A stretch of 64,000 nt of DNA from Gelidibacter gilvus. GTDB lineage: Bacteria > Bacteroidota > Bacteroidia > Flavobacteriales > Flavobacteriaceae. The notes beneath the pieces were generated by a model, which ran no database searches, was not told the DNA's origin, and saw only the letters and a program-made list of their open reading frames with translations. Both the position numbers and the translations under genes were made by a program. The DNA is taken from assembly GCF_004115975.1 (NCBI RefSeq), contig NZ_SDDZ01000005.1:62001-126000 (forward strand), given 5' to 3'. Shown one piece after another: positions 1 to 64,000 of this stretch (position 1 is its first letter; the number at the start of each line of letters is the position of its first letter).

Positions 1-410
1 TTGAAGGCATTCCGGCAATTGGGTTTTCCTTGTGCAACTACAATTGGAGCGCCAATTTTGAGGCTTCTAAGAGTTTTGTCAAGACTATTACTGAAAATGT
101 TTTGGAACACGGCCTTCCTGAAGGTGTCGTACTCAACGTGAATATCCCTGATTTACCAAAAGAAGAAATTAAGGGCATTAAGGTATGCCGTCAAGCTAAA
201 GCAAATTGGGAAGAAGAGTTTACAAAACGCCAAAACCCAAGTGGGCGCGACTACTATTGGTTGGCCGGAAAATTTATTAACTTAGATGAAGGTGAAGACA
301 CCGACGAATGGGCTTTGGAAAACGGCTATGTTTCTTTAGTACCTGTTCAGTTTGACTTGACCGCACACCACTGCATTCAAAATTTAAACACTTGGAATTT
401 AAATGATTAA
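1..410 (+). CDS. surE: 5'/3'-nucleotidase SurE, C-terminal part (5' end outside window)
   Basis: The reading frame is open from base 3 (EGIPAIGFS...) and ends at the TAA at 408-410, so the window holds only the C-terminal ~135 residues. The segment GIPAIGFS, the following helix, the VVLNVNIPDLP strand and the downstream DEWALENGYVSLVPVQFDLT block match the C-terminal half of SurE, a metal-dependent phosphatase of nucleoside monophosphates (established for the family). The metal-binding N-terminal motifs (DD, N, S) are outside the window and cannot be checked. A TTG at base 30 is internal and not a likely start. The stop codon overlaps the ATG of the next gene by 8 bases, so the two are probably translated together; lpxB follows in the same direction. 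Confidence 0.9.
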   Translation, partial: EGIPAIGFSLCNYNWSANFEASKSFVKTITENVLEHGLPEGVVLNVNIPDLPKEEIKGIKVCRQAKANWEEEFTKRQNPSGRDYYWLAGKFINLDEGEDTDEWALENGYVSLVPVQFDLTAHHCIQNLNTWNLND

Positions 411-687
411 AAAGGAAGTATTTATCGGCTTTATAGTAGGACTGATTGCCAATGCCATTGGTTTTATCATAGCAATTCTAATTTTTGGAAACGGCGAAGA
501 TATCGCTACTGCGTATAGACAGTCCTTAGCCCAGGGATTTTTTAGCAAATTGGTAAGTATGGGAGCGTTACTAAATCTTGTAGTATTCTTCATGTTCATC
601 AAACAAAGACGTGACTATCGCGCCAGAGGTGTCATTATGGCTACAATAGTTGTAACAATTACGACCTTTTTATTAAATTACAACTAA
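403..687 (+). CDS. Small conserved membrane protein, unknown function
   Basis: 94 residues with three hydrophobic stretches at about 6-28, 50-66 and 77-92, separated by a short loop containing GNGEDIATAYRQ and a basic turn (KQRRDYRARG). No catalytic motif is visible. The ATG at 403 lies inside the end of surE (8-base overlap), which indicates translational coupling. The position between surE and lpxB suggests a role at the inner membrane in the same envelope or nucleotide context, but that is inference from location only. I do not recognise a named family. Confidence 0.75.
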   Translation: MIKKEVFIGFIVGLIANAIGFIIAILIFGNGEDIATAYRQSLAQGFFSKLVSMGALLNLVVFFMFIKQRRDYRARGVIMATIVVTITTFLLNYN

Positions 688-742
688 TTAATACCACAGG
701 TTTTCTACTTGTTTTGATTCTATAAATTACGATTCATAAAAA

Positions 743-1870
743 ATGAAATACTATATCATTGCTGGCGAGGCCTCCGGAGATTTACATGGCGCGAACCTCA
801 TGAAAGCCCTACAAAAACAAGACGTCAATGCGCAGTTTAGGTTTTGGGGCGGTGATTTAATGGAAAAAGTTAGCCCTACGCTAGTAAAACATTATCGTGA
901 TTTGGCCTTTATGGGCTTTTTGGAAGTGGTCATGAATTTAAAAACCATCACCCAAAATCTTAGCTTTTGCAAAACAGATATTGAAAGTTACACTCCAGAT
1001 GTCATCATCTTTATTGATTACCCAGGATTTAACTTACGCATTGCCAAATGGGCGAAGCAAAAAGGATATATGACCCATTATTATATTTCACCTCAAATCT
1101 GGGCCTGGAAAGAAAACAGGATTCACGCTATAAAACGTGATGTCGATAAAATGTATGTCATTTTGCCTTTTGAAAAAGAGTTTTATGAAGATAAGCACAA
1201 CTATCCTGTAGAGTTTGTTGGCCATCCATTAATTGACGCCATTGCGGACCGTCACCAAGTTAGTGAGTACGACTTTAGAGCCAAGCGCGGCCTTTCTGAC
1301 AAACCCATCATCGCTTTATTGCCGGGAAGTAGGAAACAGGAAATTCGAAAAATGCTTACCATCATGCTCAGCGTTGTCAAAGATTTTGAAGACTATCAAT
1401 TTGTCATTGCGGGCGCTCCAAGCCAAGACTATGATTTTTATCAAACATTCATTAAAAAAGAAAACATTTCCTTCGTCAATAATAAAACTTACGATCTTTT
1501 GAGTTTGGCCACCGCTGCTTTAGTGACATCAGGCACAGCAACCTTAGAAACCGCTCTGTTTAAAGTGCCGGAAGTAGTTTGTTACAAAGGAAGTTGGTTC
1601 TCTTATCAAATTGCAAAACGCGTTATTAATTTGAAGTACATTTCTCTGGTGAATTTGATCATGGATAAACCAGTCGTGACCGAATTGATTCAAGATGATT
1701 TTAACACCAAACGCCTCAAAAAGGAATTACAGGCAATTTTACAACCCGAAAAAAGAGAACAGCTTTTTATGGAGTATTTTCACTTGGAAAAGAAACTGGG
1801 TGGAAAAGGTGCGAGTGAAAAAACAGCAAAACTGATTTATGAAGACGTTAAAAAGAATAAAACACAATAA
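743..1870 (+). CDS. lpxB: Lipid-A-disaccharide synthase
   Basis: 375 residues, the normal LpxB length. The enzyme joins UDP-2,3-diacylglucosamine and lipid X to give the lipid A disaccharide at the inner membrane (known for the family, a GT-B glycosyltransferase). Visible family signatures: N-terminal GEASGD at residues 8-13, DYPGFN near 92-97, SPQIWAW at 116-122, FVGHPL at 158-163, LLPGSRKQEI at about 192-201 and VTSGTATLE near 261-269, which together form the sugar-nucleotide site. The ATG at 743 gives a start directly at the first beta strand (MKYYIIAGEASGD). It follows the small membrane gene by 55 bases on the same strand. LpxB indicates an LPS-bearing Gram-negative cell. Confidence 0.97.
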   Translation: MKYYIIAGEASGDLHGANLMKALQKQDVNAQFRFWGGDLMEKVSPTLVKHYRDLAFMGFLEVVMNLKTITQNLSFCKTDIESYTPDVIIFIDYPGFNLRIAKWAKQKGYMTHYYISPQIWAWKENRIHAIKRDVDKMYVILPFEKEFYEDKHNYPVEFVGHPLIDAIADRHQVSEYDFRAKRGLSDKPIIALLPGSRKQEIRKMLTIMLSVVKDFEDYQFVIAGAPSQDYDFYQTFIKKENISFVNNKTYDLLSLATAALVTSGTATLETALFKVPEVVCYKGSWFSYQIAKRVINLKYISLVNLIMDKPVVTELIQDDFNTKRLKKELQAILQPEKREQLFMEYFHLEKKLGGKGASEKTAKLIYEDVKKNKTQ

Positions 1871-1983
1871 CTTTTTCTACAAATTTTATACTTTCGGAAT
1901 TCCATCAGCGTTTCATAGACACGTTGCTATATCCAAAATATGGCAATAATTTTATTTATATTTAAAAAATCGTATTTTACCTT

Positions 1984-2595
1984 ATGAAAAAGATTGCCCT
2001 AGCCCTTCTTTTAGTGATCACTTTTAGCAGTTGTAATTCTTCTAAAACTATGGTGACGACCAAATCCAGCACAATCAAATCTGAATCCCATCCAATAAAA
2101 CAGGTCTCAAACCTTATTCTCCCTACTCAGGTCAACAGTATTGAACAATTGCCAGTGGATTTAACTCCCATTAGTTTGACAATGAAAAGTGAAATTCCAA
2201 AACCTAGCGAAAACAGAGCTCATAGAATAATAGATTATGCTTTTGCATTTGATGGGGTTCGATACAAACGTGGTGGCACAACAAAAGACGGCATGGATTG
2301 CTCCGGACTGGTAGTCACGACTTTTGACAAGGAAAATATTTCTTTGCCAAGGTCTTCAAGAGACATGGCACTCACTGGTAATTCCATTGATCTAAAACAG
2401 GTCAGCACAGGCGATCTGTTATTTTTTGCCACACGTAAGAACAGTAAGACCATTAGTCATGTAGGAATTGTAACGACCGCTAGAGACGGTTTTGTAGAAT
2501 TTATTCACGCAAGCACTAGCAATGGTGTGATCGTTTCTAACATGGCAGAAAAATATTGGTATTTTGCCTTCGTACAAGCAAGACGGGTCATCTAA
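1984..2595 (+). CDS. NlpC/P60 family lipoprotein, copy 1
   Basis: 203 residues. Residues 1-16 form a lipoprotein signal ending FSSC, with Cys17 as the likely lipidation site; a Ser/Thr/Lys-rich linker follows to about residue 80. The C-terminal domain carries the NlpC/P60 cysteine peptidase signature: Cys106 in MDCSGLV, His159 in SHVGIV and His175 in FIHAST. Such enzymes cleave peptide bonds in peptidoglycan stem peptides (family knowledge). The next gene (2677-3189) is a close paralogue with the same signal peptide and catalytic motifs, so this is a tandem duplication. This copy has about 33 extra linker residues. Envelope localisation is inferred from the lipobox. Confidence 0.9.
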   Translation: MKKIALALLLVITFSSCNSSKTMVTTKSSTIKSESHPIKQVSNLILPTQVNSIEQLPVDLTPISLTMKSEIPKPSENRAHRIIDYAFAFDGVRYKRGGTTKDGMDCSGLVVTTFDKENISLPRSSRDMALTGNSIDLKQVSTGDLLFFATRKNSKTISHVGIVTTARDGFVEFIHASTSNGVIVSNMAEKYWYFAFVQARRVI

Positions 2596-2676
2596 CTCTA
2601 AAACCAATTAAATAGCTAGCTTCTTGCTCAAAGTTATAATAAATTAATATTTTTATAAAAAATCACCTTTCAACAG

Positions 2677-3189
2677 ATGAAAAAGATTGTCCTACTCCTT
2701 CTTTTATTGATCACTTTTAGCAGCTGTAAATCCTCTAAACGGGTTGTCACCACCAAATCAAAGACCGCAAAAATAGATTCTAGATCCAAAAAATCGGTGG
2801 ATAATCCTAAAGCGGACAACGTTGTGGATTACGCATTTAAATTTGACGGCGTTAGATATAAGTATGGCGGCACTACCAAAAAAGGAATGGACTGTTCCGG
2901 TTTGGTCGTCACTTCCTTTAATAGCGAAGACATTCCATTGCCAAGATCTACTTCAGAGATGGCGCTTTCTGGAGACTGGATTGATTTAAAAGAAGTCACT
3001 AAAGGAGATCTCCTCTTTTTTGCCACATCAAAGAATAGCCGACGCGTCAACCATGTTGGTATTGTAACGGAAGCATTTAATGGAAACGTTGCATTTATAC
3101 ATGCAAGCACCAGCAGTGGCGTCATAGTTTCCAATCTCGCAGAAAAATATTGGTACTTTGCCTTCGTACAGGCAAGACGTGTTTTATAG
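2677..3189 (+). CDS. NlpC/P60 family lipoprotein, copy 2
   Basis: 170 residues, a paralogue of the preceding gene. The signal sequence ends ITFSSC (Cys17). Catalytic Cys73 in MDCSGLV, His126 in NHVGIV and His142 in FIHAST are all present, so it should be active as a peptidoglycan endopeptidase. The two copies are nearly identical in the first 28 residues and across the last 30 (AEKYWYFAFVQARRV), but differ in the linker. They are separated by 81 bases. The comEC-like gene begins 25 bases after the stop on the same strand, so co-transcription is likely. Confidence 0.9.
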   Translation: MKKIVLLLLLLITFSSCKSSKRVVTTKSKTAKIDSRSKKSVDNPKADNVVDYAFKFDGVRYKYGGTTKKGMDCSGLVVTSFNSEDIPLPRSTSEMALSGDWIDLKEVTKGDLLFFATSKNSRRVNHVGIVTEAFNGNVAFIHASTSSGVIVSNLAEKYWYFAFVQARRVL

Positions 3190-3214
3190 TCCTTATTTTT
3201 AGTAACTTAGATTC

Positions 3215-5257
3215 ATGAAGTTACTGAATTTTGCACTCATCAAAATTACCATATGCCTCATAGTAGGCATTCTTTTTGCGCATTATTTTAACTTCTCATA
3301 TACCTATACTTTAGCACTCACTTTAATTCTCATCTTAGGTCTCTCCGTACTGCTTATAGTTGAGAGAGCACGCTTAGTGAAGTCCGTCGCATTTGGTGTT
3401 CTTACGATTTTCACCTTTTTGGGAATCGGTATTTTAAGCTACCAACTTCACGACCAAAAGTCATTTAAACAGCACTATACCCAACATATTGATCCCGCCA
3501 AAGACACTATAGAAACCATCAGCTTTCAGATCAGGGAAGTGCTCAAACCAGGTGTGTTTCACGACAAATACAGTGTTGATATTCTAACTATCAATGATCG
3601 GCAGCTTGTTGGGAAAACACTCTTGAACGTTCAAAGAGACAGTCTTCTCCAAGCTTATAAAGTGGATGCTGTTTTTGTAACCACATCACCTTTAACACAC
3701 CTGAATCCTCCGATTAATCCCAACCAATTCGATTATAAAAAATATCTCGAAAAACAATATATCTATCACCAGATATTTACAGACCATCATGAACTTTTAC
3801 CTGTTTATTCTGAAACACATACGATTTTTGGTTACGCAGCACAATTGCGAACCCATATCAATTCAAAATTAAAGTTTTATAATTTTAGACCTGACGAACT
3901 AGCTCTTATAAATGCCCTATTACTAGGTCAACGGCAGGATATCAGCCCAGAAATATTCAATAGCTATTCCAAGGCAGGCGCTATTCATATTTTAGCTGTT
4001 TCCGGATTGCATGTGGGCATTGTCCTATTGCTACTCAACTCATTGTTCAGACCCTTGGAGTATCTCAAGCACGGAAAAACGCTAAAAACGCTGTTGATTT
4101 TACTCATTTTGTGGGGGTTTGCCATCGTCGCAGGACTTTCGGCATCGGTTACGCGAGCCGTCATGATGTTCAGCATAGTCGCCATTGGAATGAATTTAAA
4201 ACGGCCGACAAACATTTACAATACGCTTGCAATTTCCATGTTTTTCCTCTTGTTGTTCAAACCGCTGTTTTTATTTGATGTGGGGTTTCAAATGAGTTAT
4301 TTGGCTGTTATCGCCATTGTAAGTTTTCAACCTTTCCTGGAAAAATTGTGGCAGCCCTCATTTAAACCGGCTAAAACATTATGGCAAATATTTACGGTGA
4401 CATTGGCGGCACAATTTGGCGTCGTCCCCATCAGTTTATTTTATTTCCATCAATTTCCGGGGTTGTTCTTTCTATCCAATCTGGTCATTATTCCCGTTTT
4501 AGGAATTATTCTGGGGATGGGGATTATCGTTATTTTATTGGCCGCGATAAATTTACTTCCTGTTTGGATCGCTGATATCTATGGTGGAATCATCAGTACA
4601 ATGAACAGTTTTGTACGATGGGTTTCACTTCAAGAGCGGTTTATCTTTACAGATCTTTCCTTCAGCTTGCTTCAGGTTCTCGCAGCCTATCTTCTGATAA
4701 TGACTTTAGTTATGGTATCCAAAAAACAAAACTTTAAACGCTTGGCGCTCGCGATGTTGGCAGTATTGATGTTTCAATCGGTATTAATTTTTGAAGAGAA
4801 AAAGAATCAAACTGAAGAATTTGTTGTCTTTCATAAAAGCAGATACAGTCTTATTGGGATTAAAAAAAATGCAACTTTAGCGGTTTCACATAATTTTGAC
4901 AGCCTCACTTCTAGTAGGGACAATATCATCAAAAACTATAAAATTGGCAATGCGATAAAAGAAATTGCAAATGAGACTCTAGAGCATGTTTACCTTTTCG
5001 GCAATAAAAGAATCTTAGTGGTGGATAGTTTGGGCATTTACAGGATTCCAGAGTTCAATCCGGACTATGTGGTTTTGAGGAATTCACCAAAAATAAATCT
5101 GAACCGCTTATTGGATTCGATAAAACCTCAATTAATCATTGCAGATGGCAGCAATTATAAAAGTTATCTTAAGCGCTGGGAACTTAGTTGTTTGCAACAA
5201 AACACACCATTTCATTTAACGGGAAGAGAAGGCGCTTTTGTGTTGAAAAATGAATAG
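3215..5257 (+). CDS. ComEC/Rec2-family DNA-uptake channel protein without lactamase domain
   Basis: 680 residues. The N-terminal region has several membrane segments (about 8-70), then a soluble N-terminal domain (residues ~85-200) and the Competence domain with the typical block LLLGQRQDISPEI...AGAIHILAVSGLHVGIV at about 230-268, followed by many hydrophobic helices to about residue 510. ComEC carries single-stranded DNA across the inner membrane during natural transformation (known for the family). The C-terminal ~170 residues lack the HxHxDH metallo-beta-lactamase motif of longer ComEC proteins. Short forms of this kind are usual in Bacteroidota as far as I know, so this is not a truncation. 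The ATG at 3215 follows the NlpC gene closely. Confidence 0.9.
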   Translation: MKLLNFALIKITICLIVGILFAHYFNFSYTYTLALTLILILGLSVLLIVERARLVKSVAFGVLTIFTFLGIGILSYQLHDQKSFKQHYTQHIDPAKDTIETISFQIREVLKPGVFHDKYSVDILTINDRQLVGKTLLNVQRDSLLQAYKVDAVFVTTSPLTHLNPPINPNQFDYKKYLEKQYIYHQIFTDHHELLPVYSETHTIFGYAAQLRTHINSKLKFYNFRPDELALINALLLGQRQDISPEIFNSYSKAGAIHILAVSGLHVGIVLLLLNSLFRPLEYLKHGKTLKTLLILLILWGFAIVAGLSASVTRAVMMFSIVAIGMNLKRPTNIYNTLAISMFFLLLFKPLFLFDVGFQMSYLAVIAIVSFQPFLEKLWQPSFKPAKTLWQIFTVTLAAQFGVVPISLFYFHQFPGLFFLSNLVIIPVLGIILGMGIIVILLAAINLLPVWIADIYGGIISTMNSFVRWVSLQERFIFTDLSFSLLQVLAAYLLIMTLVMVSKKQNFKRLALAMLAVLMFQSVLIFEEKKNQTEEFVVFHKSRYSLIGIKKNATLAVSHNFDSLTSSRDNIIKNYKIGNAIKEIANETLEHVYLFGNKRILVVDSLGIYRIPEFNPDYVVLRNSPKINLNRLLDSIKPQLIIADGSNYKSYLKRWELSCLQQNTPFHLTGREGAFVLKNE

Positions 5258-5407
5258 TTCGGGTGTTTTTTTCTCGCAGATTTCGCAGATTTACGTAGAG
5301 CTATCTGTATTTTTTTACAATAAAATCCTAAACAAGGACAAGAGAACAATTAAGAATGAATTGAGGATTGGGAATTTCAACCTGCTCCATCGTTTTTAAC
5401 CCAACTG

Positions 5408-5743
5408 TTAAATGATAACATCCAGAAGTTTAAATAGTCCAAATCCCGAAGCCAACCCGATAACCAGCCAGTAAACTCTCTGTTTTTTGTCGATCAACAA
5501 GGTTTGCTTTTCTAGTGATTTTCCGTTTTCTTTTAGTTCTAGTAAAATTTCACCTTTATCAAATTGCTTGTATTCTGATTCCAAGGTTAAATCAACCGAA
5601 TTCAGGGTAATATTATGGTTAGTTCCAAAAAACGAAAATTTATTAGAAATATTTTTCCCATTCAGTAAAACACTTTCAATCCCGAAAACTGAATTTAAAA
5701 ATTCTATTTTATTAGTGTCTACATTAAATTCAGCATATTTCAT
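5408..5743 (-). CDS. Small C-terminally membrane-anchored protein, unknown function
   Basis: 111 residues from the ATG at 5743 (MKYAEFNVDTNKIEF...). An upstream in-frame start would overlap the thioredoxin gene by 41 bases and adds an unlikely N-terminus, so I prefer 5743. The protein has a beta-rich soluble part with FFGTNHNITL and a final hydrophobic stretch (residues ~92-109, YWLVIGLASGFGLFKLL) that could be a single membrane anchor. It lies 31 bases after the stop of the thioredoxin-like gene on the same strand. No family is recognised. Confidence 0.6.
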   Translation of the reverse strand: MKYAEFNVDTNKIEFLNSVFGIESVLLNGKNISNKFSFFGTNHNITLNSVDLTLESEYKQFDKGEILLELKENGKSLEKQTLLIDKKQRVYWLVIGLASGFGLFKLLDVII

Positions 5744-5774
5744 TGTGAGCTCTTTATTGGAGTGAAACAGCCAT

Positions 5775-6323
5775 CTAGCCCTTAAACTCGGGTTTAAAAG
5801 CGGTGAAAAACACATTGAAATCTTCTTGGGTTTTTATTTCTTTATGCTTGTCGGTACGAAACATTTTAAGATACAATTCCAGTTGCTGCGGATTTTGATA
5901 CCCTCTCAAAGGCGTTATAACATCACCTTTTTCATCAAAAAACATGATCGTTGGATAGGCGTTTACCTGAAGTGCGAGCGTTAAATCATGGACACTATTT
6001 CTACGGCTAGCCATTTCTGGTTTATAGTTTTTATTGGCGTAAGTATTGCCTTTATACTTGATGACATCATTGCCTTCACCATCAAATTTCACGGCGTAAT
6101 AATTATCATTGACGTATTTGGCAACATCGCTATTTTGGAAGGTATTCTTATCCAACATCTTACATGGACCACACCAATTGGTATAAACGTCCATCATGAT
6201 TTTTTTAGGTGTCTTTTTTTGAAGCTCTAATGCTTCTTCAAAAGTGACCCAATTTATTTGTTGCGCAATACTATTAAAGGACATTAATAACGTCACAACC
6301 ATTACAAATGCTAACTTCTTCAT
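5775..6323 (-). CDS. Secreted thioredoxin-fold protein (CGPC active site)
   Basis: About 182 residues from the ATG at 6323 (MKKLAFVMVV...), an alternative ATG lies 9 bases upstream at 6332. Residues 1-20 form a signal peptide ending near SIAQQ. The mature part carries NWCGPCKML with the redox CxxC, and AYPTIMFFDEKGD with the cis-proline, so it is a thioredoxin-fold oxidoreductase acting outside the inner membrane. A terminator-like hairpin (6363-6386) lies between it and the upstream peptide-transport genes, so it is probably its own transcription unit with the small gene that follows. Confidence 0.88.
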   Translation of the reverse strand: MKKLAFVMVVTLLMSFNSIAQQINWVTFEEALELQKKTPKKIMMDVYTNWCGPCKMLDKNTFQNSDVAKYVNDNYYAVKFDGEGNDVIKYKGNTYANKNYKPEMASRRNSVHDLTLALQVNAYPTIMFFDEKGDVITPLRGYQNPQQLELYLKMFRTDKHKEIKTQEDFNVFFTAFKPEFKG

Positions 6324-6355
6324 TTCAATCATTTTTTTGCAAATCTAAGTGGAAA

Positions 6356-6386
6356 CTACAAAAAATGCTCCAAACTTGGAGCATTT
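6356..6386 (-). terminator. Rho-independent terminator after the POT transporter genes
   Basis: AAATGCTCC / GGAGCATTT form a perfect 9-bp stem around a short loop at 6363-6386. On the minus strand the stem is followed by a T run (complement of the A run at 6358-6365). It lies 26 bases after the stop of the last POT gene. Confidence 0.8.
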
Positions 6387-6411
6387 GACGTTTATTTAAC
6401 AAATTTTTCGA

Positions 6412-8217
6412 TTATCGGACACCGTGCATCAGCTTCTTCAGCACCGGATTTAGCACCATAGAAATAAAACCAACAGCAATAGGAACTACAGCGAAAATCA
6501 AAAAGAAGGTACCTAAAGAATACTCTGCTGAGATCTTATCAATCATCCCTCCCATAGTGTTTGCTAGTTTTTGTCCCACAGCAATTGCCAAGTACCAAAC
6601 CCCGAACATAAAACCAATCATACGTGCAGGTACTAATTTACTCAAATAGGATAATCCCAATGGCGATAAACAAAGTTCACCCATGGTATGGAATAGGTAA
6701 GCTAAAATCAGGAATATCATGCTCACGGAGGCTGTTTGAGCACCGGAAGGAATATCTGAAGCACCATAAGCTAAAACTGCAAATCCTACGCCCAACAATA
6801 CCAATCCAATAGCATATTTCATAGCTGCACTCGGATTGTATTTACTTTCCCACCATTTAGAGAAAATAGGGGCCAATGTAATTATAAAGAAGGAGTTCAG
6901 AATCCCGAACCAAGTGGCATCCACTTTCAATTCTTCAGAGAAGGATTTGTCATAAATACGATACACTACCAGGATCCATAAGCCAAGGAAAGCAATAGCC
7001 AACATAATATTTGACGCCCCAATTGTCTTGAAGGTCTTTTTGAAAATCAAGAAAATGACATAGGTAATGATGATTAGCGGAATGGTGGTCAATAATCCGT
7101 CAACAATTTTGAATATTGTCGCAGTATTCCCCACTAAGTCGCGATTGGTATAATCACTTGCAAACAATGTCATCGACCCGAGGGATTGTTCAAAGAATGC
7201 AAAAAAGAAGACGGTGAAAAGTGCAAAAATTGAAACGGCAACCAATCGATCGCGAACAATAGGGATATAACGTGAGATTCGCATGATTAGCAAAATCAAG
7301 AAGAGCACTAATGCAGAGATAACAATAACGTTTGATCCGCTAATTACTCCCCATTCAAAAGGTAAAGAAACGGTAAAAGGAGCTAAACTTTTACCACCAA
7401 TTTTTTCTAAAGGATCATTAAACAAATAAAGGAGTCCACCAATAGAAGAAAGTGCAATAAGAACTTTATCAAAGGTTGTAAATGGGTTCAACTTTGAAGC
7501 GACTTCCACTTCCTCGTTAATTACTTCCGGATCCGTAATATCTTCACCATCATGAAATACCACATCGATCTTCTTTGATGGTGCTGCACCAATTTTTCCA
7601 AAGATTTTGTGTGCCAATAAAAATTGAAGCATACCCAATAACATAAAGATTCCAGCAAGACCAAATCCGTATGCCCATCCGTAATTTTCAGCTAAATATC
7701 CACAAAGCATCATCCCAAAGAAAGCTCCAGCATTGACACCCATATAGAAAATGGTATAAGCGCCATCTTTTTTAGACTCTCTTGTTTTGTACATCTCTGA
7801 AATAATAGAGGTAATGTTTGGCTTAAAAAACCCAGTTCCGAGAACCAATAAGGCCAAACCTAAATAAAATGACCAGGTTGTTTCCAATGCCATAGCTGCG
7901 TGACCAAGCGTCATAATGATACAGCCTATAACCACAGCAATACGATAGCCTGTCCACTTATCAGCAATCCAACCTCCAATAATAGGAGTTAAGTATAAAA
8001 GTGATGCATAGGTACCAATAAGTGCGAGAGCATGCTCACGTGGCCAATCCCAACCGGGATTATCGCTCACTAAAGGTGCCGTTAAAAATAAAATCAAAAG
8101 GATACGCATTCCGTAGAAAGAGAAGCGTTCCCACATCTCCGTGAAAAAGAGAATAAACAGGCCTATTGGATGTCCGAGAACGGTGTCTTTAAAAAGATTT
8201 TCAATATCAGTATTCAT
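6412..8217 (-). CDS. POT-family proton-coupled oligopeptide transporter (14-helix form)
   Basis: 601 residues. It opens with the POT signature FFTEMWERFSFYGMR (ExxER proton-coupling motif) after a short N-terminus, then has the helix-4/5 blocks GTGFFKPNITSIISEMY and FYMGVNAGAFFGMM. A charged loop (EDITDPEVINEEVEV) and two additional hydrophobic stretches sit between helices 6 and 7, as in bacterial POTs with the inserted HA/HB pair. It ends KKLMHGVR. Family members import di- and tripeptides with protons. It is the third and last POT gene in a run led by a DPP-IV peptidase. It most resembles the POT at 9845-11425 in its C-terminal half (YGASDIPSGAQTASVSMIF versus YGAKDIPQGAQTASVSMIW). Confidence 0.95.
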   Translation of the reverse strand: MNTDIENLFKDTVLGHPIGLFILFFTEMWERFSFYGMRILLILFLTAPLVSDNPGWDWPREHALALIGTYASLLYLTPIIGGWIADKWTGYRIAVVIGCIIMTLGHAAMALETTWSFYLGLALLVLGTGFFKPNITSIISEMYKTRESKKDGAYTIFYMGVNAGAFFGMMLCGYLAENYGWAYGFGLAGIFMLLGMLQFLLAHKIFGKIGAAPSKKIDVVFHDGEDITDPEVINEEVEVASKLNPFTTFDKVLIALSSIGGLLYLFNDPLEKIGGKSLAPFTVSLPFEWGVISGSNVIVISALVLFLILLIMRISRYIPIVRDRLVAVSIFALFTVFFFAFFEQSLGSMTLFASDYTNRDLVGNTATIFKIVDGLLTTIPLIIITYVIFLIFKKTFKTIGASNIMLAIAFLGLWILVVYRIYDKSFSEELKVDATWFGILNSFFIITLAPIFSKWWESKYNPSAAMKYAIGLVLLGVGFAVLAYGASDIPSGAQTASVSMIFLILAYLFHTMGELCLSPLGLSYLSKLVPARMIGFMFGVWYLAIAVGQKLANTMGGMIDKISAEYSLGTFFLIFAVVPIAVGFISMVLNPVLKKLMHGVR

Positions 8218-8270
8218 AGGAATTATTTAAAATTATGCGTTTTTAACTATAGATTTAAAAGTGAAATGGA

Positions 8271-9800
8271 TTATTTAATGCCGTGCATCAGTTTTTTAAT
8301 GAATGGAGTCAAAACAATAAGAACCAAACCACTGGCGATTCCTGCATAAAACAAGTATTCGTAAAGGTTAATATACCCAGCTTTGGAGGCAATAAAATTT
8401 CCTCTATCTTCAATGCCCACACTGGCCATATCCGAAATTTTTGCGGCTATAAACTCAGAACTTGCCGTGGCCAAAAACCAAACGCCCATCATAAATCCAA
8501 CTATTTTTGTAGGAGACATCTTTGTCACCACGGACAATCCAATTGGAGATAAAGATAATTCTCCACAGGTATGCAACAGGTAAGCCAACACCAACCAGTA
8601 GGAAGCCACTTTACCCGCATCTCCAGATAATTTTCCGCCAATAACCAGCGCTCCAAATCCGAGACCTACAAGTATCAAGGCATAGGCAAATTTGTAAGAA
8701 GTACTGGGATTTAGCTTTTTCTTATCCAACCACACCCACAGTCGTGCAAAAGGAATGGCCAGTGTAATGATAAAAAATGCATTTAAGCCCAAAAACCAAC
8801 CTGGTTTTAACTCAAACCCGAAGACATTGAGATCTATAATACGTTCTGCAAACAGATTGAGAGACATATACGCTTGTTCATAAAGCGCCCAAAAAACAAT
8901 GGTGAATAAAATAAGGATCGTTAGGGCAATCAATCTTTCTCTCGCTACTTTGTCCAGAAACTTTACGGCATAGTAAATAATATAGGCCAATGACGCTGCG
9001 CCCGCAACCATCAATATGACTTGAACGATAGAATGGCTTTGGACCATTTGCCATACTACGAAAGTTCCTAGAACAGCAGAAATATAGATCCAATATTCAA
9101 TTTTTAGGCCGAACTTCTTTTTATTAATAATCTCCGGATTGAGCGGTTCGCCTTTACCCTCCAAATAAGGCTTTCCAAATACAAAGACGAGCAATCCAAA
9201 AAACATCCCAATCCCGGCGGCTCCAAAACCATAGCCCCAACCGTATTCTTCACCTAAGTAGACACATATAATAGTGGCCAAGAGTGCGCCCATATTGATT
9301 CCCATGTAGAATATGGTAAATCCAGAATCGCGTCTAGGGTCATTTTCGGTGTAGAGTTCCCCGACTATTGAAGAGATGTTGGATTTTAAAAATCCGACGC
9401 CCATAACAATCAAGGCCAGTGAAAAATAAAAGACTTGCAAAGCGAAGGTATCGCGCCGTACGACGCCATCTACCAAGGATGCCTGATTGCCTTCATAAGC
9501 CATCCCCACGTGTCCCAACACCAATAAAATAGCACCAAAAATAATCGCCTTGCGAAATCCGATGTATTTATCAGCAATATGTCCGCCCAAAACCGGCATC
9601 GCATACACCAGTGCTGCATAACTCCCAAGAAGAAGATAGCCGTCACTATCTGAAAACAAATGGTAACGTGTGAGATAAAAGAGCAATAATGCCTTCATCC
9701 CATAAAAGGAAAAACGCTCCCACATTTCAGTAAAAAAGAGAATGTACAATCCAACAGGATGTCCAAACAATTCTTTGTGTTTAACGGCAGCGTTATCCAT
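8271..9800 (-). CDS. POT-family proton-coupled oligopeptide transporter
   Basis: 509 residues, a full-length POT. Motifs: GLYILFFTEMWERFSFYGMK near the N-terminus, GVGFLKSNISSIVGELY, and FTIFYMGINMGALL. It lacks the long charged loop of its neighbour, but hydrophobic stretches near residues 230-290 are consistent with an inserted helix pair. It ends KKLMHGIK, the same C-terminal motif as both neighbours. It is the most divergent of the three copies. Di/tripeptide uptake is the family role; the exact substrate preference cannot be read from sequence. It is 44 bases downstream of the first POT gene and 53 bases upstream of the last on the same strand. Confidence 0.95.
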   Translation of the reverse strand: MDNAAVKHKELFGHPVGLYILFFTEMWERFSFYGMKALLLFYLTRYHLFSDSDGYLLLGSYAALVYAMPVLGGHIADKYIGFRKAIIFGAILLVLGHVGMAYEGNQASLVDGVVRRDTFALQVFYFSLALIVMGVGFLKSNISSIVGELYTENDPRRDSGFTIFYMGINMGALLATIICVYLGEEYGWGYGFGAAGIGMFFGLLVFVFGKPYLEGKGEPLNPEIINKKKFGLKIEYWIYISAVLGTFVVWQMVQSHSIVQVILMVAGAASLAYIIYYAVKFLDKVARERLIALTILILFTIVFWALYEQAYMSLNLFAERIIDLNVFGFELKPGWFLGLNAFFIITLAIPFARLWVWLDKKKLNPSTSYKFAYALILVGLGFGALVIGGKLSGDAGKVASYWLVLAYLLHTCGELSLSPIGLSVVTKMSPTKIVGFMMGVWFLATASSEFIAAKISDMASVGIEDRGNFIASKAGYINLYEYLFYAGIASGLVLIVLTPFIKKLMHGIK

Positions 9801-9844
9801 ATGTATTAAATTTAAAATTTGCTTAAGCTACTACGAGGTCAGCC

Positions 9845-11425
9845 TTAATGAATCCCATGCATCATTTTCTTCAGAATTGGAGTAATCAATATCAGCACAA
9901 GACCTGCCGCAGCCGGCATTACCGCAAATATTCCAAAGAAATATGACAAGGAATGTTCTTCAGCAATCCTATCAATCAATCCGCCACCAAATCCGGCCAA
10001 TCCATTTGCTATTCCAGATGCTAAAAACCAAAGTCCAAAAATCAATCCTACGAATTTTTTAGGTGAAAGCTTACTAACATAAGACAGACCAACGGGCGAC
10101 AGACACAACTCTCCAGTAGTATGGAAAAAATAAGCCGCGATTAACCAAATCATGCTTACTGAGGCGGTTTGCGCACCTTGTGGAATATCCTTGGCACCAT
10201 AGGCCAAAACAGCGAATCCAACGCCAACCAAGATCAATCCCAGTGCAAATTTGATAGGCCCTGCAGGATTCCATACTTTTTCCCACATTTTACTAAAAAA
10301 CGAAGCTAAAGTAATAATGAAGAAGGAGTTCAGAATTTGGAACCAAGACGCCGTAACTTCCGTTTCAATAGCATTGAATTCACGTCCAATTTTCCAAAGA
10401 CCAAGTCCCCAAACAATTAAAAACGATATGGCAGTGAAAATTATAGTGGTAGGATATTTAGCATAAATCCGTTTCCCTAATGACCACAAAACGTAAGTCA
10501 CAATAACCAAGGGGAACAATGTCAACAGAGCATCAACCCACATAAAGATAGTTCCAGCATTTCCTGGCAGTACACGTTGGGTATAATCCAAAGCAAAAAT
10601 ACTCATCGATCCTCCAGCCTGTTCGAAGGAAAGAAAGAAAAATATACTAAAAAACATGAAGACACCCACAACAATCAAACGATCTCTAACCACGTTTTTA
10701 GGGAGTTCTTCTACTTCTTCTTCAACACCCGTTTTAACTGATTCCTTATGCTCTTTTGGAGATTCTCCTACGACTCCAAATAACTTGGTGGCAAAATAAA
10801 ATTGCAGTCCACCAAACATCATGAATACTCCAGCCAAACCGAAACCATAGTGCCATCCTACTTTTTCTCCAATATAGCCACATAACAACATTCCTAAGAA
10901 GGCTCCAGCATTAATACCCATATAGAAAATAGTATATCCAGCATCCTTTTTAGTACTATTGTCAGGATATAATTGACCTACCATGGAGGAAATATTAGGC
11001 TTAAACATCCCATTTCCTAAAATCATTAATCCAAGTCCAATATAAAAGAAGTTTGGACTAATCACTTCTAAAGCCATGGAAGCATGTCCCAAGGTCATAA
11101 TAACTGCACCCAATACAATAGCTTTTCTAAAACCAGTTATTTTATCGGCTATAATTCCACCTAACAACGGCGTAAAATAGACCAACATGGTATAAAGTCC
11201 AAAGAGATTCATGGCTTCTGATCGGGTCCATTCCCATCCGCCATCAGCCACTTGACTAACCAAAAATATTACGAGCAACGCACGCATTCCATAATAACTA
11301 AAACGCTCCCACATTTCTGTGAAAAACAACACGAATAGTCCTGCTGGATGTCCCATTACCATTTTGTCATCTATCCCTTGTTTGGCAAGATGCGTGATTA
11401 ATCCTAGATCTTTTCCTTCACTCAT
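9845..11425 (-). CDS. POT-family oligopeptide transporter, form lacking the extra helix pair
   Basis: 526 residues. The POT signature is present (FVLFFTEMWERFSYYGMR, GMFKPNISSMVGQLY, YTIFYMGINAGAFLGM). Compared with the other two copies, the stretch between helices 6 and 7 is only a short acidic linker (KEHKESVKTGVEEEVEELPKN cut to its core here: EEEVEELPK), with no additional hydrophobic helices, so I infer a 12-helix topology. It ends KKMMHGIH. It starts 12 bases after the DPP-IV stop, so it is clearly co-transcribed with the peptidase. A role in taking up the dipeptides released by that enzyme is inferred from position. Confidence 0.94.
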   Translation of the reverse strand: MSEGKDLGLITHLAKQGIDDKMVMGHPAGLFVLFFTEMWERFSYYGMRALLVIFLVSQVADGGWEWTRSEAMNLFGLYTMLVYFTPLLGGIIADKITGFRKAIVLGAVIMTLGHASMALEVISPNFFYIGLGLMILGNGMFKPNISSMVGQLYPDNSTKKDAGYTIFYMGINAGAFLGMLLCGYIGEKVGWHYGFGLAGVFMMFGGLQFYFATKLFGVVGESPKEHKESVKTGVEEEVEELPKNVVRDRLIVVGVFMFFSIFFFLSFEQAGGSMSIFALDYTQRVLPGNAGTIFMWVDALLTLFPLVIVTYVLWSLGKRIYAKYPTTIIFTAISFLIVWGLGLWKIGREFNAIETEVTASWFQILNSFFIITLASFFSKMWEKVWNPAGPIKFALGLILVGVGFAVLAYGAKDIPQGAQTASVSMIWLIAAYFFHTTGELCLSPVGLSYVSKLSPKKFVGLIFGLWFLASGIANGLAGFGGGLIDRIAEEHSLSYFFGIFAVMPAAAGLVLILITPILKKMMHGIH

Positions 11426-11437
11426 AAGTTCTCTTTT

Positions 11438-13606
11438 TTATAAATTTTCTTTAATATAGTTAGTCATTTTGGTGTATAAATGCAGTCTGGTATTTCCACC
11501 GTAAATACCGTGATTCTTATCAGGATAAATCATCCATTCAAACTGTTTATTGGCTTGTATTAATGCTTCTACCATCTGCATGGTATTTTGAACATGTACA
11601 TTATCATCTGCTGATCCATGGATCAATAAGAAATTACCTTTCAATTTATCAACATGAAATATAGGTGAGTTGTCGTCGTAACCTGAAGGGTTTTCTTGAG
11701 GCGTGGTCATATAACGTTCTGTATAAATTGTGTCATAATATCTCCAACTGGTTACCGGTGCCACCGCAATGGCCATTTTAAAGACATCATTACCTTTAAA
11801 TAGTGCGTTACTGCTCATGAATCCGCCGTAACTCCATCCCCATATTCCCATTCTGTTTTGATCGATATAATTCAGAGCTCCTAATTGTTTTGCTGCTTGG
11901 ATTTGGTCTTCCACTTCGTATTTACCCAATTCATTTTGCGTCACTTTTTTAAAGTCGGCGCCTTTAAATCCGGTTCCTCTACCATCTACACATGCAACGA
12001 TATAGCCTTTTTGAGCTAAAAAGTAGTACCAATAATCATTGGCAGCATGCCATGTATTCTTAACAGATTGTGAACCTGGACCAGAATATTGAAACATGAA
12101 TAATGGGTAGGTTTTTGAGGCATCAAAGTCGTTTGGCTTGATCATCCACATGTTCAAATCATTTCCATTAACGGCAATGGTGCTAAATTCTTTTTTGGGA
12201 AGATTATAGGCTTCTAAATTTTTCTCTAAAGAAGAATTCTCTTTGATCACTTTAACCAACTTACCGTCTTTTGCGGTATGCAAGGTATATTCAGGAGCCT
12301 TTGTAGAACTTGAAAACGTATTGATAAAGTAGGTGAAATCGGCGCTGAAATCGGCTGAGTTTGTTCCTTCATTTTGAGTGAGTCTCTTTTTATTATTTCC
12401 GTCAATTCTGATGGAATAGACATCTCTATTAATGGAGCCGTTTTCAACCGACTGATAAAACACCGTGTTGTTTTTCTCGTCAAACCCATAATAGTTGGTC
12501 ACTTCCCATGGGCCTTTGGTGACCTGATTGATCAATTTCCCATCTTTTGAATAGTGATAGATATGATTGTAACCATCGGTTTCTGAAGTCCAAATAAAGC
12601 TATTATCCTTCAAAAAGGTGAGATTATCCGTCACATCAATATAGGCTTTATCTTTTTCAGCAAGCACCAATTTAGAACTCATGTTGTTGGCGCTAATCAT
12701 CCATAAATCGAGTTCATTTTGATGTCTGTTGGTGTATTGGGCGCTAAGCACATTGGCATCATTAGTCCATTCAATGCGTGGAATATAAAAATCAGAATAA
12801 GGTTTTGAAAGTTTTACATCATTGATTTTTTTGGATTTCAAATCATAAATGTGAAGTGAGACAAGCGCATTGGCTTCTCCTGCTTTTGGATATTTAAAAA
12901 CGTCTTGCTCAGGATATAAACCCTGTCCGTACACATCCATTGAAAACTCTGGCACTTCGGTTTCATCAAAACGGATGAACGCAAGATAGCTCCCATCGGC
13001 ATTCCATTCAAAAGCACGAACAAAAGCGAACTCTTCTTCGTATACCCAATCTGTAATACCGTTGATGATTTTATTTTTCTCACCGTCAAAGGTAATTTGG
13101 GTGGTTTGATTGCTTTCGAAATCTTTGATGTACAGATTGTTATTAAAACCATAAGCCACTTTCTTCCCATCAGGAGACAAGGTTGGTTCCTGTATTTTTT
13201 CATCGGAAATTTTAGCCAACGCCTTCGTTTTGATATCATAAACGTAGAATACACCTAATGTCGATCGGCGGAAGATAGGCTCTACCTCAGTGGCCAAAAT
13301 AATTTTACTTTCGTCTTTACTAAACGTATAGTCTGAAAAGTACTTTATGGCCTCCAAATCGGATGATTTCACCAAAGTTTCAACTTTAGATAATGTTTTA
13401 TAATCGTAAACATCTATTGCTGTTGAACCTTGTTCAAAATTTAATACGGCGTACTGTTTTCCGTTATTCATGGAATGCAAAGACTGCATTCCTTCGGTTC
13501 TAAACGTACCATTCCAGATGGCATCGAGAGTGATTTCCTTGTTTTGGGCTGAGGTTAAAACAGTTACCAAAAGACAGATAAACAAGGAGCTTTTCAAATA
13601 TTTCAT
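11438..13606 (-). CDS. Dipeptidyl peptidase IV (S9B serine peptidase)
   Basis: 722 residues. A signal peptide (residues 1-20, ending LTSAQ) is followed by the beta-propeller region and a C-terminal alpha/beta-hydrolase domain. The catalytic triad is visible: Ser592 in GWSYGG, Asp667 in HGSADDNV and His699 in DKNHGIYGG. The propeller has the EE pair (VYEEEFAFVRAFEWN) that binds the substrate N-terminus in DPP-IV. The enzyme removes X-Pro/X-Ala dipeptides from the N-terminus of peptides in the periplasm or at the cell surface (family knowledge). It is the first gene of a run with three POT transporters that could import the products. Confidence 0.95.
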   Translation of the reverse strand: MKYLKSSLFICLLVTVLTSAQNKEITLDAIWNGTFRTEGMQSLHSMNNGKQYAVLNFEQGSTAIDVYDYKTLSKVETLVKSSDLEAIKYFSDYTFSKDESKIILATEVEPIFRRSTLGVFYVYDIKTKALAKISDEKIQEPTLSPDGKKVAYGFNNNLYIKDFESNQTTQITFDGEKNKIINGITDWVYEEEFAFVRAFEWNADGSYLAFIRFDETEVPEFSMDVYGQGLYPEQDVFKYPKAGEANALVSLHIYDLKSKKINDVKLSKPYSDFYIPRIEWTNDANVLSAQYTNRHQNELDLWMISANNMSSKLVLAEKDKAYIDVTDNLTFLKDNSFIWTSETDGYNHIYHYSKDGKLINQVTKGPWEVTNYYGFDEKNNTVFYQSVENGSINRDVYSIRIDGNNKKRLTQNEGTNSADFSADFTYFINTFSSSTKAPEYTLHTAKDGKLVKVIKENSSLEKNLEAYNLPKKEFSTIAVNGNDLNMWMIKPNDFDASKTYPLFMFQYSGPGSQSVKNTWHAANDYWYYFLAQKGYIVACVDGRGTGFKGADFKKVTQNELGKYEVEDQIQAAKQLGALNYIDQNRMGIWGWSYGGFMSSNALFKGNDVFKMAIAVAPVTSWRYYDTIYTERYMTTPQENPSGYDDNSPIFHVDKLKGNFLLIHGSADDNVHVQNTMQMVEALIQANKQFEWMIYPDKNHGIYGGNTRLHLYTKMTNYIKENL

Positions 13607-13727
13607 TAAGGGATTTCTTTTTGATAAAATGCTGTCAAGTTTACTAAAAATAATGCAAAAACACTAACCTTTAATAGTTAAAAGCGCAAAGCTCTAATTT
13701 GTGACTTTATATTCATGTCAAGAATAG

Positions 13728-13735
13728 TATCTTTG
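13728..13735 (+). promoter_or_regulatory. Bacteroidota-type -7 element upstream of HMG-CoA reductase
   Basis: TATCTTTG matches TAnnTTTG, 18 bases before the ATG at 13754. A TTTG lies upstream at 13698-13701, but the gap (26 bases) is longer than usual, so the -33 part is doubtful. Confidence 0.45.
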
Positions 13736-13753
13736 TATTTATAAACATTCCTT

Positions 13754-15082
13754 ATGCGCAAACCAATAAACGGCTTTTCAAAACTATCAAAATTAGATAA
13801 AATTGAATGGATTACGGAAACTTATTTTCAAGATGCCAACGCTGCAAAACAAGCCATTAAACAATATTGGAATTCCGATAAAAAGTTGCAACAACTTCAT
13901 GATGAATTTATTGAAAACACCATAACCAATTATTATTTGCCCTTTGGTGTCGCACCCAACTTTTTAATCAATGGTAAATTATATACCATTCCTATGGCTA
14001 TTGAAGAAAGCTCTGTTGTGGCCGCAGCAAGTAATGCTGCCAAGTTTTGGTTACATCGTGGCGGATTTAAAACCGAAGTGATTTCAACCACAAAAATTGG
14101 GCAAGTCCATTTTATGTACAGCGGAGGTTTTGACAAACTGCAAAAATTCTTTGCTGCCGTAAAACCAAAACTCATTGAAGAGACCCGGCACATTACCCAA
14201 AGCATGAAAAAACGTGGTGGCGGTATTTTGGATATCAAGTTAATGGACAAGACTGAAGAGTTAAAGGATTACTACCAGCTACATGCCACATTTGAAACAT
14301 TGGATGCGATGGGCGCCAACTTCATCAACTCATGCTTGGAACAATTTGCAAAAACCTTTAAAACTGAAGCCCTTCATTTTGAGTCCTTTTCAGAGCCGGA
14401 AAATCATATCCAAATAGTCATGAGTATTTTGTCCAACTATGTACCCGATTGCCTGGTAAGAGTTGAGGTCTCTTGTCCTGTTGAAGATTTAAATCACAAA
14501 TCATTGGTAGCCTCCGAAGAATTTGCACATAAATTTATTCAAGCGATCAAGATTGCCGAAATAGAACCTTATAGAGCCGTCACACACAACAAAGGCATCA
14601 TGAATGGTATTGATGCGGTTGTTCTTGCCACAGGCAACGACTTTAGGGCTGTAGAAGCTGGTGTACATGCTTACGCTGCAAGAGATGGGAAGTATAGCAG
14701 CTTGTCTCATGCGGAAGTAAAAGATGGGATCTTTAAATTTTGGATGGAAATCCCTTTGGCGCTTGGTACTGTTGGCGGATTGACCAATTTACATCCTTTG
14801 GTGAAAATAGCTTTAGAAATGCTTGGAAATCCATCGGCCAAAGAACTCATGCAAATTGTGGCCGCGGCTGGTTTGGCCCAGAATTTCGCAGCTTTACGTT
14901 CTTTGACCACCACAGGAATTCAAGAAGGCCATATGAAAATGCACTTGATGAACATGCTTAATCAACTCAATGCCACCAATCACGAGAAGGAGCAAATAGT
15001 GGCACATTTTAAGAAGAACACGGTAACACATAGTGCGGTGGAAGCAGCCTTGAACAACTTGAGGATGCTAGCCAACGAATAA
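13754..15082 (+). CDS. Hydroxymethylglutaryl-CoA reductase, class II type
   Basis: 442 residues. It reads as HMG-CoA reductase of the class II (bacterial, degradative-type) fold: GFSKLSKLDKIEWI at the start, then IPMAIEESSVVAAASNAAKFW near 79-99 with the catalytic Glu, HNKGIMNGIDAVVLATGNDFRAVEAG (shown in two parts: HNKGIMNGIDA and LATGNDFRAVEAG) with the catalytic Lys and Asp, and GTVGGLTNLHPL. The reaction interconverts HMG-CoA and mevalonate. In Bacteroidota with a mevalonate route it supplies isoprenoid precursors rather than degrading mevalonate. The GHMP kinase gene begins 42 bases downstream on the same strand, which supports a mevalonate-pathway unit. Confidence 0.93.
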   Translation: MRKPINGFSKLSKLDKIEWITETYFQDANAAKQAIKQYWNSDKKLQQLHDEFIENTITNYYLPFGVAPNFLINGKLYTIPMAIEESSVVAAASNAAKFWLHRGGFKTEVISTTKIGQVHFMYSGGFDKLQKFFAAVKPKLIEETRHITQSMKKRGGGILDIKLMDKTEELKDYYQLHATFETLDAMGANFINSCLEQFAKTFKTEALHFESFSEPENHIQIVMSILSNYVPDCLVRVEVSCPVEDLNHKSLVASEEFAHKFIQAIKIAEIEPYRAVTHNKGIMNGIDAVVLATGNDFRAVEAGVHAYAARDGKYSSLSHAEVKDGIFKFWMEIPLALGTVGGLTNLHPLVKIALEMLGNPSAKELMQIVAAAGLAQNFAALRSLTTTGIQEGHMKMHLMNMLNQLNATNHEKEQIVAHFKKNTVTHSAVEAALNNLRMLANE

Positions 15083-15124
15083 TAAAATTCCAATAATCAA
15101 AATCCAAATTCCAATTGACAGATA

Positions 15125-16039
15125 TTGAAAGCTCAAAAATTCTATAGCAACGGAAAGTTACTCCTTACGGGAGAATATCTTGTTCTTGATGGCGCGCTTG
15201 CTTTGGCCATACCAACCAAACACGGTCAATCGCTGACGGTTGAGCCATCGGAAGCGTCCCAGTTGGAATGGGAAAGTTTTGGCCATGATGGCCAATTATG
15301 GTTTGAAACTCATCTTTCAATGCGCGATGGATTTCAAATTTCAACTACGAAAGACGATCCTATTGTCGATCGGTTATTACAAATTCTTAAAGCTACAAAA
15401 AAATACAATCCAACTTTCCTAAATGGGGAAAGGGGATTTAAAGTAAAGACCCAACTGAATTTCCCAAGAAATTGGGGTCTTGGGACGTCCTCTACACTTA
15501 TCAATAATATTGCCCAATGGGCAAGTATTGATCCTTACAAATTGCTGGAAGATACGTTTGGTGGCAGCGGCTACGATATTGCCTGTGCCATGCACAATGT
15601 GCCGATAACTTATCAGCTCGAACAAAACGGCAGGACTATTATTGAAAGGAATTTTAATCCAGAGTTTAAAGAACACTTGTTTTTTGTATTTCTCAATAAA
15701 AAACAGAACAGTAGAGACGGAATTGCTACCTACCAAAGGAACAAAAGCAACACCGCTCTAGCACTTTCTGAAATCAATGCCATTACCAATGACATGATCA
15801 GTTGCACTAATTTAGAAAACTTCCAGTTTTTGATGCAAAGCCATGAATCCATTGTCTCGAAAATAATTAAACAAAAACCTGTCAAAGAAACGCTATTTAA
15901 AGACTTTGAGGGGAGCGTTAAAAGCCTTGGGGCTTGGGGTGGTGATTTTGTGCTGGTAGCCTCTGAAGATCGTCCAGAAGCCTATTTTAAGGAGAGAGGA
16001 TTTGATACGATCATTCCTTATGGTGATATGGTATTGTGA
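15125..16039 (+). CDS. GYDIA-family GHMP kinase (mevalonate-pathway-type)
   Basis: 304 residues, starting at a TTG (15125) because no ATG lies near the natural N-terminus (KFYSNGKLLLTGEYLVLDGA). GEYLVL(D)G is the GHMP kinase motif 1; NWGLGTSSTL near residue 115 is the ATP-binding motif 2; GGSGYDIACAM near 145-155 gives the family its informal name. The expected role is phosphorylation of mevalonate or a mevalonate phosphate, inferred from fold and from the HMG-CoA reductase just upstream. The exact substrate is not determined by sequence. It ends at 16039 and is followed by a long repeat-filled gap. Confidence 0.88.
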   Translation: MKAQKFYSNGKLLLTGEYLVLDGALALAIPTKHGQSLTVEPSEASQLEWESFGHDGQLWFETHLSMRDGFQISTTKDDPIVDRLLQILKATKKYNPTFLNGERGFKVKTQLNFPRNWGLGTSSTLINNIAQWASIDPYKLLEDTFGGSGYDIACAMHNVPITYQLEQNGRTIIERNFNPEFKEHLFFVFLNKKQNSRDGIATYQRNKSNTALALSEINAITNDMISCTNLENFQFLMQSHESIVSKIIKQKPVKETLFKDFEGSVKSLGAWGGDFVLVASEDRPEAYFKERGFDTIIPYGDMVL

Positions 16040-16057
16040 CACATAGAATAAATACGA

Positions 16058-16650
16058 AATCCGTGAAATATTGAAGACTCGAACTTCATTGCAAATCTTG
16101 ATATAAAATGGAGCTATTACACAAAGGTTCACAAAGAAGACACGAAGTTACACAAAGGAAACTCTAAATGGATTAACGAGTTTTGATTGATGATTTTTGA
16201 TTTACGAAAAAAAAGAAATTCGATTGCACAAAGAGTCCTATCCATTTTAAAAGTACATTCCCTTCTACTAACTATTGAAAGCTCTAGTTATATTGTAAAT
16301 CTCAATTTAAAATTAGTGAAATTATCGACTTCTAAAAATCCGTGTAATCCGTGAAATTCGTGTCTGAAAAAAAGAAGTAAGAATTAAGATGAAATCCGTG
16401 AAATATTAAGGACTCAAACTTCATTGTAAATCTTGAAATAAAATGGAGCTATTACACAAAGGTTCACAAAGTAGATACGAAGTTACACAAAGGAAATTCT
16501 AAATGGATTAACGAGTTTTGATTGATGATTTTTGATTTACGATTTAAAATCAGTGAAATTATCGACTTTTAAGAATCCGTGTAATCCGTGAAATTCGTGT
16601 CTAAAAAAAGCAAGAATTAAGACGAAATCCGTGAAATTATCAACTTCTAA
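16058..16650. repeat. Imperfect tandem duplication of an interspersed non-coding unit
   Basis: A unit starting GAAATCCGTGAAATATT at about 16058 recurs at about 16390, with ~150 bases of close similarity (TGGAGCTATTACACAAAGG, then GGATTAACGAGTTTTGATTG). A second block (ATCCGTGTAATCCGTGAAAT) is found near 16340 and again near 16576. The second unit has an internal deletion of ~100 bases. No open frame is conserved between copies. The CACAAAG/ATCCGTGAAATTCG words also occur near 19260-19430, 29215, 60820-60940 and 63745 in this window. The stretch 16040-16747 holds nothing else except the terminator at its end. Confidence 0.8.
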
Positions 16651-16688
16651 AAATCTGTGCAATATCTAACCCCATTATCGGGAGGTGT

Positions 16689-16723
16689 CAAAAAAAAAGA
16701 GGCCTTAAAATTTAAGACCTCCT
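16689..16723 (-). terminator. Rho-independent terminator of the foldase gene
   Basis: GAGGTCTTAAA / TTTAAGGCCTC (minus-strand orientation) forms a near-perfect stem at 16699-16722, followed by nine T on the minus strand. It is ~25 bases after the stop of the PpiD-like gene. Confidence 0.85.
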
Positions 16724-16747
16724 GTTATTATATATCTTTAAAAACTA

Positions 16748-18895
16748 CTAATAAAACGTAGCTCTATTGTCAACAATATCCGCAGCTTGTTTTAGGGCTT
16801 CATAAGAATTAATTTGTGCAGAATTCAATCGTGAACCGTTCAAACGATTAGCAATGGCTTGGTAATTATCCAATTTTGGAGCGGGTGTCTTTTTGGTCAC
16901 TTCAACCATAAATACGCCTTTATTACCATCGATCAATTTAGAAGTTTCACCTTCTTTTAAACCGAAAGCTGTACCTACTACTTTAGGCTCCAAACCAGCA
17001 CCTGATAAGGTTGGGTTTTTCATATTGATACCGTTTGCAGTGGATACCGACAAATTTTGACTTTGCGCTACGGCATCTACAGTGGCACCAGAGATTTTCT
17101 CACGGATCAATTTCGCCTTTTTCTCTTTTCTGATCTCAGGAATAACAATCGCTGAGGCAGCCTCAGGAGTCATCAGTCCTTTTTTGTTGACACTAGTGAC
17201 CTGAACAACGGCATAACCAACTCCAGGAATTGAAAAACGCTTGTAATCTCCAACTTTCGTTCCCTTTTCAAAAGCCCAACGTACAATTGTTCTTTGGCTT
17301 CCCAATCCAGGAATATTTTCATCAAGTTCCTTGATATTGTTTACAGGCTTCATCTCTACACCATTTTCTTTTGCGACATCTTGAAAATCATTTTTCTGAA
17401 GTGCAATTTCAAACTTAGAAGTTCTGTTGAAAACATCATCAATCGTAGTTTCAGACGGCTCAATTCTTTGCGCAAGCGTGGCTACTTTAACCATACGCTT
17501 CTTAGCTTTTTGATCTAAGATTTCAATCACGTGGAAACCGAAATCAGTTTTCACAACGCCCATATCGCCTTTATTGTTTTCAAAAGTATAATCTCTAAAC
17601 TCTGGCACCATAGAATTATATTCGTACCAATCTAAAACACCGTCTTGCTCATTACTGACTTTATCGATAGAGAAATCTAATAAATCGACAAATTTAGACC
17701 GATCCTTTTTAATGATATTCAACAAACTATCGGCAGTAGCTTTTGCGGCTTCCTCTGTTTGGGTGGTTTCCATATCTGCAGCACGAGATCCTATAAATGG
17801 AATCAATATATGTCTTGACTTAACCGAATCTGGCATAAACTTCTCCTCAACCACCTTGGTGATTTTAAACATCCCATTGTCTTTGTAAGGGCCATAATAC
17901 TGACCTACACTTAGGTTAAAAATACTGTCTTGGGCAACATCTGGCAAACTTGATTTTGTCACATAAGTATTTGTGTACTTTATATCGGAGTTTGCATTAA
18001 TAAAGCCTTCTATATCCTTAGTAGCTTTCAAGCCGACTACGGTATCAGTCAATTTAGAAACCTCATTGTATTCCACTCTCGTATTTAACAAGGCAGCAAC
18101 ATTATCTCTAACCGATTTTTCATCTTCTAAAGACGCAGCTTCCTGAAATTGCACAAAATAAATATCTCTTGAAGCCTCAACTTCAAATTTCTTTTTGTGT
18201 TTACTGATATAATCTGAAATCTCCGATTTCGAAACTTTAACCAAGCTGTCAGAAATTGAAGTGTAAGGTACATTTACAAATTTCACATCAACACTGGCAC
18301 TTTCCATGTCATATTCAACTTCCGCTTCAGAAAGTGTTGCACCAACACCTGCTTTCACCAAATTAAAATAAGTTTGCTCCTTTGCACTGATGGCAATAGA
18401 ACCCTCATTACTAACCCACTCGTTATAATTGATTTGGAAATTTCCTAACTGAGCTCTCTCTGGTGAGATAGCCTTTAAATTAGCTATAAACTCATTTAAT
18501 CTGTTTTCGTCAAAAATTCCAGCTTCATTTGTGAATTCTGGAAACTCTGCAAAGTTATTTCTTAAAAGGTTTCTCATTTGATCCTTTTCAACAGAAAGTC
18601 CCAATCCTTCAAACTGATTCTCCATTACAGCACGTCTTACCTCCTGCTCCCAAACTCTATTCATGGTTTGCGTTGTGGTACTGCCTGGACCCATTTGACG
18701 TTGCATGTTCTCAACACGGCTCATAAAGTCCTCACGATTGATGTCATTGCCATTAATAGTGGCGATGGTATCTTGTGAGTCTCCAAAAGCACTACTGTTC
18801 TGAAACAAATCAGAAAGCACAAAAGCGAACAACGCCAATGCGATTATTACAATCAGGAAAATAGAACGTTGTCTAATTTTATTTAAAACTGCCAT
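16748..18895 (-). CDS. PpiD/SurA-type membrane-anchored peptidyl-prolyl isomerase
   Basis: 715 residues. One N-terminal membrane helix (about 11-29, SIFLIVIIALALFAFVLSDLF) after a basic start IRQR, then a long SurA_N-like helical chaperone region (INREDFMSRVENMQRQ...), and a parvulin-type PPIC domain at about 355-465 (KSRHILIPF ... ILDWY, SMVPEFRDY, DFGFHVIEI). A second degenerate parvulin-like part follows. The protein should fold exported and outer-membrane proteins at the periplasmic face of the inner membrane (PpiD/SurA knowledge). It is the last gene of a minus-strand group of envelope genes, separated from the CNNM gene by a ~590-base repeat-bearing gap. Confidence 0.92.
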   Translation of the reverse strand: MAVLNKIRQRSIFLIVIIALALFAFVLSDLFQNSSAFGDSQDTIATINGNDINREDFMSRVENMQRQMGPGSTTTQTMNRVWEQEVRRAVMENQFEGLGLSVEKDQMRNLLRNNFAEFPEFTNEAGIFDENRLNEFIANLKAISPERAQLGNFQINYNEWVSNEGSIAISAKEQTYFNLVKAGVGATLSEAEVEYDMESASVDVKFVNVPYTSISDSLVKVSKSEISDYISKHKKKFEVEASRDIYFVQFQEAASLEDEKSVRDNVAALLNTRVEYNEVSKLTDTVVGLKATKDIEGFINANSDIKYTNTYVTKSSLPDVAQDSIFNLSVGQYYGPYKDNGMFKITKVVEEKFMPDSVKSRHILIPFIGSRAADMETTQTEEAAKATADSLLNIIKKDRSKFVDLLDFSIDKVSNEQDGVLDWYEYNSMVPEFRDYTFENNKGDMGVVKTDFGFHVIEILDQKAKKRMVKVATLAQRIEPSETTIDDVFNRTSKFEIALQKNDFQDVAKENGVEMKPVNNIKELDENIPGLGSQRTIVRWAFEKGTKVGDYKRFSIPGVGYAVVQVTSVNKKGLMTPEAASAIVIPEIRKEKKAKLIREKISGATVDAVAQSQNLSVSTANGINMKNPTLSGAGLEPKVVGTAFGLKEGETSKLIDGNKGVFMVEVTKKTPAPKLDNYQAIANRLNGSRLNSAQINSYEALKQAADIVDNRATFY

Positions 18896-19482
18896 TTTAT
18901 TGTATAAGTTAGAAAATATAAGTGCGCGAAAATACCAATTTCTATCAAATAATAAAAGTAGAAGACCATTTTATTAAATTAATCTTGAATTGTTTGTGAT
19001 TGATCGCAGGCGGAAGTCAGTTTATCCTGAAGAAAAGTGATGTTTTTAGATGAGTGATTACTGAAAAAGCTGTTTTACGGAGTTCTGTTGGAAAAGAATA
19101 AGATTCTGGTTACCGATGATGGATATCCAAAGATTGAAGATTATCGTTCCTATCGATCGTCTCCTTTTCTAACTCGATAAAGCTCAAGCGGACGTTCTGA
19201 GTGGGTTATGTTAGGTTACTAGAGATTGAAAACTGAGAATCTTCAAAACTAAAAGCTATCACGCAGAGATCCACAAAGAAGACACAGAGATTCACAAAGG
19301 CCTGCTGCCAAGAACTGACTACTAAACACTGTACACTGATTACTATAGACTGCATACTGCTTACTGAAGACTGCTATTACGCAGAGGCACACAAAGAAGG
19401 CACAAAAGTTACACAAAGGCCAGCTGCCAAGAACTGACTACTGAACACTGTACACTGCTTACTGAAAACTGCCCACTGAACC
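18896..19482. other. Intergenic stretch with possible gene remnant and repeats
   Basis: The right part is a tandem repeat (listed separately). The left part has no gene. An open frame without ATG at 19058-19180 on the plus strand reads ...KKLFYGVLLEKNKILVTDD and ends at a TAA; it is only 40 codons and could be a decayed gene fragment, but I cannot name it. Confidence 0.4.
19256..19482. repeat. Tandem repeat, two units of ~118 bp
   Basis: CTATCACGCAGAG at 19256 and CTATTACGCAGAG at 19374 begin two similar units. Each has a CACAAAGAAG...CACAAAGG block, the block CTGCCAAGAACTGACTACT, and runs of short ACTG-rich words (GAACACTGTACACTGCTTAC). The first block is of the same CACAAAG type as the repeats at 16058-16650. 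The repeat abuts the stop codon of the CNNM gene. Confidence 0.8.
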
Positions 19483-20772
19483 CTAATCCTCATCCAACAC
19501 CTTAAGCGCTACTAAATCAATCTTTGTAGTGGAGACTTCCAAAATCGTAAAAAGATAGTTTTCTATTTGGATCTGGTCGTTCACATGGGGAATCTCTTCG
19601 GTTTCGTCAACGATCAACCCACCTAAAGTTTCATAATTTTCACCTTCTGGAAGGTCTAATTTATAGGCTTCATTGATATAATCAACTTCCAAACGTGCTG
19701 AAAACTTATAATTGTTCTCATCTATTTTCTCCTCAATCAATTCCATGGTATCGTGCTCATCTTCAATCTCTCCAAACAACTCCTCAATAATGTCTTCCAC
19801 GGTTATAATTCCCGAGGTACCACCATACTCGTCAATGACCACAGAAATACTTTTTCGTTTTTTGGTAAGCACGTTCAACACATCCTTGACCAACATAGTT
19901 TCAGGCACAAATTCGACACCCCTAACTACAGATTTGATGTCTTTTGGCTTTTTGAACAGCTCAAAGGAATGGACATATCCTACAATATCATCCACTGAGT
20001 CTTTGTACACCAAAATCTTGGACAACCCAGAAGAGGTGAAGAGGGCTCTTATATTCTTAATGGGTTCATTAATGTCTACCGCAATGATTTCTGTACGTGG
20101 CAGCATGACTTCCCGAGCTTTTACTTCAGAAAAATCGAGAGCATTCTGGAAAATCTGAATCTCACTATCCACCTCATCATGTTCTTCTACAGATTCCATT
20201 TGTTCACTAATATAGTTCCCCAATTCCACTTTGGTCATGACCAATTGCACATCCTCTTTGCCTGTTTTAAAAAAGCGTTTTAGAATCATATTAGAAATCC
20301 AAATGACAAAATCAGAAACCCAAGAGAATAATCCATAAAAAAAGTACGCAGGTACTGCTAATATTTTAAGAAGGGAGTTGGCGTAAATCTGAAAGAATAC
20401 CTTGGGAAGAAATTCGGCAGTAATCAATATCAATAATGTTGAAATGACAGTTTGAGTGAGCAAGCTCAGATCACTTAACATATAATTCAAAAAAGCGTAA
20501 TCTGTAGGTAAAATGTCCTTGAACCATTTCACCAATTTATCACCCATCAAAAACCCATAGATCACCAAAGCTATATTATTACCAATTAGCATTGTGGCAA
20601 TAAATTTGGAGGGTTTAGCGGTAAGTTTTGTGAGGGTTTTGGCTAAAAAATCATTTTGCTTTTTGGCAATCTCTATGTGAATTTTATTCGAAGACACATA
20701 GGCAATTTCCATACCCGAGAAAAAAGCTGATAAAATAAGTGACAGAATAATGATAAGCGCATTACCGTCCAT
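19483..20772 (-). CDS. CNNM/CBS-domain transporter-like protein (hemolysin C/CorC family)
   Basis: 429 residues. An N-terminal CNNM (DUF21) membrane domain (residues ~1-185, starting IIILSLILSAFFSGMEIAYV) is followed by two CBS domains (about 205-330; REVMLPRTEIIAVD and ISVVIDEYGGTSGIITVEDI) and a C-terminal CorC/HlyC domain (about 345-428; GENYETLGGLIV). Family members are linked with Mg2+/Co2+ export or resistance; the hemolysin name is historical. The gene starts 3 bases after the end of the small membrane gene upstream, so the two are co-transcribed. It lies in a group with LptC and other envelope genes. Confidence 0.92.
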   Translation of the reverse strand: MDGNALIIILSLILSAFFSGMEIAYVSSNKIHIEIAKKQNDFLAKTLTKLTAKPSKFIATMLIGNNIALVIYGFLMGDKLVKWFKDILPTDYAFLNYMLSDLSLLTQTVISTLLILITAEFLPKVFFQIYANSLLKILAVPAYFFYGLFSWVSDFVIWISNMILKRFFKTGKEDVQLVMTKVELGNYISEQMESVEEHDEVDSEIQIFQNALDFSEVKAREVMLPRTEIIAVDINEPIKNIRALFTSSGLSKILVYKDSVDDIVGYVHSFELFKKPKDIKSVVRGVEFVPETMLVKDVLNVLTKKRKSISVVIDEYGGTSGIITVEDIIEELFGEIEDEHDTMELIEEKIDENNYKFSARLEVDYINEAYKLDLPEGENYETLGGLIVDETEEIPHVNDQIQIENYLFTILEVSTTKIDLVALKVLDED

Positions 20773-20775
20773 ATA

Positions 20776-20964
20776 TTATTGGTTATTGTTCATTTTCTTT
20801 CTGAAATGCTTTTTGAAGAAATACATTCCAACAGCCATAAGTGCGAATACTAACAGCATAATTGCTTTGCCATTATCTTCATTCCACCATCTTACCGACT
20901 CGTATATAAAAAATACAGCGATGAATAAGTAAGCGTATTGAATAACTTTATGAATCGTTTTCAT
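20776..20964 (-). CDS. Small two-helix membrane protein, unknown function
   Basis: 62 residues from the ATG at 20964 (MKTIHKVIQ...). An in-frame upstream start at 20997 would add 11 residues, but the internal ATG directly precedes the natural N-terminus. Two membrane helices at about 8-25 and 34-51 flank a loop with RWWNEDNGK, and the C-terminus is basic (KKHFRKKMNNNQ). It is located 3 bases before the CNNM gene. No family recognised. Confidence 0.65.
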   Translation of the reverse strand: MKTIHKVIQYAYLFIAVFFIYESVRWWNEDNGKAIMLLVFALMAVGMYFFKKHFRKKMNNNQ

Positions 20965-21108
20965 GGGTGATTTTAATTTAGCGACAAAGATAATCAATTA
21001 TTTATCTGAACATGATATTAATGGTTTTTTTGAAACCAACCATTTACGATAGCTTTGAATGAAATCAGGAAATTTGAGAGTGATATCGGCAATAGGAAGC
21101 CATATCAT

Positions 21109-21675
21109 TTAGAGAGATGTTTCGTCATCCAAATACACCGTACTTGTCACTTCACTAATACCAAAGCTGGTAAAATCGCGGTTAGAATCAAAAGCGTTTC
21201 CGGTAACTATTTTAGTAGGCGACACGTATCTTACGGGTTTGTTTGAAAACACCCAATCACGTTTTTGGTCATAAAACAACTGTTCTGCAAAAATACTGTC
21301 CTTTGTTTCGGTAGTAATAAGGACATTTCCTCTTAAATCAATCAAGTCTGTATTGTTATACACTATAGCATAATCAGCAATGATGATGCTTTTTTTATCA
21401 CGCTCATCAAAAATATGGAGAGTAACGCCATCAGGAAACTCATTATAAGAAAATTCCCTGTTGGAAAAATCCAGCATTTTAGGACTGATCAAATTGGCTT
21501 TTAAACGTCCAGAATCGGTGTATTTGAGATTCATATGTTCTGCAACCCCGATAGGTTCATTTTGTCGAATACCTATTTGCTGTACTTCCTTAAAGTTGTT
21601 TTTACATGAAAAAAACATAGTCACAGCAAACGCTGTGACTATGTAGAATAAATTATATGATGATTTAAAGTTCAT
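21109..21675 (-). CDS. lptC: LPS-export protein LptC
   Basis: 188 residues. A lipoprotein-type N-terminus (hydrophobic residues 8-23, then FFSCKNN with Cys24) leads into the LptC fold: YTDSGRLKANLISPKM, the FPDGVTLHIFDE strand, ADYAIVYNNTDLIDLRGNV and a C-terminal KIVTGNAFDS block. LptC sits on the inner membrane and passes LPS from the LptBFG ABC transporter to LptA (family knowledge). Its stop is followed by other envelope genes on the same strand and it starts directly against the stop of the TPR gene (no gap), indicating an operon. Bacteroidota forms are often lipoproteins, as here. Confidence 0.88.
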   Translation of the reverse strand: MNFKSSYNLFYIVTAFAVTMFFSCKNNFKEVQQIGIRQNEPIGVAEHMNLKYTDSGRLKANLISPKMLDFSNREFSYNEFPDGVTLHIFDERDKKSIIIADYAIVYNNTDLIDLRGNVLITTETKDSIFAEQLFYDQKRDWVFSNKPVRYVSPTKIVTGNAFDSNRDFTSFGISEVTSTVYLDDETSL

Positions 21676-23058
21676 TTATATTTTTGGAACGGTAACACTT
21701 AACCCAATCCAGCATCCAATTCTTATCGTTTCCCCACCATTTCCAGCAGTAAAAATATCAGCTCTTTGAGGGGCTTTCCCATCATAACTAGCGGCCAAAC
21801 CTTCAGCATATGATCTCAAGTTAGCATCTACTCTTCCTGCTTTTCTTGCTTCGCTAGCTGCCAACCAGAAAACTGCTCTTTTGTTAAAGGTGGTATCTCC
21901 ACAATTGTTTGCACTTGCGGCATACATGTGTGCAATTTCAACATGTGCTCTTCCATTTGATGGATTCAGTTCCACTGATTTTTGGTAATAATTTCTAGCT
22001 GCACCATAATTTCCTTGAGATTTTAAACTATTGCCAAAACGCATTGCCAATCTTGATTTTTTCAATGGATCTTTTTCAAGATCATAAGATTGATCTAAAT
22101 ATGGTTTTGCTTCTCTTTCCTTTCCTTGTTTCATCAAGAGATTATAGACAAAGAATTTTGTATCTGCAGATGGTGAAGACTCATCATAAGCTTTTACCAA
22201 GTCCGTATATAAAGGATCGTCTGTACATTCTTTGTTATACATTCTGCTTACAGCACGTTTTAACCATACAGCGTCAGTTTTAAACTTGTCAAAATCTCTT
22301 TTATATAATGGAATCAATACTTCACAATTGGCCAAAATACCAAGCTTACCGTCAATACTACCTGAGATCTTCTCATAGTTCTCTAAGTAGTTTTCATATT
22401 GTTTTTTAAACTGAGCTTCTTTCTTGTCCAATTCTTTCCCATCTTCTTCTTTTTCAACAAGTGGAATCAACTTTTCAGTATAGTTATCAACCTCTTGACT
22501 GATTTTATCGGTGACATCATCATATTTATTAAACACGTCCAAAACCTCTACCTCTTTGGCATCGTGCATATCTACAATAGTAGAAAAATATGCATATAAC
22601 CCTTTTGGATTGGTAAAACTTTCAGGTGATTTTTTATAAAGCTCGTCAAACGCATCATAAACTTGTTTGTTGCTATAACCCAAAGCATCCTTGTAATCCA
22701 ATTTCAACATGGCTTTATCCTGAAGATTACCTCCAGCGGTGAACTTATCAGGAAAGTTGACAAGACCTTCATCCCAAAGCTTCATCAAATCATTGATGAA
22801 ATTCACTTTTTCAGTTCCCGTAGCCTTTTCAATTTTGTCCTTTAAAATTCTATCGCCATAAAAATAAATAGCATAGTTGAATTTAGGGCATTTGTTACGG
22901 AGCTTCATAAATGGTTCATAAGCTTCGTCAAACTTTTTGTTTTTCGCATAATCGCTCATCATGGTCAGATTAAGCATGCATTCCTCGTCCTGCTGAGCAA
23001 AACCCACATTAAACCCCATGAACAAAGCAAGAAGTAATAAAGTAAATCGTGTTTTCAT
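21676..23058 (-). CDS. Exported TPR-repeat protein
   Basis: 460 residues with a signal peptide (residues 1-21, ending FNVGFAQQ). The body is helical; two clear tetratricopeptide units lie at about 335-400 (LAMRFGNSLKSQGNYGAARNYYQ cut: GNYGAARNYYQKSVELNPSN) and a C-terminal AAASAN-type region. It is likely a periplasmic scaffold, but no enzyme motif is visible. It is 18 bases downstream of the outer-membrane barrel gene and directly upstream of lptC, so a function in envelope assembly is plausible but only by context. Confidence 0.8.
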   Translation of the reverse strand: MKTRFTLLLLALFMGFNVGFAQQDEECMLNLTMMSDYAKNKKFDEAYEPFMKLRNKCPKFNYAIYFYGDRILKDKIEKATGTEKVNFINDLMKLWDEGLVNFPDKFTAGGNLQDKAMLKLDYKDALGYSNKQVYDAFDELYKKSPESFTNPKGLYAYFSTIVDMHDAKEVEVLDVFNKYDDVTDKISQEVDNYTEKLIPLVEKEEDGKELDKKEAQFKKQYENYLENYEKISGSIDGKLGILANCEVLIPLYKRDFDKFKTDAVWLKRAVSRMYNKECTDDPLYTDLVKAYDESSPSADTKFFVYNLLMKQGKEREAKPYLDQSYDLEKDPLKKSRLAMRFGNSLKSQGNYGAARNYYQKSVELNPSNGRAHVEIAHMYAASANNCGDTTFNKRAVFWLAASEARKAGRVDANLRSYAEGLAASYDGKAPQRADIFTAGNGGETIRIGCWIGLSVTVPKI

Positions 23059-23076
23059 CTTATTAAATTTATTCTG

Positions 23077-24384
23077 TTAGTTATATTTCCGTTTATTGAA
23101 CCATCGATCGTTTAAAGATAAACTAATTTGCAAATTCATAAAATTTTCTTGAATTAAATTTGCTTTCGTAGTTCCCCTTTTCCCAAACTCAAAACCAATG
23201 TTCGCATTTGAGAAGAAGTCTGCTCCAACTGGTAACCCAATCCCAAAAGACATGCCAAACTCATTAATGGTTTGATTATTTATCTCTAGCCCTGTATTTT
23301 CAAATCGCACACCAGCCCTATAAACAATTCGTTTCCAATAGCTTGAAAAGGATTTGTAGTCTGGAATATAAAATCCACCAACTGCAATTGTAGAAGCGTC
23401 TACAAACTCAGCATTGCCTATGGTAAAAATAGGGTTGTCAAATTCACTCGTTTTTTGAAACGTATATTCACCACCTGCAAACCATTTTTGTGGCACACCA
23501 ACACCTGCACCAAAAGAGATCTGTGAAGGTAAGGTCAAATCTGTCGTTCTTAAATTCTGTGATTCCAAGTCAGCTTCAATGGTACTTATGGTTGCTTCTT
23601 GATTTGAAAAAGGGTCCACAACTACCGAAGAGAAGTAGCGTTCATTATCAGAATTAATATTACTTTTTGGCATATAAGTTAACGCTGTGGTTAACTGAAG
23701 CTTCTTAGTAAGCATTGTTTTATAGTTCATTCCAAAATTAAGATTGATACCGCTCAAATTTGAACGATTATTCTCTCTGGAATGGTATTGCAGAGGCTGT
23801 CCATCTTCATATCTAAACTGGAGCGCACTATTTTGAATATTCCCAAAATTATAGCTTGCATCAACACCAACTCCTAATTTAGGTGTGATTTGATAACCCA
23901 ATCCTAGAAATGCTTTATTTAATCCACCTTGACCTCTAAAGCGCTGATCTAAACTCCCATCTGCATTGGACGACTCCAACTTATAGCCTACTGAAGTATA
24001 TGGTACCAACCCAAATCCTAATCCGAATTTACCCATTGGCACAGCAAGCGCCATATAATCAAAAGTTGTTGAGTTTGCGGTTTGACTATCATCTTCTGTT
24101 TTTAGGTTCAAATGGCTTGAACTTCCACCTACCGTAAATTTCACAGGTCTGTTTTCATTGTTCCATACCTTAAGGTTATTACCAGCATAACCGGATGGAT
24201 TACGGAAATTGACGTGGATGCTGTCCGTAAAAATACTTAAGCCACCCATACTTCTGTTTTCCACAGTCCCTTTAAATTTCAAACTTCCAATACCGTAAAA
24301 AGAATAAGGAGATGCTGAGCCGTCTTGCGCTTGCGCCTGAAATGCGAAAACGACGATGAAAACTATTACAAGTTTTTTTATCAT
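23077..24384 (-). CDS. Outer-membrane beta-barrel protein
   Basis: 435 residues. A signal peptide (residues 1-19, ending FAFQAQAQ) precedes a FadL/OmpP1-like or porin-like barrel: repeated amphipathic strands with alternating aromatic residues (GFGLVPYTSVGYKLE, LGLGYQITPKLGVGVDASYNF cut: GVGVDASYNF) and aromatic C-terminus region (LNDRWFNKRKYN). The N-terminus SPYSFYGIGSLKFKGTVENR is typical of Bacteroidota barrel proteins of unknown substrate. The start overlaps the coaX stop by one base (TAATG), so it is translationally coupled to coaX. Confidence 0.85.
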   Translation of the reverse strand: MIKKLVIVFIVVFAFQAQAQDGSASPYSFYGIGSLKFKGTVENRSMGGLSIFTDSIHVNFRNPSGYAGNNLKVWNNENRPVKFTVGGSSSHLNLKTEDDSQTANSTTFDYMALAVPMGKFGLGFGLVPYTSVGYKLESSNADGSLDQRFRGQGGLNKAFLGLGYQITPKLGVGVDASYNFGNIQNSALQFRYEDGQPLQYHSRENNRSNLSGINLNFGMNYKTMLTKKLQLTTALTYMPKSNINSDNERYFSSVVVDPFSNQEATISTIEADLESQNLRTTDLTLPSQISFGAGVGVPQKWFAGGEYTFQKTSEFDNPIFTIGNAEFVDASTIAVGGFYIPDYKSFSSYWKRIVYRAGVRFENTGLEINNQTINEFGMSFGIGLPVGADFFSNANIGFEFGKRGTTKANLIQENFMNLQISLSLNDRWFNKRKYN

Positions 24385-25112
24385 TAGTGTGTATTATATT
24401 CTAAAATAAAGTTCAAACCCTCTAAAAGAAAATTCGAGTTGGCAAATATGCTATTTTTTAATTGCTTTGACAAGAAATTGGCGTCACCTCCTGTTAAAAT
24501 AACTGTTAAATCTGAATACTCCTCTTGATATTCATCAATAACGCCATCAATTTCCTTGATTATCCCGTTCACTACACCAGAATGAATTGCGCCTGTAGTA
24601 CTATCTCCAATGAGGGTTTCCGGCATTTCAGTATTTAATAACGGGAGATTTGCCGTAAAATTATGTAAACTCTTGTAGCGCAATCGGATTCCAGGAGAAA
24701 TAGCACCTCCCAAATAATCGTTTTGTTGTGTTATAAAATCGTAAGTAATGCAACTACCTGCATCAATGATCAAAACATTCTGATTTGGATACTGCTTTAC
24801 CGATGCTGCAACAAGTGCCATGCGATCTACGCCCATAGTGGTGGGTGTTTTATAGCGGTTTTGAAATGGAAATTTTAAATTGGAATCTAAAATGAGCACT
24901 TTGTATTTATTTTCGAGGTTGATGGTCACCTCTTTTGGCAATCTCCCCACCGAAGCAAGGATACATTTCTTTATTTTTGGGTAAATTTTTGAAATTTTTT
25001 TCTGTGTTTTTTCAAACTCAGAAAGTTCTACAATAAGCTTCTCTACAAGTTCATCTTCTTGAAAAACAGCAAATTTGACAAACGTGTTGCCCACATCAAC
25101 AATTAAATTCAT
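24384..25112 (-). CDS. coaX: Type III pantothenate kinase
   Basis: 242 residues, the usual length. It phosphorylates pantothenate, the first step of coenzyme A synthesis. Visible motifs: DVGNTFVKFAVF at about 5-16 (phosphate motif DxGN), TTMGVDRMAL near 91-100, IIDAGSCITYDFI near 115-127 (catalytic Asp; family consensus DAGT) and GGAISPGIRLRYKSL. CoaX differs from CoaA in being an ASKHA-fold, K+-dependent enzyme insensitive to CoA feedback (family knowledge). It heads the minus-strand envelope group. Confidence 0.95.
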   Translation of the reverse strand: MNLIVDVGNTFVKFAVFQEDELVEKLIVELSEFEKTQKKISKIYPKIKKCILASVGRLPKEVTINLENKYKVLILDSNLKFPFQNRYKTPTTMGVDRMALVAASVKQYPNQNVLIIDAGSCITYDFITQQNDYLGGAISPGIRLRYKSLHNFTANLPLLNTEMPETLIGDSTTGAIHSGVVNGIIKEIDGVIDEYQEEYSDLTVILTGGDANFLSKQLKNSIFANSNFLLEGLNFILEYNTH

Positions 25113-25163
25113 AGTTTAATTCTAAGCTGCAAATTTACAAAAGCAATTTTTATATCTTTTAGT

Positions 25164-25194
25164 TTTGCGAATAATAAAAATGCTTCTATATTTG
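25164..25194 (+). promoter_or_regulatory. Promoter of tRNA-Phe
   Basis: TTTG at 25164-25167 and TATATTTG at 25187-25194, separated by 19 bases, match the Bacteroidota sigma consensus TTTG-N19-21-TAnnTTTG. The tRNA begins 20 bases further on. Confidence 0.75.
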
Positions 25195-25214
25195 CAACCT
25201 CATTAAACGAGACT

Positions 25215-25290
25215 GGTGCCTTAGCTCAGTTGGTAGAGCAAAGGACTGAAAATCCTTGTGTCCCTGGTTCGATTCCTGGAGGCACCACCA
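25215..25290 (+). tRNA. tRNA-Phe (anticodon GAA)
   Basis: 76 bases with all stems: acceptor GGTGCCT/AGGCACC, D stem GCTC/GAGC, anticodon stem AAGGA/TCCTT with loop CTGAAAA (anticodon GAA), T stem CCTGG/CCTGG-type with loop TTCGATT (T arm CCTGG TTCGATT CCAGG-complement), and an encoded CCA at 25288-25290. Confidence 0.97.
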
Positions 25291-25292
25291 TC

Positions 25293-25326
25293 AAAAACCC
25301 GAACATATGTTCGGGTTTTTTGGTTT
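25293..25326 (+). terminator. Rho-independent terminator after tRNA-Phe
   Basis: AACCCGAACAT/ATGTTCGGGTT forms a perfect stem at about 25297-25318 followed by a T-rich run. It directly follows the tRNA. Confidence 0.85.
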
Positions 25327-25706
25327 TTTAAAATTTAGTCTTTTTTTGAAAGCGCACCCATAAATACACTAAACTTTGATAATCAACAATATACACACAT
25401 AAAACATTGTCTTAAGTTTTTCAGTTTTCTCAAACGAAACTATTTTATACCTAAGATAAGAGCCAAAGGAATAAAAACACAGGACTAGAAAAACTTACAG
25501 GGGAGCAATTTTCTGAGAACATAAGCCACTATAAATCGCCTCATATTTAGCAGATAACTATTGTGATAATTTTGAAAAGCCATATCTTTCGATTGTAAAT
25601 ATTGAATCTTAAATCAGAATTTCAATTTTGCAAACTTCAGGTTGCATATGTAGATAAAACGTGTATTACATTGAGAAAATCCCAAATAAATAAGTAATTT
25701 CACATC
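25327..25706. other. Intergenic stretch, no gene seen
   Basis: About 380 AT-rich bases between the tRNA terminator and the glycosyltransferase gene. I see no open frame of note, no repeat shared with the rest of the window and no clear promoter. Confidence 0.5.
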
Positions 25707-26663
25707 ATGAAAATCACAGTAATCAGTTTTGATTTTTGGCAATACGACGCACATATTGTGGACGTACTGCGGAAATCTGGCATAGATGCACATCATATCA
25801 ATATTGGCGCCCATAAACATAAAAACACCGCCGCTAAAGTTCAAAACGCGCTTTCAAAAACTTTTTTGAATAAAAACTTAAAAAATATCGGGAGGCAAAA
25901 TTTAATCTTAACCGAATTAAAAAAACTAGGAAAACAGGATCAAATCTTAGTTATCAATCCCGAATCGATTGCTGCAGAATATCACGAAGAAATCAGGAAG
26001 TACACGCCAAGATACATTGCCTATCTGTACGATAGTTTAGCGCGCTGTCCGGCAGAACATCTCCTCCATTTTTTCGATAAAGTATTTTCTTTTGACAAAA
26101 CTGACGTTAATACTCATGGTTTTCAATTGATTACCAATTACAATTATCTTCCAGAAATACGTATTTCTAAAAACTCTAAATATGATTTGGTTTATCTCGC
26201 CTCTTTTGATGATCGCATCTCAATTGCAAAAGACATTGCAGAGAAAATAAGTGAATTCAATAAAACGTATCATTATTTGATAGTTGGAAACAGCTCCTGG
26301 AAAAAGAAATATTTCGGTTCCAAAAATCCAAATTGGTCTTTTACCAGTAAAAGATTAAATCATGAAAACATACCAAAATTTTACTCGGAAGGAAAAGTTG
26401 TTTTAGATTTAGTTAGAAAAAATCAAGATGGCCTAAGTTTCAGGATTTTTGAAGCGATGGCTTTGAAAAAGAAAATCATTACGAATAATGATACCATAAA
26501 AGATTATGCTTTTTACAAACCCGAAAATATTTTAATTATAAATGAAGACTTATCGAATTTAAATAAATCTTTTTTTGAAACAGATTATCAGGAATTAAAA
26601 CCAGAAATTTATAATGAATACACTCTGGACAATTGGGTGAAAATTGTTTTTAATCTGAAATAA
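25707..26663 (+). CDS. Probable GT-B glycosyltransferase (CgeB/RfaS-like)
   Basis: 318 residues, a single-gene unit. The N-terminus MKITVISFDFWQYDAHIVD is a Rossmann-type strand-helix; the C-terminal half has a strand-turn IVGNSSWKKKYFG, then KFYSEGKVVLDLVRKNQDG and LSFRIFEAMALKKKIITN, the donor-binding arrangement of GT-B enzymes of the CgeB/RfaS kind, which act on LPS or glycans. No signal peptide or membrane helix. The gene is more AT-rich and Lys/Asn-rich than its neighbours, and lies alone between two gaps, so it may have been acquired. The substrate is unknown. Confidence 0.72.
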   Translation: MKITVISFDFWQYDAHIVDVLRKSGIDAHHINIGAHKHKNTAAKVQNALSKTFLNKNLKNIGRQNLILTELKKLGKQDQILVINPESIAAEYHEEIRKYTPRYIAYLYDSLARCPAEHLLHFFDKVFSFDKTDVNTHGFQLITNYNYLPEIRISKNSKYDLVYLASFDDRISIAKDIAEKISEFNKTYHYLIVGNSSWKKKYFGSKNPNWSFTSKRLNHENIPKFYSEGKVVLDLVRKNQDGLSFRIFEAMALKKKIITNNDTIKDYAFYKPENILIINEDLSNLNKSFFETDYQELKPEIYNEYTLDNWVKIVFNLK

Positions 26664-26934
26664 AAACATGCTTATGCGTGCGCAGATCTAACACAGATTT
26701 AAGACGCCAAAACCCTGAACATATGGGTGGCTAAATAATTATCTTTCTGCAACTACTGACATTGTCATGTGGCTCATGCCATTTCCTTCTCTACGAATTA
26801 AAACTTTTGATGATTTTAGGGAGATGTTTTTTGCTCTTTTACAGAAAAACATAAATTCCTAAAAGATTTTAGACAGAACCCTATAAAGTGAGAGTGATTA
26901 TTTCCTTAAAAATAGTGTCTAAATTATTAATTTC

Positions 26935-28254
26935 TCACTCTAACATTCGTAACACTTTCGGATAATAAAGCCCCAACGCAAAACCTCTTACCACCACATA
27001 AAAGATAAACGATAACCATAAACCGGTATTGCCATAATGGTGCACCAAAATTATTCCCAGTCCAATAAAAGCAATCATAGACAATAAGGTTGCATTACGC
27101 ATTTCCTTACTTCGGGTCACCCCAATAAATACGCCATCCAATTGGAAGGCTATAAAGGAAAATAAGATATAAAACACCGCATAATTTTTATAATCCGAAG
27201 CTATGGCTTGCACTTGAAGATCTTTGGTCAATAAGGGAATAATTGTATTACTACTTAAAAATACGATGAGCGCAAGCAACACTGCAGTGCCACCAGCCAA
27301 CACCGTCGATTGCTTTACTTGAAGCATGAAAAGCGATTTATTTTTAGCTCCAAAAGCTTTCCCAGCCAGCATTTCTACCACATGTGCGTAGCCATCCAAA
27401 AAGAATGCGGACAGCGTTACAAATTGTAGTAACACATGATTGGCAGCAAGCGTATGATCTCCAAATTTAGCACCTTGATTAGCAAACCAAGCAAAGCCGC
27501 TCAGTAATGCCAAGGTTCTAATCATAATGTCTGAATTGACTTTAAATAAAGCGATTAACTTAGGCATGTCAAAAATCTGAGTTTTCAATTCCCGAACACG
27601 TTCCCAAGGTCGGTTAATTTCAAGCCTTTTAAACAAGATATATCCTGCAAAAAACAAGGTCAACCATTCTGCCAAAACCGTTCCGAGGGCAATACCCTTT
27701 ACACCCATTCCAAAACCAACCACAAAAGTGACGTTAAACGCAATGTTTAACCCATTTAAAAACAGCTGCACCCAAAGTAGTCGCTTGGTCCATCCCATAC
27801 CGATGAGCGTTCCCAATAATGAAAATGTAATCAAGGTTGCCGGCGCACCCCAGATACGGATGTAGAAATAATCCTTGACCAAATCCTTGATTTCATCACT
27901 CGCACTCAACAAATAAACCGATAGCTCTCCAATTAATTTCTGTAATATGACAAGCACCAAACCAATGGCAGCACCAAGAAAAACAGATCGGAACACCAAC
28001 GCGTGCAGCTCATTATTATCTTCTGCACCTGAGGCTTGAGCAATAAATCCCGTAGTTCCCATTCTTAAAAAACCAAATCCCCAATACACAAAACTAAAAA
28101 TCAGCGCGGCAAGGGCAATGGCACCTAAATCGGAAGCTGAGGCGGTTTGGCCTATCGCAGCGGTATCTGCCAATCCCAATAAGGGCACGGAGGCATTAGC
28201 AATGATGATTGGGATTGCCAATTTGATGATATAGAGGTAATTGTTTTGTTTCAT
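26935..28254 (-). CDS. MATE-family multidrug/Na+ exporter (DinF-like)
   Basis: About 439 residues from the ATG at 28254 (MKQNNYLYIIKLAIPIIIAN); an in-frame upstream start at 28284 is possible. Twelve hydrophobic helices in two similar halves, with PIIIANASVPLLGLADTAAIGQ-type helix 1 (read as LGLADTAAIGQ) and the later VEMLAGKAFGAKNK block, fit the MATE family, DinF subgroup. Members expel cationic drugs or metabolites using Na+ or H+. It faces the two-component system in a divergent arrangement. Confidence 0.93.
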   Translation of the reverse strand: MKQNNYLYIIKLAIPIIIANASVPLLGLADTAAIGQTASASDLGAIALAALIFSFVYWGFGFLRMGTTGFIAQASGAEDNNELHALVFRSVFLGAAIGLVLVILQKLIGELSVYLLSASDEIKDLVKDYFYIRIWGAPATLITFSLLGTLIGMGWTKRLLWVQLFLNGLNIAFNVTFVVGFGMGVKGIALGTVLAEWLTLFFAGYILFKRLEINRPWERVRELKTQIFDMPKLIALFKVNSDIMIRTLALLSGFAWFANQGAKFGDHTLAANHVLLQFVTLSAFFLDGYAHVVEMLAGKAFGAKNKSLFMLQVKQSTVLAGGTAVLLALIVFLSSNTIIPLLTKDLQVQAIASDYKNYAVFYILFSFIAFQLDGVFIGVTRSKEMRNATLLSMIAFIGLGIILVHHYGNTGLWLSFIFYVVVRGFALGLYYPKVLRMLE

Positions 28255-28422
28255 TAAAGAAGTGATAGTGGATAAAAATCGCATCCGATTTAAACCTCAG
28301 CAAACCTACTTAACTTTTTAGGAAACACTTTAAAGAATTTTGATTTTTTGAGTCGATAAAATGCTATGACTACAATCAAATAAGTATTATTTTGTTACCA
28401 TGTTAAAGCGCTAATGAATTTG

Positions 28423-28430
28423 TAAATTTG
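28423..28430 (+). promoter_or_regulatory. -7 element close to the response-regulator start
   Basis: TAAATTTG matches TAnnTTTG and ends only 5 bases before the ATG at 28436. If used, the mRNA would be leaderless or nearly so. No well-placed -33 TTTG is seen (TTTG at 28391 is 28 bases upstream). Confidence 0.4.
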
Positions 28431-28435
28431 TATTG

Positions 28436-29122
28436 ATGAGGATTTTAATTATAGAAGACGATTTACGTGTTGCCGAGCTTTTGCAAAGAGGCTTGGAAGA
28501 ACACGGTTTTACAACAACCATTGCTTATGATGGAGTTTCAGGCAAAAAATTGGCATTGCAAAATGATTACGACCTCATCATCACCGATATTATCCTGCCA
28601 AAAATGGATGGCATCGATTTGTGTAAATTTATCAGACAATCCAAACCGAATATGCCCATCATCATGTTGACCGCTTTAGGCACCACCGATGATAAAGTAG
28701 ATGGCTTTGATGCTGGTGCCGATGATTATCTGGTCAAGCCTTTTGAAATGCGCGAACTCGTAGCACGAATCCGAGCCTTGCTCAACAGACGTGCTAACAG
28801 CAATAACAACTCCATCACCATTCTCAATTATGAAGGTCTTGAAATGAATCTGCATACAAAAATGGTCAAGCGTAACGACCAGGATATCAGTTTAACGCCG
28901 AAAGAATTTAAGCTTTTGGAATATATGCTCCAAAATCCGGAGCGTGTGCTATCACGAACTGAAATTGCCAAAAAAGTCTGGGATACGCATTTTGATACCG
29001 GAACGAATTTCATCGATGTCTATATCAATTATTTACGCAGGAAAATAGACCGAGAATTTGAACATAAACTCATCCATACCAAATCTGGAATGGGTTTCGT
29101 ATTGAAACGGGAAGACAATTGA
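28436..29122 (+). CDS. OmpR/PhoB-family response regulator
   Basis: 228 residues from the ATG at 28436 (a TTG three bases earlier is less likely). The receiver domain has the acidic pocket EDD at 7-9, the phospho-acceptor Asp51 in LIITDIILPKMDG, and the conserved Thr and Lys (MLTALGT, YLVKPFEMREL). The C-terminal winged helix (about 130-225; SLTPKEFKLLEYMLQNP, RTEIAKKVWD) binds DNA. It is the regulator for the metal-efflux genes downstream by position, like CusR/CzcR. The kinase gene follows after a ~210-base gap that contains repeat sequence. Confidence 0.95.
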   Translation: MRILIIEDDLRVAELLQRGLEEHGFTTTIAYDGVSGKKLALQNDYDLIITDIILPKMDGIDLCKFIRQSKPNMPIIMLTALGTTDDKVDGFDAGADDYLVKPFEMRELVARIRALLNRRANSNNNSITILNYEGLEMNLHTKMVKRNDQDISLTPKEFKLLEYMLQNPERVLSRTEIAKKVWDTHFDTGTNFIDVYINYLRRKIDREFEHKLIHTKSGMGFVLKREDN

Positions 29123-29130
29123 TTTTTTTT

Positions 29131-29240
29131 AAACAGACTAAAAGTCTGTTTAATTCGTGAAATAGATAGCGACATATTTTCTCGAAACTTTTTAGAAAGG
29201 AATCCATGAAAATCCGTGATCCCGATTGCTATCGGGACGT
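29131..29240. repeat. Interspersed repeat with two hairpins between regulator and kinase
   Basis: AAACAGACTAAAAGTCTGTTT (as 21-base hairpin, arms AAACAGACT/AGTCTGTTT) is followed by TTCGTGAAATAGATAGCGA and a second palindrome CCCGATTGCTATCGGG near 29221. A related copy is at 63659-63755 (TAGACTGAAAGTCTGTT, then TTCGCGAAATAGATAACGA). It may terminate the regulator mRNA. Confidence 0.65.
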
Positions 29241-29335
29241 GTTTAAAACTTTTCCAGGATTGAGCGGTATACACTAAGCAAATGAGTTGAATTCAAAATG
29301 AGACTAATAAACACTTTTAATTTTTAATCAGTATT

Positions 29336-30703
29336 TTGAAAACCAGAACACGACTCGCCTTATTATTTACAGTAATCACTGCCACCATTCTATTTGCGTT
29401 TGCGGCAATTATCTACTATTCAACCCAAGAAAGTCGCGAACGTGAATTTTATGCATTGCTCAAAAAAGAAGCAGTCACGAAAGCCAATTTGTTTTTTAAT
29501 GCAAAAGTAAATCCACAGACCCTACAGGATATTTACCGCAGTAATCGCCAAATTTTAAACGAAGTTGAAGTTGCTATTTACGATCAGTATTTCAATTTGT
29601 TGTACCATGATGCAATCGACATCGATTTTGTTAAGGAAACTAAACCAATGATTGACGACATCTACAAAAAAGGCGACATCAAATTCTATCAAGAAGGCTG
29701 GCAAGTGGTGGGAATGCGATTTGAGTTTGAAGATCAAACCTATATCATTACGGCTACTTCTTATGATCAATACGGCTATAATAAATTGAACAGCCTGCTT
29801 AAAACAAGCATTTTTGTTTTCGTTATTTCTATTGTTTTTATTTATATCGCTGGGGTTTTCTTTTCAAAGAAAGCGCTTGAGCCGATCAGTAAGATGACCG
29901 AAAAAGCACAGGACATCACCGCGACAAATTTAGATTTACGTCTGCCTTCCAAAGACAATAAAGATGAATTGTCCGAACTCGCACAAACTTTTAATGCGAT
30001 GTTGGACCGGCTGGAACAATCTTTTGATGCCCAGAAACATTTTGTGTCGAACATTTCACATGAACTCCGAACGCCTTTAGCGGCAATCATTACGGAGTTG
30101 GAATTATCTCTCGGAAAAGAGCGGCAAAGTGAAGATTACAAACTCGCTATTCAAAACAGTTTAAAAGATGCCAAAAAGATTGTTCGGCTTTCCAACAGTC
30201 TTTTGGATATGGCGAAAGCGAGTTACGACCCTTCTGAAATTTCTTTTAAATCGGTGCGGATTGACGAGGTTTTATTGGACGCCAGACAGCAAGTGCAACA
30301 AGCAAATCCAAATTATAAAATCGACATTCACTTTGAAAACGATTTTGAAAACGATGCGCAAATCTCCATCAACGGGAATGAATATCTATTGAAAGTCGCT
30401 TTTGCAAATCTCTTTGAAAATGGCTGTAAGTTTTCGGAAGATCAGCATTCAAAAGCATCCATTCTCTTTAAAAACGATAGCATCCAATTGAAATTTTCAG
30501 ATCACGGAATCGGGATTTCGGAAATTGATCTAAAAAACATCTTCAAACCTTTTTATCGCGGCGACAATCAGAAATTTGCCGACGGAAACGGGATTGGGTT
30601 ACCATTGACGCAGAAAATAATTTGGCTGCATAAAGGAGCGATTTCTGTTAATTCTAAACTGGGTGAAGGGACGGATTTTTATGTTAGTTTTTCAAGTGAG
30701 TAG
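29336..30703 (+). CDS. Membrane sensor histidine kinase (CusS-like)
   Basis: 455 residues starting at a TTG (29336); stop codons exclude any nearby upstream start. Two membrane helices (about 7-28 and 153-176) frame a sensor region of ~125 residues in the periplasm. A HAMP domain follows (about 178-230), then HisKA with His242 in NISHELRTPL and an ATPase domain with NLFENGCKFS (N box), DHGIGI (G1) and GNGIGLPL (G2). It is paired with the OmpR-type regulator upstream and precedes the TolC/RND genes, so a heavy-metal signal is likely (inference by context). Confidence 0.93.
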   Translation: MKTRTRLALLFTVITATILFAFAAIIYYSTQESREREFYALLKKEAVTKANLFFNAKVNPQTLQDIYRSNRQILNEVEVAIYDQYFNLLYHDAIDIDFVKETKPMIDDIYKKGDIKFYQEGWQVVGMRFEFEDQTYIITATSYDQYGYNKLNSLLKTSIFVFVISIVFIYIAGVFFSKKALEPISKMTEKAQDITATNLDLRLPSKDNKDELSELAQTFNAMLDRLEQSFDAQKHFVSNISHELRTPLAAIITELELSLGKERQSEDYKLAIQNSLKDAKKIVRLSNSLLDMAKASYDPSEISFKSVRIDEVLLDARQQVQQANPNYKIDIHFENDFENDAQISINGNEYLLKVAFANLFENGCKFSEDQHSKASILFKNDSIQLKFSDHGIGISEIDLKNIFKPFYRGDNQKFADGNGIGLPLTQKIIWLHKGAISVNSKLGEGTDFYVSFSSE

Positions 30704-31093
30704 TCCTATCGTCACTTACAGATTGCTTCGTCGTGCCTCCTCGCAATGACGACTGTGAAGAAGTCGTTCCTCCTCGCAAGACGCTTTCATAGTTTCCGTC
30801 ATTGCGAGGAGCAAAGAAAAAACATCCAAATCAAGGCAAAATTAGTGTGCGACGAAGCAATCTCATAAATCAAACTAAGCAAGTAATGTATATTGCCTAT
30901 TCAATATTTCGGCATTTCAACTTACAGATTGCTTCGTCGTCCCTCCTCGCAATGACGCTTATAATCCGACAGCAATCCTTTTTCTAATGAAATTCTAATA
31001 ATTTTCTATAACTCCTCTAACTGACAAATAGAGAAATGAGGTCAATCTTTGTAGTTCTATGCAAACCGCAGAAGAATTCACTAAAAAGCTGAC
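30704..31093. repeat. Intergenic repeat region, three copies of a REP-like word
   Basis: CTTACAGATTGCTTCGTCG...CCTCCTCGCAATGACG occurs at 30716-30752 and 30920-30954, and in inverted order between them (GTCATTGCGAGGAGC at 30799, GCGACGAAGCAATCTCAT at 30849). No gene is seen. The interspersed word family is common in related genomes to my knowledge, but that is recollection. Confidence 0.7.
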
Positions 31094-32353
31094 ATGACCT
31101 TCATTTTTAAAACATTTCTCTATTTAGCTATCGTTGTCGCAGGATTACAGCCTCTACATGCGCAAACACCATTCACTTTAGAAAAGGTCTTGAAAACGGC
31201 AAAGCTCAACAATCCGATTTTGAAATCTGAGCATTATAACGTGGCTATTGCCGAAAGCGATATCCTGAGTGCTGAGTTACGTCCGAATCTGGTGTTGAGT
31301 AACGAAACCATTCAGATCGCCAATTCATCAGATTTTGAGAATAGTACGAATTGGGGAAATCCTGAAAACCGTGAAGTCCTTTGGCAATTGTCCAAAACCT
31401 TCCAAATTATGGGTCAACGCAAAAACAAAATTGATGTCGCTCAGAAAAGCGCCCATTTATCTCAAAAAGAATACACCGAAATAGAAAGTGATATTCTTTT
31501 TGAAGTCGCCGAAAAATGGAACGAAGTCTGGACTGCACAAAAGCAATTGGAACTTATTAAATCGGCAAAAGACAATATTGATAGTTTGGTAATCACGAAT
31601 CAGCATCGGTACAGAAATCAAGTGATTACGCAAACTGATGTTTTCCGAACGGAATTATTAGCCAAACAATACGCTTTACAATATACTACAGAGCGTCAAG
31701 AATTAGCCAATCGGAAAAAGGAACTTCAGTTTCTAATGGGTATTCAAGATACCATTCACATTGATACTTCAGAAGATCTTGGAAGGTACGGACTGACTTC
31801 TTTAAATGAATTGCAAGAGAAATCTTTAGCATTTCGAAGTACTATTCAATCCGCAAAATCTATGATTGAAGTTTCTGAAAGCAATATCCATCTGCAAAAA
31901 AGCATGGCATATCCGCAACCTGAAATCGGGGTAATTTATAACGTACAACACAAAATTCCACATGTTGGATTCGCTGCGTCGATAGATTTGCCGTTTTTTG
32001 ATCGGAATCAAGGTGAAATCAAGAAATCCCTCATCCAAAGAGATCAGGCTGAACAGCAACTTTACACCTTGCAGACCCAACTTCAAACTGAAATTACCAC
32101 GGCTTATGAGAGTCATCAAGTTCAGTTACAAAATATAGAAAGCTATCAATCGGTTTTGGGACAATCCCAAACCATTTTAGATAACATTAAGTACGCCTAC
32201 CTCCGAGGAGGTACCAGCATCATCGATTTCTTGGAAGCCCAAAGTAATTGGCTGGAAACCCAGGAACAATACAACGCCGTTTTAGAGAAATACCGTCAAA
32301 GTCATATACAACTGCTTTATGTAGCAGGTTTAATCAATCAATTAGCCCAATAA
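31094..32353 (+). CDS. TolC-family outer-membrane efflux channel
   Basis: 419 residues. A signal peptide (1-24, ending LHAQT) precedes two helical-hairpin repeats typical of outer membrane efflux proteins: LEKVLKTAKLNNPILKSEHY near 28-47 and SNIHLQKSMAYPQPEIGVIYN later; a mid-region has VITQTDVFRTELLAKQYALQ. It is the outer-membrane exit of the RND system. The stop overlaps the ATG of the adaptor by one base (TAATG), so the adaptor is translationally coupled. Confidence 0.92.
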   Translation: MTFIFKTFLYLAIVVAGLQPLHAQTPFTLEKVLKTAKLNNPILKSEHYNVAIAESDILSAELRPNLVLSNETIQIANSSDFENSTNWGNPENREVLWQLSKTFQIMGQRKNKIDVAQKSAHLSQKEYTEIESDILFEVAEKWNEVWTAQKQLELIKSAKDNIDSLVITNQHRYRNQVITQTDVFRTELLAKQYALQYTTERQELANRKKELQFLMGIQDTIHIDTSEDLGRYGLTSLNELQEKSLAFRSTIQSAKSMIEVSESNIHLQKSMAYPQPEIGVIYNVQHKIPHVGFAASIDLPFFDRNQGEIKKSLIQRDQAEQQLYTLQTQLQTEITTAYESHQVQLQNIESYQSVLGQSQTILDNIKYAYLRGGTSIIDFLEAQSNWLETQEQYNAVLEKYRQSHIQLLYVAGLINQLAQ

Positions 32354-33357
32354 TGAAACACGCAATTTTCACAGCTTTTGTTTTACTCCTGTTGTCATCC
32401 TGTGGCAGCGAAACCAAAACAGAACAGACCCATAGAGCCTCACCAATTATCACTAATGGCGGGACAACCATTCAGTTTCCAGAAGCCGCACACCTGGAAT
32501 TTTTCAAGACTGAGCATCTCAATAACGATACGCTTTCGGCAAAATTTACCGCACCGGCAAACGTCGCTGCCACCGTATTACCATCACGCGAAGGTGCGAG
32601 ACAAAATCTGATTTTGTTCGAAAATCCTGAACTATCGAGCCATTACACACAGCTGAATCAATTACAGATCAGCATCAACCAAATTGCTAACGTGAACCTC
32701 AAGCAACGTCAGTTGGAATTGGAACGCACCAAGGATTTGAGTGCCCACGGTGTCGCAACAGGTCAGGATCTAATGGATGCTGAAAGCGCTTTGACGATGG
32801 AGCAAAGTTTACTTTCCAATGAGAACGCAGCCTTGACCGAACACGAATCCAAATTAATTTCCGAAGGATTCTCGGCTGATGTCTTGCGAAAAGCAAAAGC
32901 GGGAACGGCATTCCTCATCTGTGATATTCCGGAAAATCAAATTGGCAATATTGAAGAAGGTAGCAGTTGCGATATCAAATTCAATGCATTCCCGAATACT
33001 GAATTCACCGGAAAAGTGGATGCCATTGCCGATGTGGTCGATCATAGCACACGCATGGTGAAAGCGCGAATTATCGTTGACAATTCCTCGAAAAAATTAA
33101 AATCGGGCATGTTCGCCAATGTGAGTTTTGACATGAGCGACGACCATGATGTTAGTGTCAACAAGAATGCCTTAGTGACCGTTCAAGGCAAGCATTATGT
33201 ATTTATAAAAACTTCCGAAAATGAATTTGAGCGTAAAGAAGTCAAAATCGGTCAACATATTGGCGATCGGATTATCATTTTTGATGGAATTTCTGCCGAT
33301 GATGAAGTTGCTATTGAAGGCGTTCTACAACTCAAAGGTCTATCGTTCGGGTACTAA
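32353..33357 (+). CDS. RND efflux periplasmic adaptor lipoprotein (CusB/CzcB-like)
   Basis: 334 residues from the ATG at 32353. A longer frame starts at 32248, but that part overlaps the channel gene and is not coding in character. The signal ends LLLLSSCGS (Cys17), so it is a lipoprotein. The middle has a helical hairpin (LKQRQLELERTKDLSAHGVA) and a barrel-sandwich region, with membrane-proximal domain CDIKFNAFPNTEFTGKVDAI and later LKSGMFANVSF, as in HlyD-type adaptors. It is short because the N-terminal metal-binding extension of longer CusB proteins is absent. It links the channel and pump. Confidence 0.9.
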   Translation: MKHAIFTAFVLLLLSSCGSETKTEQTHRASPIITNGGTTIQFPEAAHLEFFKTEHLNNDTLSAKFTAPANVAATVLPSREGARQNLILFENPELSSHYTQLNQLQISINQIANVNLKQRQLELERTKDLSAHGVATGQDLMDAESALTMEQSLLSNENAALTEHESKLISEGFSADVLRKAKAGTAFLICDIPENQIGNIEEGSSCDIKFNAFPNTEFTGKVDAIADVVDHSTRMVKARIIVDNSSKKLKSGMFANVSFDMSDDHDVSVNKNALVTVQGKHYVFIKTSENEFERKEVKIGQHIGDRIIIFDGISADDEVAIEGVLQLKGLSFGY

Positions 33358-33362
33358 AATTT

Positions 33363-33462
33363 TTATGTCAGGTAGAGCACAGACGAATTCGAAATACATT
33401 TTGAATGAAGTTGCCTTATGCAGTAAGGCGAATGTCAGGTTGAGCGCAGTCGAAACCCTTTA
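33363..33462. repeat. Interspersed repeat fragment between adaptor and DUF190 genes
   Basis: TTATGTCAGGTAGAGCACAG and GAATGTCAGGTTGAGCGCAG (starting near 33361 and 33429) are two copies of one word (TGTCAGGTNGAGCRCAG), directly repeated about 69 bases apart. Confidence 0.6.
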
Positions 33463-33514
33463 AAAGCAATAACACGACAACTTGAACAACTAATAATCAA
33501 ATTAAGATTAAATC

Positions 33515-33814
33515 ATGTTACAAGCACAAATTTTCATCGATAAAGACGAACTCAAAGGCGTCAAACCTTTACACGAGTTTATTATGAATTTACTCATAGA
33601 CAATGGGATTGCAGGCGCTACTTCCGTGATGGGATATTCTGGTTTCGGCAGACATCATCGACTGAAACAACCTTCCCGACTATTTTCATTTGATGAAGCG
33701 TCCATGCTCATCACATTTGTTGATTCTGAAGAAAAGGTAAAAACAACATTAAGTGTTCTCAGAGAACAGTATCGCGGCGGATTCATCATCACACATCGGG
33801 TTGATCTCTGGTAA
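33515..33814 (+). CDS. DUF190-family PII-like protein
   Basis: 99 residues. MLQAQIFIDKDEL, PLHEFIMNLLIDNGIAGATS, GYSGFGRHHRL and SMLITFVDSEEKV form the ferredoxin-like beta-alpha-beta pattern of DUF190, a GlnB/CutA-like trimer-forming family (family knowledge). DUF190 proteins often accompany ion channels or transporters. Here the gene lies between the adaptor and the metal pump genes, so a role in sensing or regulating the metal pump is likely by context. The ATG at 33515 starts directly at the first strand. Confidence 0.85.
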   Translation: MLQAQIFIDKDELKGVKPLHEFIMNLLIDNGIAGATSVMGYSGFGRHHRLKQPSRLFSFDEASMLITFVDSEEKVKTTLSVLREQYRGGFIITHRVDLW

Positions 33815-33874
33815 ATGCCAATCAGCTTTATGTGTTCCAAATAAAATATCTATAATTTATAAATCATCTTTATT

Positions 33875-36800
33875 GTGATTAAAAATCTCCTCATATTTTC
33901 ACATAAAAACCGCCCCTTGGTAGTAGGTCTCAGCTTGCTCATCATGGCTATCGGGTATTATAGTTTCACAGAGCTCAAAATTGAAGCCTATCCGGATATT
34001 GCCGACACCAACGTGATTGTGGTGGCGCAATACCAAGGTCGTGCTGCCGAAGAAGTGGAGCAGCAAGTCACCATTCCTTTAGAAAGGGTTTTGCAAGACG
34101 TACCTAATGTTATTGACCGAAGAAGCCGAACTATTTTTGGACTTTCAGTGATACAACTGACGTTTAAGGACGATACGGACGATTATTTTGCCCGTCAGCA
34201 AGTAATGGAACGTTTGGCAAGCGCCGAATTACCTGAAGGCGTGATCTCTGAATTGGCGCCGCTATCCACCGCCGTGGGTGAGATTTTTAGATATGTGGTA
34301 GAAGCACCGCCAAGCTATTCGCCTACGGAGTTAAGGGATTTACAAGATTGGGTCATTGAACCTTATTTACTTCAAACCAATGGCGTTGCCGACATTACCA
34401 CTTTTGGAGGTCCGCTAAAACAGTTCCATATTCTTATTGATCCTGATAAACTTCGCAAATACGATCTGTCGTTTTCTGACATTGAAGATGCCGTGGTTGC
34501 CAACAATCTCAACACCGGAGGAAACATCATGGAACGTGGCGGTCAGGGTTTTGCCGTGCGCGGTTTGGGTGCCATCAAAAACGAAAAAGACATTGAAAAT
34601 ATCGTCTTAAAAGCGGTTATAGGCGTTCCGATATTTATCCGTGATGTGGCGAGTGTAGAAATTGCACCGCCACCACCGAGTGGCGTTTTAGGATATTCGG
34701 TACCTGATGAAAATATCGAGGTCAATAACGGTGTAGAAGGTATTATTTTACTTCGGAAATTTGAAAACCCGAGTGAAGTTCTGGTAGAACTTAAACAGCG
34801 CATTGCCGACTTACAAGCCAACGAACTTCCGCAAGATGTGACCATCCGAACGCTTTATGATCGCGGGTTTTTAATTGACCATTCTTTAAATACTGTGGGA
34901 TGGACCTTGTTTGAAGGCGTGAGTATTGTGGTCATCATCCTAATTTTCTTTTTAGGGAGTGTCCGAAGTGCTTTGGTAGTAGCTTTGACCATTCCGTTTT
35001 CGATGTTATTCGCGTTTATTATCATGCGATTTACAGGCATTCCAGCCAACCTCCTCTCGTTGGGCGCCATTGATTTCGGAATTATTGTGGATGGCGCCGT
35101 GGTCATGACGGAACATCTCATTCGGAAATATCGCACCTCAACCCCAGAAGAACGCAAAAGTGGCATTGTTAGAATTACCCTATTGTCTGCCCAAGAAGTT
35201 GGTCGTGAAATCTTTTTCTCAGTAACGATTATCATTTTGGCTTATCTACCTATTTTGTTGATGACACGTGTAGAAGGTAAACTGTTTTCACCAATGGCAT
35301 TAACGCTATCGTTTGCCGTTTTGGGATCCATGTTGGCGGCACTGACTTTTATTCCAGTAGTCATTTCGTATGTGTATAGCAAAACCATGTCGCAACCCGA
35401 CAAGAAATTCAAAGAACCTAAAAACTTTATTTTGACGTTTTTAGAGAAACAGTATGTCAAGGTTTTGAACGTCTTTACAACCCATTACAAAAAAACCGTG
35501 GTGATTGGATTCGCCATCGTACTTATTTTAATTTCTTTTGGAACGAAATTAGGTTCGGAATTTTTACCGGAATTAGATGAAGGGTCGATTTTCTTACAAG
35601 CCAACTTCCCAGCAGGAATCACCATTACTGAAAATGCGAAATACGCGCCTAAAATAAGAGAGGTGATTTCCAAATTCCCGCAAGTGTCTTATGTCATTAC
35701 TCAAACCGGACGTAACGATGATGGCACGGATCCGTTTCCTGCCAATAGAAACGAGATTTTAGTCGGATTAAAGGATTATTCTACGTGGAGTGATACCCTT
35801 TCAAAAAAACAATTGGTGCACAAAATGCGCAGCGATCTGGAGCATGAATTCCCAGGAGTTGCCTTTGCTTCCGGTCAACCTATTATTGACCAAGTGATGG
35901 AAATTGTAACGGGCAGTGCCGCCGATTTAGCCGTCTCCATAGTTGGTGATGATTTGATTATGATGCGTGAAAAAGCCGAACTTATTTCGGGCATCATGCA
36001 GGAAATGGAGGGCAGTGAAGGTGTCGATATTGAACAAGAGAATGTTCAAGACCAATTAACCATCAACATCAATCGAGAGCAGGCAGCACGTTATGGGATT
36101 AATGTTGCGGATATTCAAGATATGATTGAAGCCGCAATTGGTGGTAAAGAAATCTCAGTTTTGTATGACGGTGCCAAACGCTATGATATTGTGGTGCGCT
36201 ACCTCCCGGAATTTAGAGAAAATATCAATGACCTAAAAACCCTGCTGATTCCTTCGGCTACCGGTGCACTGGTGCCTATGGATCAATTGGCAGATATTGG
36301 TTACGTGGAAGGACAAACGAATATTTACCGACTTAACAACAAGCGTATGGTGACGGTACGTGCCAATATCCAAGGCAGGGATCAAGGCGGTTATGTGCGG
36401 GAATTACAGGATAAAATTGATGCACAAATAGAAATCCCGAAAGGTTATGAAATTGTTTATGGCGGACAATATGAAAACTTGGAACGTGCAGGAAAGCAGT
36501 TGGCGTTGACAATTCCGGTGACCTTAGTTCTGGTGATTGCCTTCCTATTTATGTTGTACAGAAACTTCAAACATACTTTAATTACCGCCAGTAGTATTCT
36601 TTTTGCCTTGGGTGGAGGTGTGATCGCTTTGTTGCTTAGAGGCTATTATTTTAACGTCTCTGCGGGGGTTGGCTTTGTTTCTATTTTGGGGATTTCTGTG
36701 ATGGCAGCCGTATTATTGGTCTCCGCATTGAACAGAGCTTCCGCAAATAAACCGCTGAGCAAAACCATGATTACGGCAACCTCAAAAGAGCAATTGCGAG

Positions 36801-37024
36801 CGGTATTAACCATTCTTGTTTTGGCTATCTTCGGATTGGTGCCTGCAGCCACTTCAAGCGGGATCGGTTCGGATGTTCAAAGACCTTTGGCAACTGTTAT
36901 TATCGGCGGATTGACGAGTACGTTACTGTTTGCGCCACTTTTAATTCCGCCATTGTATTGGTGGGTGAATAAGCCGAAGGAAAATGACGATGAAGTTGAA
37001 CTTGAAAATGAAATTGAAGCGTAA
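33875..37024 (+). CDS. Heavy-metal RND efflux pump (CzcA/CusA type)
   Basis: 1049 residues starting at GTG (33875). The start fits the first helix (SHKNRPLVVGLSLLIMAIG). Twelve membrane helices and two large periplasmic loops give the RND layout. The family mark is GAIDFGIIVDGAVV in helix 4 (Asp400 and the second Asp), the proton-relay DFG...DG motif of heavy-metal RND pumps. Other HME-RND marks are AYPDIADTNV near the start, and WRVEGKLFSPMA-like helix 5 region (VEGKLFSPMALTLSFAVLG). The pump moves Cu/Ag or Zn/Co/Cd out of the periplasm with the adaptor and channel encoded just upstream. The exact metal cannot be assigned by eye. Confidence 0.95.
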   Translation: MIKNLLIFSHKNRPLVVGLSLLIMAIGYYSFTELKIEAYPDIADTNVIVVAQYQGRAAEEVEQQVTIPLERVLQDVPNVIDRRSRTIFGLSVIQLTFKDDTDDYFARQQVMERLASAELPEGVISELAPLSTAVGEIFRYVVEAPPSYSPTELRDLQDWVIEPYLLQTNGVADITTFGGPLKQFHILIDPDKLRKYDLSFSDIEDAVVANNLNTGGNIMERGGQGFAVRGLGAIKNEKDIENIVLKAVIGVPIFIRDVASVEIAPPPPSGVLGYSVPDENIEVNNGVEGIILLRKFENPSEVLVELKQRIADLQANELPQDVTIRTLYDRGFLIDHSLNTVGWTLFEGVSIVVIILIFFLGSVRSALVVALTIPFSMLFAFIIMRFTGIPANLLSLGAIDFGIIVDGAVVMTEHLIRKYRTSTPEERKSGIVRITLLSAQEVGREIFFSVTIIILAYLPILLMTRVEGKLFSPMALTLSFAVLGSMLAALTFIPVVISYVYSKTMSQPDKKFKEPKNFILTFLEKQYVKVLNVFTTHYKKTVVIGFAIVLILISFGTKLGSEFLPELDEGSIFLQANFPAGITITENAKYAPKIREVISKFPQVSYVITQTGRNDDGTDPFPANRNEILVGLKDYSTWSDTLSKKQLVHKMRSDLEHEFPGVAFASGQPIIDQVMEIVTGSAADLAVSIVGDDLIMMREKAELISGIMQEMEGSEGVDIEQENVQDQLTININREQAARYGINVADIQDMIEAAIGGKEISVLYDGAKRYDIVVRYLPEFRENINDLKTLLIPSATGALVPMDQLADIGYVEGQTNIYRLNNKRMVTVRANIQGRDQGGYVRELQDKIDAQIEIPKGYEIVYGGQYENLERAGKQLALTIPVTLVLVIAFLFMLYRNFKHTLITASSILFALGGGVIALLLRGYYFNVSAGVGFVSILGISVMAAVLLVSALNRASANKPLSKTMITATSKEQLRAVLTILVLAIFGLVPAATSSGIGSDVQRPLATVIIGGLTSTLLFAPLLIPPLYWWVNKPKENDDEVELENEIEA

Positions 37025-37033
37025 TAATTTTAA

Positions 37034-37066
37034 AGACCTTTCAGATTTTAGAAACCTGAAAGGTCT
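37034..37066 (+). terminator. REP-like 33-base palindrome D, terminator of the pump operon
   Basis: AGACCTTTCAG / CTGAAAGGTCT are perfect arms 11 bases apart (total 33 bases), 10 bases after the pump stop. It belongs to the palindrome family described at 58536, 59155 and 63369 and has TT at the variable position, paired with AA on the other arm. Confidence 0.8.
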
Positions 37067-37278
37067 TACTCGCGAATTCTACGGATTCGAGATTCCAATT
37101 TTTAAAATGGTTTTGGTTGATTTCGTTAGGTGAAAGCGCTGTTATTCTGAAGTATTGTTGGTGAAAAACCCCAACAAGAGCATGATGTTTTAAACCTAAT
37201 TCAATTTTTGACCTTGTTTTATTCGGAGTAGTTCTTAATTTTACCAAAACACGTCCACTACCCATTTACAAATCAATT

Positions 37279-38571
37279 ATGAGAATATCAATATGCACCT
37301 TGCTTTTAATCTGCGGATTAACTCCTTTTTTAAATGCGCAATCGGAAACACTTGAGCAACTCCTTTAAGAATTGCCTGATGTTATTTTTACAAAAATTGA
37401 AACTCCCGATAATTACGAAGCGGCTTATGAACTAAAAATCAAACAACCTTTAGACCATAAAAATCCTTCCAAAGGCCATTTTTATCAAAGAGCTTATCTG
37501 TCCCATAAAGATTTTAAGCTACCCACAGTGATGATCACGGAAGGTTACACTGCTAATAGTAACAGAGTTGACGAGTTGACTCATTACATTGATGCCAATC
37601 AAATTAGAATTGAGCATCGCTATTTTGGAAAAAGCAATCCTGCCGAAATCGATTATCAATATCTGACCTTAGAGCAAGTTGCTGCCGATTTACATCATAT
37701 CAACACCTTATTCCGAAATTTATATCCCACCAAATGGGTATCAACAGGGCGTAGCAAAGGCGGTGCCACGACCTTATTTTATCGCTATTTTTATCCTGAA
37801 GATGTTGATGTTAGTGTAAATTATGTGGGACCGATCAATACGTCGTTTGAAGAGCAACGTGTTTATAAGTTCTTAGATACTGTAGGAACCGCAGAATGTC
37901 GCAAGAAAATTGAAAAATTCCAAAGACACGTTTTAGAAAACAAAGATGAGATTCTACCGCTCATGAAAGCATACAGCGTAGGTGCTAAAGCGAGCTTTAC
38001 CTATCAAAACATTGAAAAAGCCTTCGAGTTTTCAGTTATGGAATATCCATTTTCATTTTGGCAATACGGCTCAGACTGTAACTCAATTCCTGATGAAACC
38101 GCTTCTTCCTATGATTCATTTTTATACTTAACCCAAGTGTCGGATATCACGTTTTTTAGTGATCAGACAATGACGGATTATGCATCCCACTATTATCAAT
38201 CAGCCAACGAATTTGGCTATTACGGTTATGATACCAGTAAATTCAAAGGTCTTTTGGACGAGTTGCCTACGGACAAAAATCCGCATGCCGCTTTTACACC
38301 TAATCATATGAAAGTGCCATTTAACGCTAAATCTTTGAAAGTTATAAATACTTGGCTTCCAAAGCATGGTAATAAAATTATTCACATTTATGGAACTTTA
38401 GATACTTGGTCTGCCTCTGCTGTTCCACCATCTGATCAAGTCGATGCGTTATGGTTTTTTATGAAAGGAAAGCACCATGGCAATGCAAATATCACTGAGA
38501 TGACACCAAGTGAGAGAGAAAAGCTAAAAAGAGCTTTAGAACGTTGGCTTTCAATTAAAATAGGAAGTTAA
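37279..38571 (+). pseudogene. S28/S37-like tripeptidyl aminopeptidase gene with in-frame stop after the signal peptide
   Basis: The frame opens with ATG at 37279 and a good signal peptide (MRISICTLLLICGLTPFLNA), then SETLEQLL, then TAA at 37366-37368, and continues in the same frame as ELPDVIFTKIETPDNYE... to 38571 for ~399 residues. The body has the alpha/beta-hydrolase nucleophile elbow GRSKGG (Ser catalytic), TVMITEGYTANSNR, IEHRYFGKS and a C-terminal KGKHHGNAN with a His. It fits the S28/S37 prolyl tripeptidyl peptidase group. One base change (TAA to AAA, Lys) would restore the gene. A sequencing error is possible. Translation could restart downstream, but the signal peptide would be lost. 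Confidence 0.8.
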
Positions 38572-38692
38572 AATTCTTTATCTAAAAGTGAATTTGGTGT
38601 TTATTTCGTGCCAATAAAGTTTATTTAGGCAGCAGTGGTAATAAATGCAAGAAAACGGGAGCTATAAAGATTCAGCAAAAAAACATGAAATG

Positions 38693-38998
38693 TCAAAACC
38701 TATAATAGCGGCACATGAACTCTAAATTAAAAAAGGTTGAAAGCACTCCTGAAAAAAGTGTGGCACTCACAAAAAGCGTAGCAAGAATCACGATTTTTCT
38801 TTGTGAACGGAAATTCACATAATTGAGCACTAATTGAAAAATCAGGGCGATAAATTGGGCAGCCAACAACCGCTGGGCACAACCAATATAAGGTTCTTTG
38901 AAGTACAAAAAATAAGTCGCTAACATTATAATTACATAGAGTGCGGTGATTACAAACACCACTGTTTTCGGAAACCTAAATCTGTGAGGATTTGTCAT
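38693..38998 (-). CDS. Three-helix membrane protein, unknown function
   Basis: 101 residues from the ATG at 38998 (MTNPHRFRFPK); an upstream frame start at 39043 adds an unlikely N-terminus. Helices at about 12-32, 42-60 and 67-88. Cys residues in YIGCAQR and FMCRYYRF. No family recognised. It is convergent with the broken peptidase gene and divergent from the YqiA-like gene. Confidence 0.65.
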   Translation of the reverse strand: MTNPHRFRFPKTVVFVITALYVIIMLATYFLYFKEPYIGCAQRLLAAQFIALIFQLVLNYVNFRSQRKIVILATLFVSATLFSGVLSTFFNLEFMCRYYRF

Positions 38999-39135
38999 GA
39001 TAGATGGCTTTACTTCAAAGATAGCTAAATGGGAAACACGCATTACTTATTAAATAGTCCGAAAACGTAAAAACTTGTAAGAATTTACAAAAAAACCATA
39101 ATATTTCCTTAGTTTGAATTCAAATATCAAATAAA

Positions 39136-39624
39136 ATGAAGATCCTGTACATTCACGGCCTCAACGGTAGTTTGGTCCCCGAAAAACGAGAAGTTTTAGA
39201 ACGCTATGGCTCAGTTGAAGCGCCATCCATAGATTATGAAAACAATCCAGACAGCATTTTATGGCTGAACGACCAATATAAAGACGCCAAAATAGATGTA
39301 GTCATGGGCAGCAGCATGGGCGGATTCGCGGGATATCATCTATCTAAGCTACTTCAATTACCAGCGCTGGTATTCAATCCTGCGTTGGCTGAGAGAAGCG
39401 TCGTTCAAAATCTCCCTGACACCCCGGAAACCAATAACAGCCACATCCATATCGTTTTAGGCTCGAAGGATCCAGTGGTCAATCCTATAGATACACTACA
39501 CTTTTTGGGCGATTTATTATTGCAAGAACAGGATTATAATATCAGGATCAGACATGATTTGGAACATCGCATTCCTTTGGATGTTTTTGAGGAAGAGGTG
39601 GTGAGGTTTATGGGAGGCTTGTAA
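39136..39624 (+). CDS. YqiA-type alpha/beta-hydrolase (esterase-like)
   Basis: 162 residues, matching the small YqiA/UPF0227 hydrolase family. MKILYIHGLNGS has the oxyanion-type HG turn; GSSMGG at 58-63 places the nucleophile at Ser60; GSKDPVVNP supplies an acid; HDLEHRI near 143-149 gives the His. It acts in the cytoplasm (no signal). Family members have acyl-CoA thioesterase or carboxylesterase activity; no specific substrate can be named. Confidence 0.85.
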   Translation: MKILYIHGLNGSLVPEKREVLERYGSVEAPSIDYENNPDSILWLNDQYKDAKIDVVMGSSMGGFAGYHLSKLLQLPALVFNPALAERSVVQNLPDTPETNNSHIHIVLGSKDPVVNPIDTLHFLGDLLLQEQDYNIRIRHDLEHRIPLDVFEEEVVRFMGGL

Positions 39625-39720
39625 AAAAGTTTTTAACTTTAACAAGTTATCCTATTGCTAAAATAACGTTCACAAACCTTCTGAATCTTCAGTTTTTCCG
39701 ACTATAACGCCTATGCTCTT

Positions 39721-39728
39721 TATATTTG
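39721..39728 (+). promoter_or_regulatory. -7 promoter element of the symporter gene
   Basis: TATATTTG matches TAnnTTTG, 20 bases before the ATG at 39749. A T run (39693-39697) 23 bases upstream might serve as a weak -33 region. Confidence 0.5.
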
Positions 39729-39748
39729 CACAAAACTCAATGTCTTAA

Positions 39749-40738
39749 ATGCTCAAAAAATCACCAATAGACACATTTGTCATCGCTATCGTCATTAGCA
39801 TCGTCATTGCTTATTTCTTCCCTCAACTTGGGGCTTCGGATAGTCCCGTGCCGATGAATTTTATCAGCAGCCTGGGCATCTCTTTTATCTTCTTTTTCTA
39901 CGGTTTGAGCCTAAGCTCAGAAGCGATTAGAAACGGACTTAAAAACTGGAAACTCCATGTCTCCGTGCAGGCCTCAACTTTTGTGTTATTTCCATTGCTA
40001 ATTTTGCCATTTTTCCCTTTGGTGAAAGACACCTCTTATGAATTGCTTTGGTTGGCCTTCTTATTTATGGCGGCCTTACCCTCTACCGTATCTTCCTCGG
40101 TGGTGATGGTCTCTATGGCCAAAGGAAACTTACCTGGTGCCATCTTTAATGCCAGTATCTCTGGGATTATAGGTATTATCCTGACGCCTCTTTGGATGTT
40201 GCCCTTTGTGAAACAATCGGATGTTGCTTTCGACTTTTCTGCAATTTATTTCCAACTGATCACCGAGATTGTCATTCCATTAATACTAGGATTATTACTC
40301 AGACGATTTCTCGGTGCATGGGCATTAAAAAACAAAAAGACGCTTAACAAGTTTGACAAGTTCATTATTTTACTCATCATTTATAAAAGTTTCGTGAAGT
40401 CTTTTGAAGATGAGATTTTCAGCAGTGTCAGCCTTCTTGAAATGGCAGCAATGGTAGTTCTGGTCCTGATTTTATTTTTCTTGGTCTATTCTCTAACGGG
40501 CTGGATTGGGAAGCTATTAAAATTCAATCATGCCGACCAAATCACCAATCAGTTTTGTGGCACCAAAAAATCGCTGGTCCATGGTACAGTTTTTTCAGAA
40601 GCTTTATTTGGACAAACGAGTATTGTGGGCATTATGTTATTGCCGTTGATGTTTTATCATGCCCTTCAGATTTTGATTATTAGTGTGATTGCGACGAATA
40701 AGGGGAGGGAACAAATGGAACGTGAGGCTAAGTTGTGA
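39749..40738 (+). CDS. Bile-acid/sodium symporter-like protein (SBF-like, PF13593 type)
   Basis: 329 residues, ten hydrophobic helices. IAYFFPQLGAS in helix 1, FFYGLSLSSEAIRNGLKNW, the mid-protein FMAALPSTVSSSVVMVSMAKGN crossing region (read as ALPSTVSSSVVM) and LHGTVFSEALFG-like late block (VHGTVFSEALFGQTSIVGIM) agree with the SBF-like family related to ASBT/YfeH. The transported substrate is unknown. It is preceded by its own promoter element. Confidence 0.85.
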   Translation: MLKKSPIDTFVIAIVISIVIAYFFPQLGASDSPVPMNFISSLGISFIFFFYGLSLSSEAIRNGLKNWKLHVSVQASTFVLFPLLILPFFPLVKDTSYELLWLAFLFMAALPSTVSSSVVMVSMAKGNLPGAIFNASISGIIGIILTPLWMLPFVKQSDVAFDFSAIYFQLITEIVIPLILGLLLRRFLGAWALKNKKTLNKFDKFIILLIIYKSFVKSFEDEIFSSVSLLEMAAMVVLVLILFFLVYSLTGWIGKLLKFNHADQITNQFCGTKKSLVHGTVFSEALFGQTSIVGIMLLPLMFYHALQILIISVIATNKGREQMEREAKL

Positions 40739-40876
40739 GTTCAGTGTGAAAGAAGCAGAATACACAGTGCACGTTTCAATATTCAAGATTCAGAATATAT
40801 AAATTTCCTTTATATTTTAAGATTCCTAAAAGACGGATATATTAATTACCTTAGAGAACACTTAAAAAATCATCTT

Positions 40877-41101
40877 ATGAATTTGACAAAAATTGTTGGT
40901 GCCATCTTAATCCTTATCAGTATAGGTTTTGGATATATTGGTTTTAATAAAGTTGCAGATAATACCGCTGAAGTAAAATTTTTAGGAATAAAGATTGACG
41001 CTTCAAACGAATCTGGAAGACAACAAGGCTTTATCTATTTAGGATTGGCTGTTGCTCTTTTTGCGGGAGGTATTTACAGTCTCAATAAAGGTAAAAAATA
41101 A
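40877..41101 (+). CDS. Small two-helix membrane protein (DUF3185-like)
   Basis: 74 residues. Helix 1 at about 5-25 (IVGAILILISIGFGYIGFNK), a polar loop with FLGIKIDASNESGRQQG, helix 2 at about 52-67 and a basic tail NKGKK. This resembles DUF3185 proteins, but I assign that loosely. A hairpin terminator follows at 41124. Confidence 0.7.
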   Translation: MNLTKIVGAILILISIGFGYIGFNKVADNTAEVKFLGIKIDASNESGRQQGFIYLGLAVALFAGGIYSLNKGKK

Positions 41102-41123
41102 CCTATCGCTTAAAATAGAAAAA

Positions 41124-41160
41124 AGGTCGTCTTGACTTGACGACCTCTTTTTTATTTTTT
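41124..41160. terminator. Bidirectional terminator between the small membrane gene and the fasciclin gene
   Basis: AGGTCGTC/GACGACCT is a perfect 8-bp stem at 41124-41146, followed by a T run on the plus strand and preceded by an A run, so it can terminate both converging genes. Confidence 0.85.
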
Positions 41161-41174
41161 CCTAGAAACTCTTA

Positions 41175-41825
41175 TTATTTCTTAGCCATCAATACCGTAT
41201 CAATAATATAAATAATCCCGTTTGAAGCTGGTACATTACCTAAAATAACCTGTGCTTTCTTACCAGAACCATCTTTGATAACAAATTGATCTCCACTCAT
41301 CGAGGCCGTCAAATCCTCACCTTTTACAGTTTTAAATGTATAAGATCCGTTGGCACCTTTAATAGCTGCTGCAAATTTATCTGAAGTAATTACTCCTGGA
41401 ACAACATGATAAGTCAACACATTGGCCAACATCTCTTTATTCTCTGGTAGCATTAATTCGTCACGCTTTTTTTGTGGCAGTTTCTCAAAGGCCTGATTTG
41501 ATGGTGCAAAAACAGTGTATTCACCCGGCTCAGACAACATGGCTGATAAATCTGCAGCTTGCAAGGCACCCGCCAAAGTTGACAAATCTTTGTTCATCAT
41601 GGCTTGTCCAGCAATACTGTTGGCTCGCGCTTCTTCTTTAATTTTAGCTTCTTTCGCTTCTTTGGCTTCCATTTCCATTTTAGCGTTCTCTGCAGCCTCC
41701 ATTTCCACGCGTTCGGTTTCAATTTTCAATTGTTCTTCTTTCTTTTTGCCATCTTCACAAGACGACATAAAAACGAATGCTGTCAAGGCAGCGGCAAACA
41801 ATATACTCGATTTTTTAATAATCAT
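41175..41825 (-). CDS. Fasciclin (FAS1)-domain lipoprotein with a charged helical stalk
   Basis: 216 residues. The signal ends AFVFMSSC (Cys about 23). Residues ~25-70 are almost all Glu, Lys, Ala and Met (EEQLKIETERVEMEAAENAK), likely a long helical stalk. A FAS1 domain fills ~73-214: TVFAPSNQAFEKLP near 110-124 and LTYHVVPGVITSDKFA are the two signature blocks. FAS1 lipoproteins are surface or periplasmic adhesion-type proteins. No neighbours share its strand; it is convergent with the small membrane gene and divergent from tamB. Confidence 0.9.
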   Translation of the reverse strand: MIIKKSSILFAAALTAFVFMSSCEDGKKKEEQLKIETERVEMEAAENAKMEMEAKEAKEAKIKEEARANSIAGQAMMNKDLSTLAGALQAADLSAMLSEPGEYTVFAPSNQAFEKLPQKKRDELMLPENKEMLANVLTYHVVPGVITSDKFAAAIKGANGSYTFKTVKGEDLTASMSGDQFVIKDGSGKKAQVILGNVPASNGIIYIIDTVLMAKK

Positions 41826-42003
41826 AATTCAATTATTTATTGGTTTATGTTTATATATACGTTCGAAATGAGCTTATGTAGTATATTTAATACAACTTTA
41901 ACATAAAACCTTCCAAATGAGCAAAACTTGTTAATTTTACCCAATATTAAGTTTTGAGTTATTAATAATCGCTTTAAGCGACGTATTACAAGGTCTAATA
42001 TGA

Positions 42004-42011
42004 TAAATTTG
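42004..42011 (+). promoter_or_regulatory. -7 promoter element of tamB
   Basis: TAAATTTG matches TAnnTTTG, 19 bases before the TTG start at 42031. No clear -33 element. Confidence 0.4.
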
Positions 42012-42030
42012 TAACCCTAGAGCAGACTCA

Positions 42031-45000
42031 TTGGAAGAGAGCAACAGCGATAAAAAAAAGCCTACAAAGAAAAAATATAGGATCCTCAGAATATTCGGAA
42101 GAATAATTCTAGGCGTTCTCGTGTTTTTAATTCTCTTAGTATTATTTATTAGAAGTCCTTGGGGACAAGGCATTATCGTTGACAAAGCCACATCTTACGT
42201 CTCCAATAAAACAAACACCAAAGTTGAAATTGAACGCCTGTTCCTCACCTTTGATGGCAACCTTCAAATTGACGGTTTGTTTTTGGAAGATACTAAAGGC
42301 GATACTTTGGTCTATTCAAAATCCTTGGAAGCCAACGTGCCTCTTTGGGCCATGATTCGTGGCGAAGGCATTGGCGTAGATGCATTAGATTGGAAAGGTC
42401 TTCGCGCGAATATCATCCGTAAAGATTCTATTGAAGGTTATAATTTTCAATTTCTGATTGATGCATTTGCTACCGAAAATACAGCACCGGTAGCTACAGA
42501 TACCACCGCCACAGCTCTGAATATTGTTATAGGAAAACTCAATTTCAGGGATTTTGATATTGTTTTTGACGATGCCGTTGCTGGAATTGACAGCCGATTC
42601 AAAATCGGGAGGCTCAATGCCACTATGAAAACCACCGATTTGGAGCATATGATATTTGAAGCCTCGGAACTTAAATTAGCTGACGCTCGCATCAAATTCA
42701 TCCAGACGCCGGTGCCGATTATTCCTGAAGAGGATCCCGCACCCTTGCCTTCCTTATCGGTAGAGAACTTAACATTGTCAAATGTATATGCCGATTACCA
42801 ATCTTATGGCGATCGTATTGCAGCAGAAGTTGACATCGAAGAATTGTTCGCTAAAATCCCAAAGGTGGATTTGGCCAACAGCGATTTTGAAGTAGATACC
42901 TTTCGTCTAAAAAACTCCGCCATCGTACTACGTACTGAGACCGAAACCAACGTCGTTACCCAAAAAGTGGTCGAAGTTACTCAAGACATCAAAAAGGATA
43001 TTCAGGCTTTTGAATGGCCAGAATTAAGACTAGCCGTAGGTTCTATTGATTTAGAAAATAATAAATTCAGTTATTTTGTCGCTTCCGCCGAAGCCAAAAC
43101 AGGTAGTTTCAATCCGAATGCCATTGTTCTGGAAGCGTTGAATCTTCAAGCCAATACCATTAATTTAAAAGATAAGAAAGCCGAACTTCATCTTGAGAAC
43201 TCCACGTTCAATGAGATTTCAGGATTCAATTTAAAAGAATTGAGCCTGAAATTTAGCGCTGATGACAATAATTTAGAGGTTTCCAATTTAAGGACTGCAC
43301 TCAATAATAACAGCTTACAAGCCAATTTGCGTCTCGATTATCCTAAATTATCGGCACTGATTGAATCTCCTGAAAAATCTAAGATTGCTATCGATATTCC
43401 TACATTTCGAATTTCGTTAAAGGATGTTTTCCTCATTCAACCGGAACTGAAAAAGAACCCATATCTGAATACTCTAAGTCAACATTTATTGACCGGAAAC
43501 ACCAAAGCAAATGGCTTTATGTCTGATATCAACATCAGCCGTTTGAATGCCAATTGGGCACATACGCACATTTCGGCAAACGGAAAAATTAAAAACATCA
43601 CAGATCCTAACAACATTCAATTTAACATTCCAAACTTTTCAGCCATTTCAACCCGTTCCGATATTGTACAATTTGTGGATGAAAAAGAGTTGGGTGTAAG
43701 TTTGCCTGATGAGGTCAAATTAGTAGGAAATATTAAAGGAAATCCTAAAGATATTTACGCAAATGCAACGTTGACCACCACACAAGGTATCGCATCTTTA
43801 GATGGCCACTTTAAAAACGGAACCACTTTAGAATTTGATGCAGACCTTTCCATCGAAGACTATAAACTGAACGAATTGCTCCAAAACGAACAATTGGGCA
43901 GCTTAAGTCTTTTAGTAAAAGCCAATGGAAAAGGAAAAAACATCAATGATCTCGACGCCCATGTGGAAGCAATCGTATCCAGTTTTAAATACAATAATTA
44001 TGATATCAACGACTTAAAACTTATTGGAGATATCAAAAATGGTCGCGGAAAAGTAACTTCAAAATATAAGGACTATAACCTTGACATGGACTTATACGCC
44101 ACTGTGGTATTGGATTCTGTGTCGCCTGAAGCCAACGTAGAATTGAATATTATTGGTGCTGACCTAAAAGCTTTAGGCATCATGCAACGTGAGATCAAAA
44201 CGGGCATGAAAATTTATGCCGATTTCAAAGGTAATGCCATCAATTATGATGTTGCAGCCATTGTAGACCAAGGCGTTGTAGTGTACGACAACAAAACCTA
44301 TTTGCTGGGCGACCTGAATGCCCTTGCCCACGTGAGAAAAGACACAACTTCAGTGTCTATTAAAAATAAATTGGTGGATGTTTTACTGCAATCCAACACA
44401 GATCCCGAAACCTTCAGCAAATCCATAAGACGTCATGTGTTAAGTTATTTCTACCATGATGAAGAAGTTCCTGACAGCATTACCAATCCCGTCAATTTGA
44501 AATTGCGAGGAAAGATTATTGAGGCGCCTATTTTAAACGACGTCTTTTTAGTGAATGTAAAAAAGCTGGATACCGTCAAATTTGACGTTGACTATGTAGA
44601 AAAAGAGCGGCAATTAACCGCTAGGATTACAGCGCCAGATATCAATTATAGTGGGAATGAGTTGGACAGTCTCGTGTTTTCAATGGATACGGATCGAGAC
44701 AAATTTATTTTTGACCTAGGATTCAACAGGATTAAAGCTGGTCCACTCAACATCCAGAAAACAAGAATTAGTGGCGATCAAACCAATAGGGAAATGGCTT
44801 TGGCGTTCACTGCTTATCATAAAGAGGATATATTAACCCAGATTACCAGTAAGATCACAGGTGATAGAAAACTCTTGCGTTTTCATGTCAATCCGGAAGA
44901 TCTGATTTTAAACAAGACCCCTTGGAATACTCCTGAGAATAACGAAATTCTGATCAGCAACAAAAAAATGGAATTTAATGAGTTTGTTTTCAGTCATGAG

Positions 45001-47121
45001 AACCAATCATTTGAGATTACTGACGACCTTCCGTCGGTTTCCAAGACCCATATCGCCGTTGATTTCAAGAATTTTAAATTGAGTGAATTCCTAAACTATC
45101 TAAATCCTGATGAGGAATTGGCAACGGGTAACCTAAACGGCGATTTTGTATTGGTGGAACCCTTTTCAAACACTGGCATTATTGCCAATTTGGACATTTC
45201 GGAATTGAGTTTTATGCAAGTAGATATGGGCAATCTAAGTCTTGATGCCAAATCTCTTGGAAGCGACAGTTATGACTTTAATGTGGTGATGAACGGCGGT
45301 GAGATTGACTTGGATCTAAAAGGTGATTATGTTGCATTTCCAGGTGGCGCCAACATCGATTTGGATTTGAATATCAATCAATTTAACATGAAAGGGTTGA
45401 CCGGATTGTCCCAAGGCGCAATCACAGAAACCGATGGAAGTTTCTCTGGAAAATTCAAATTGAGCGGCACCTCGGTCAAACCCAAATATGAAGGCAGTTT
45501 GACTTTCAATGACGCCGATTTCAAGATTAAGGCTTTCAATTCAGCATTCACACTTGCCAAGGAAACATTAAAGATCAATAACGACGCACTTTCTTTAGAC
45601 AATTTCACTATTAGGGATGAAAATGAAAACACTTTGGTGGCTTCCGGTAAAATTGGAACAGAATCTTTTATCAATCCTACCTTTGATTTACAGATCATCG
45701 CAGATAATTTTCAAGTACTCAACGCCACCAAAGAAGACAACAATTTTATTTACGGAAAAGTCACTTTTGATGCCGATGCAAAAATCACAGGCGATTTACA
45801 GATTCCGATAATCGATCTAAAAGCCACGGTCGGCTCAGATACCGATATGACTTATGTATTGCCATCCGCAACTGTAAATGTTGAGCAACGTGATGGTGTG
45901 GTAGTTTTTGTAAATCGTGAGAACCCGGATGCCATCCTGACCAGAACGGAAGAAAAAACAGCCACCATTACTGGACTCGACCTGAACGCTTTGTTGAAAA
46001 TTGGAAAAGATGCCGCGGTCACTATCGTTATTGATGAGTCCACTGGAGATAATTTTAAAGTGTCCGGAGAGGGAGATTTAAACTTTACCATGAAACCAAA
46101 CGGAAACATCACGCTTTCTGGTCTTTATGAAGTTCAGAGCGGTCATTATGAATTGAATCTATATAATCTTGTTAACCGCAAATTTAATATTGTTCCAGGA
46201 AGTCGTGTCACTTGGTCTGGCGACCCGTTTGATGCCAAACTGGACGTGAGCGCGCTCTATGAGGTCAAAACCTCAGCAGCGGCCTTGATGGCACCAACAA
46301 CGTCTAACTTGGATGCTTCTGCTAAAGGTAAATTCCGTCAGGTACTTCCTTTTTATGTGTACCTTAATATTGACGGCCAATTGATGGAACCTAAAATAGA
46401 CTTCAACCTCGACATGCCTAAAGATGAGCAGGGCGCTATTGGCGGACAGGTATATGGACGCGTGCAGCAACTCAACCAACAGGAAGATGAGTTGAACAGA
46501 CAGGTGTTTTCATTATTGGTATTGAACCGCTTCTATCCTGATCCGGGCAGTGATGGTAGTACTGGTGGTATGGCGTCCATTGCACGAGATAATTTAAATG
46601 ATGCTGTTTCTGATCAACTCAATATGTTCTCTGATAAGTTATTGGGCAATTCTGGTTTTGAACTTAATTTTGGTATCGATAGTTTTACAGATTATCAGGG
46701 CAGTACACCTACCGATCGTACACAACTGGACATTGCAGCCCAGAAAAAAATGTTCAACGACCGATTGATCGTGAGCGTTGGTAGCGAAGTGGACGTGGAA
46801 GGCGGTAGCCCTACTGGTGAAGAAACGCCAATTATTGGCAATGTCACCATTGAATATATCTTAACGGAAAATGGCCGTTATAGATTGAAAGGCTTCCATA
46901 GAAATGAGTTTGAAAATGTCATTGATGGACAAGTTATTGTAAGCGGCATAGCAATAATATTCACCCAAGAATTCAATAGATTTACGGAGCTTTGGGATGC
47001 TTTGGTAAAGTCATCCACAAAAGCAGAAAAAGAAGAAAAAGCCAAATTAAAGGCCGCTAAGGAAGCTCAAGATGCCAAAGAAGAAACTGTTGATGAAAGT
47101 ATCGAAAAGAAGAAAAATTAA
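42031..47121 (+). CDS. tamB: TamB/AsmA-like translocation and assembly protein
   Basis: 1696 residues, starting at TTG (42031) with a basic lead KKKPTKKKYRI and one membrane helix (about 22-42, IILGVLVFLILLVLFI). The rest is a long, beta-helix-rich periplasmic body with repeated AsmA-like strands, ending with the TamB (DUF490) C-terminal domain: NITLSGLYEVQSGHYELNLYNL, FNIVPGSRVTWSGDPFDAKL and DRLIVSVGSEVDVEGG. TamB bridges the inner and outer membrane and helps deliver lipids or barrel proteins with TamA. A Lys/Glu/Ala tail follows residue ~1660. TamA is encoded 59 bases downstream, so the two form a unit. Confidence 0.92.
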   Translation: MEESNSDKKKPTKKKYRILRIFGRIILGVLVFLILLVLFIRSPWGQGIIVDKATSYVSNKTNTKVEIERLFLTFDGNLQIDGLFLEDTKGDTLVYSKSLEANVPLWAMIRGEGIGVDALDWKGLRANIIRKDSIEGYNFQFLIDAFATENTAPVATDTTATALNIVIGKLNFRDFDIVFDDAVAGIDSRFKIGRLNATMKTTDLEHMIFEASELKLADARIKFIQTPVPIIPEEDPAPLPSLSVENLTLSNVYADYQSYGDRIAAEVDIEELFAKIPKVDLANSDFEVDTFRLKNSAIVLRTETETNVVTQKVVEVTQDIKKDIQAFEWPELRLAVGSIDLENNKFSYFVASAEAKTGSFNPNAIVLEALNLQANTINLKDKKAELHLENSTFNEISGFNLKELSLKFSADDNNLEVSNLRTALNNNSLQANLRLDYPKLSALIESPEKSKIAIDIPTFRISLKDVFLIQPELKKNPYLNTLSQHLLTGNTKANGFMSDINISRLNANWAHTHISANGKIKNITDPNNIQFNIPNFSAISTRSDIVQFVDEKELGVSLPDEVKLVGNIKGNPKDIYANATLTTTQGIASLDGHFKNGTTLEFDADLSIEDYKLNELLQNEQLGSLSLLVKANGKGKNINDLDAHVEAIVSSFKYNNYDINDLKLIGDIKNGRGKVTSKYKDYNLDMDLYATVVLDSVSPEANVELNIIGADLKALGIMQREIKTGMKIYADFKGNAINYDVAAIVDQGVVVYDNKTYLLGDLNALAHVRKDTTSVSIKNKLVDVLLQSNTDPETFSKSIRRHVLSYFYHDEEVPDSITNPVNLKLRGKIIEAPILNDVFLVNVKKLDTVKFDVDYVEKERQLTARITAPDINYSGNELDSLVFSMDTDRDKFIFDLGFNRIKAGPLNIQKTRISGDQTNREMALAFTAYHKEDILTQITSKITGDRKLLRFHVNPEDLILNKTPWNTPENNEILISNKKMEFNEFVFSHENQSFEITDDLPSVSKTHIAVDFKNFKLSEFLNYLNPDEELATGNLNGDFVLVEPFSNTGIIANLDISELSFMQVDMGNLSLDAKSLGSDSYDFNVVMNGGEIDLDLKGDYVAFPGGANIDLDLNINQFNMKGLTGLSQGAITETDGSFSGKFKLSGTSVKPKYEGSLTFNDADFKIKAFNSAFTLAKETLKINNDALSLDNFTIRDENENTLVASGKIGTESFINPTFDLQIIADNFQVLNATKEDNNFIYGKVTFDADAKITGDLQIPIIDLKATVGSDTDMTYVLPSATVNVEQRDGVVVFVNRENPDAILTRTEEKTATITGLDLNALLKIGKDAAVTIVIDESTGDNFKVSGEGDLNFTMKPNGNITLSGLYEVQSGHYELNLYNLVNRKFNIVPGSRVTWSGDPFDAKLDVSALYEVKTSAAALMAPTTSNLDASAKGKFRQVLPFYVYLNIDGQLMEPKIDFNLDMPKDEQGAIGGQVYGRVQQLNQQEDELNRQVFSLLVLNRFYPDPGSDGSTGGMASIARDNLNDAVSDQLNMFSDKLLGNSGFELNFGIDSFTDYQGSTPTDRTQLDIAAQKKMFNDRLIVSVGSEVDVEGGSPTGEETPIIGNVTIEYILTENGRYRLKGFHRNEFENVIDGQVIVSGIAIIFTQEFNRFTELWDALVKSSTKAEKEEKAKLKAAKEAQDAKEETVDESIEKKKN

Positions 47122-47180
47122 AAATACCAGTTCTGATATGATAATAATCTAGAACTGAAAAACTATAAACAAAGAACACC

Positions 47181-49463
47181 TTGAAATTCTATTTAAAATA
47201 CCTGCTTTTTTTCCTCTTCATATTCGGAAGTTTTTATTCCTGCAGTATTGCCAAATACATTCCTGAAAACGAACGCTTATACACCGGTGCAGAACTGACC
47301 ATTGTCTCTGACTCTGTTATAAACAACGAATCTGGTTTAAGAACGGAACTGGAATCGGTGATGCTTCCTGAGCCCAACTCAAAATTTTTGGGCATGTATC
47401 CTGGACTCTATTATTATTACAAAAACCAAAAAGAGAATCCGGGATTCATTAACCGATGGTTATATAAGAAATTGGGAGAAAAACCGGTGTATCAATCGGA
47501 TGTAGAAACATTTGAAGTTCAAGATCTATTGCTCAATCGACTTGAAAATAGAGGATTCTTTTACAGTGCTGCTTCTTCGGAATTTGAGGAATCTGAGAAA
47601 AGAGCAGCTGTTGTTTACACGGTTAAAGTGCCTAAACCTTATCGGATGGAAACGTATCAATTAGACTCTCTACCTGCTCCAATCCACAAAGAAATTGATT
47701 CTTTGGTCAAGGAGTCACCCCTCAGAAAAGGGATGCGCTTTGATTTAAATAAGATGAAATTGGAACGCCTTCGCATCGATGCAAATCTTAAGAAAATTGG
47801 GTATTACAATTTCAACGAAAGTTTTTTAATTTTCGAAGCCGACACAAATCGCTATAACAATAAAAGTTTCGATTTATTCCTCAAATTGAAAAAGGCAGTA
47901 CCTCAAAAATCCATCGTTCCTTATAGAATTTCTAAGGTCAATGTGTACCCAAATTACGAAACTTCCGATTCCATCCAAACCGAAATCATTCGTTATAACG
48001 ACAAAAATTTCATTCAGAAAGAAGTGTTTTTCAAACCAAAACATTTAGATCCTTTCATAAAATTGGAAGAGGGTCAGCTTTACAATCCCGAAACCTCGCG
48101 TAATACCGCCAGACGCCTTTCAACCATTGGTGCCTACAAGTACGTCAATATCCAATACAAAGAAGTTGACACCTTGGCAACGGACGATTTAGGACTTTTG
48201 GAAGCCAATATTTATTTATCGCCATTAAACAAACGTGCCTTTTCTGCAGAGTTACAAGTAGTGACCAAATCCAACAGTTTTACAGGTCCAGCATTGGCAT
48301 TGACCTATAGCAACAGGAATGTCTTTGGAGGTGGCGAGACTTATAATACGACCTTAAAAATTGGATATGAAGCGCAGTTGGGTGGAGGGCAACAATCAGG
48401 AGACAGCAGTATGGAACTAGGTTTGAAGAATGAATTAATTTTTCCGAGAGTCATTTTCCCAGTCAAGATCAATGATGATTTTTTCAAATATTCCATCCCA
48501 AAAACAAAAACCTCGGTGAGCCTTGATTTCCAAGATCGAAGAAAATTATACACTTTGATTTCAGGAACGGCATTATTTGGTTACGTCTGGGATGCCAACA
48601 GGTATGTAACGCATCAAATCAACCCAATCTCCGTTAGTTATACGGATCTGATGAAAACGACGCCAGAATTTGATGACATCTTAGATGAAAATCCTTTTTT
48701 GAAACGAAGTTTTGAACAGCAGTTTATTTCTGGCCTAACTTATTCTTTCACCTATAATGAAATGGTCGATAAACAAAAAACACATCAAAAATATCTCAAT
48801 TTCACCTTAGATGTGGCCGGAAACTCGATCAGTTTATTTGGAAAGAATCAAGGTCCTGATGTTCCAAAAACATTCCTGGGCATGGAATATGCGCAATACG
48901 CCAAGGCCGATGTAGATTTAAGTTACCACTATAATTTTGGCAAAGAACAAACCATCGCAGCCCGTATTTTTGCGGGTTATGGATTGGCTTATGGCAACTC
49001 TGATGTGGTCCCTTTTGTAAAACAATACTATGCCGGTGGTCCTTATAGCGTTCGGGCTTTTAGAATCCGCTCTTTGGGTCCAGGCACCTATAATGTAGAG
49101 GAAGACACCAATAATACCAGCGATAGTTATTTTGACAAAACAGGTAATATCCGGATGGAAGCCAACCTAGAATACAGATTCCCGATTGTGTCCTTCTTAA
49201 AAGGTGCCGTTTTTGCCGATGCAGGTAATATCTGGAACTCGAAAGAAAATCCTGTTTTTGATGGTAAAGATAAATTCTCTAAAGATTTTATAAGTGAACT
49301 CGGTATGGGAGCTGGTGTTGGGCTTCGTGTGGACATTCAAAGCTTTGTCATCCGTTTTGATTTGGCAGCCCCATTCCACGATCCTTCACAGAAAAAGGGT
49401 AAACGCTATAACTTTGACGTCAGCAATCCTATCTTGAACTTTGCGATTGGGTATCCGTTTTAA
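47181..49463 (+). CDS. tamA: TamA/BamA-family outer-membrane assembly lipoprotein
   Basis: 760 residues, starting at TTG (47181). The signal ends FGSFYSCSIAKYIPE; Cys21 fits a lipoprotein, as is usual for Bacteroidota TamA. POTRA-type domains occupy residues ~30-340 (ELTIVSDSVINNESG and later RISKVNVYPNYETSDS), followed by an Omp85 barrel: SAELQVVTKSNSFTGPALAL, FGGGETYNTTLKIGYEAQLG, and the L6-type motif YAGGPYSVRAFRIRSLGPGT (VRAFR is the conserved VRGF/Y element), ending FAIGYPF with a terminal Phe. Pairs with TamB just upstream. Confidence 0.93.
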   Translation: MKFYLKYLLFFLFIFGSFYSCSIAKYIPENERLYTGAELTIVSDSVINNESGLRTELESVMLPEPNSKFLGMYPGLYYYYKNQKENPGFINRWLYKKLGEKPVYQSDVETFEVQDLLLNRLENRGFFYSAASSEFEESEKRAAVVYTVKVPKPYRMETYQLDSLPAPIHKEIDSLVKESPLRKGMRFDLNKMKLERLRIDANLKKIGYYNFNESFLIFEADTNRYNNKSFDLFLKLKKAVPQKSIVPYRISKVNVYPNYETSDSIQTEIIRYNDKNFIQKEVFFKPKHLDPFIKLEEGQLYNPETSRNTARRLSTIGAYKYVNIQYKEVDTLATDDLGLLEANIYLSPLNKRAFSAELQVVTKSNSFTGPALALTYSNRNVFGGGETYNTTLKIGYEAQLGGGQQSGDSSMELGLKNELIFPRVIFPVKINDDFFKYSIPKTKTSVSLDFQDRRKLYTLISGTALFGYVWDANRYVTHQINPISVSYTDLMKTTPEFDDILDENPFLKRSFEQQFISGLTYSFTYNEMVDKQKTHQKYLNFTLDVAGNSISLFGKNQGPDVPKTFLGMEYAQYAKADVDLSYHYNFGKEQTIAARIFAGYGLAYGNSDVVPFVKQYYAGGPYSVRAFRIRSLGPGTYNVEEDTNNTSDSYFDKTGNIRMEANLEYRFPIVSFLKGAVFADAGNIWNSKENPVFDGKDKFSKDFISELGMGAGVGLRVDIQSFVIRFDLAAPFHDPSQKKGKRYNFDVSNPILNFAIGYPF

Positions 49464-49527
49464 AATCTTCTGAATGTGTTGTTTTCTGAATCAAAATGTA
49501 ATAACCTTGTAGATACAGGTTATATCC

Positions 49528-49770
49528 ATGGAAGCAGCAATGATAAAAATCGGAAACTCCAAGGGTCTTCTTCTGAGTCAAATCATTTTAGAAAAATATA
49601 AGATTTAAGATAAAATACAATTGATTTTTGAAGACGATCAAATCATTCTAATTCCTATTGATGAACCGCGAAAGGGATGGGAGAAAGCATTTAAAAAGAT
49701 GAATGCACAAGGCGACGACAAATTATTGATGGATTCTGTTTTTAAGGATGAACTTTTTAAAACCATATAA
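49528..49770 (+). pseudogene. MazE/AbrB-type antitoxin, interrupted by an in-frame stop
   Basis: From ATG 49528 the frame reads MEAAMIKIGNSKGLLLSQII, then LEKYKI, then TAA at 49606-49608, and continues in the same frame as DKIQLIFEDDQIILIPIDEP, RKGWEKAFKKMNAQGDDKL, ending TAA at 49768-49770. IGNSKG and RKGWEKAF...GDDKLLMD are the DNA-binding and C-terminal parts of MazE/AbrB (SpoVT-fold) antitoxins. The TAA stands where related proteins have a polar residue (one change from CAA, Gln). No MazF-like toxin follows; the deaminase starts immediately after (TAAATG). A sequencing error is possible. Confidence 0.75.
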
Positions 49771-50250
49771 ATGAACAAAGAAAACAAAAATAAATTCATG
49801 CTTGAAGCTGTTACTGCAGCACTTAAAGGCATGGACAATAATGAAGGCGGTCCTTTTGGATGTGTCATTGTAAAAGATGGAAAAATTGTAGGGCGCGGCA
49901 ACAATAAAGTTACTTCCCATAACGATCCCACCGCACATGCCGAGATTATAGCCATCCGTGATGCCTGCAAAAACCTCAATTCTTTTCAATTGGAAGGTTG
50001 TGAAATTTACACCTCTTGCGAACCTTGTCCCATGTGTTTTGGCGCTATTTACTGGGCAAGACCAGACAAAGTTTATTACGGGTGTAGTCATCAAGATGCA
50101 GCAGATATTGATTTTGATGACGCCTTTATCTATAAAGAAATTGAATTACCTTATGACAAACGAAGCATTCCTTTTGAGCAAATTGCAAGAGATATTGCCT
50201 TGGAACCTTTTCAAAAATGGAGCAACAAAGACGATAAGACCGTCTATTAA
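49771..50250 (+). CDS. Nucleoside deaminase, probably guanine deaminase
   Basis: 159 residues of the cytidine/deoxycytidylate deaminase superfamily. The zinc site is complete: HAE in DPTAHAEIIAIRDAC (His and proton-shuttling Glu) and PCPMC in SCEPCPMCFGAIYWAR. The late ADIDFDDAFIYKEI and FEQIARDIALEPFQKW blocks are typical of bacterial guanine deaminase (GuaD), which turns guanine to xanthine. The start ATG follows the broken antitoxin stop without gap. Adenine or other base substrates cannot be excluded. Confidence 0.85.
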   Translation: MNKENKNKFMLEAVTAALKGMDNNEGGPFGCVIVKDGKIVGRGNNKVTSHNDPTAHAEIIAIRDACKNLNSFQLEGCEIYTSCEPCPMCFGAIYWARPDKVYYGCSHQDAADIDFDDAFIYKEIELPYDKRSIPFEQIARDIALEPFQKWSNKDDKTVY

Positions 50251-50366
50251 TTCAAAAAAATTCCAATTTTAAATAGTATACCTTGAAGGTGTAATCTTCA
50301 GTGATTTTCTTCGACTTAAAAACGGTAACTTATTCAATTTTGTAAGTTCAACTAACAACTAAACAC

Positions 50367-50702
50367 ATGCAAAAAACCTATTACGACCCAGCTGATTTAA
50401 AGAAATTTGGAAAAATTACAGAATGGAGTGAAGAACTTGGCAACAAGTTTTTCGATTATTATGCTAAGGTTTTCGAAGAAGGAAAACTTTCTGCTCGTGA
50501 AAAATCATTGATTGCTCTAGCAGTTGCCCACACCGAACAATGTCCTTATTGTATTGATGCCTATACCCAAGATGGTTTGCAACGTGGCATTACAAAAGAA
50601 GAAATGATGGAGGCCTTACACGTTGGTGCCGCTATTAAAGGTGGTGCAACCTTGGTTCATGGTGTACAGATGATGAATAAAGTCAATAAATTAGAGATGT
50701 GA
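50367..50702 (+). CDS. AhpD-like protein of arsenosugar loci (TIGR04030-type)
   Basis: 111 residues of the carboxymuconolactone decarboxylase/AhpD fold. ARE KSLIALAVAHTEQCPYCID (written in part: AVAHTEQCPYCIDAY) holds the CxxC and preceding His of AhpD-type peroxidase-like proteins, and KEEMMEALHVGAAIKGGATL is the second helix block. This variant is the one found beside ArsS in arsenosugar gene sets (family knowledge), and ArsS follows 142 bases downstream. Its chemistry in that pathway is unknown; redox protection or reduction of arsenic intermediates is a guess. Confidence 0.85.
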   Translation: MQKTYYDPADLKKFGKITEWSEELGNKFFDYYAKVFEEGKLSAREKSLIALAVAHTEQCPYCIDAYTQDGLQRGITKEEMMEALHVGAAIKGGATLVHGVQMMNKVNKLEM

Positions 50703-50844
50703 GCAGAGAACCAAGACGGATGACAGTTGACAGAAGACAGCCGTTTAACTTCAAATTTTAACACCTTGAAAAATGCATCTTGAATTATTAACTTTGGACA
50801 AACTCTGAATCTTGAACTTTAAACTTAGAATCTAGAACTTACAA

Positions 50845-51897
50845 ATGATCAAATCCCTACATAAAAGAAATAGCGAATTAGCAAACAGTCAAAGACAGCT
50901 CGAAATCTTATCGAATGGCATTTTTCAAAGTGGAGAGTTGCCAAAATTTAAGGATAAAATCGCTGAGACCGGACAATTTCCTTTAAAAGCAAAAAAACTT
51001 GAAATTCTACAAATCAACGTTGGTTATATGTGTAACCAAGTTTGTGAGCATTGCCACGTCGATGCCGGTCCAGACCGTAAGGAAATCATGACCAGAGAAA
51101 CCATGCAACAATGTCTCGAAGTCATCAAAAACACGGGAGCCCATACCTTAGATTTGACCGGAGGCGCTCCTGAAATGAATCCCGATTTTAGATGGTTTGT
51201 GGAAGAAGCTTTAAAAATTGGCGTTAAGGATTTTATTGTCCGTTCTAATTTGACCATCATCAGGGCCAATAAAAAATACTACGATTTACCAGAGTTTTTC
51301 AAAAAACATAACGTCCATATCATGTCTTCCATGCCACACTGGACTAAAGGAAAGACAGATAAACAACGCGGCAATGGCGTTTTTGACAAATCCATAAAAG
51401 CCTTACAGGAACTCAATGCGGTTGGTTATGGAATGCCGGACAGTAACCTGAGACTGGATTTAGTTTACAATCCGTCGGGGGCATTTTTACCAGGAAATCA
51501 AGCCAGTATGGAAAAAGACTTCAAAAAAGCCTTGATGGACGATTTCGGCATTAATTTTCATAATTTATTCACCATTACCAATTTACCAATCAGCCGATTT
51601 TTGGATTATTTGATTGCTTCTGAAAATTACGAAGATTATATGTACGCCTTGGTGGAAGCCTACAATCCGCAAACCGTAAAAAATGTGATGTGTACCAATA
51701 CCCTCTCAGTTTCCTGGGATGGCTATTTGTATGATTGCGATTTTAATCAAATGCTGAATTTGCCAGTAAACAGTAAAGTCAAACATATATCAGACTATAA
51801 CGAAGAGCTTTTGGAAGGACGAACGATTATGATTTCGCAACATTGTTATGGTTGCACAGCTGGCGCAGGAAGTAGTTGTCAAGGGAGTGTGGCTTAG
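50845..51897 (+). CDS. arsS: Arsenosugar biosynthesis radical SAM enzyme ArsS
   Basis: 350 residues. The radical SAM cluster motif CxxxCxxC is visible in NVGYMCNQVCEHCHVDAGP (about residues 52-70), then DLTGGAPEMNPDFRW. The C-terminal part carries further Cys: MCTNTLSVSWDGYLYDCDFN and QHCYGCTAGAGSSCQGS, which fit the ArsS auxiliary cluster region. ArsS links dimethylarsinous species to the 5' carbon of deoxyadenosine from SAM, the committed step of arsenosugar synthesis (family knowledge). The AhpD-like gene precedes it and a TIGR04282-type transferase and a purine nucleoside phosphorylase follow on the same strand. Confidence 0.93.
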   Translation: MIKSLHKRNSELANSQRQLEILSNGIFQSGELPKFKDKIAETGQFPLKAKKLEILQINVGYMCNQVCEHCHVDAGPDRKEIMTRETMQQCLEVIKNTGAHTLDLTGGAPEMNPDFRWFVEEALKIGVKDFIVRSNLTIIRANKKYYDLPEFFKKHNVHIMSSMPHWTKGKTDKQRGNGVFDKSIKALQELNAVGYGMPDSNLRLDLVYNPSGAFLPGNQASMEKDFKKALMDDFGINFHNLFTITNLPISRFLDYLIASENYEDYMYALVEAYNPQTVKNVMCTNTLSVSWDGYLYDCDFNQMLNLPVNSKVKHISDYNEELLEGRTIMISQHCYGCTAGAGSSCQGSVA

Positions 51898-52190
51898 ATG
51901 AAGTTGAAGTTGAAGTTTGAAAAATGCTGTAACTTCAATTATTCGACCTGAATTTCATTTTTAAGTTGGATTTCTCTGTGTTCCTACCGCTCCTGGCGGT
52001 AAACTTTGCGACCATTCCGTTGAAATAATCACCTTTCTCATTAAGTTTCCAGTTTTCCGCCTTCGCAAATGGTTTGGTCGGACAAGCAATTTCAACTAGG
52101 TCACTGAGCTTGTCGAAGTATCCACTTGAATCTCTTCACATTCCAATCATTTTTCCCGAACTTTGAATATTAAACTTTGAATCTCCACGA
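51898..52190. other. Intergenic gap with repeat fragments
   Basis: Holds ACCGCTCCTGGCGGT (small palindrome), TTTCTCTGTGTTCC (part of the inverted CACAGAG word) and GGTCACTGAGCTTGTCGAAG, all of which look like interspersed-repeat debris. No gene is seen. Confidence 0.5.
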
Positions 52191-52865
52191 ATGGGTATAC
52201 TTTCCAAAAAACAAACGGATGGCGATAATGAAATGGCCACCGATTTCCATTTTCCAACCTCCAAAAAAGCACTGATCATTTTCACTCGCAATCCAGAATT
52301 GGGTAAATGTAAAACGCGATTGGCAAAAACGATTGGAGATGAAAATGCATTGGAAGTCTATAAATTCCTTTTAAATCACACCGCTTCAATTGCAAAAGAG
52401 GTTAAAGCTGATCGCTATGTCTTCTATTCTGAAAACATACTAAAAGACGATCTTTGGGACATTGGAACTTTTCGAAAAAAACTGCAAAAAGGTGACGACT
52501 TAGGCCAACGGATGCAAAATGCATTTGTAGAATTATTGGAAATGGGTTATGAAAAAGTCTCTATTATCGGTAGTGATCTTTTGGATTTGGATGCCGAAAT
52601 TGTCAATACTGCATTTGCACAACTCGATTTTAATGATGTAGTGATTGGACCAGCTTTAGACGGCGGATATTATTTATTGGGAATGAAAAATCTATATCCC
52701 AATGTATTCAAAAATAAAGTGTGGGGCAGTGCATCGGTATTGCAATCCAGTTTGAAGGACCTCCAAAATAGCACGGTCTATTTGTTGAAAGAATTGAATG
52801 ATATCGATACCTTTGAAGACATGAGACATTATGAACCACTTAAAAAATTTCACAATATAAGATGA
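52191..52865 (+). CDS. Arsenosugar-locus glycosyltransferase (TIGR04282/DUF2064 family)
   Basis: 224 residues. ALIIFTRNPELGKCKTRLAKTI (split: FTRNPELGKCKTRLA) is the DUF2064 nucleotide-sugar transferase P-loop-like start; VSIIGSDLLDLDAEIV and GPALDGGYYLLGMKNL are the further family blocks. DUF2064 is a nucleotidyl/glycosyl-transferase fold. The predicted role is building the sugar part of the arsenosugar after adenine has been removed. It has a 20-residue leader (GILSKKQTDGDNE); an internal start is possible. It overlaps the next gene by 4 bases. Confidence 0.88.
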   Translation: MGILSKKQTDGDNEMATDFHFPTSKKALIIFTRNPELGKCKTRLAKTIGDENALEVYKFLLNHTASIAKEVKADRYVFYSENILKDDLWDIGTFRKKLQKGDDLGQRMQNAFVELLEMGYEKVSIIGSDLLDLDAEIVNTAFAQLDFNDVVIGPALDGGYYLLGMKNLYPNVFKNKVWGSASVLQSSLKDLQNSTVYLLKELNDIDTFEDMRHYEPLKKFHNIR

Positions 52866-53674
52866 TGAAATATATCAACGAAACTATAGAGTACTTACAA
52901 AAGAAGGGCTTTGAAAATCCGGAAATCGGCATTATCCTCGGTACGGGATTGGGTCAATTGATCGATGCCGTAGAAATCCTTCATGAAGTCAGCTACAACC
53001 ACATTCCCAATTTCCCGACGGCAACGGTCGAATTTCATAAGGGAAAATTGATTTACGGAATTATAGAAGGTAAAAAAGCCATTATCATGCAAGGACGTTT
53101 TCATATATACGAAGGCTACTCGCTACAAGATGTAACCTACCCTGTTCGGATTATGGAAAAACTGGGCATTCATACGCTTTTGGTTTCCAATGCATCAGGA
53201 GCGATCAATCTCAATTTCAAGAAAGGAGAATTGATGCTCATTGAAGATCATATCAATCTTCAAGGCAGTTCACCGTTGGCATTTAAAGGTGTGGAACATT
53301 TGGGCGAGCGTTTTACGGATATGAGCGCACCTTACGATGCGGAAATTAATGATAAATTTGAGCAAATTGCCAAAACCCATAACATCACACTTCACAAGGG
53401 AGTCTATGCTTCTGTGGTCGGGCCGCAGTTGGAAACAAGAGCAGAATATCGCATGTTAAAAATCATAGGTGCCGATGCGGTTGGGATGAGTACGGTTCCT
53501 GAAATTATTGTTGCCAATCACTTAAAATTAAAAGTGGCGGCGGTGTCAGTTTTAACAGATGAATGTGATCCAAGCAATCTAAAACCTGTAGATATTTCAG
53601 AAATTATTGCCATGGCTGAAAAAGCGGAACCGGATATGATTGTTTTGTTTAAGGAGTTGATAAAGAGTTTATAA
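52862..53674 (+). CDS. Purine nucleoside phosphorylase (PNP/MTAP superfamily), arsenosugar-locus type
   Basis: 270 residues of the trimeric PNP/MTAP family. GTGLGQL (phosphate loop), QGRFHIYEGYSLQDVTYPV, LVSNASGAIN, and GPQLETRAEYRMLKIIGADA with GMSTVPE (purine-site Glu region) are all present. The next block is VSVLTDECDP; in human PNP this position is Asn243 (guanine/hypoxanthine), and in methylthioadenosine phosphorylase it is Asp. Asp here implies a 6-aminopurine (adenine) substrate, which fits cleavage of adenine from the ArsS product. It overlaps the transferase gene by 4 bases (ATGA) and its last ~45 codons are repeated twice downstream. Confidence 0.92.
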   Translation: MMKYINETIEYLQKKGFENPEIGIILGTGLGQLIDAVEILHEVSYNHIPNFPTATVEFHKGKLIYGIIEGKKAIIMQGRFHIYEGYSLQDVTYPVRIMEKLGIHTLLVSNASGAINLNFKKGELMLIEDHINLQGSSPLAFKGVEHLGERFTDMSAPYDAEINDKFEQIAKTHNITLHKGVYASVVGPQLETRAEYRMLKIIGADAVGMSTVPEIIVANHLKLKVAAVSVLTDECDPSNLKPVDISEIIAMAEKAEPDMIVLFKELIKSL

Positions 53675-53738
53675 ATTATTTGAGTTAGACCTGACAGGTT
53701 ACTAAAAGCTAAAAGATCCCAAGAGCATAAAAAAAGAG

Positions 53739-53758
53739 ATTCCTGCCTTCGCAGGAAT
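53739..53758. repeat. 20-bp palindrome ATTCCTGCC...GGAAT, copy 1
   Basis: ATTCCTGCCTTCGCAGGAAT (one mismatch in the centre). Related copies at 53963-53982 and 54400-54419 (ATTCCTGCCTGCGCAGGAAT). The three differ at one central base. Confidence 0.85.
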
Positions 53759-53899
53759 TTAAAAGCGGTATCAGTTTTAACGGATGAATGCGATCCAAGC
53801 AACCTAAAACCTGTAGATATTTCAGAAATTATCGCCATGGCTGAAAAAGCGGAACCTGATATGATTGTTTTGTTTAAGGAGTTGATTAAGAGTTTATAA
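53759..53899 (+). pseudogene. Second copy of the phosphorylase 3' tail, 46 codons plus stop
   Basis: In frame, starting LKAVSVLTDECDPSNLKPVD and ending FKELIKSL then TAA at 53897-53899. From GCG GTA it matches the gene end with 7 base differences, all synonymous (GTG/GTA, ACA/ACG, TGT/TGC, AAT/AAC, ATT/ATC, CCG/CCT, ATA/ATT). Relative to the gene it lacks two codons (GTG GCG) just before this point. There is no start codon near it. Confidence 0.9.
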
Positions 53900-53911
53900 T
53901 TTATTTGAGTC

Positions 53912-53944
53912 AGACCTGTCAGGTTTTGAAAACATGAAAGGTCT
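53912..53944. repeat. REP-like 33-base element, hybrid arms
   Basis: AGACCTGTCAGGTTTTG on the left has GT at the variable position; the right arm (CATGAAAGGTCT) has AA. The arms therefore do not fully pair, as expected of a recombinant between two family members. Confidence 0.7.
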
Positions 53945-53962
53945 AAAGAACATAAAAAAAGG

Positions 53963-53982
53963 ATTCCTGCCTGCGCAGGAAT
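53963..53982. repeat. 20-bp palindrome, copy 2
   Basis: ATTCCTGCCTGCGCAGGAAT, directly abutting the third phosphorylase tail. Confidence 0.85.
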
Positions 53983-54123
53983 TTAAAAGCAGTGTCAGTT
54001 TTAACGGATGAATGCGATCCAAGCAATCTAAAACTAGTCGATATTTCAGAAATTATTGCCATGGCTGAAAAAGCGGAACCGGATATGATTGTTTTGTTTA
54101 AGGAGTTGATTAAGAGTTTATAA
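53983..54123 (+). pseudogene. Third copy of the phosphorylase 3' tail, 46 codons plus stop
   Basis: In frame, LKAVSVLTDECDPSNLKLVD..., ending TAA at 54121-54123. Against the gene end it has 6 differences in shared codons, one non-synonymous (CCT to CTA, Pro to Leu) and five synonymous. It starts at the same codon as copy 2, next to the 20-bp palindrome. Confidence 0.9.
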
Positions 54124-54135
54124 ATTATTTGAGTC

Positions 54136-54168
54136 AGACCTGTCAGGTTTTGAAAACTTGTCAGGTTT
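54136..54168. repeat. REP-like 33-base element, degraded
   Basis: AGACCTGTCAGGTTTTG followed by AAAACTTGTCAGGTTT; the left arm carries GT and the right arm carries TC, so the two arms are from different variants. Confidence 0.65.
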
Positions 54169-54357
54169 CCCAACTAAACTTTGTTAAAACTATAGTGAAA
54201 CTTATAAGTCGATGCCGCCAAGAATCTTTGCAAATGAAAATTCAACTTTAGAGCTGAAACCTCTATAAAATCGAAAAAGAACATTCATGTTTTGGAAAAA
54301 ATAAATAGCCGTAAGCAATTATTAAAAATACGACTATACTAAATATTATACAGGATT

Positions 54358-54382
54358 CACCTTTCAAGCGAAAGGTGTTTTT
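54358..54382 (+). terminator. Terminator-like hairpin before the hydroxylase gene
   Basis: CACCTTTC/GAAAGGTG form an 8-bp stem with loop AAGC, followed by T5 at 54378-54382. It lies downstream of the tail array with no gene directly before it. Confidence 0.6.
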
Positions 54383-54399
54383 AACGTTTTAATTATGAG

Positions 54400-54419
54400 A
54401 TTCCTGCCTGCGCAGGAAT
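54400..54419. repeat. 20-bp palindrome, copy 3
   Basis: ATTCCTGCCTGCGCAGGAAT, ending 5 bases before the ATG at 54425 of the hydroxylase gene. This copy is not next to a phosphorylase tail. Confidence 0.85.
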
Positions 54420-54424
54420 GAGGT

Positions 54425-55312
54425 ATGGAAAAATATATTGACATCATTTTAAAATCCTATTCTGGATATTGGCGTTACCTCAAATATGAGTTAACCCACG
54501 TATACCATTGGGACAACTATTTTTATGGATTAATCGTTATTTCTTTAGTGGTTTGGCTATTGGAAATCTTGTTTCCTTGGCGTAAAAACCAATCCATATT
54601 CAGAAAGGATTTTTGGCTGGACACCTTTTATATGTTCTTCAATTTCTTCTTATTGAATTTGATTGTCCTCATTGCACTTTCCAATACCACGGCTGAGTTT
54701 TTCAATGATATTCTTGGTCTTTTTGGTTGGCATGTGGATAGTTTACAGGTTTTTAGTGTGAGCGAATTACCAAAATGGTTGGGGTTATTGATCTTCTTTT
54801 TGATCATCGATTTTGTCCAATGGAACACTCACATCTTGTTGCATCGCGTGCCATGGCTGTGGAATTTTCACAAGGTGCATCACAGCGTTAAAGAAATGGG
54901 ATTTGCCGCACATTTGCGTTACCATTGGATGGAACCGGTAGTCTATAATTCTATATTATACATTCCTATTGCCATAATTGGAGGTTTCAATGTACAAGAT
55001 GTTTCTATTGTTTACTTTTTCTCCATCGTCATTGGGCATTTGAACCACGCCAATTTAGGATGGAATTATGGCCCGTTGAAATATATTTTCAACAATCCGA
55101 AAATGCATATCTGGCATCATGTGAAAGAATTGCCCGAGCATAAAAAGTATGGTATGAACTACGGATTAACTTTAAGCTTGTGGGATTATATTTTTAACAC
55201 ACATCATGTACCACATGATGGAAGGGATATCGAACTCGGATTTCATGACGAAGACGATTTTCCAAAAACCTTTGTCAAACAAACCATTTACCCGATAAAG
55301 TCTAAAAAATAG
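54425..55312 (+). CDS. Sterol desaturase / fatty-acid hydroxylase-family membrane enzyme
   Basis: 295 residues with membrane helices (about 35-52, 70-92, 120-140, 175-205). The di-iron histidine boxes are present: HILLH near 138, HKVHH near 155-160, a later HLNHAN, and HIWHH near 237-241. Family members hydroxylate or desaturate lipid-type substrates with O2. It follows the arsenosugar genes on the same strand but after a gap of ~750 bases that contains repeat sequence, so involvement in arsenolipid or sphingolipid-type chemistry is a guess from location. Confidence 0.88.
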   Translation: MEKYIDIILKSYSGYWRYLKYELTHVYHWDNYFYGLIVISLVVWLLEILFPWRKNQSIFRKDFWLDTFYMFFNFFLLNLIVLIALSNTTAEFFNDILGLFGWHVDSLQVFSVSELPKWLGLLIFFLIIDFVQWNTHILLHRVPWLWNFHKVHHSVKEMGFAAHLRYHWMEPVVYNSILYIPIAIIGGFNVQDVSIVYFFSIVIGHLNHANLGWNYGPLKYIFNNPKMHIWHHVKELPEHKKYGMNYGLTLSLWDYIFNTHHVPHDGRDIELGFHDEDDFPKTFVKQTIYPIKSKK

Positions 55313-55356
55313 TTTTTCTTAAAACACCTACAACACATCCATTCCACAGCGCTAGT

Positions 55357-56121
55357 TTAGGGCGTTCTCTTTCCTAAAATCTGATTTAAGGAACGTTCAT
55401 TCCGACCTTTTTCATTAGGATATAATTCCATTAGAGCATCACTTTGGAAAACCTCTTTTGAATCGATATCCATCGCAGATAATTTACCATAAAACGCAGC
55501 ACCAGTATCAACATTCCAAACATTAATAGCCAGTAATGGTACTTCGGAATTAAAATAAAGTGTTGGTGTATGCCCAATATAGATTTCGTTATAAAGTTTT
55601 AGGCATTTTGGAAACACCTCGGAATTTTCATCAATCTCTTTATCCAGATGCAATGCCCTTTCCCAAAGTGTCCTATCGAAATAGAAGGTGCTTTCTAAAT
55701 TTTCTTTCTCTACACCTTCCTTAGACGTAAATCCCCCGTGAACGAATAATCGGTTCTGTTCATCCAAATGGTACAATTTCATTTGTTCAAAGAACTCAAG
55801 ATGTGCTTTTTTATCTTCCTTCGAAAAACTCCAATAACTTTCGATGGCACCTCTCCCACCGTGATCTAACCAAATTTTGTCTGGTTTATCGGTCCTAAGC
55901 CATTTTTCACACCACACATCATGATTCCCTTTTATAAAAATGCATTCTTTCAATTGTGACAATACTATCAAATACTGGATGACTTGAGCCGATTCGCTCC
56001 AACCATCTACATAGTCGCCCATAAAAATCAATCGGTCTCCATCTACAATTTTTGTCCGATCCATCAGTTGTTTCAAACCTTTCAATCCGCCGTGTATATC
56101 ACCAATTACCAATGTTCTCAT
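55357..56121 (-). CDS. Metallophosphoesterase (PPP-type phosphatase)
   Basis: 254 residues. GDIHGG (GDxHG) at about 7-12, GDYVDGW near 36-42, GNHDVW near 85-90 and the late GHTPTLYF (GHTP) are the metal-ligand motifs of the PPP/calcineurin-type phosphatases such as diadenosine tetraphosphatase. Cytoplasmic; no signal. Start ATG at 56121 overlaps the stop of the GH113-like gene by 4 bases, so the two form an operon. Confidence 0.9.
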   Translation of the reverse strand: MRTLVIGDIHGGLKGLKQLMDRTKIVDGDRLIFMGDYVDGWSESAQVIQYLIVLSQLKECIFIKGNHDVWCEKWLRTDKPDKIWLDHGGRGAIESYWSFSKEDKKAHLEFFEQMKLYHLDEQNRLFVHGGFTSKEGVEKENLESTFYFDRTLWERALHLDKEIDENSEVFPKCLKLYNEIYIGHTPTLYFNSEVPLLAINVWNVDTGAAFYGKLSAMDIDSKEVFQSDALMELYPNEKGRNERSLNQILGKRTP

Positions 56122-57140
56122 AAATCATACTTTTTATAAAATGTCCGAATAACTTCTTCTGCAGGTTTGTTTTGTGGGGTAAATCGGTTGTCATCTTTCC
56201 CACCAACAACATCATGTTTATGAAACCATTTCCAAACAAAACCACCGGCAAACCACTCTTCATGCCAAAACTCTTCAAACAGTGCCTGGGTCAAAATTGC
56301 CTGTGCTTCAAGATTGACTTGTTTATCTACCCGATCAACCGTCCAAGGTGCCCGTCCTGCAAAATCAATGCTTCGATACCCAAATTCGGTAAACAAAATT
56401 TGTTTCTTGTGTTTTACTGAATAGTTTTTCATTCCAGATTTGTGCTTTTGCCATCCATTTTTTGTTTCCTCCAAAGTTGGCGATTGTTTGGCATCCACTG
56501 GAAAATAGGCATCAATGCCAATATAATCAAGATCGTCCCAAAATGGTGTGCGTTCATATTCATTCCAATTAGCGGCGTAGGTCAATTTGCCTTTATATAT
56601 TTTCTTCACCTCAACAATCAATTCCTTCCAATAAGAAGGTCGTTCATCAATAAAATTTTCCAATTCTGTACCGATGCAGAAAATCTCGACATTCGCTTCC
56701 TGGGCAACTTTTGCATAAGCGAGGATAAAATCCGCATACGAGTTTTCCAAAACCTCCCAATCGGCTTCATGTGCCATTTTTATAAAACCAGTAAACTCAC
56801 CACGCCAGACCCAAATTTGTGGTTTCAACATCACCTTAATTTGGTTTCTATGTAAGATGTCGACGTATTGCTTTACCCCTCTTTCAGTTTCACCAAACCA
56901 TTGTCTATCGGTGTTAAAAATTATTTCCGGATGTTCCAACTCCTTAACAAACCCAAAAGGCATAATTGCTGCGTAATTAGCTCCAAGATTGACCACAGGA
57001 TCAATATGCTGTTGATAGATGCTATCTCTTGATGCCACATAACTGACACCATTAATTTTTTCTGGTTTTTCAACGGTTGCGCTACACGAGAGCATAAAAC
57101 AAAGGGATACAAAACATAAAATCCGAAAAATCATTCCCAT
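56118..57140 (-). CDS. GH113-like glycoside hydrolase lipoprotein
   Basis: 340 residues; the signal ends SLCFMLSCSATV with Cys at about 19. An alternative ATG two codons in (57134) is close. The TIM-barrel has KVMLKPQIWVWRGEFTGF, EIFCIGTELENFI with the acid/base Glu and LFTEFGYRS with the nucleophile Glu, the arrangement of GH113 (beta-mannanase-like) enzymes. Likely surface or periplasmic. Divergent from the FAD oxidoreductase gene 91 bases away. True GH113 activity is not proven. Confidence 0.82.
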   Translation of the reverse strand: MGMIFRILCFVSLCFMLSCSATVEKPEKINGVSYVASRDSIYQQHIDPVVNLGANYAAIMPFGFVKELEHPEIIFNTDRQWFGETERGVKQYVDILHRNQIKVMLKPQIWVWRGEFTGFIKMAHEADWEVLENSYADFILAYAKVAQEANVEIFCIGTELENFIDERPSYWKELIVEVKKIYKGKLTYAANWNEYERTPFWDDLDYIGIDAYFPVDAKQSPTLEETKNGWQKHKSGMKNYSVKHKKQILFTEFGYRSIDFAGRAPWTVDRVDKQVNLEAQAILTQALFEEFWHEEWFAGGFVWKWFHKHDVVGGKDDNRFTPQNKPAEEVIRTFYKKYDL

Positions 57141-57231
57141 ACCGTATATTTATTCCTAAATTTAAACAAACTGAAATTAAAAAATTAAGTTTTACAAAAA
57201 ACCTACGACAAACTATTTCTAAAGACTCAAA

Positions 57232-58530
57232 ATGGAACATATCGTCATCATCGGGAATGGTATTTCTGGCGTTACTGCGGCAAGACATATTCGGAAACTT
57301 TCAAATAAAAGGATCACTATAATTTCTGCCGAAACCGAACATTTCTTTTCACGTACCGCCCTAATGTATATTTATATGGGGCACATGAAATACGAACACA
57401 CCAAACCTTATGAGGATTGGTTTTGGAAGAAAAATCGGATTGACCTAAAATTCGGGTTTGTTAAAAACATTGAAACAGATAGCAAGACTTTATATTTTGA
57501 GGATGGTGAGCTTTTAAATTATGATAAATTAATAATTTCGACAGGAAGCAAATCCAATAAGTTTGGATGGAAAGGTCAGGATTTGAACGGTGTTTTAGGT
57601 TTGTACAGTAAACAGGATTTAGATCAACTGGAACTTTTAGCGCCTAATAAAGAGGTGTGCAAACGCGCTGTAATTGTTGGTGGCGGTCTGATTGGAATTG
57701 AGTTGGCAGAAATGCTTCATACCCGGAAAATTCCCGTTACTTTTTTGGTGCGTGAAGATCATTTTTGGGATAATGCTTTACCTATTGGTGATGCAAAAAT
57801 GATCTCGCGCCATATTTTAAGCCATGGCATTGATTTGCGATTAAAATCAAATCTTAAAGAAATACAATCGGATGAAAATGGACGTGCAAATGCCGTGGTA
57901 GTTGAAGAAACTGGTGAAGTTATTACATGTAATCTGGTCGGCTTGACGCCCGGTGTTTCTCCAAATATCGATATGGTGAAAATGACTAAAATTGAAACTG
58001 ACCAAGGTGTTTTGGTAAATCGGTTTTTAAAAACGAATATAGCGGACGTTTATGCGATTGGCGATTGTGCCCAACAACGAGAGCCCATTGGCAATAGAAA
58101 GGCCATTGAGCCACTTTGGTACACAGGCAGAATGATGGGCGAAGCCGTTGCTCAGACCGTTTGCGGTAATAAAATGAAATACAACCCTGGGCATTGGTTC
58201 AACTCTGCAAAGTTTTTTAATATCGAATATCAAACTTATGGTTGGGTATTTCCGCAACCAAAAGAAGGCAATGCACATTTTCATTGGAAACATGAAGATG
58301 ATAGCAAATGCATCACCATAGAATATGAGAGCGCTACCAATCTGTTTTTAGGCATAAACACCTTCGGCATCCGAATGAAACATGAGGTTTTTGACCGATG
58401 GCTGACAGAAAAACGTTCTGCAGATTATGTAATGGAGCATTTGAAGGACGCCAACTTTGATCCTGAATTCTATAAAACTTTTGAATCAGAGATTTTAGAA
58501 AGTTATTCTGAACAGTTTAAAATGGCCTAA
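57232..58530 (+). CDS. FAD/NAD(P)-dependent oxidoreductase
   Basis: 432 residues. IIGNGISGVTAARHIRK near 5-21 is the FAD Rossmann motif (GxGxxG); VGGGLIGIELAEML near 150 is the NAD(P) one; ADVYAIGDCAQQ is the FAD-binding second signature. The fold is that of NirB/NADH-dependent ferredoxin-reductase-like proteins. It has no signal peptide or CxxC. It is followed, across an inserted RAYT unit, by a membrane iron-sulfur protein, so the two could exchange electrons. Confidence 0.9.
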   Translation: MEHIVIIGNGISGVTAARHIRKLSNKRITIISAETEHFFSRTALMYIYMGHMKYEHTKPYEDWFWKKNRIDLKFGFVKNIETDSKTLYFEDGELLNYDKLIISTGSKSNKFGWKGQDLNGVLGLYSKQDLDQLELLAPNKEVCKRAVIVGGGLIGIELAEMLHTRKIPVTFLVREDHFWDNALPIGDAKMISRHILSHGIDLRLKSNLKEIQSDENGRANAVVVEETGEVITCNLVGLTPGVSPNIDMVKMTKIETDQGVLVNRFLKTNIADVYAIGDCAQQREPIGNRKAIEPLWYTGRMMGEAVAQTVCGNKMKYNPGHWFNSAKFFNIEYQTYGWVFPQPKEGNAHFHWKHEDDSKCITIEYESATNLFLGINTFGIRMKHEVFDRWLTEKRSADYVMEHLKDANFDPEFYKTFESEILESYSEQFKMA

Positions 58531-58535
58531 TGATC

Positions 58536-58568
58536 AGACCTCACAGGTTTTTGAAACCTGTGAGGTCT
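58536..58568 (+). repeat. REP-like palindrome A, left flank of the RAYT gene
   Basis: 33 bases with perfect 15-bp arms AGACCTCACAGGTTT / AAACCTGTGAGGTCT and a 3-base loop. CA at the variable position is compensated by TG. It is 6 bases after the oxidoreductase stop and is followed by a T run, so it can also terminate. Confidence 0.9.
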
Positions 58569-58586
58569 TTAACAAAATTTAAATAA

Positions 58587-59147
58587 ATGAACTACGAACC
58601 ACTCATAGAAGGTAATTATTATCACATTTATAATTGTGGAAACAATAAAGAAGATATTTTTATTGAAGAAAAAAACTATGAGTATTTTTTGCATTTATTA
58701 AAGAAACACATTCTACCTTGTTCCGATATTTTAAGTTTCTGTTTGTTAAAAAATCATTTTCATTTATTAGTTTTTCTGAAGGAAAACCTTGAATCAAAAA
58801 TCATTTCGCAGTGCTATTCAAATTTTTTTAATGCTTACGCAAAAGCTATTAACAAGTCGTATCATCGTACTGGAAGTTTGTTTAGAAATAGATTTTCAAG
58901 AATTAAAATTACCGATGAGGATTATTTAAGATCTTTAATTATTTACATCCATACAAATCCAACACATCATCAATTCGTCGATGATTTCAAAACCTACAAG
59001 TATTCTTCTTACAAATCAATCATGTCAAAACAACCAACTTTATTGCATAGGAATTTTGTGCGTGATTTATTTGATAATAGAGAAAATTTTCAATTTGCAC
59101 ACAACAATAAACAGCTAAGAATCAAGGAAGAATTACTTTTAGAATAA
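58587..59147 (+). mobile_element. REP-associated tyrosine transposase (RAYT, TnpA_REP/Y1 HUH family)
   Basis: 186 residues. The HUH motif is NHFHLLV near 56-62 (in LLKNHFHLLVFLKE), and the catalytic tyrosine is in YIHTNP near 119-124 (IIYIHTNPTHH). GNYYHIYNCGNNKEDIF and GSLFRNRFSRIKI are further Y1-transposase blocks. Domesticated RAYTs move or maintain REP palindromes rather than themselves (family knowledge). It stands alone, between two intact REP-like palindromes (58536 and 59155), and separates two genes that look functionally linked. Confidence 0.93.
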
Positions 59148-59154
59148 CAAGATA

Positions 59155-59187
59155 AGACCTGTCAGGTTTTAAAAACCTGACAGGTCT
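59155..59187 (+). repeat. REP-like palindrome B, right flank of the RAYT gene
   Basis: 33 bases: AGACCTGTCAGGTTTT / AAAACCTGACAGGTCT, perfect pairing over about 16 bp around a single-base centre. The variable position is GT, compensated by AC. Starts 7 bases after the RAYT stop. Confidence 0.9.
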
Positions 59188-59206
59188 AACCAATAAAAAA
59201 TCAATC

Positions 59207-60805
59207 ATGAGCAATAAATTAAACCCCAGCATGTCTCTTGCCAAACCCGATTCGCAAGCGCTTTCCAAAACACAAAAAATTGGAGTCGCCATTGGAATTA
59301 TCGGACTTTTTATTATGATATTGGCTTTTTTCAACGTTGATTTCCCTAATAAAACGGTGTTCCTATCCTTATCATTGGGGATGATTACTTTGGGGACCAT
59401 CATATTTTCCAACAACGCCTATTTAACAAAAGAAGCAGGTATTCAAAATGATGGCGTTTGGTTCAAATCCATTGCATCACGAGGGTTTTGGGGATGGATA
59501 TTGGGAATTGTGCTGACCCTTTTTTATATCGTTCTCTATTTTAAAGCCGAATGGCTAGGATTGGCAGCAAAGGGTGAAGCAAATAGCGGATTGGTAGCAT
59601 TATTTGATCCTTTAAGTCGGTTATTGAACGGCGGACCAGCAAGCCAGTGGTTTGTATACGGAACATTATATACCGCGGCGATTTTAGTTTTTGGCTATAA
59701 ATTCATGCTGAAATACCGCCATAATAAATATGAACAATTAAGAACGGTATCTGTAATGTTCTTTCAATTGGCATTTGCTTTTTTGATTCCAGAATTCATG
59801 GCACGACTAAATTCAGAGACCTTTAGCCTTCCATATTATGACCTAAAAAACATTTGGCCGCTCAACTATTATAATTTCGACAAATACCGTGTGGACTCAA
59901 TGATTGAAGCGGGGGATATTGGATTGGCCTTCTTAATTTTTGGAATTGTTTCCATATTCGTCATTACGCCAATTTTGACTTATAAATACGGGAAACGTTG
60001 GTATTGTTCATGGGTTTGCGGGTGTGGCGGTCTTGCCGAAACTGCTGGAGATCCTTTCAGACATCTAAGCGACAAAACACAAGTGGCTTGGAAAATTGAA
60101 CGTTGGGTGGTCCATAGTGTCGTTGTTTTTGTAACCCTCATGACTACTGCCGTAATTTATTCCTATTTAGGGAATGATTCAAGTAAGTATTGGTTGACAA
60201 AAGATGTTTTTCTCCTTAGCGTAGCTACTTTACTGACCGTAGTATTTGCATTGGTCATGATTTTCAAGCGTAAAGAACTGGCAAAAGACGCGCAATATGG
60301 TGCCATTGGTTATTTTGTAATCATCATGGTGATCATAGGCATGCATTATTTTAGTGGCACCAAACATGTGTTTTTATTCAATACGTATTTCCTTCAATCC
60401 TCCTACGGATTTTTAATCGGTGCGATATTTTCCGGAGTGATTGGCGTAGGCTTTTACCCTATTTTCGGTAACCGCGTGTGGTGCCGTTTTGGCTGCCCAA
60501 TGGCTGCGGTTTTAGGATTCCAGCAGCGTCTGTTTTCAAGATTTCGGATTACCACAAACGGTGGTCAATGTATCTCTTGCGGCAACTGTTCTACCTATTG
60601 TGAAATGGGTATTGACGTTCGGGCTTATGCTCAAAAAGGTGAAAACATTGTCCGAAGCAGTTGTGTTGGGTGTGGGATTTGCGCCGCAGTCTGCCCAAGA
60701 GGCGTTCTAAAGCTTGAGAACGATTCCTTAAAAGGACGTATCAACAGCAATGATATTTTATTGGGGAATGATGTGGATTTAATGGATTTGGTGAATCAGA
60801 AATGA
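59207..60805 (+). CDS. Membrane-bound iron-sulfur electron-transfer protein (NapH/Fer4_5-like)
   Basis: 532 residues. Many hydrophobic helices cover about 25-420. Iron-sulfur motifs: CSWVCGCGG near 269-277 and CRFGCP near 427-432 (the two Fer4_5-type CxxxC(P) motifs), then two ferredoxin-type 4Fe-4S sites, CISCGNCSTYCEMG near 457-470 and CVGCGICAAVCPRG near 490-503. Similar to NapH/NosR/CcoG-type quinol- or membrane-linked electron carriers. The FAD protein encoded upstream may pass electrons to it. Cofactor binding is inferred from Cys spacing. Confidence 0.9.
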   Translation: MSNKLNPSMSLAKPDSQALSKTQKIGVAIGIIGLFIMILAFFNVDFPNKTVFLSLSLGMITLGTIIFSNNAYLTKEAGIQNDGVWFKSIASRGFWGWILGIVLTLFYIVLYFKAEWLGLAAKGEANSGLVALFDPLSRLLNGGPASQWFVYGTLYTAAILVFGYKFMLKYRHNKYEQLRTVSVMFFQLAFAFLIPEFMARLNSETFSLPYYDLKNIWPLNYYNFDKYRVDSMIEAGDIGLAFLIFGIVSIFVITPILTYKYGKRWYCSWVCGCGGLAETAGDPFRHLSDKTQVAWKIERWVVHSVVVFVTLMTTAVIYSYLGNDSSKYWLTKDVFLLSVATLLTVVFALVMIFKRKELAKDAQYGAIGYFVIIMVIIGMHYFSGTKHVFLFNTYFLQSSYGFLIGAIFSGVIGVGFYPIFGNRVWCRFGCPMAAVLGFQQRLFSRFRITTNGGQCISCGNCSTYCEMGIDVRAYAQKGENIVRSSCVGCGICAAVCPRGVLKLENDSLKGRINSNDILLGNDVDLMDLVNQK

Positions 60806-60818
60806 TCATTTATTTATT

Positions 60819-60950
60819 TCACAGAGATGCACAGAGAACCACGGAGTGTCACAAAGCTTTAACCACAATCGAAAAATAAAACGATTTCTCCGTGCGACTC
60901 CTGTACAAAACTCTGCGTTCCTCTGTGTAACCTTTATACACAGTTTCAAT
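60819..60950. repeat. Inverted pair of CACAGAG-type repeat words
   Basis: CACAGAGATGCACAGAGAAC (60820) and, on the opposite strand, the related word around 60912-60933 (GCGTTCCTCTGTGTAACC). The same word family occurs at 19260-19430 and 16100-16170. No gene. Confidence 0.55.
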
Positions 60951-60960
60951 AAACTATTCT

Positions 60961-60968
60961 TACTTTTG
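60961..60968 (+). promoter_or_regulatory. -7 promoter element of the first GT2 gene
   Basis: TACTTTTG matches TAnnTTTG, 19 bases before the ATG at 60988. No clear -33 element. Confidence 0.45.
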
Positions 60969-60987
60969 CCCCAACTTAAATCTTCAA

Positions 60988-61680
60988 ATGCCCAATATCA
61001 AAGTTATTATCCCCGCCTATAACGAAGCTGATTCCATTGCACTCGTCATCAATGATATCCCATCTGTTGTGAACGAAATAATTGTCGTCAACAACAATTC
61101 CACCGACAAAACCTCTGAAGTTGCCCAAAACGCTGGGGCAACCGTTTTATTAGAAACCAAAATGGGCTACGGCTATGCCTGTTTAAAGGGCATGGAATAT
61201 GTTTCTACATTATCTGAAAAACCAGAGATTATTGTTTTTATGGATGGCGATTATAGTGATTACCCAGAAGAACTGATCCAAATAGTCGCTCCAATTATTG
61301 AAGATAATATTGATTTTGTTATTGGTTCACGAGTCAGGCGCTTACAGGAAAAAGGTTCCATGACACCGCAACAGCATTTTGGAAACTGGCTGGCGACCTC
61401 TTTAATGCGAATTTTGTTTGGTGCAAATTTCACAGATCTTGGGCCGTTTAGAGCCATAAAATATCAAAAACTCCTTTATCTACAAATGCAGGACAAAACT
61501 TATGGATGGACCATTGAAATGCAACTAAAAGCCCTCAAACAAAATTTGACCTATGTGGAGATTCCTGTAAAATATAAAAAAAGAATTGGGGTCTCGAAAG
61601 TATCAGGAACCATAAAAGGTTCTATCTTTGCGGGCGTAAAAATCCTAGGTTGGATTTTTAAATATAGTTTTAAGAAATGA
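60988..61680 (+). CDS. GT2 glycosyltransferase (polyprenyl-phosphate mannose/glucose type)
   Basis: 230 residues. MPNIKVIIPAYNEADSIALV is the GT2 start, VNNNSTDKT follows, and VFMDGDYSDYPEEL has the DxD motif. There is no membrane helix until a possible amphipathic C-terminus (ILGWIFKYSFKK), so it resembles dolichyl- or undecaprenyl-phosphate mannosyltransferases. It overlaps the next gene by 4 bases (ATGA), indicating one operon. Confidence 0.88.
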   Translation: MPNIKVIIPAYNEADSIALVINDIPSVVNEIIVVNNNSTDKTSEVAQNAGATVLLETKMGYGYACLKGMEYVSTLSEKPEIIVFMDGDYSDYPEELIQIVAPIIEDNIDFVIGSRVRRLQEKGSMTPQQHFGNWLATSLMRILFGANFTDLGPFRAIKYQKLLYLQMQDKTYGWTIEMQLKALKQNLTYVEIPVKYKKRIGVSKVSGTIKGSIFAGVKILGWIFKYSFKK

Positions 61681-63167
61681 TTCTAGAAACCTTAATAATA
61701 GTTGTTTACACAATTGCTCTACTACTTATTTTAATGTATGCACTTGCACAACTAAATCTATTAATTAATTATTTAGCTGCCAAAAAAAAGAAGGATACTT
61801 CAGAAGTCTTTGATTTTTCCAATCCAGAAGAAATTCCATTTGTAACCATTCAGCTGCCTGTTTATAATGAAATGTATGTGATGGAACGTCTTTTGGATAA
61901 CATCGCTTTGATGGATTACCCAAAAGATAAATTGGAAATTCAGGTCCTTGACGATTCTACTGATGAAACCGTTATTACCACCGCTGAACATGTCGAAAAA
62001 TTAAAAAAGACCGGCTTGGATATCGAACATATCCGAAGAACAGATCGGAGTGGTTTTAAAGCAGGTGCCTTAAAAGAAGGCCTTAAAATTGCCAAAGGTG
62101 AATATATTGCCATTTTTGATGCCGATTTTCTACCACAACCAAACTGGTTAAAACTGACCATCCCTTATTTTAAGGACGAACAAATTGGCGTGGTCCAAAC
62201 CCGTTGGGGACATATCAATAGAAACTATTCCATACTTACAAAAATTCAAGCTTTTGCTTTAGATGCACATTTCACATTGGAGCAAGTTGGCAGAAACAGT
62301 AAAGGCCATTTCATTAATTTTAACGGCACCGCTGGTGTATGGCGTAAAACCTGTATTCTTGATGCTGGAAACTGGGAAGGCGATACACTTACCGAAGATT
62401 TAGATTTAAGCTATAGAGCACAACTTAAAAATTGGAAATTCAAATATTTGGAAGATGTTGAGACGCCTGCCGAATTACCGGTAGTGATCAGTGCAGCACG
62501 TTCACAGCAATTCCGTTGGAACAAAGGTGGCGCAGAGAATTTCAGAAAAATGATGTGGCGTGTCTTGACCTCCAAGAACATTTCTCCAAAAACTAAACTT
62601 CATGGCCTATTGCATCTATTGAACAGCACCATGTTTTTAAACGTGTTTTTGGTAGCTATTTTAAGCATTCCAATGCTTTATATTAAAAATGAATATGCAC
62701 ATTTAAGATTCTACTTTTATTTTATGAGCTTTTTTGTGTTGAGCACCATCATCTTTTTTGTGTGCTACTGGATCATGTATCGGGAGATTTACGGCGCTGG
62801 ATTTAAAAACTTTTTCAATTATGTCTTCTTGTTCTTTACGTTTTTCTCCATTGCAATGGGTTTTTCACTTCACAACTCCATTGCCGTTATTGAAGGACAT
62901 ATGGGCAAGCGTAGTGAGTTTATCAGAACACCAAAGTTTAATATCAGTACATTAAAAGACACTTGGAAAGGCAATAAATATTTACGCAAGAAAGTTTCTA
63001 TGAACGTCATTTTTGAAGGTGCGCTCATGCTCTACTTTGGATTTGGCCTTTATCTTGCCTTCGTTATCGGAGATCAAGGCGGCGACTTCGGTCTCTTCCC
63101 ATTCCATCTCATGCTTTTTGTTGGATTTGGTTATGTATTCTTCCAATCGTTGACCTCTAAAGTGTAG
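61677..63167 (+). CDS. Processive GT2 membrane glycosyltransferase (cellulose-synthase-like)
   Basis: 496 residues. An N-terminal membrane helix (2-25) is followed by the GT2 domain: PFVTIQLPVYNEMYV near 54-68, VLDDSTDE, IAIFDADFLPQPNW (DxD) near 145-158, LTEDLDLSYR (ED acid) and QQFRWNKG (QxxRW), the core of cellulose-synthase-like and ceramide-glucosyltransferase enzymes. Four or five membrane helices follow (about 315-480). It likely makes a glycolipid or an exopolysaccharide. It is translationally coupled to the smaller GT2 gene. Confidence 0.9.
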   Translation: MILETLIIVVYTIALLLILMYALAQLNLLINYLAAKKKKDTSEVFDFSNPEEIPFVTIQLPVYNEMYVMERLLDNIALMDYPKDKLEIQVLDDSTDETVITTAEHVEKLKKTGLDIEHIRRTDRSGFKAGALKEGLKIAKGEYIAIFDADFLPQPNWLKLTIPYFKDEQIGVVQTRWGHINRNYSILTKIQAFALDAHFTLEQVGRNSKGHFINFNGTAGVWRKTCILDAGNWEGDTLTEDLDLSYRAQLKNWKFKYLEDVETPAELPVVISAARSQQFRWNKGGAENFRKMMWRVLTSKNISPKTKLHGLLHLLNSTMFLNVFLVAILSIPMLYIKNEYAHLRFYFYFMSFFVLSTIIFFVCYWIMYREIYGAGFKNFFNYVFLFFTFFSIAMGFSLHNSIAVIEGHMGKRSEFIRTPKFNISTLKDTWKGNKYLRKKVSMNVIFEGALMLYFGFGLYLAFVIGDQGGDFGLFPFHLMLFVGFGYVFFQSLTSKV

Positions 63168-63181
63168 TTATTTTTTTATTT

Positions 63182-63330
63182 GGGCGTTACCTTCGGCCAA
63201 TAAAAATCACATCTGATCATCAAGCTTAAGGCAGGCCTCAGGTCGCGCTATCCACTATATCTTTTTAATCCGGCAGCCTCCTTTCAGTCAGCCACCTGCT
63301 TAAAAAGGATGCCGTTTCTATCGCTAACGC
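63182..63330. repeat. Long imperfect palindromic interspersed repeat
   Basis: Starts GGGCGTTAC and ends CGCTAACGC (inverted ends). The interior has an inverted pair around 63260-63310: CTTTTTAATCCGGCAGCC and GGTTGACTGAAAGG-type spacer leading to CAGCCACCTGCTTAAAAAGG (arms pair over about 20 bp with mismatches). No open frame. It resembles repeat elements I recall from other flavobacteria. Confidence 0.6.
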
Positions 63331-63368
63331 AAATTCGTTCATCAATAAATTTTTAATTATAGAATCTC

Positions 63369-63401
63369 AGACCTGACAGGTTTTAAAAACCTGTCAGGTC
63401 T
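63369..63401 (+). repeat. REP-like palindrome C
   Basis: 33 bases: AGACCTGACAGGTTTT / AAAACCTGTCAGGTCT. GA at the variable position is compensated by TC. Its right half is part of the direct repeat that starts at 63384. A T run follows. Confidence 0.9.
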
Positions 63402-63538
63402 TTTTATTTGACATTAAAATAATCAACTTATCTTGCAACGTCAAACACTTCCAAATCTTCCTTGTTGAAGCTGGACTTTTTATAACCCTTAATGTTCAAT
63501 CCAACATTCTTAAGATTAAATAGAGCACCGGTTTTTTT
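63384..63538. repeat. Direct repeat, copy 1 (155 bp)
   Basis: Matches 63846-64000 with an offset of 462 and four base differences. It includes the right half of palindrome C and a 37-codon minus-strand gene tail. Confidence 0.92.
63428..63538 (-). pseudogene. Duplicated 3' tail of the unknown gene at the window's right edge
   Basis: The minus strand reads TGALFNLKNVGLNIKGYKKS, then SFNKEDLEVFDVAR, then TAA at 63428-63430. The corresponding piece at 63890-64000 reads TGVLFDFKNVG... and SFNMEDLEVFDVAR. Four amino-acid changes are seen between the two. There is no start codon near this copy. Confidence 0.82.
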
Positions 63539-63845
63539 TGCACTTGCCTCTAAAATCTAAAATCGGTCTGGATAATAATCTTTTGGTTTTGTCTCAAACT
63601 AAAACACTACAGAATAAATTACAATATCAGTCTGAAAATCGTTCTGGCTGGGGTTTTAAAAATAGACTGAAAGTCTGTTGGATTCGCGAAATAGATAACG
63701 AAATAGTTTTTTCAAAACTTTTCAGGAATGAATCTGTGATAATTCGTGAAATTCGTGTCTAAATTTTTAAAAGCTCAAGTCAGATACACTTAGAGATGTT
63801 TTAACTTTATTTAAAATCAACTTAAAGAACAAGATGTCGTCAAAG
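63539..63845. other. Spacer between direct repeats, with interspersed-repeat copy
   Basis: Contains TAGACTGAAAGTCTGTT (63659) and TTCGCGAAATAGATAACGA, the same family as 29131-29240, ending in AATTCGTGAAATTCGTGTC. Nothing coding is convincing; a short plus-strand open frame (63538-63762) overlaps the repeat. Confidence 0.5.
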
Positions 63846-64000
63846 TAAAAACCTGTCAGGTCTTTTTATTTGACATTAAAATAATCAACTTATCTTGCAA
63901 CGTCAAACACTTCCAAATCTTCCATGTTGAAGCTGGACTTTTTATAACCCTTAATGTTCAATCCAACATTCTTAAAATCAAATAGAACACCGGTTTTTTT
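63846..64000. repeat. Direct repeat, copy 2 (155 bp, runs to window end)
   Basis: Pairs with 63384-63538. The outer part is the 3' end of the partial gene on the minus strand. Confidence 0.92.
63890..64000 (-). CDS. 3' end of an unidentified gene (5' part outside window)
   Basis: On the minus strand the frame is open from the window edge: TGVLFDFKNVGLNIKGYKKS, then SFNMEDLEVFDVAR, then TAA at 63890-63892. It continues past base 64000. The 37 residues visible do not identify the family. Its 3' tail is duplicated 462 bases downstream (63428-63538), in an arrangement like that of the phosphorylase gene. Confidence 0.6.
   Translation of the reverse strand, partial: KKTGVLFDFKNVGLNIKGYKKSSFNMEDLEVFDVAR

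Follow-up and report, generated by a model that had tools for sequence, protein, structure and literature searches.

The purine nucleoside phosphorylase (PNP) gene in the window, by which we mean the whole stretch of 64,000 nucleotides analysed here, is followed by two in-frame copies of its own 3' end, each set behind a REP-like palindrome. This arrangement probably arose by REP-joined tandem duplication of the 3' end of the gene, with later homologous exchange of silent and live tails. This explanation is favoured by a tandem array with a REP at each joint, by 51 exact copies of the palindrome in the genome against none of a reversed control, and by 10 loci with copied sequence. It also draws on comparisons between relatives, namely a 218/221 match of a live flank to a silent one, a tail discordance with P = 1e-6, reciprocal states at codons 256, 257 and 261, and the 31:2 ratio of synonymous to non-synonymous differences in near copies. 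It is weakened by the 7 of 20 arrays without a foot joint, by the lack of discordance between the window's tail and that of Gelidibacter japonicus, and by between-species recombination.

The live PNP gene (52862–53674) scores above cut-off with NCBIfam NF006054 and matches solved PNP structures. Upstream of it lie arsS and a TIGR04282 gene, neighbours which imply that the PNP gene may be part of an arsenosugar cluster. Alignment and codon counts place the portion that recurs downstream at 53540–53674. It is followed by a 3' flank of 64 nt (53675–53738) and a first palindrome, ATTCCTGCCTTCGCAGGAAT (53739–53758), then by tail copy 2, of 45 codons including the stop (53765–53899), its flank of 63 nt (53900–53962) and a second palindrome, ATTCCTGCCTGCGCAGGAAT (53963–53982). 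Tail copy 3 (53989–54123) has a flank of 276 nt (54124–54399), and a third palindrome without a tail behind it (54400–54419) forms the right border of the array, next to a gene of the fatty-acid-hydroxylase family (54425–55312; Pfam PF04116). The features given with coordinates all lie on the plus strand. The three units are spaced 225 and 224 nt apart, and Tandem Repeats Finder gives the array a score of 1052.

The preliminary description had reported three ~225-bp units carrying the last ~45 codons of the gene with frame and stop kept, and the alignment confirms this: counting the stop, copies 2 and 3 each share 94.8% identity with the last 45 codons, and neither contains a gap or a new stop. 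The codon differences that it had counted by eye also proved exact (synonymous:non-synonymous), at 7:0 for copy 2 versus the gene, 5:1 for copy 3 versus the gene and 6:1 for copy 2 versus copy 3, the sole non-synonymous change in copy 3 relative to the gene being P242L, which involves two bases. The palindrome ATTCCTGCCTNCGCAGGAAT does precede each of the two downstream copies, but the aligned homology starts 6 nt later rather than immediately after it, and the two palindromes, which had been taken as identical, differ at the central base (T before copy 2, G before copy 3). An oddity or artefact of a single assembly is unlikely, given that the copies differ from each other and that four genomes carry different arrays at PNP.

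A search of close relatives for extra tails, which had been proposed at the outset, showed that three other Gelidibacter have copies at the same gene. Together with the window's genome (a Gelidibacter of 4.63 Mb in 42 contigs; G000), extra PNP tails thus occur in 4 of 9 Gelidibacter genomes, with two copies in the window's genome, two in G. japonicus (G008), three in G. pelagius (G004) and three in G. maritimus (G006). DNA searches of the remaining five found no PNP tail copy; such searches gave only two of the three copies in G. pelagius, and hence can miss old short copies. Among the best 80 of 385 PNP loci compared, tail copies were seen in three, all from Gelidibacter, and the other 77 had none, five of these giving only matches of 16–21 nt. 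In G. mesophilus, a single REP stands where the right border of the array would be and tail copies are lacking, as expected before duplication. The last copy in G. japonicus, G. pelagius and G. maritimus is one old ortholog, recognizable by shared changes at codons 261 and 266, and is decayed. A special role for the base-recognition loop, which had been remarked upon as part of the tail, is not supported, as the tails in relatives span only 17–23 codons.

The palindrome is present in 51 exact copies in the window's genome, compared to 0 for the reversed control, and in 0 to 43 exact copies in the other eight Gelidibacter. Its placement was read for the arrays, where it is mostly intergenic. 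In the PNP arrays its 5' foot reads GAG, mostly ATGAG, and the GTAG (or CGTC) tetranucleotide is absent. At all 51 sites, we checked the sequence downstream for copies of the preceding 1.5 kb, and such copies turned up at 10 loci, comprising five gene tails (PNP, lepA, a 506-residue ORF, yifB and atpG), two gene heads (a copA-like gene and a GIY-YIG gene) and three spacers (at trpF, at usp and beside hisS), the matches at atpG and beside hisS being weak (46 nt, 80–85%). The name copA comes from Pfam; lepA, yifB, atpG, GIY-YIG, trpF, usp and hisS were named by eye from protein sequence. That the phosphorylase is special in this respect is not supported, since in this genome the repeat also carries copied tails or heads of six further genes (one of them, atpG, weakly, over 46 nt). 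We therefore reject the idea that the array is special to purine metabolism, similar copies being found at lepA, yifB, the 506-residue ORF, the copA-like gene, the GIY-YIG gene, trpF, usp and, weakly, atpG.

Heads and tails alike are partial copies of the kind that tandem duplication can make without breaking the gene. The GIY-YIG heads lie behind REPs and ahead of the intact gene (locus L174 1951–3301, contig C24 of the window's genome), in mirror image of the tail arrays. The copA-like gene is a P-type ATPase frame of 1045 codons with three HMA domains (locus L223 451–3588, minus strand, contig C11 of the same genome), in which the REP-joined head copies stay in frame; the REP process appears to have added in-frame metal-binding domains to a copper-type ATPase.

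Several other repeats were noted in these genomes. In G. japonicus, seven copies of the last 11 codons of a 402-aa gene lie behind REPs, and six of them show no difference (locus L211 2277–3333, contig C1). A MetH-like half-protein (named by eye) of this species ends within a REP, with IPAEAGIS and then a stop (locus L214 2959–3969, minus strand, contig C13), so that the REP supplies its last residues and stop. Behind a hisS-like gene of the window's genome (locus L227 3966–4735, contig C38) there is a tandem repeat of ~113 bp with no exact REP within it. The window itself contains, at 19255–19478, a tandem repeat with a 119-bp unit (1.8 copies) that encloses shorter repeats of 21 bp.

We surveyed the joints of 20 arrays, which were picked in four genomes because their REPs cluster or their sequence matches itself, admitting REPs with up to two mismatches and considering both strands and all edges. 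In 13 of the 20 arrays, a raw count with no formal null, a copy begins between –4 and +6 nt relative to the REP's 3' foot. Loci L213 and L219 gave no self-match, and the hisS-side match (46 nt) was left out. One of the three lepA copies counts toward the foot joint, the REP at the other two having more mismatches, and arrays of G. pelagius are under-sampled, 30 of its 43 REPs being among the matches listed. Beyond the hairpin, foot joints continue into gene or spacer sequence that in its other copy lacks a preceding REP; the first bases there are variable and rarely CT or CA. Copies of PNP begin in three ways, at codon 227 in the window, at 249 in G. japonicus and at 255 in G. japonicus, G. 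pelagius and G. maritimus. The seven arrays without a foot joint start at 11–13 nt (trpF), at 58–76 nt (usp, atpG and an array on contig C14 of G. japonicus), or inside or before the REP (yifB and two at the 506-residue-type gene).

The first step of the proposed mechanism is drawn from the joint anatomy of those 13 arrays. A segment that starts within the gene tail and ends at the REP hairpin would be duplicated head to tail, giving a new joint at the 3' foot of the hairpin and leaving the gene intact with extra tails behind it. The first joint might be made by a RAYT transposase or by template switching at the hairpin. In the second step, recombination among the direct repeats would make silent tails live and silence live ones, and would alter copy number. 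This exchange is supported in relatives, and we infer that it also took place in the window's genome.

Support for exchange comes from G. japonicus and G. pelagius, with one genome compared per species. The 3' flank of the live G. pelagius unit is identical to that of the silent copy 2 of G. japonicus at 218 of 221 positions, compared to 44 of 53 matching positions for the two live flanks. At codons 256, 257 and 261, the two species have the same synonymous alternatives in opposite live and silent positions. Within G. pelagius, the live tail and copy 2 are identical over a block that runs from codon 262 until 45 nt beyond the stop, with differences on either side of it, as in the footprint of a conversion tract. 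The two live genes also differ unevenly along their length, at 37/450 positions in 1–450, 6/312 in 451–762 and 11/51 in the tail (763–813), the tail being discordant both with 451–762 (P = 1e-6) and with 1–450 (P = 0.005). Either loss of a unit in G. pelagius or import into G. japonicus would explain the correspondence between live and silent units, and either entails a change in which tail is live.

One caveat is that the sequence around the PNP gene diverges by 8–12% between these species, versus 1.9% in 451–762. This tract itself must therefore have been shared recently, so between-species recombination contributes and could explain part of the tail discordance. The PNP tail in the window shows no discordance with G. 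japonicus (P = 0.65); compared with G. pelagius, P = 0.004 relative to 1–450 and 0.065 relative to 451–762. At codon 235, the live gene of the window has TGT, as do the live genes of G. japonicus and G. pelagius, and both window copies have TGC, as do the other eight Gelidibacter or near-relative genes compared, which suggests that the live tail of the window changed after the copies were made. The earlier proposal of tail exchange between array and live gene is supported in part: the support comes from comparing G. japonicus with G. pelagius, and in the genome of the window a swap was not directly observed.

An alternative would be plain tandem duplication together with ordinary homologous recombination between the live gene and alleles of other strains or species, in which the tail was replaced by a divergent functional allele, which would make all differences synonymous, and the copies were never live again. 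The PNP gene is indeed a mosaic (8.2% divergence between G. japonicus and G. pelagius in 1–450 and 1.9% in 451–762), and the distribution of TGT and TGC at codon 235 also speaks for such replacement. However, the 6:1 difference between copies 2 and 3 needs more than a change in the live gene, and a unit that is silent in G. japonicus is live in G. pelagius. We consider this account possible, and clearly less probable than exchange within the array.

A second alternative involves a transposase. The window encodes a RAYT-like Y1 transposase (58587–59147, plus strand) ~4 kb downstream of the PNP array, with a Pfam PF01797 score of 22.3 bits, just below the cut-off of 23 (22.7 bits in a second scan, 23 with neighbours). 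The protein is 57% identical to the RAYT that G. maritimus and G. pelagius encode within their PNP arrays, where the gene sits between REPs. Relatives of the window's gene occur near PNP in two further genomes (G001 and G003), and one RAYT of G. japonicus is ~370 nt from a REP. No REP was found within 1.5 kb of the window's RAYT-like gene or in the flanking DNA examined at five RAYT-like loci of the window's genome. RAYT-like (Y1_Tnp) sequence also occurs in open frames of ~500–527 codons (G000:C24:191570-192082, with relatives in G004, G006 and G008), which are perhaps fusions.

REP hairpins and RAYT might together form a tail-copying device, with strand transfer from the 3' foot into the gene end depositing spare 3' ends, of which the near ones would be kept functional by continual swapping with the live gene. 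The array would then be a repair reserve for the tail of the gene. RAYT-mediated strand transfer involves cleavage at a fixed dinucleotide beside the hairpin, CT or CA in published cases (PMC8266576). The joint bases seen here are mostly not the CT or CA of the studied TnpAREP proteins, which argues somewhat against the RAYT route, and we regard such a device as unlikely. The tail array is probably a by-product of REP instability rather than a programmed switch.

Returning to duplication followed by exchange, the third step would account for the pattern of codon differences. Near tails would have been live recently, or been converted by the live tail, so that they would differ at synonymous sites as functional alleles do; old distal tails would decay. 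Relative to their own gene, near PNP copies of the four genomes have 31 synonymous and 2 non-synonymous differences, versus 15 and 12 for older copies (P = 0.0006), where the grouping was chosen after the copies were seen, rows share ancestry and P values serve as guides only. These counts exclude joint codons and score the TGA/TAA stop of G. japonicus as synonymous. The near copies in G. japonicus, G. pelagius and G. maritimus gave 8:0, 3:0, 4:1 and 4:0, and regrouping copy 3 of G. pelagius as near changes the totals to 36:4 for near and 10:10 for older copies. In the window's genome, the two PNP copies together give 12:1, compared to 27:32 for nine tail alignments at four other genes, lepA, the 506-residue ORF, yifB and atpG (Fisher P = 0.002, rows not independent). 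The latter count excludes three short extra alignments of the 506-residue ORF (3:1, 3:2 and 2:3) and all rows of two G. japonicus genes, the 402-aa gene and metH (8–11 codons each).

Could a recent duplicate simply have gathered synonymous changes by chance? The numbers are small (7 and 6 codon differences), and the near copies are short and related by descent. But for copy 2, with 7 of 7 differences synonymous, P = 0.0006–0.004 for kappa 1–5, under a model that places half of the differences on a synonymous-only gene and half on a neutral copy. Moreover, an equal bias is seen in the near copies of G. japonicus, G. pelagius and G. maritimus, and it is absent in older copies and at other genes. 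These data make chance a very unlikely explanation.

Integrative elements such as the phages at icd bring their own copy of the 3' end of a gene, and elements of this kind leave displaced tails with mainly synonymous differences. The PNP tails might thus be remnants of elements whose bodies were lost, a reading that predicts the observed kind of difference but is highly improbable, since the units consist of tail, short flank and REP only, 224–225 nt apart, with no room for an element, and since joints of this kind are also present at gene heads and in spacers. Least credible of all is selection on the silent tails for a product of their own or as RNA. In its favour, the frames are open to the stop and copy 3 holds a 43-codon GTG frame, but older PNP copies decay and Rfam, folding and promoter-like sites are all without signal. 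The Rfam search gave no match, folding of 53662–53770 was not beyond that of shuffles (z = –1.11), and promoter-like sites were at chance level (4 versus 3.9 expected). Of the 3 terminator-like sites (1.0 expected), two are REPs in the minus-strand reading. On the grounds of the missing Rfam match, the z value and the identity of those two sites with REPs, an RNA element was rejected. We infer that the silent tails are without function.

In enterobacteria, REP-mediated tandem duplications have a join point between two REPs. The Gelidibacter duplications likewise have a REP at the join point, but the partner at the joints compared is non-REP and the units are only ~100–300 nt. In the antigenic variation system of pilS and pilE, promoterless 3' partial silent copies lie next to one expressed gene and are able to convert it. 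The Gelidibacter silent copies are also promoterless 3' partial copies adjoining one gene, with exchange supported by the comparison of G. japonicus and G. pelagius; unlike pilS, the near copies encode nearly the same amino acids (31 of 33 differences synonymous), the gene has a metabolic role, and no dedicated switching signal emerged. With 2 of 33 codon differences in near copies non-synonymous, there is no sign of protein diversification, the purpose that silent cassettes serve and that the PNP tail copies do not.

The nearest published counterparts, as far as the portions of the reports available to us describe them, are tandem REP and REPIN clusters. REPs lie mainly downstream of coding regions, and large REP clusters are reiterated together with flanking DNA segments (PMC3733652). 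Tandem REPIN clusters with flanks, and clusters adjacent to RAYT genes, have been described as well, the former pointing to a second mechanism of cluster formation (PMC3116915). The Gelidibacter hairpins are similarly reiterated in tandem with flanking sequence, and in the G. pelagius and G. maritimus arrays a RAYT gene lies between REPs. Unlike in those clusters, to the extent that they are described there, the Gelidibacter flank is coding (gene tails and heads), the joint is at the 3' foot of the hairpin and live and silent tails appear to be exchanged; the bases at the foot also differ, being GAG with the GTAG tag absent. We found no coding gene tails in REP units, hairpin-foot joint or live-gene exchange in open-licence PMC literature. 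The earlier statement that no such system is known for a metabolic gene thus agrees with that search, but tandem REP clusters with flanking DNA are published, so far as the parts of those reports available to us go (PMC3116915, PMC3733652). Relative to known REP clusters in that literature, coding tails within units, the hairpin-foot joint and exchange with the live gene appear to be new.

These arrays call for some caution, as a nearby gene fragment that differs only at synonymous sites may owe this to exchange rather than to expression. The foot joint with a non-REP partner is a sharp, testable clue to how tandem REP clusters arise. More broadly, a tiny hairpin repeat can multiply coding pieces beside working genes without breaking them, and the copied pieces may feed back into the live gene.
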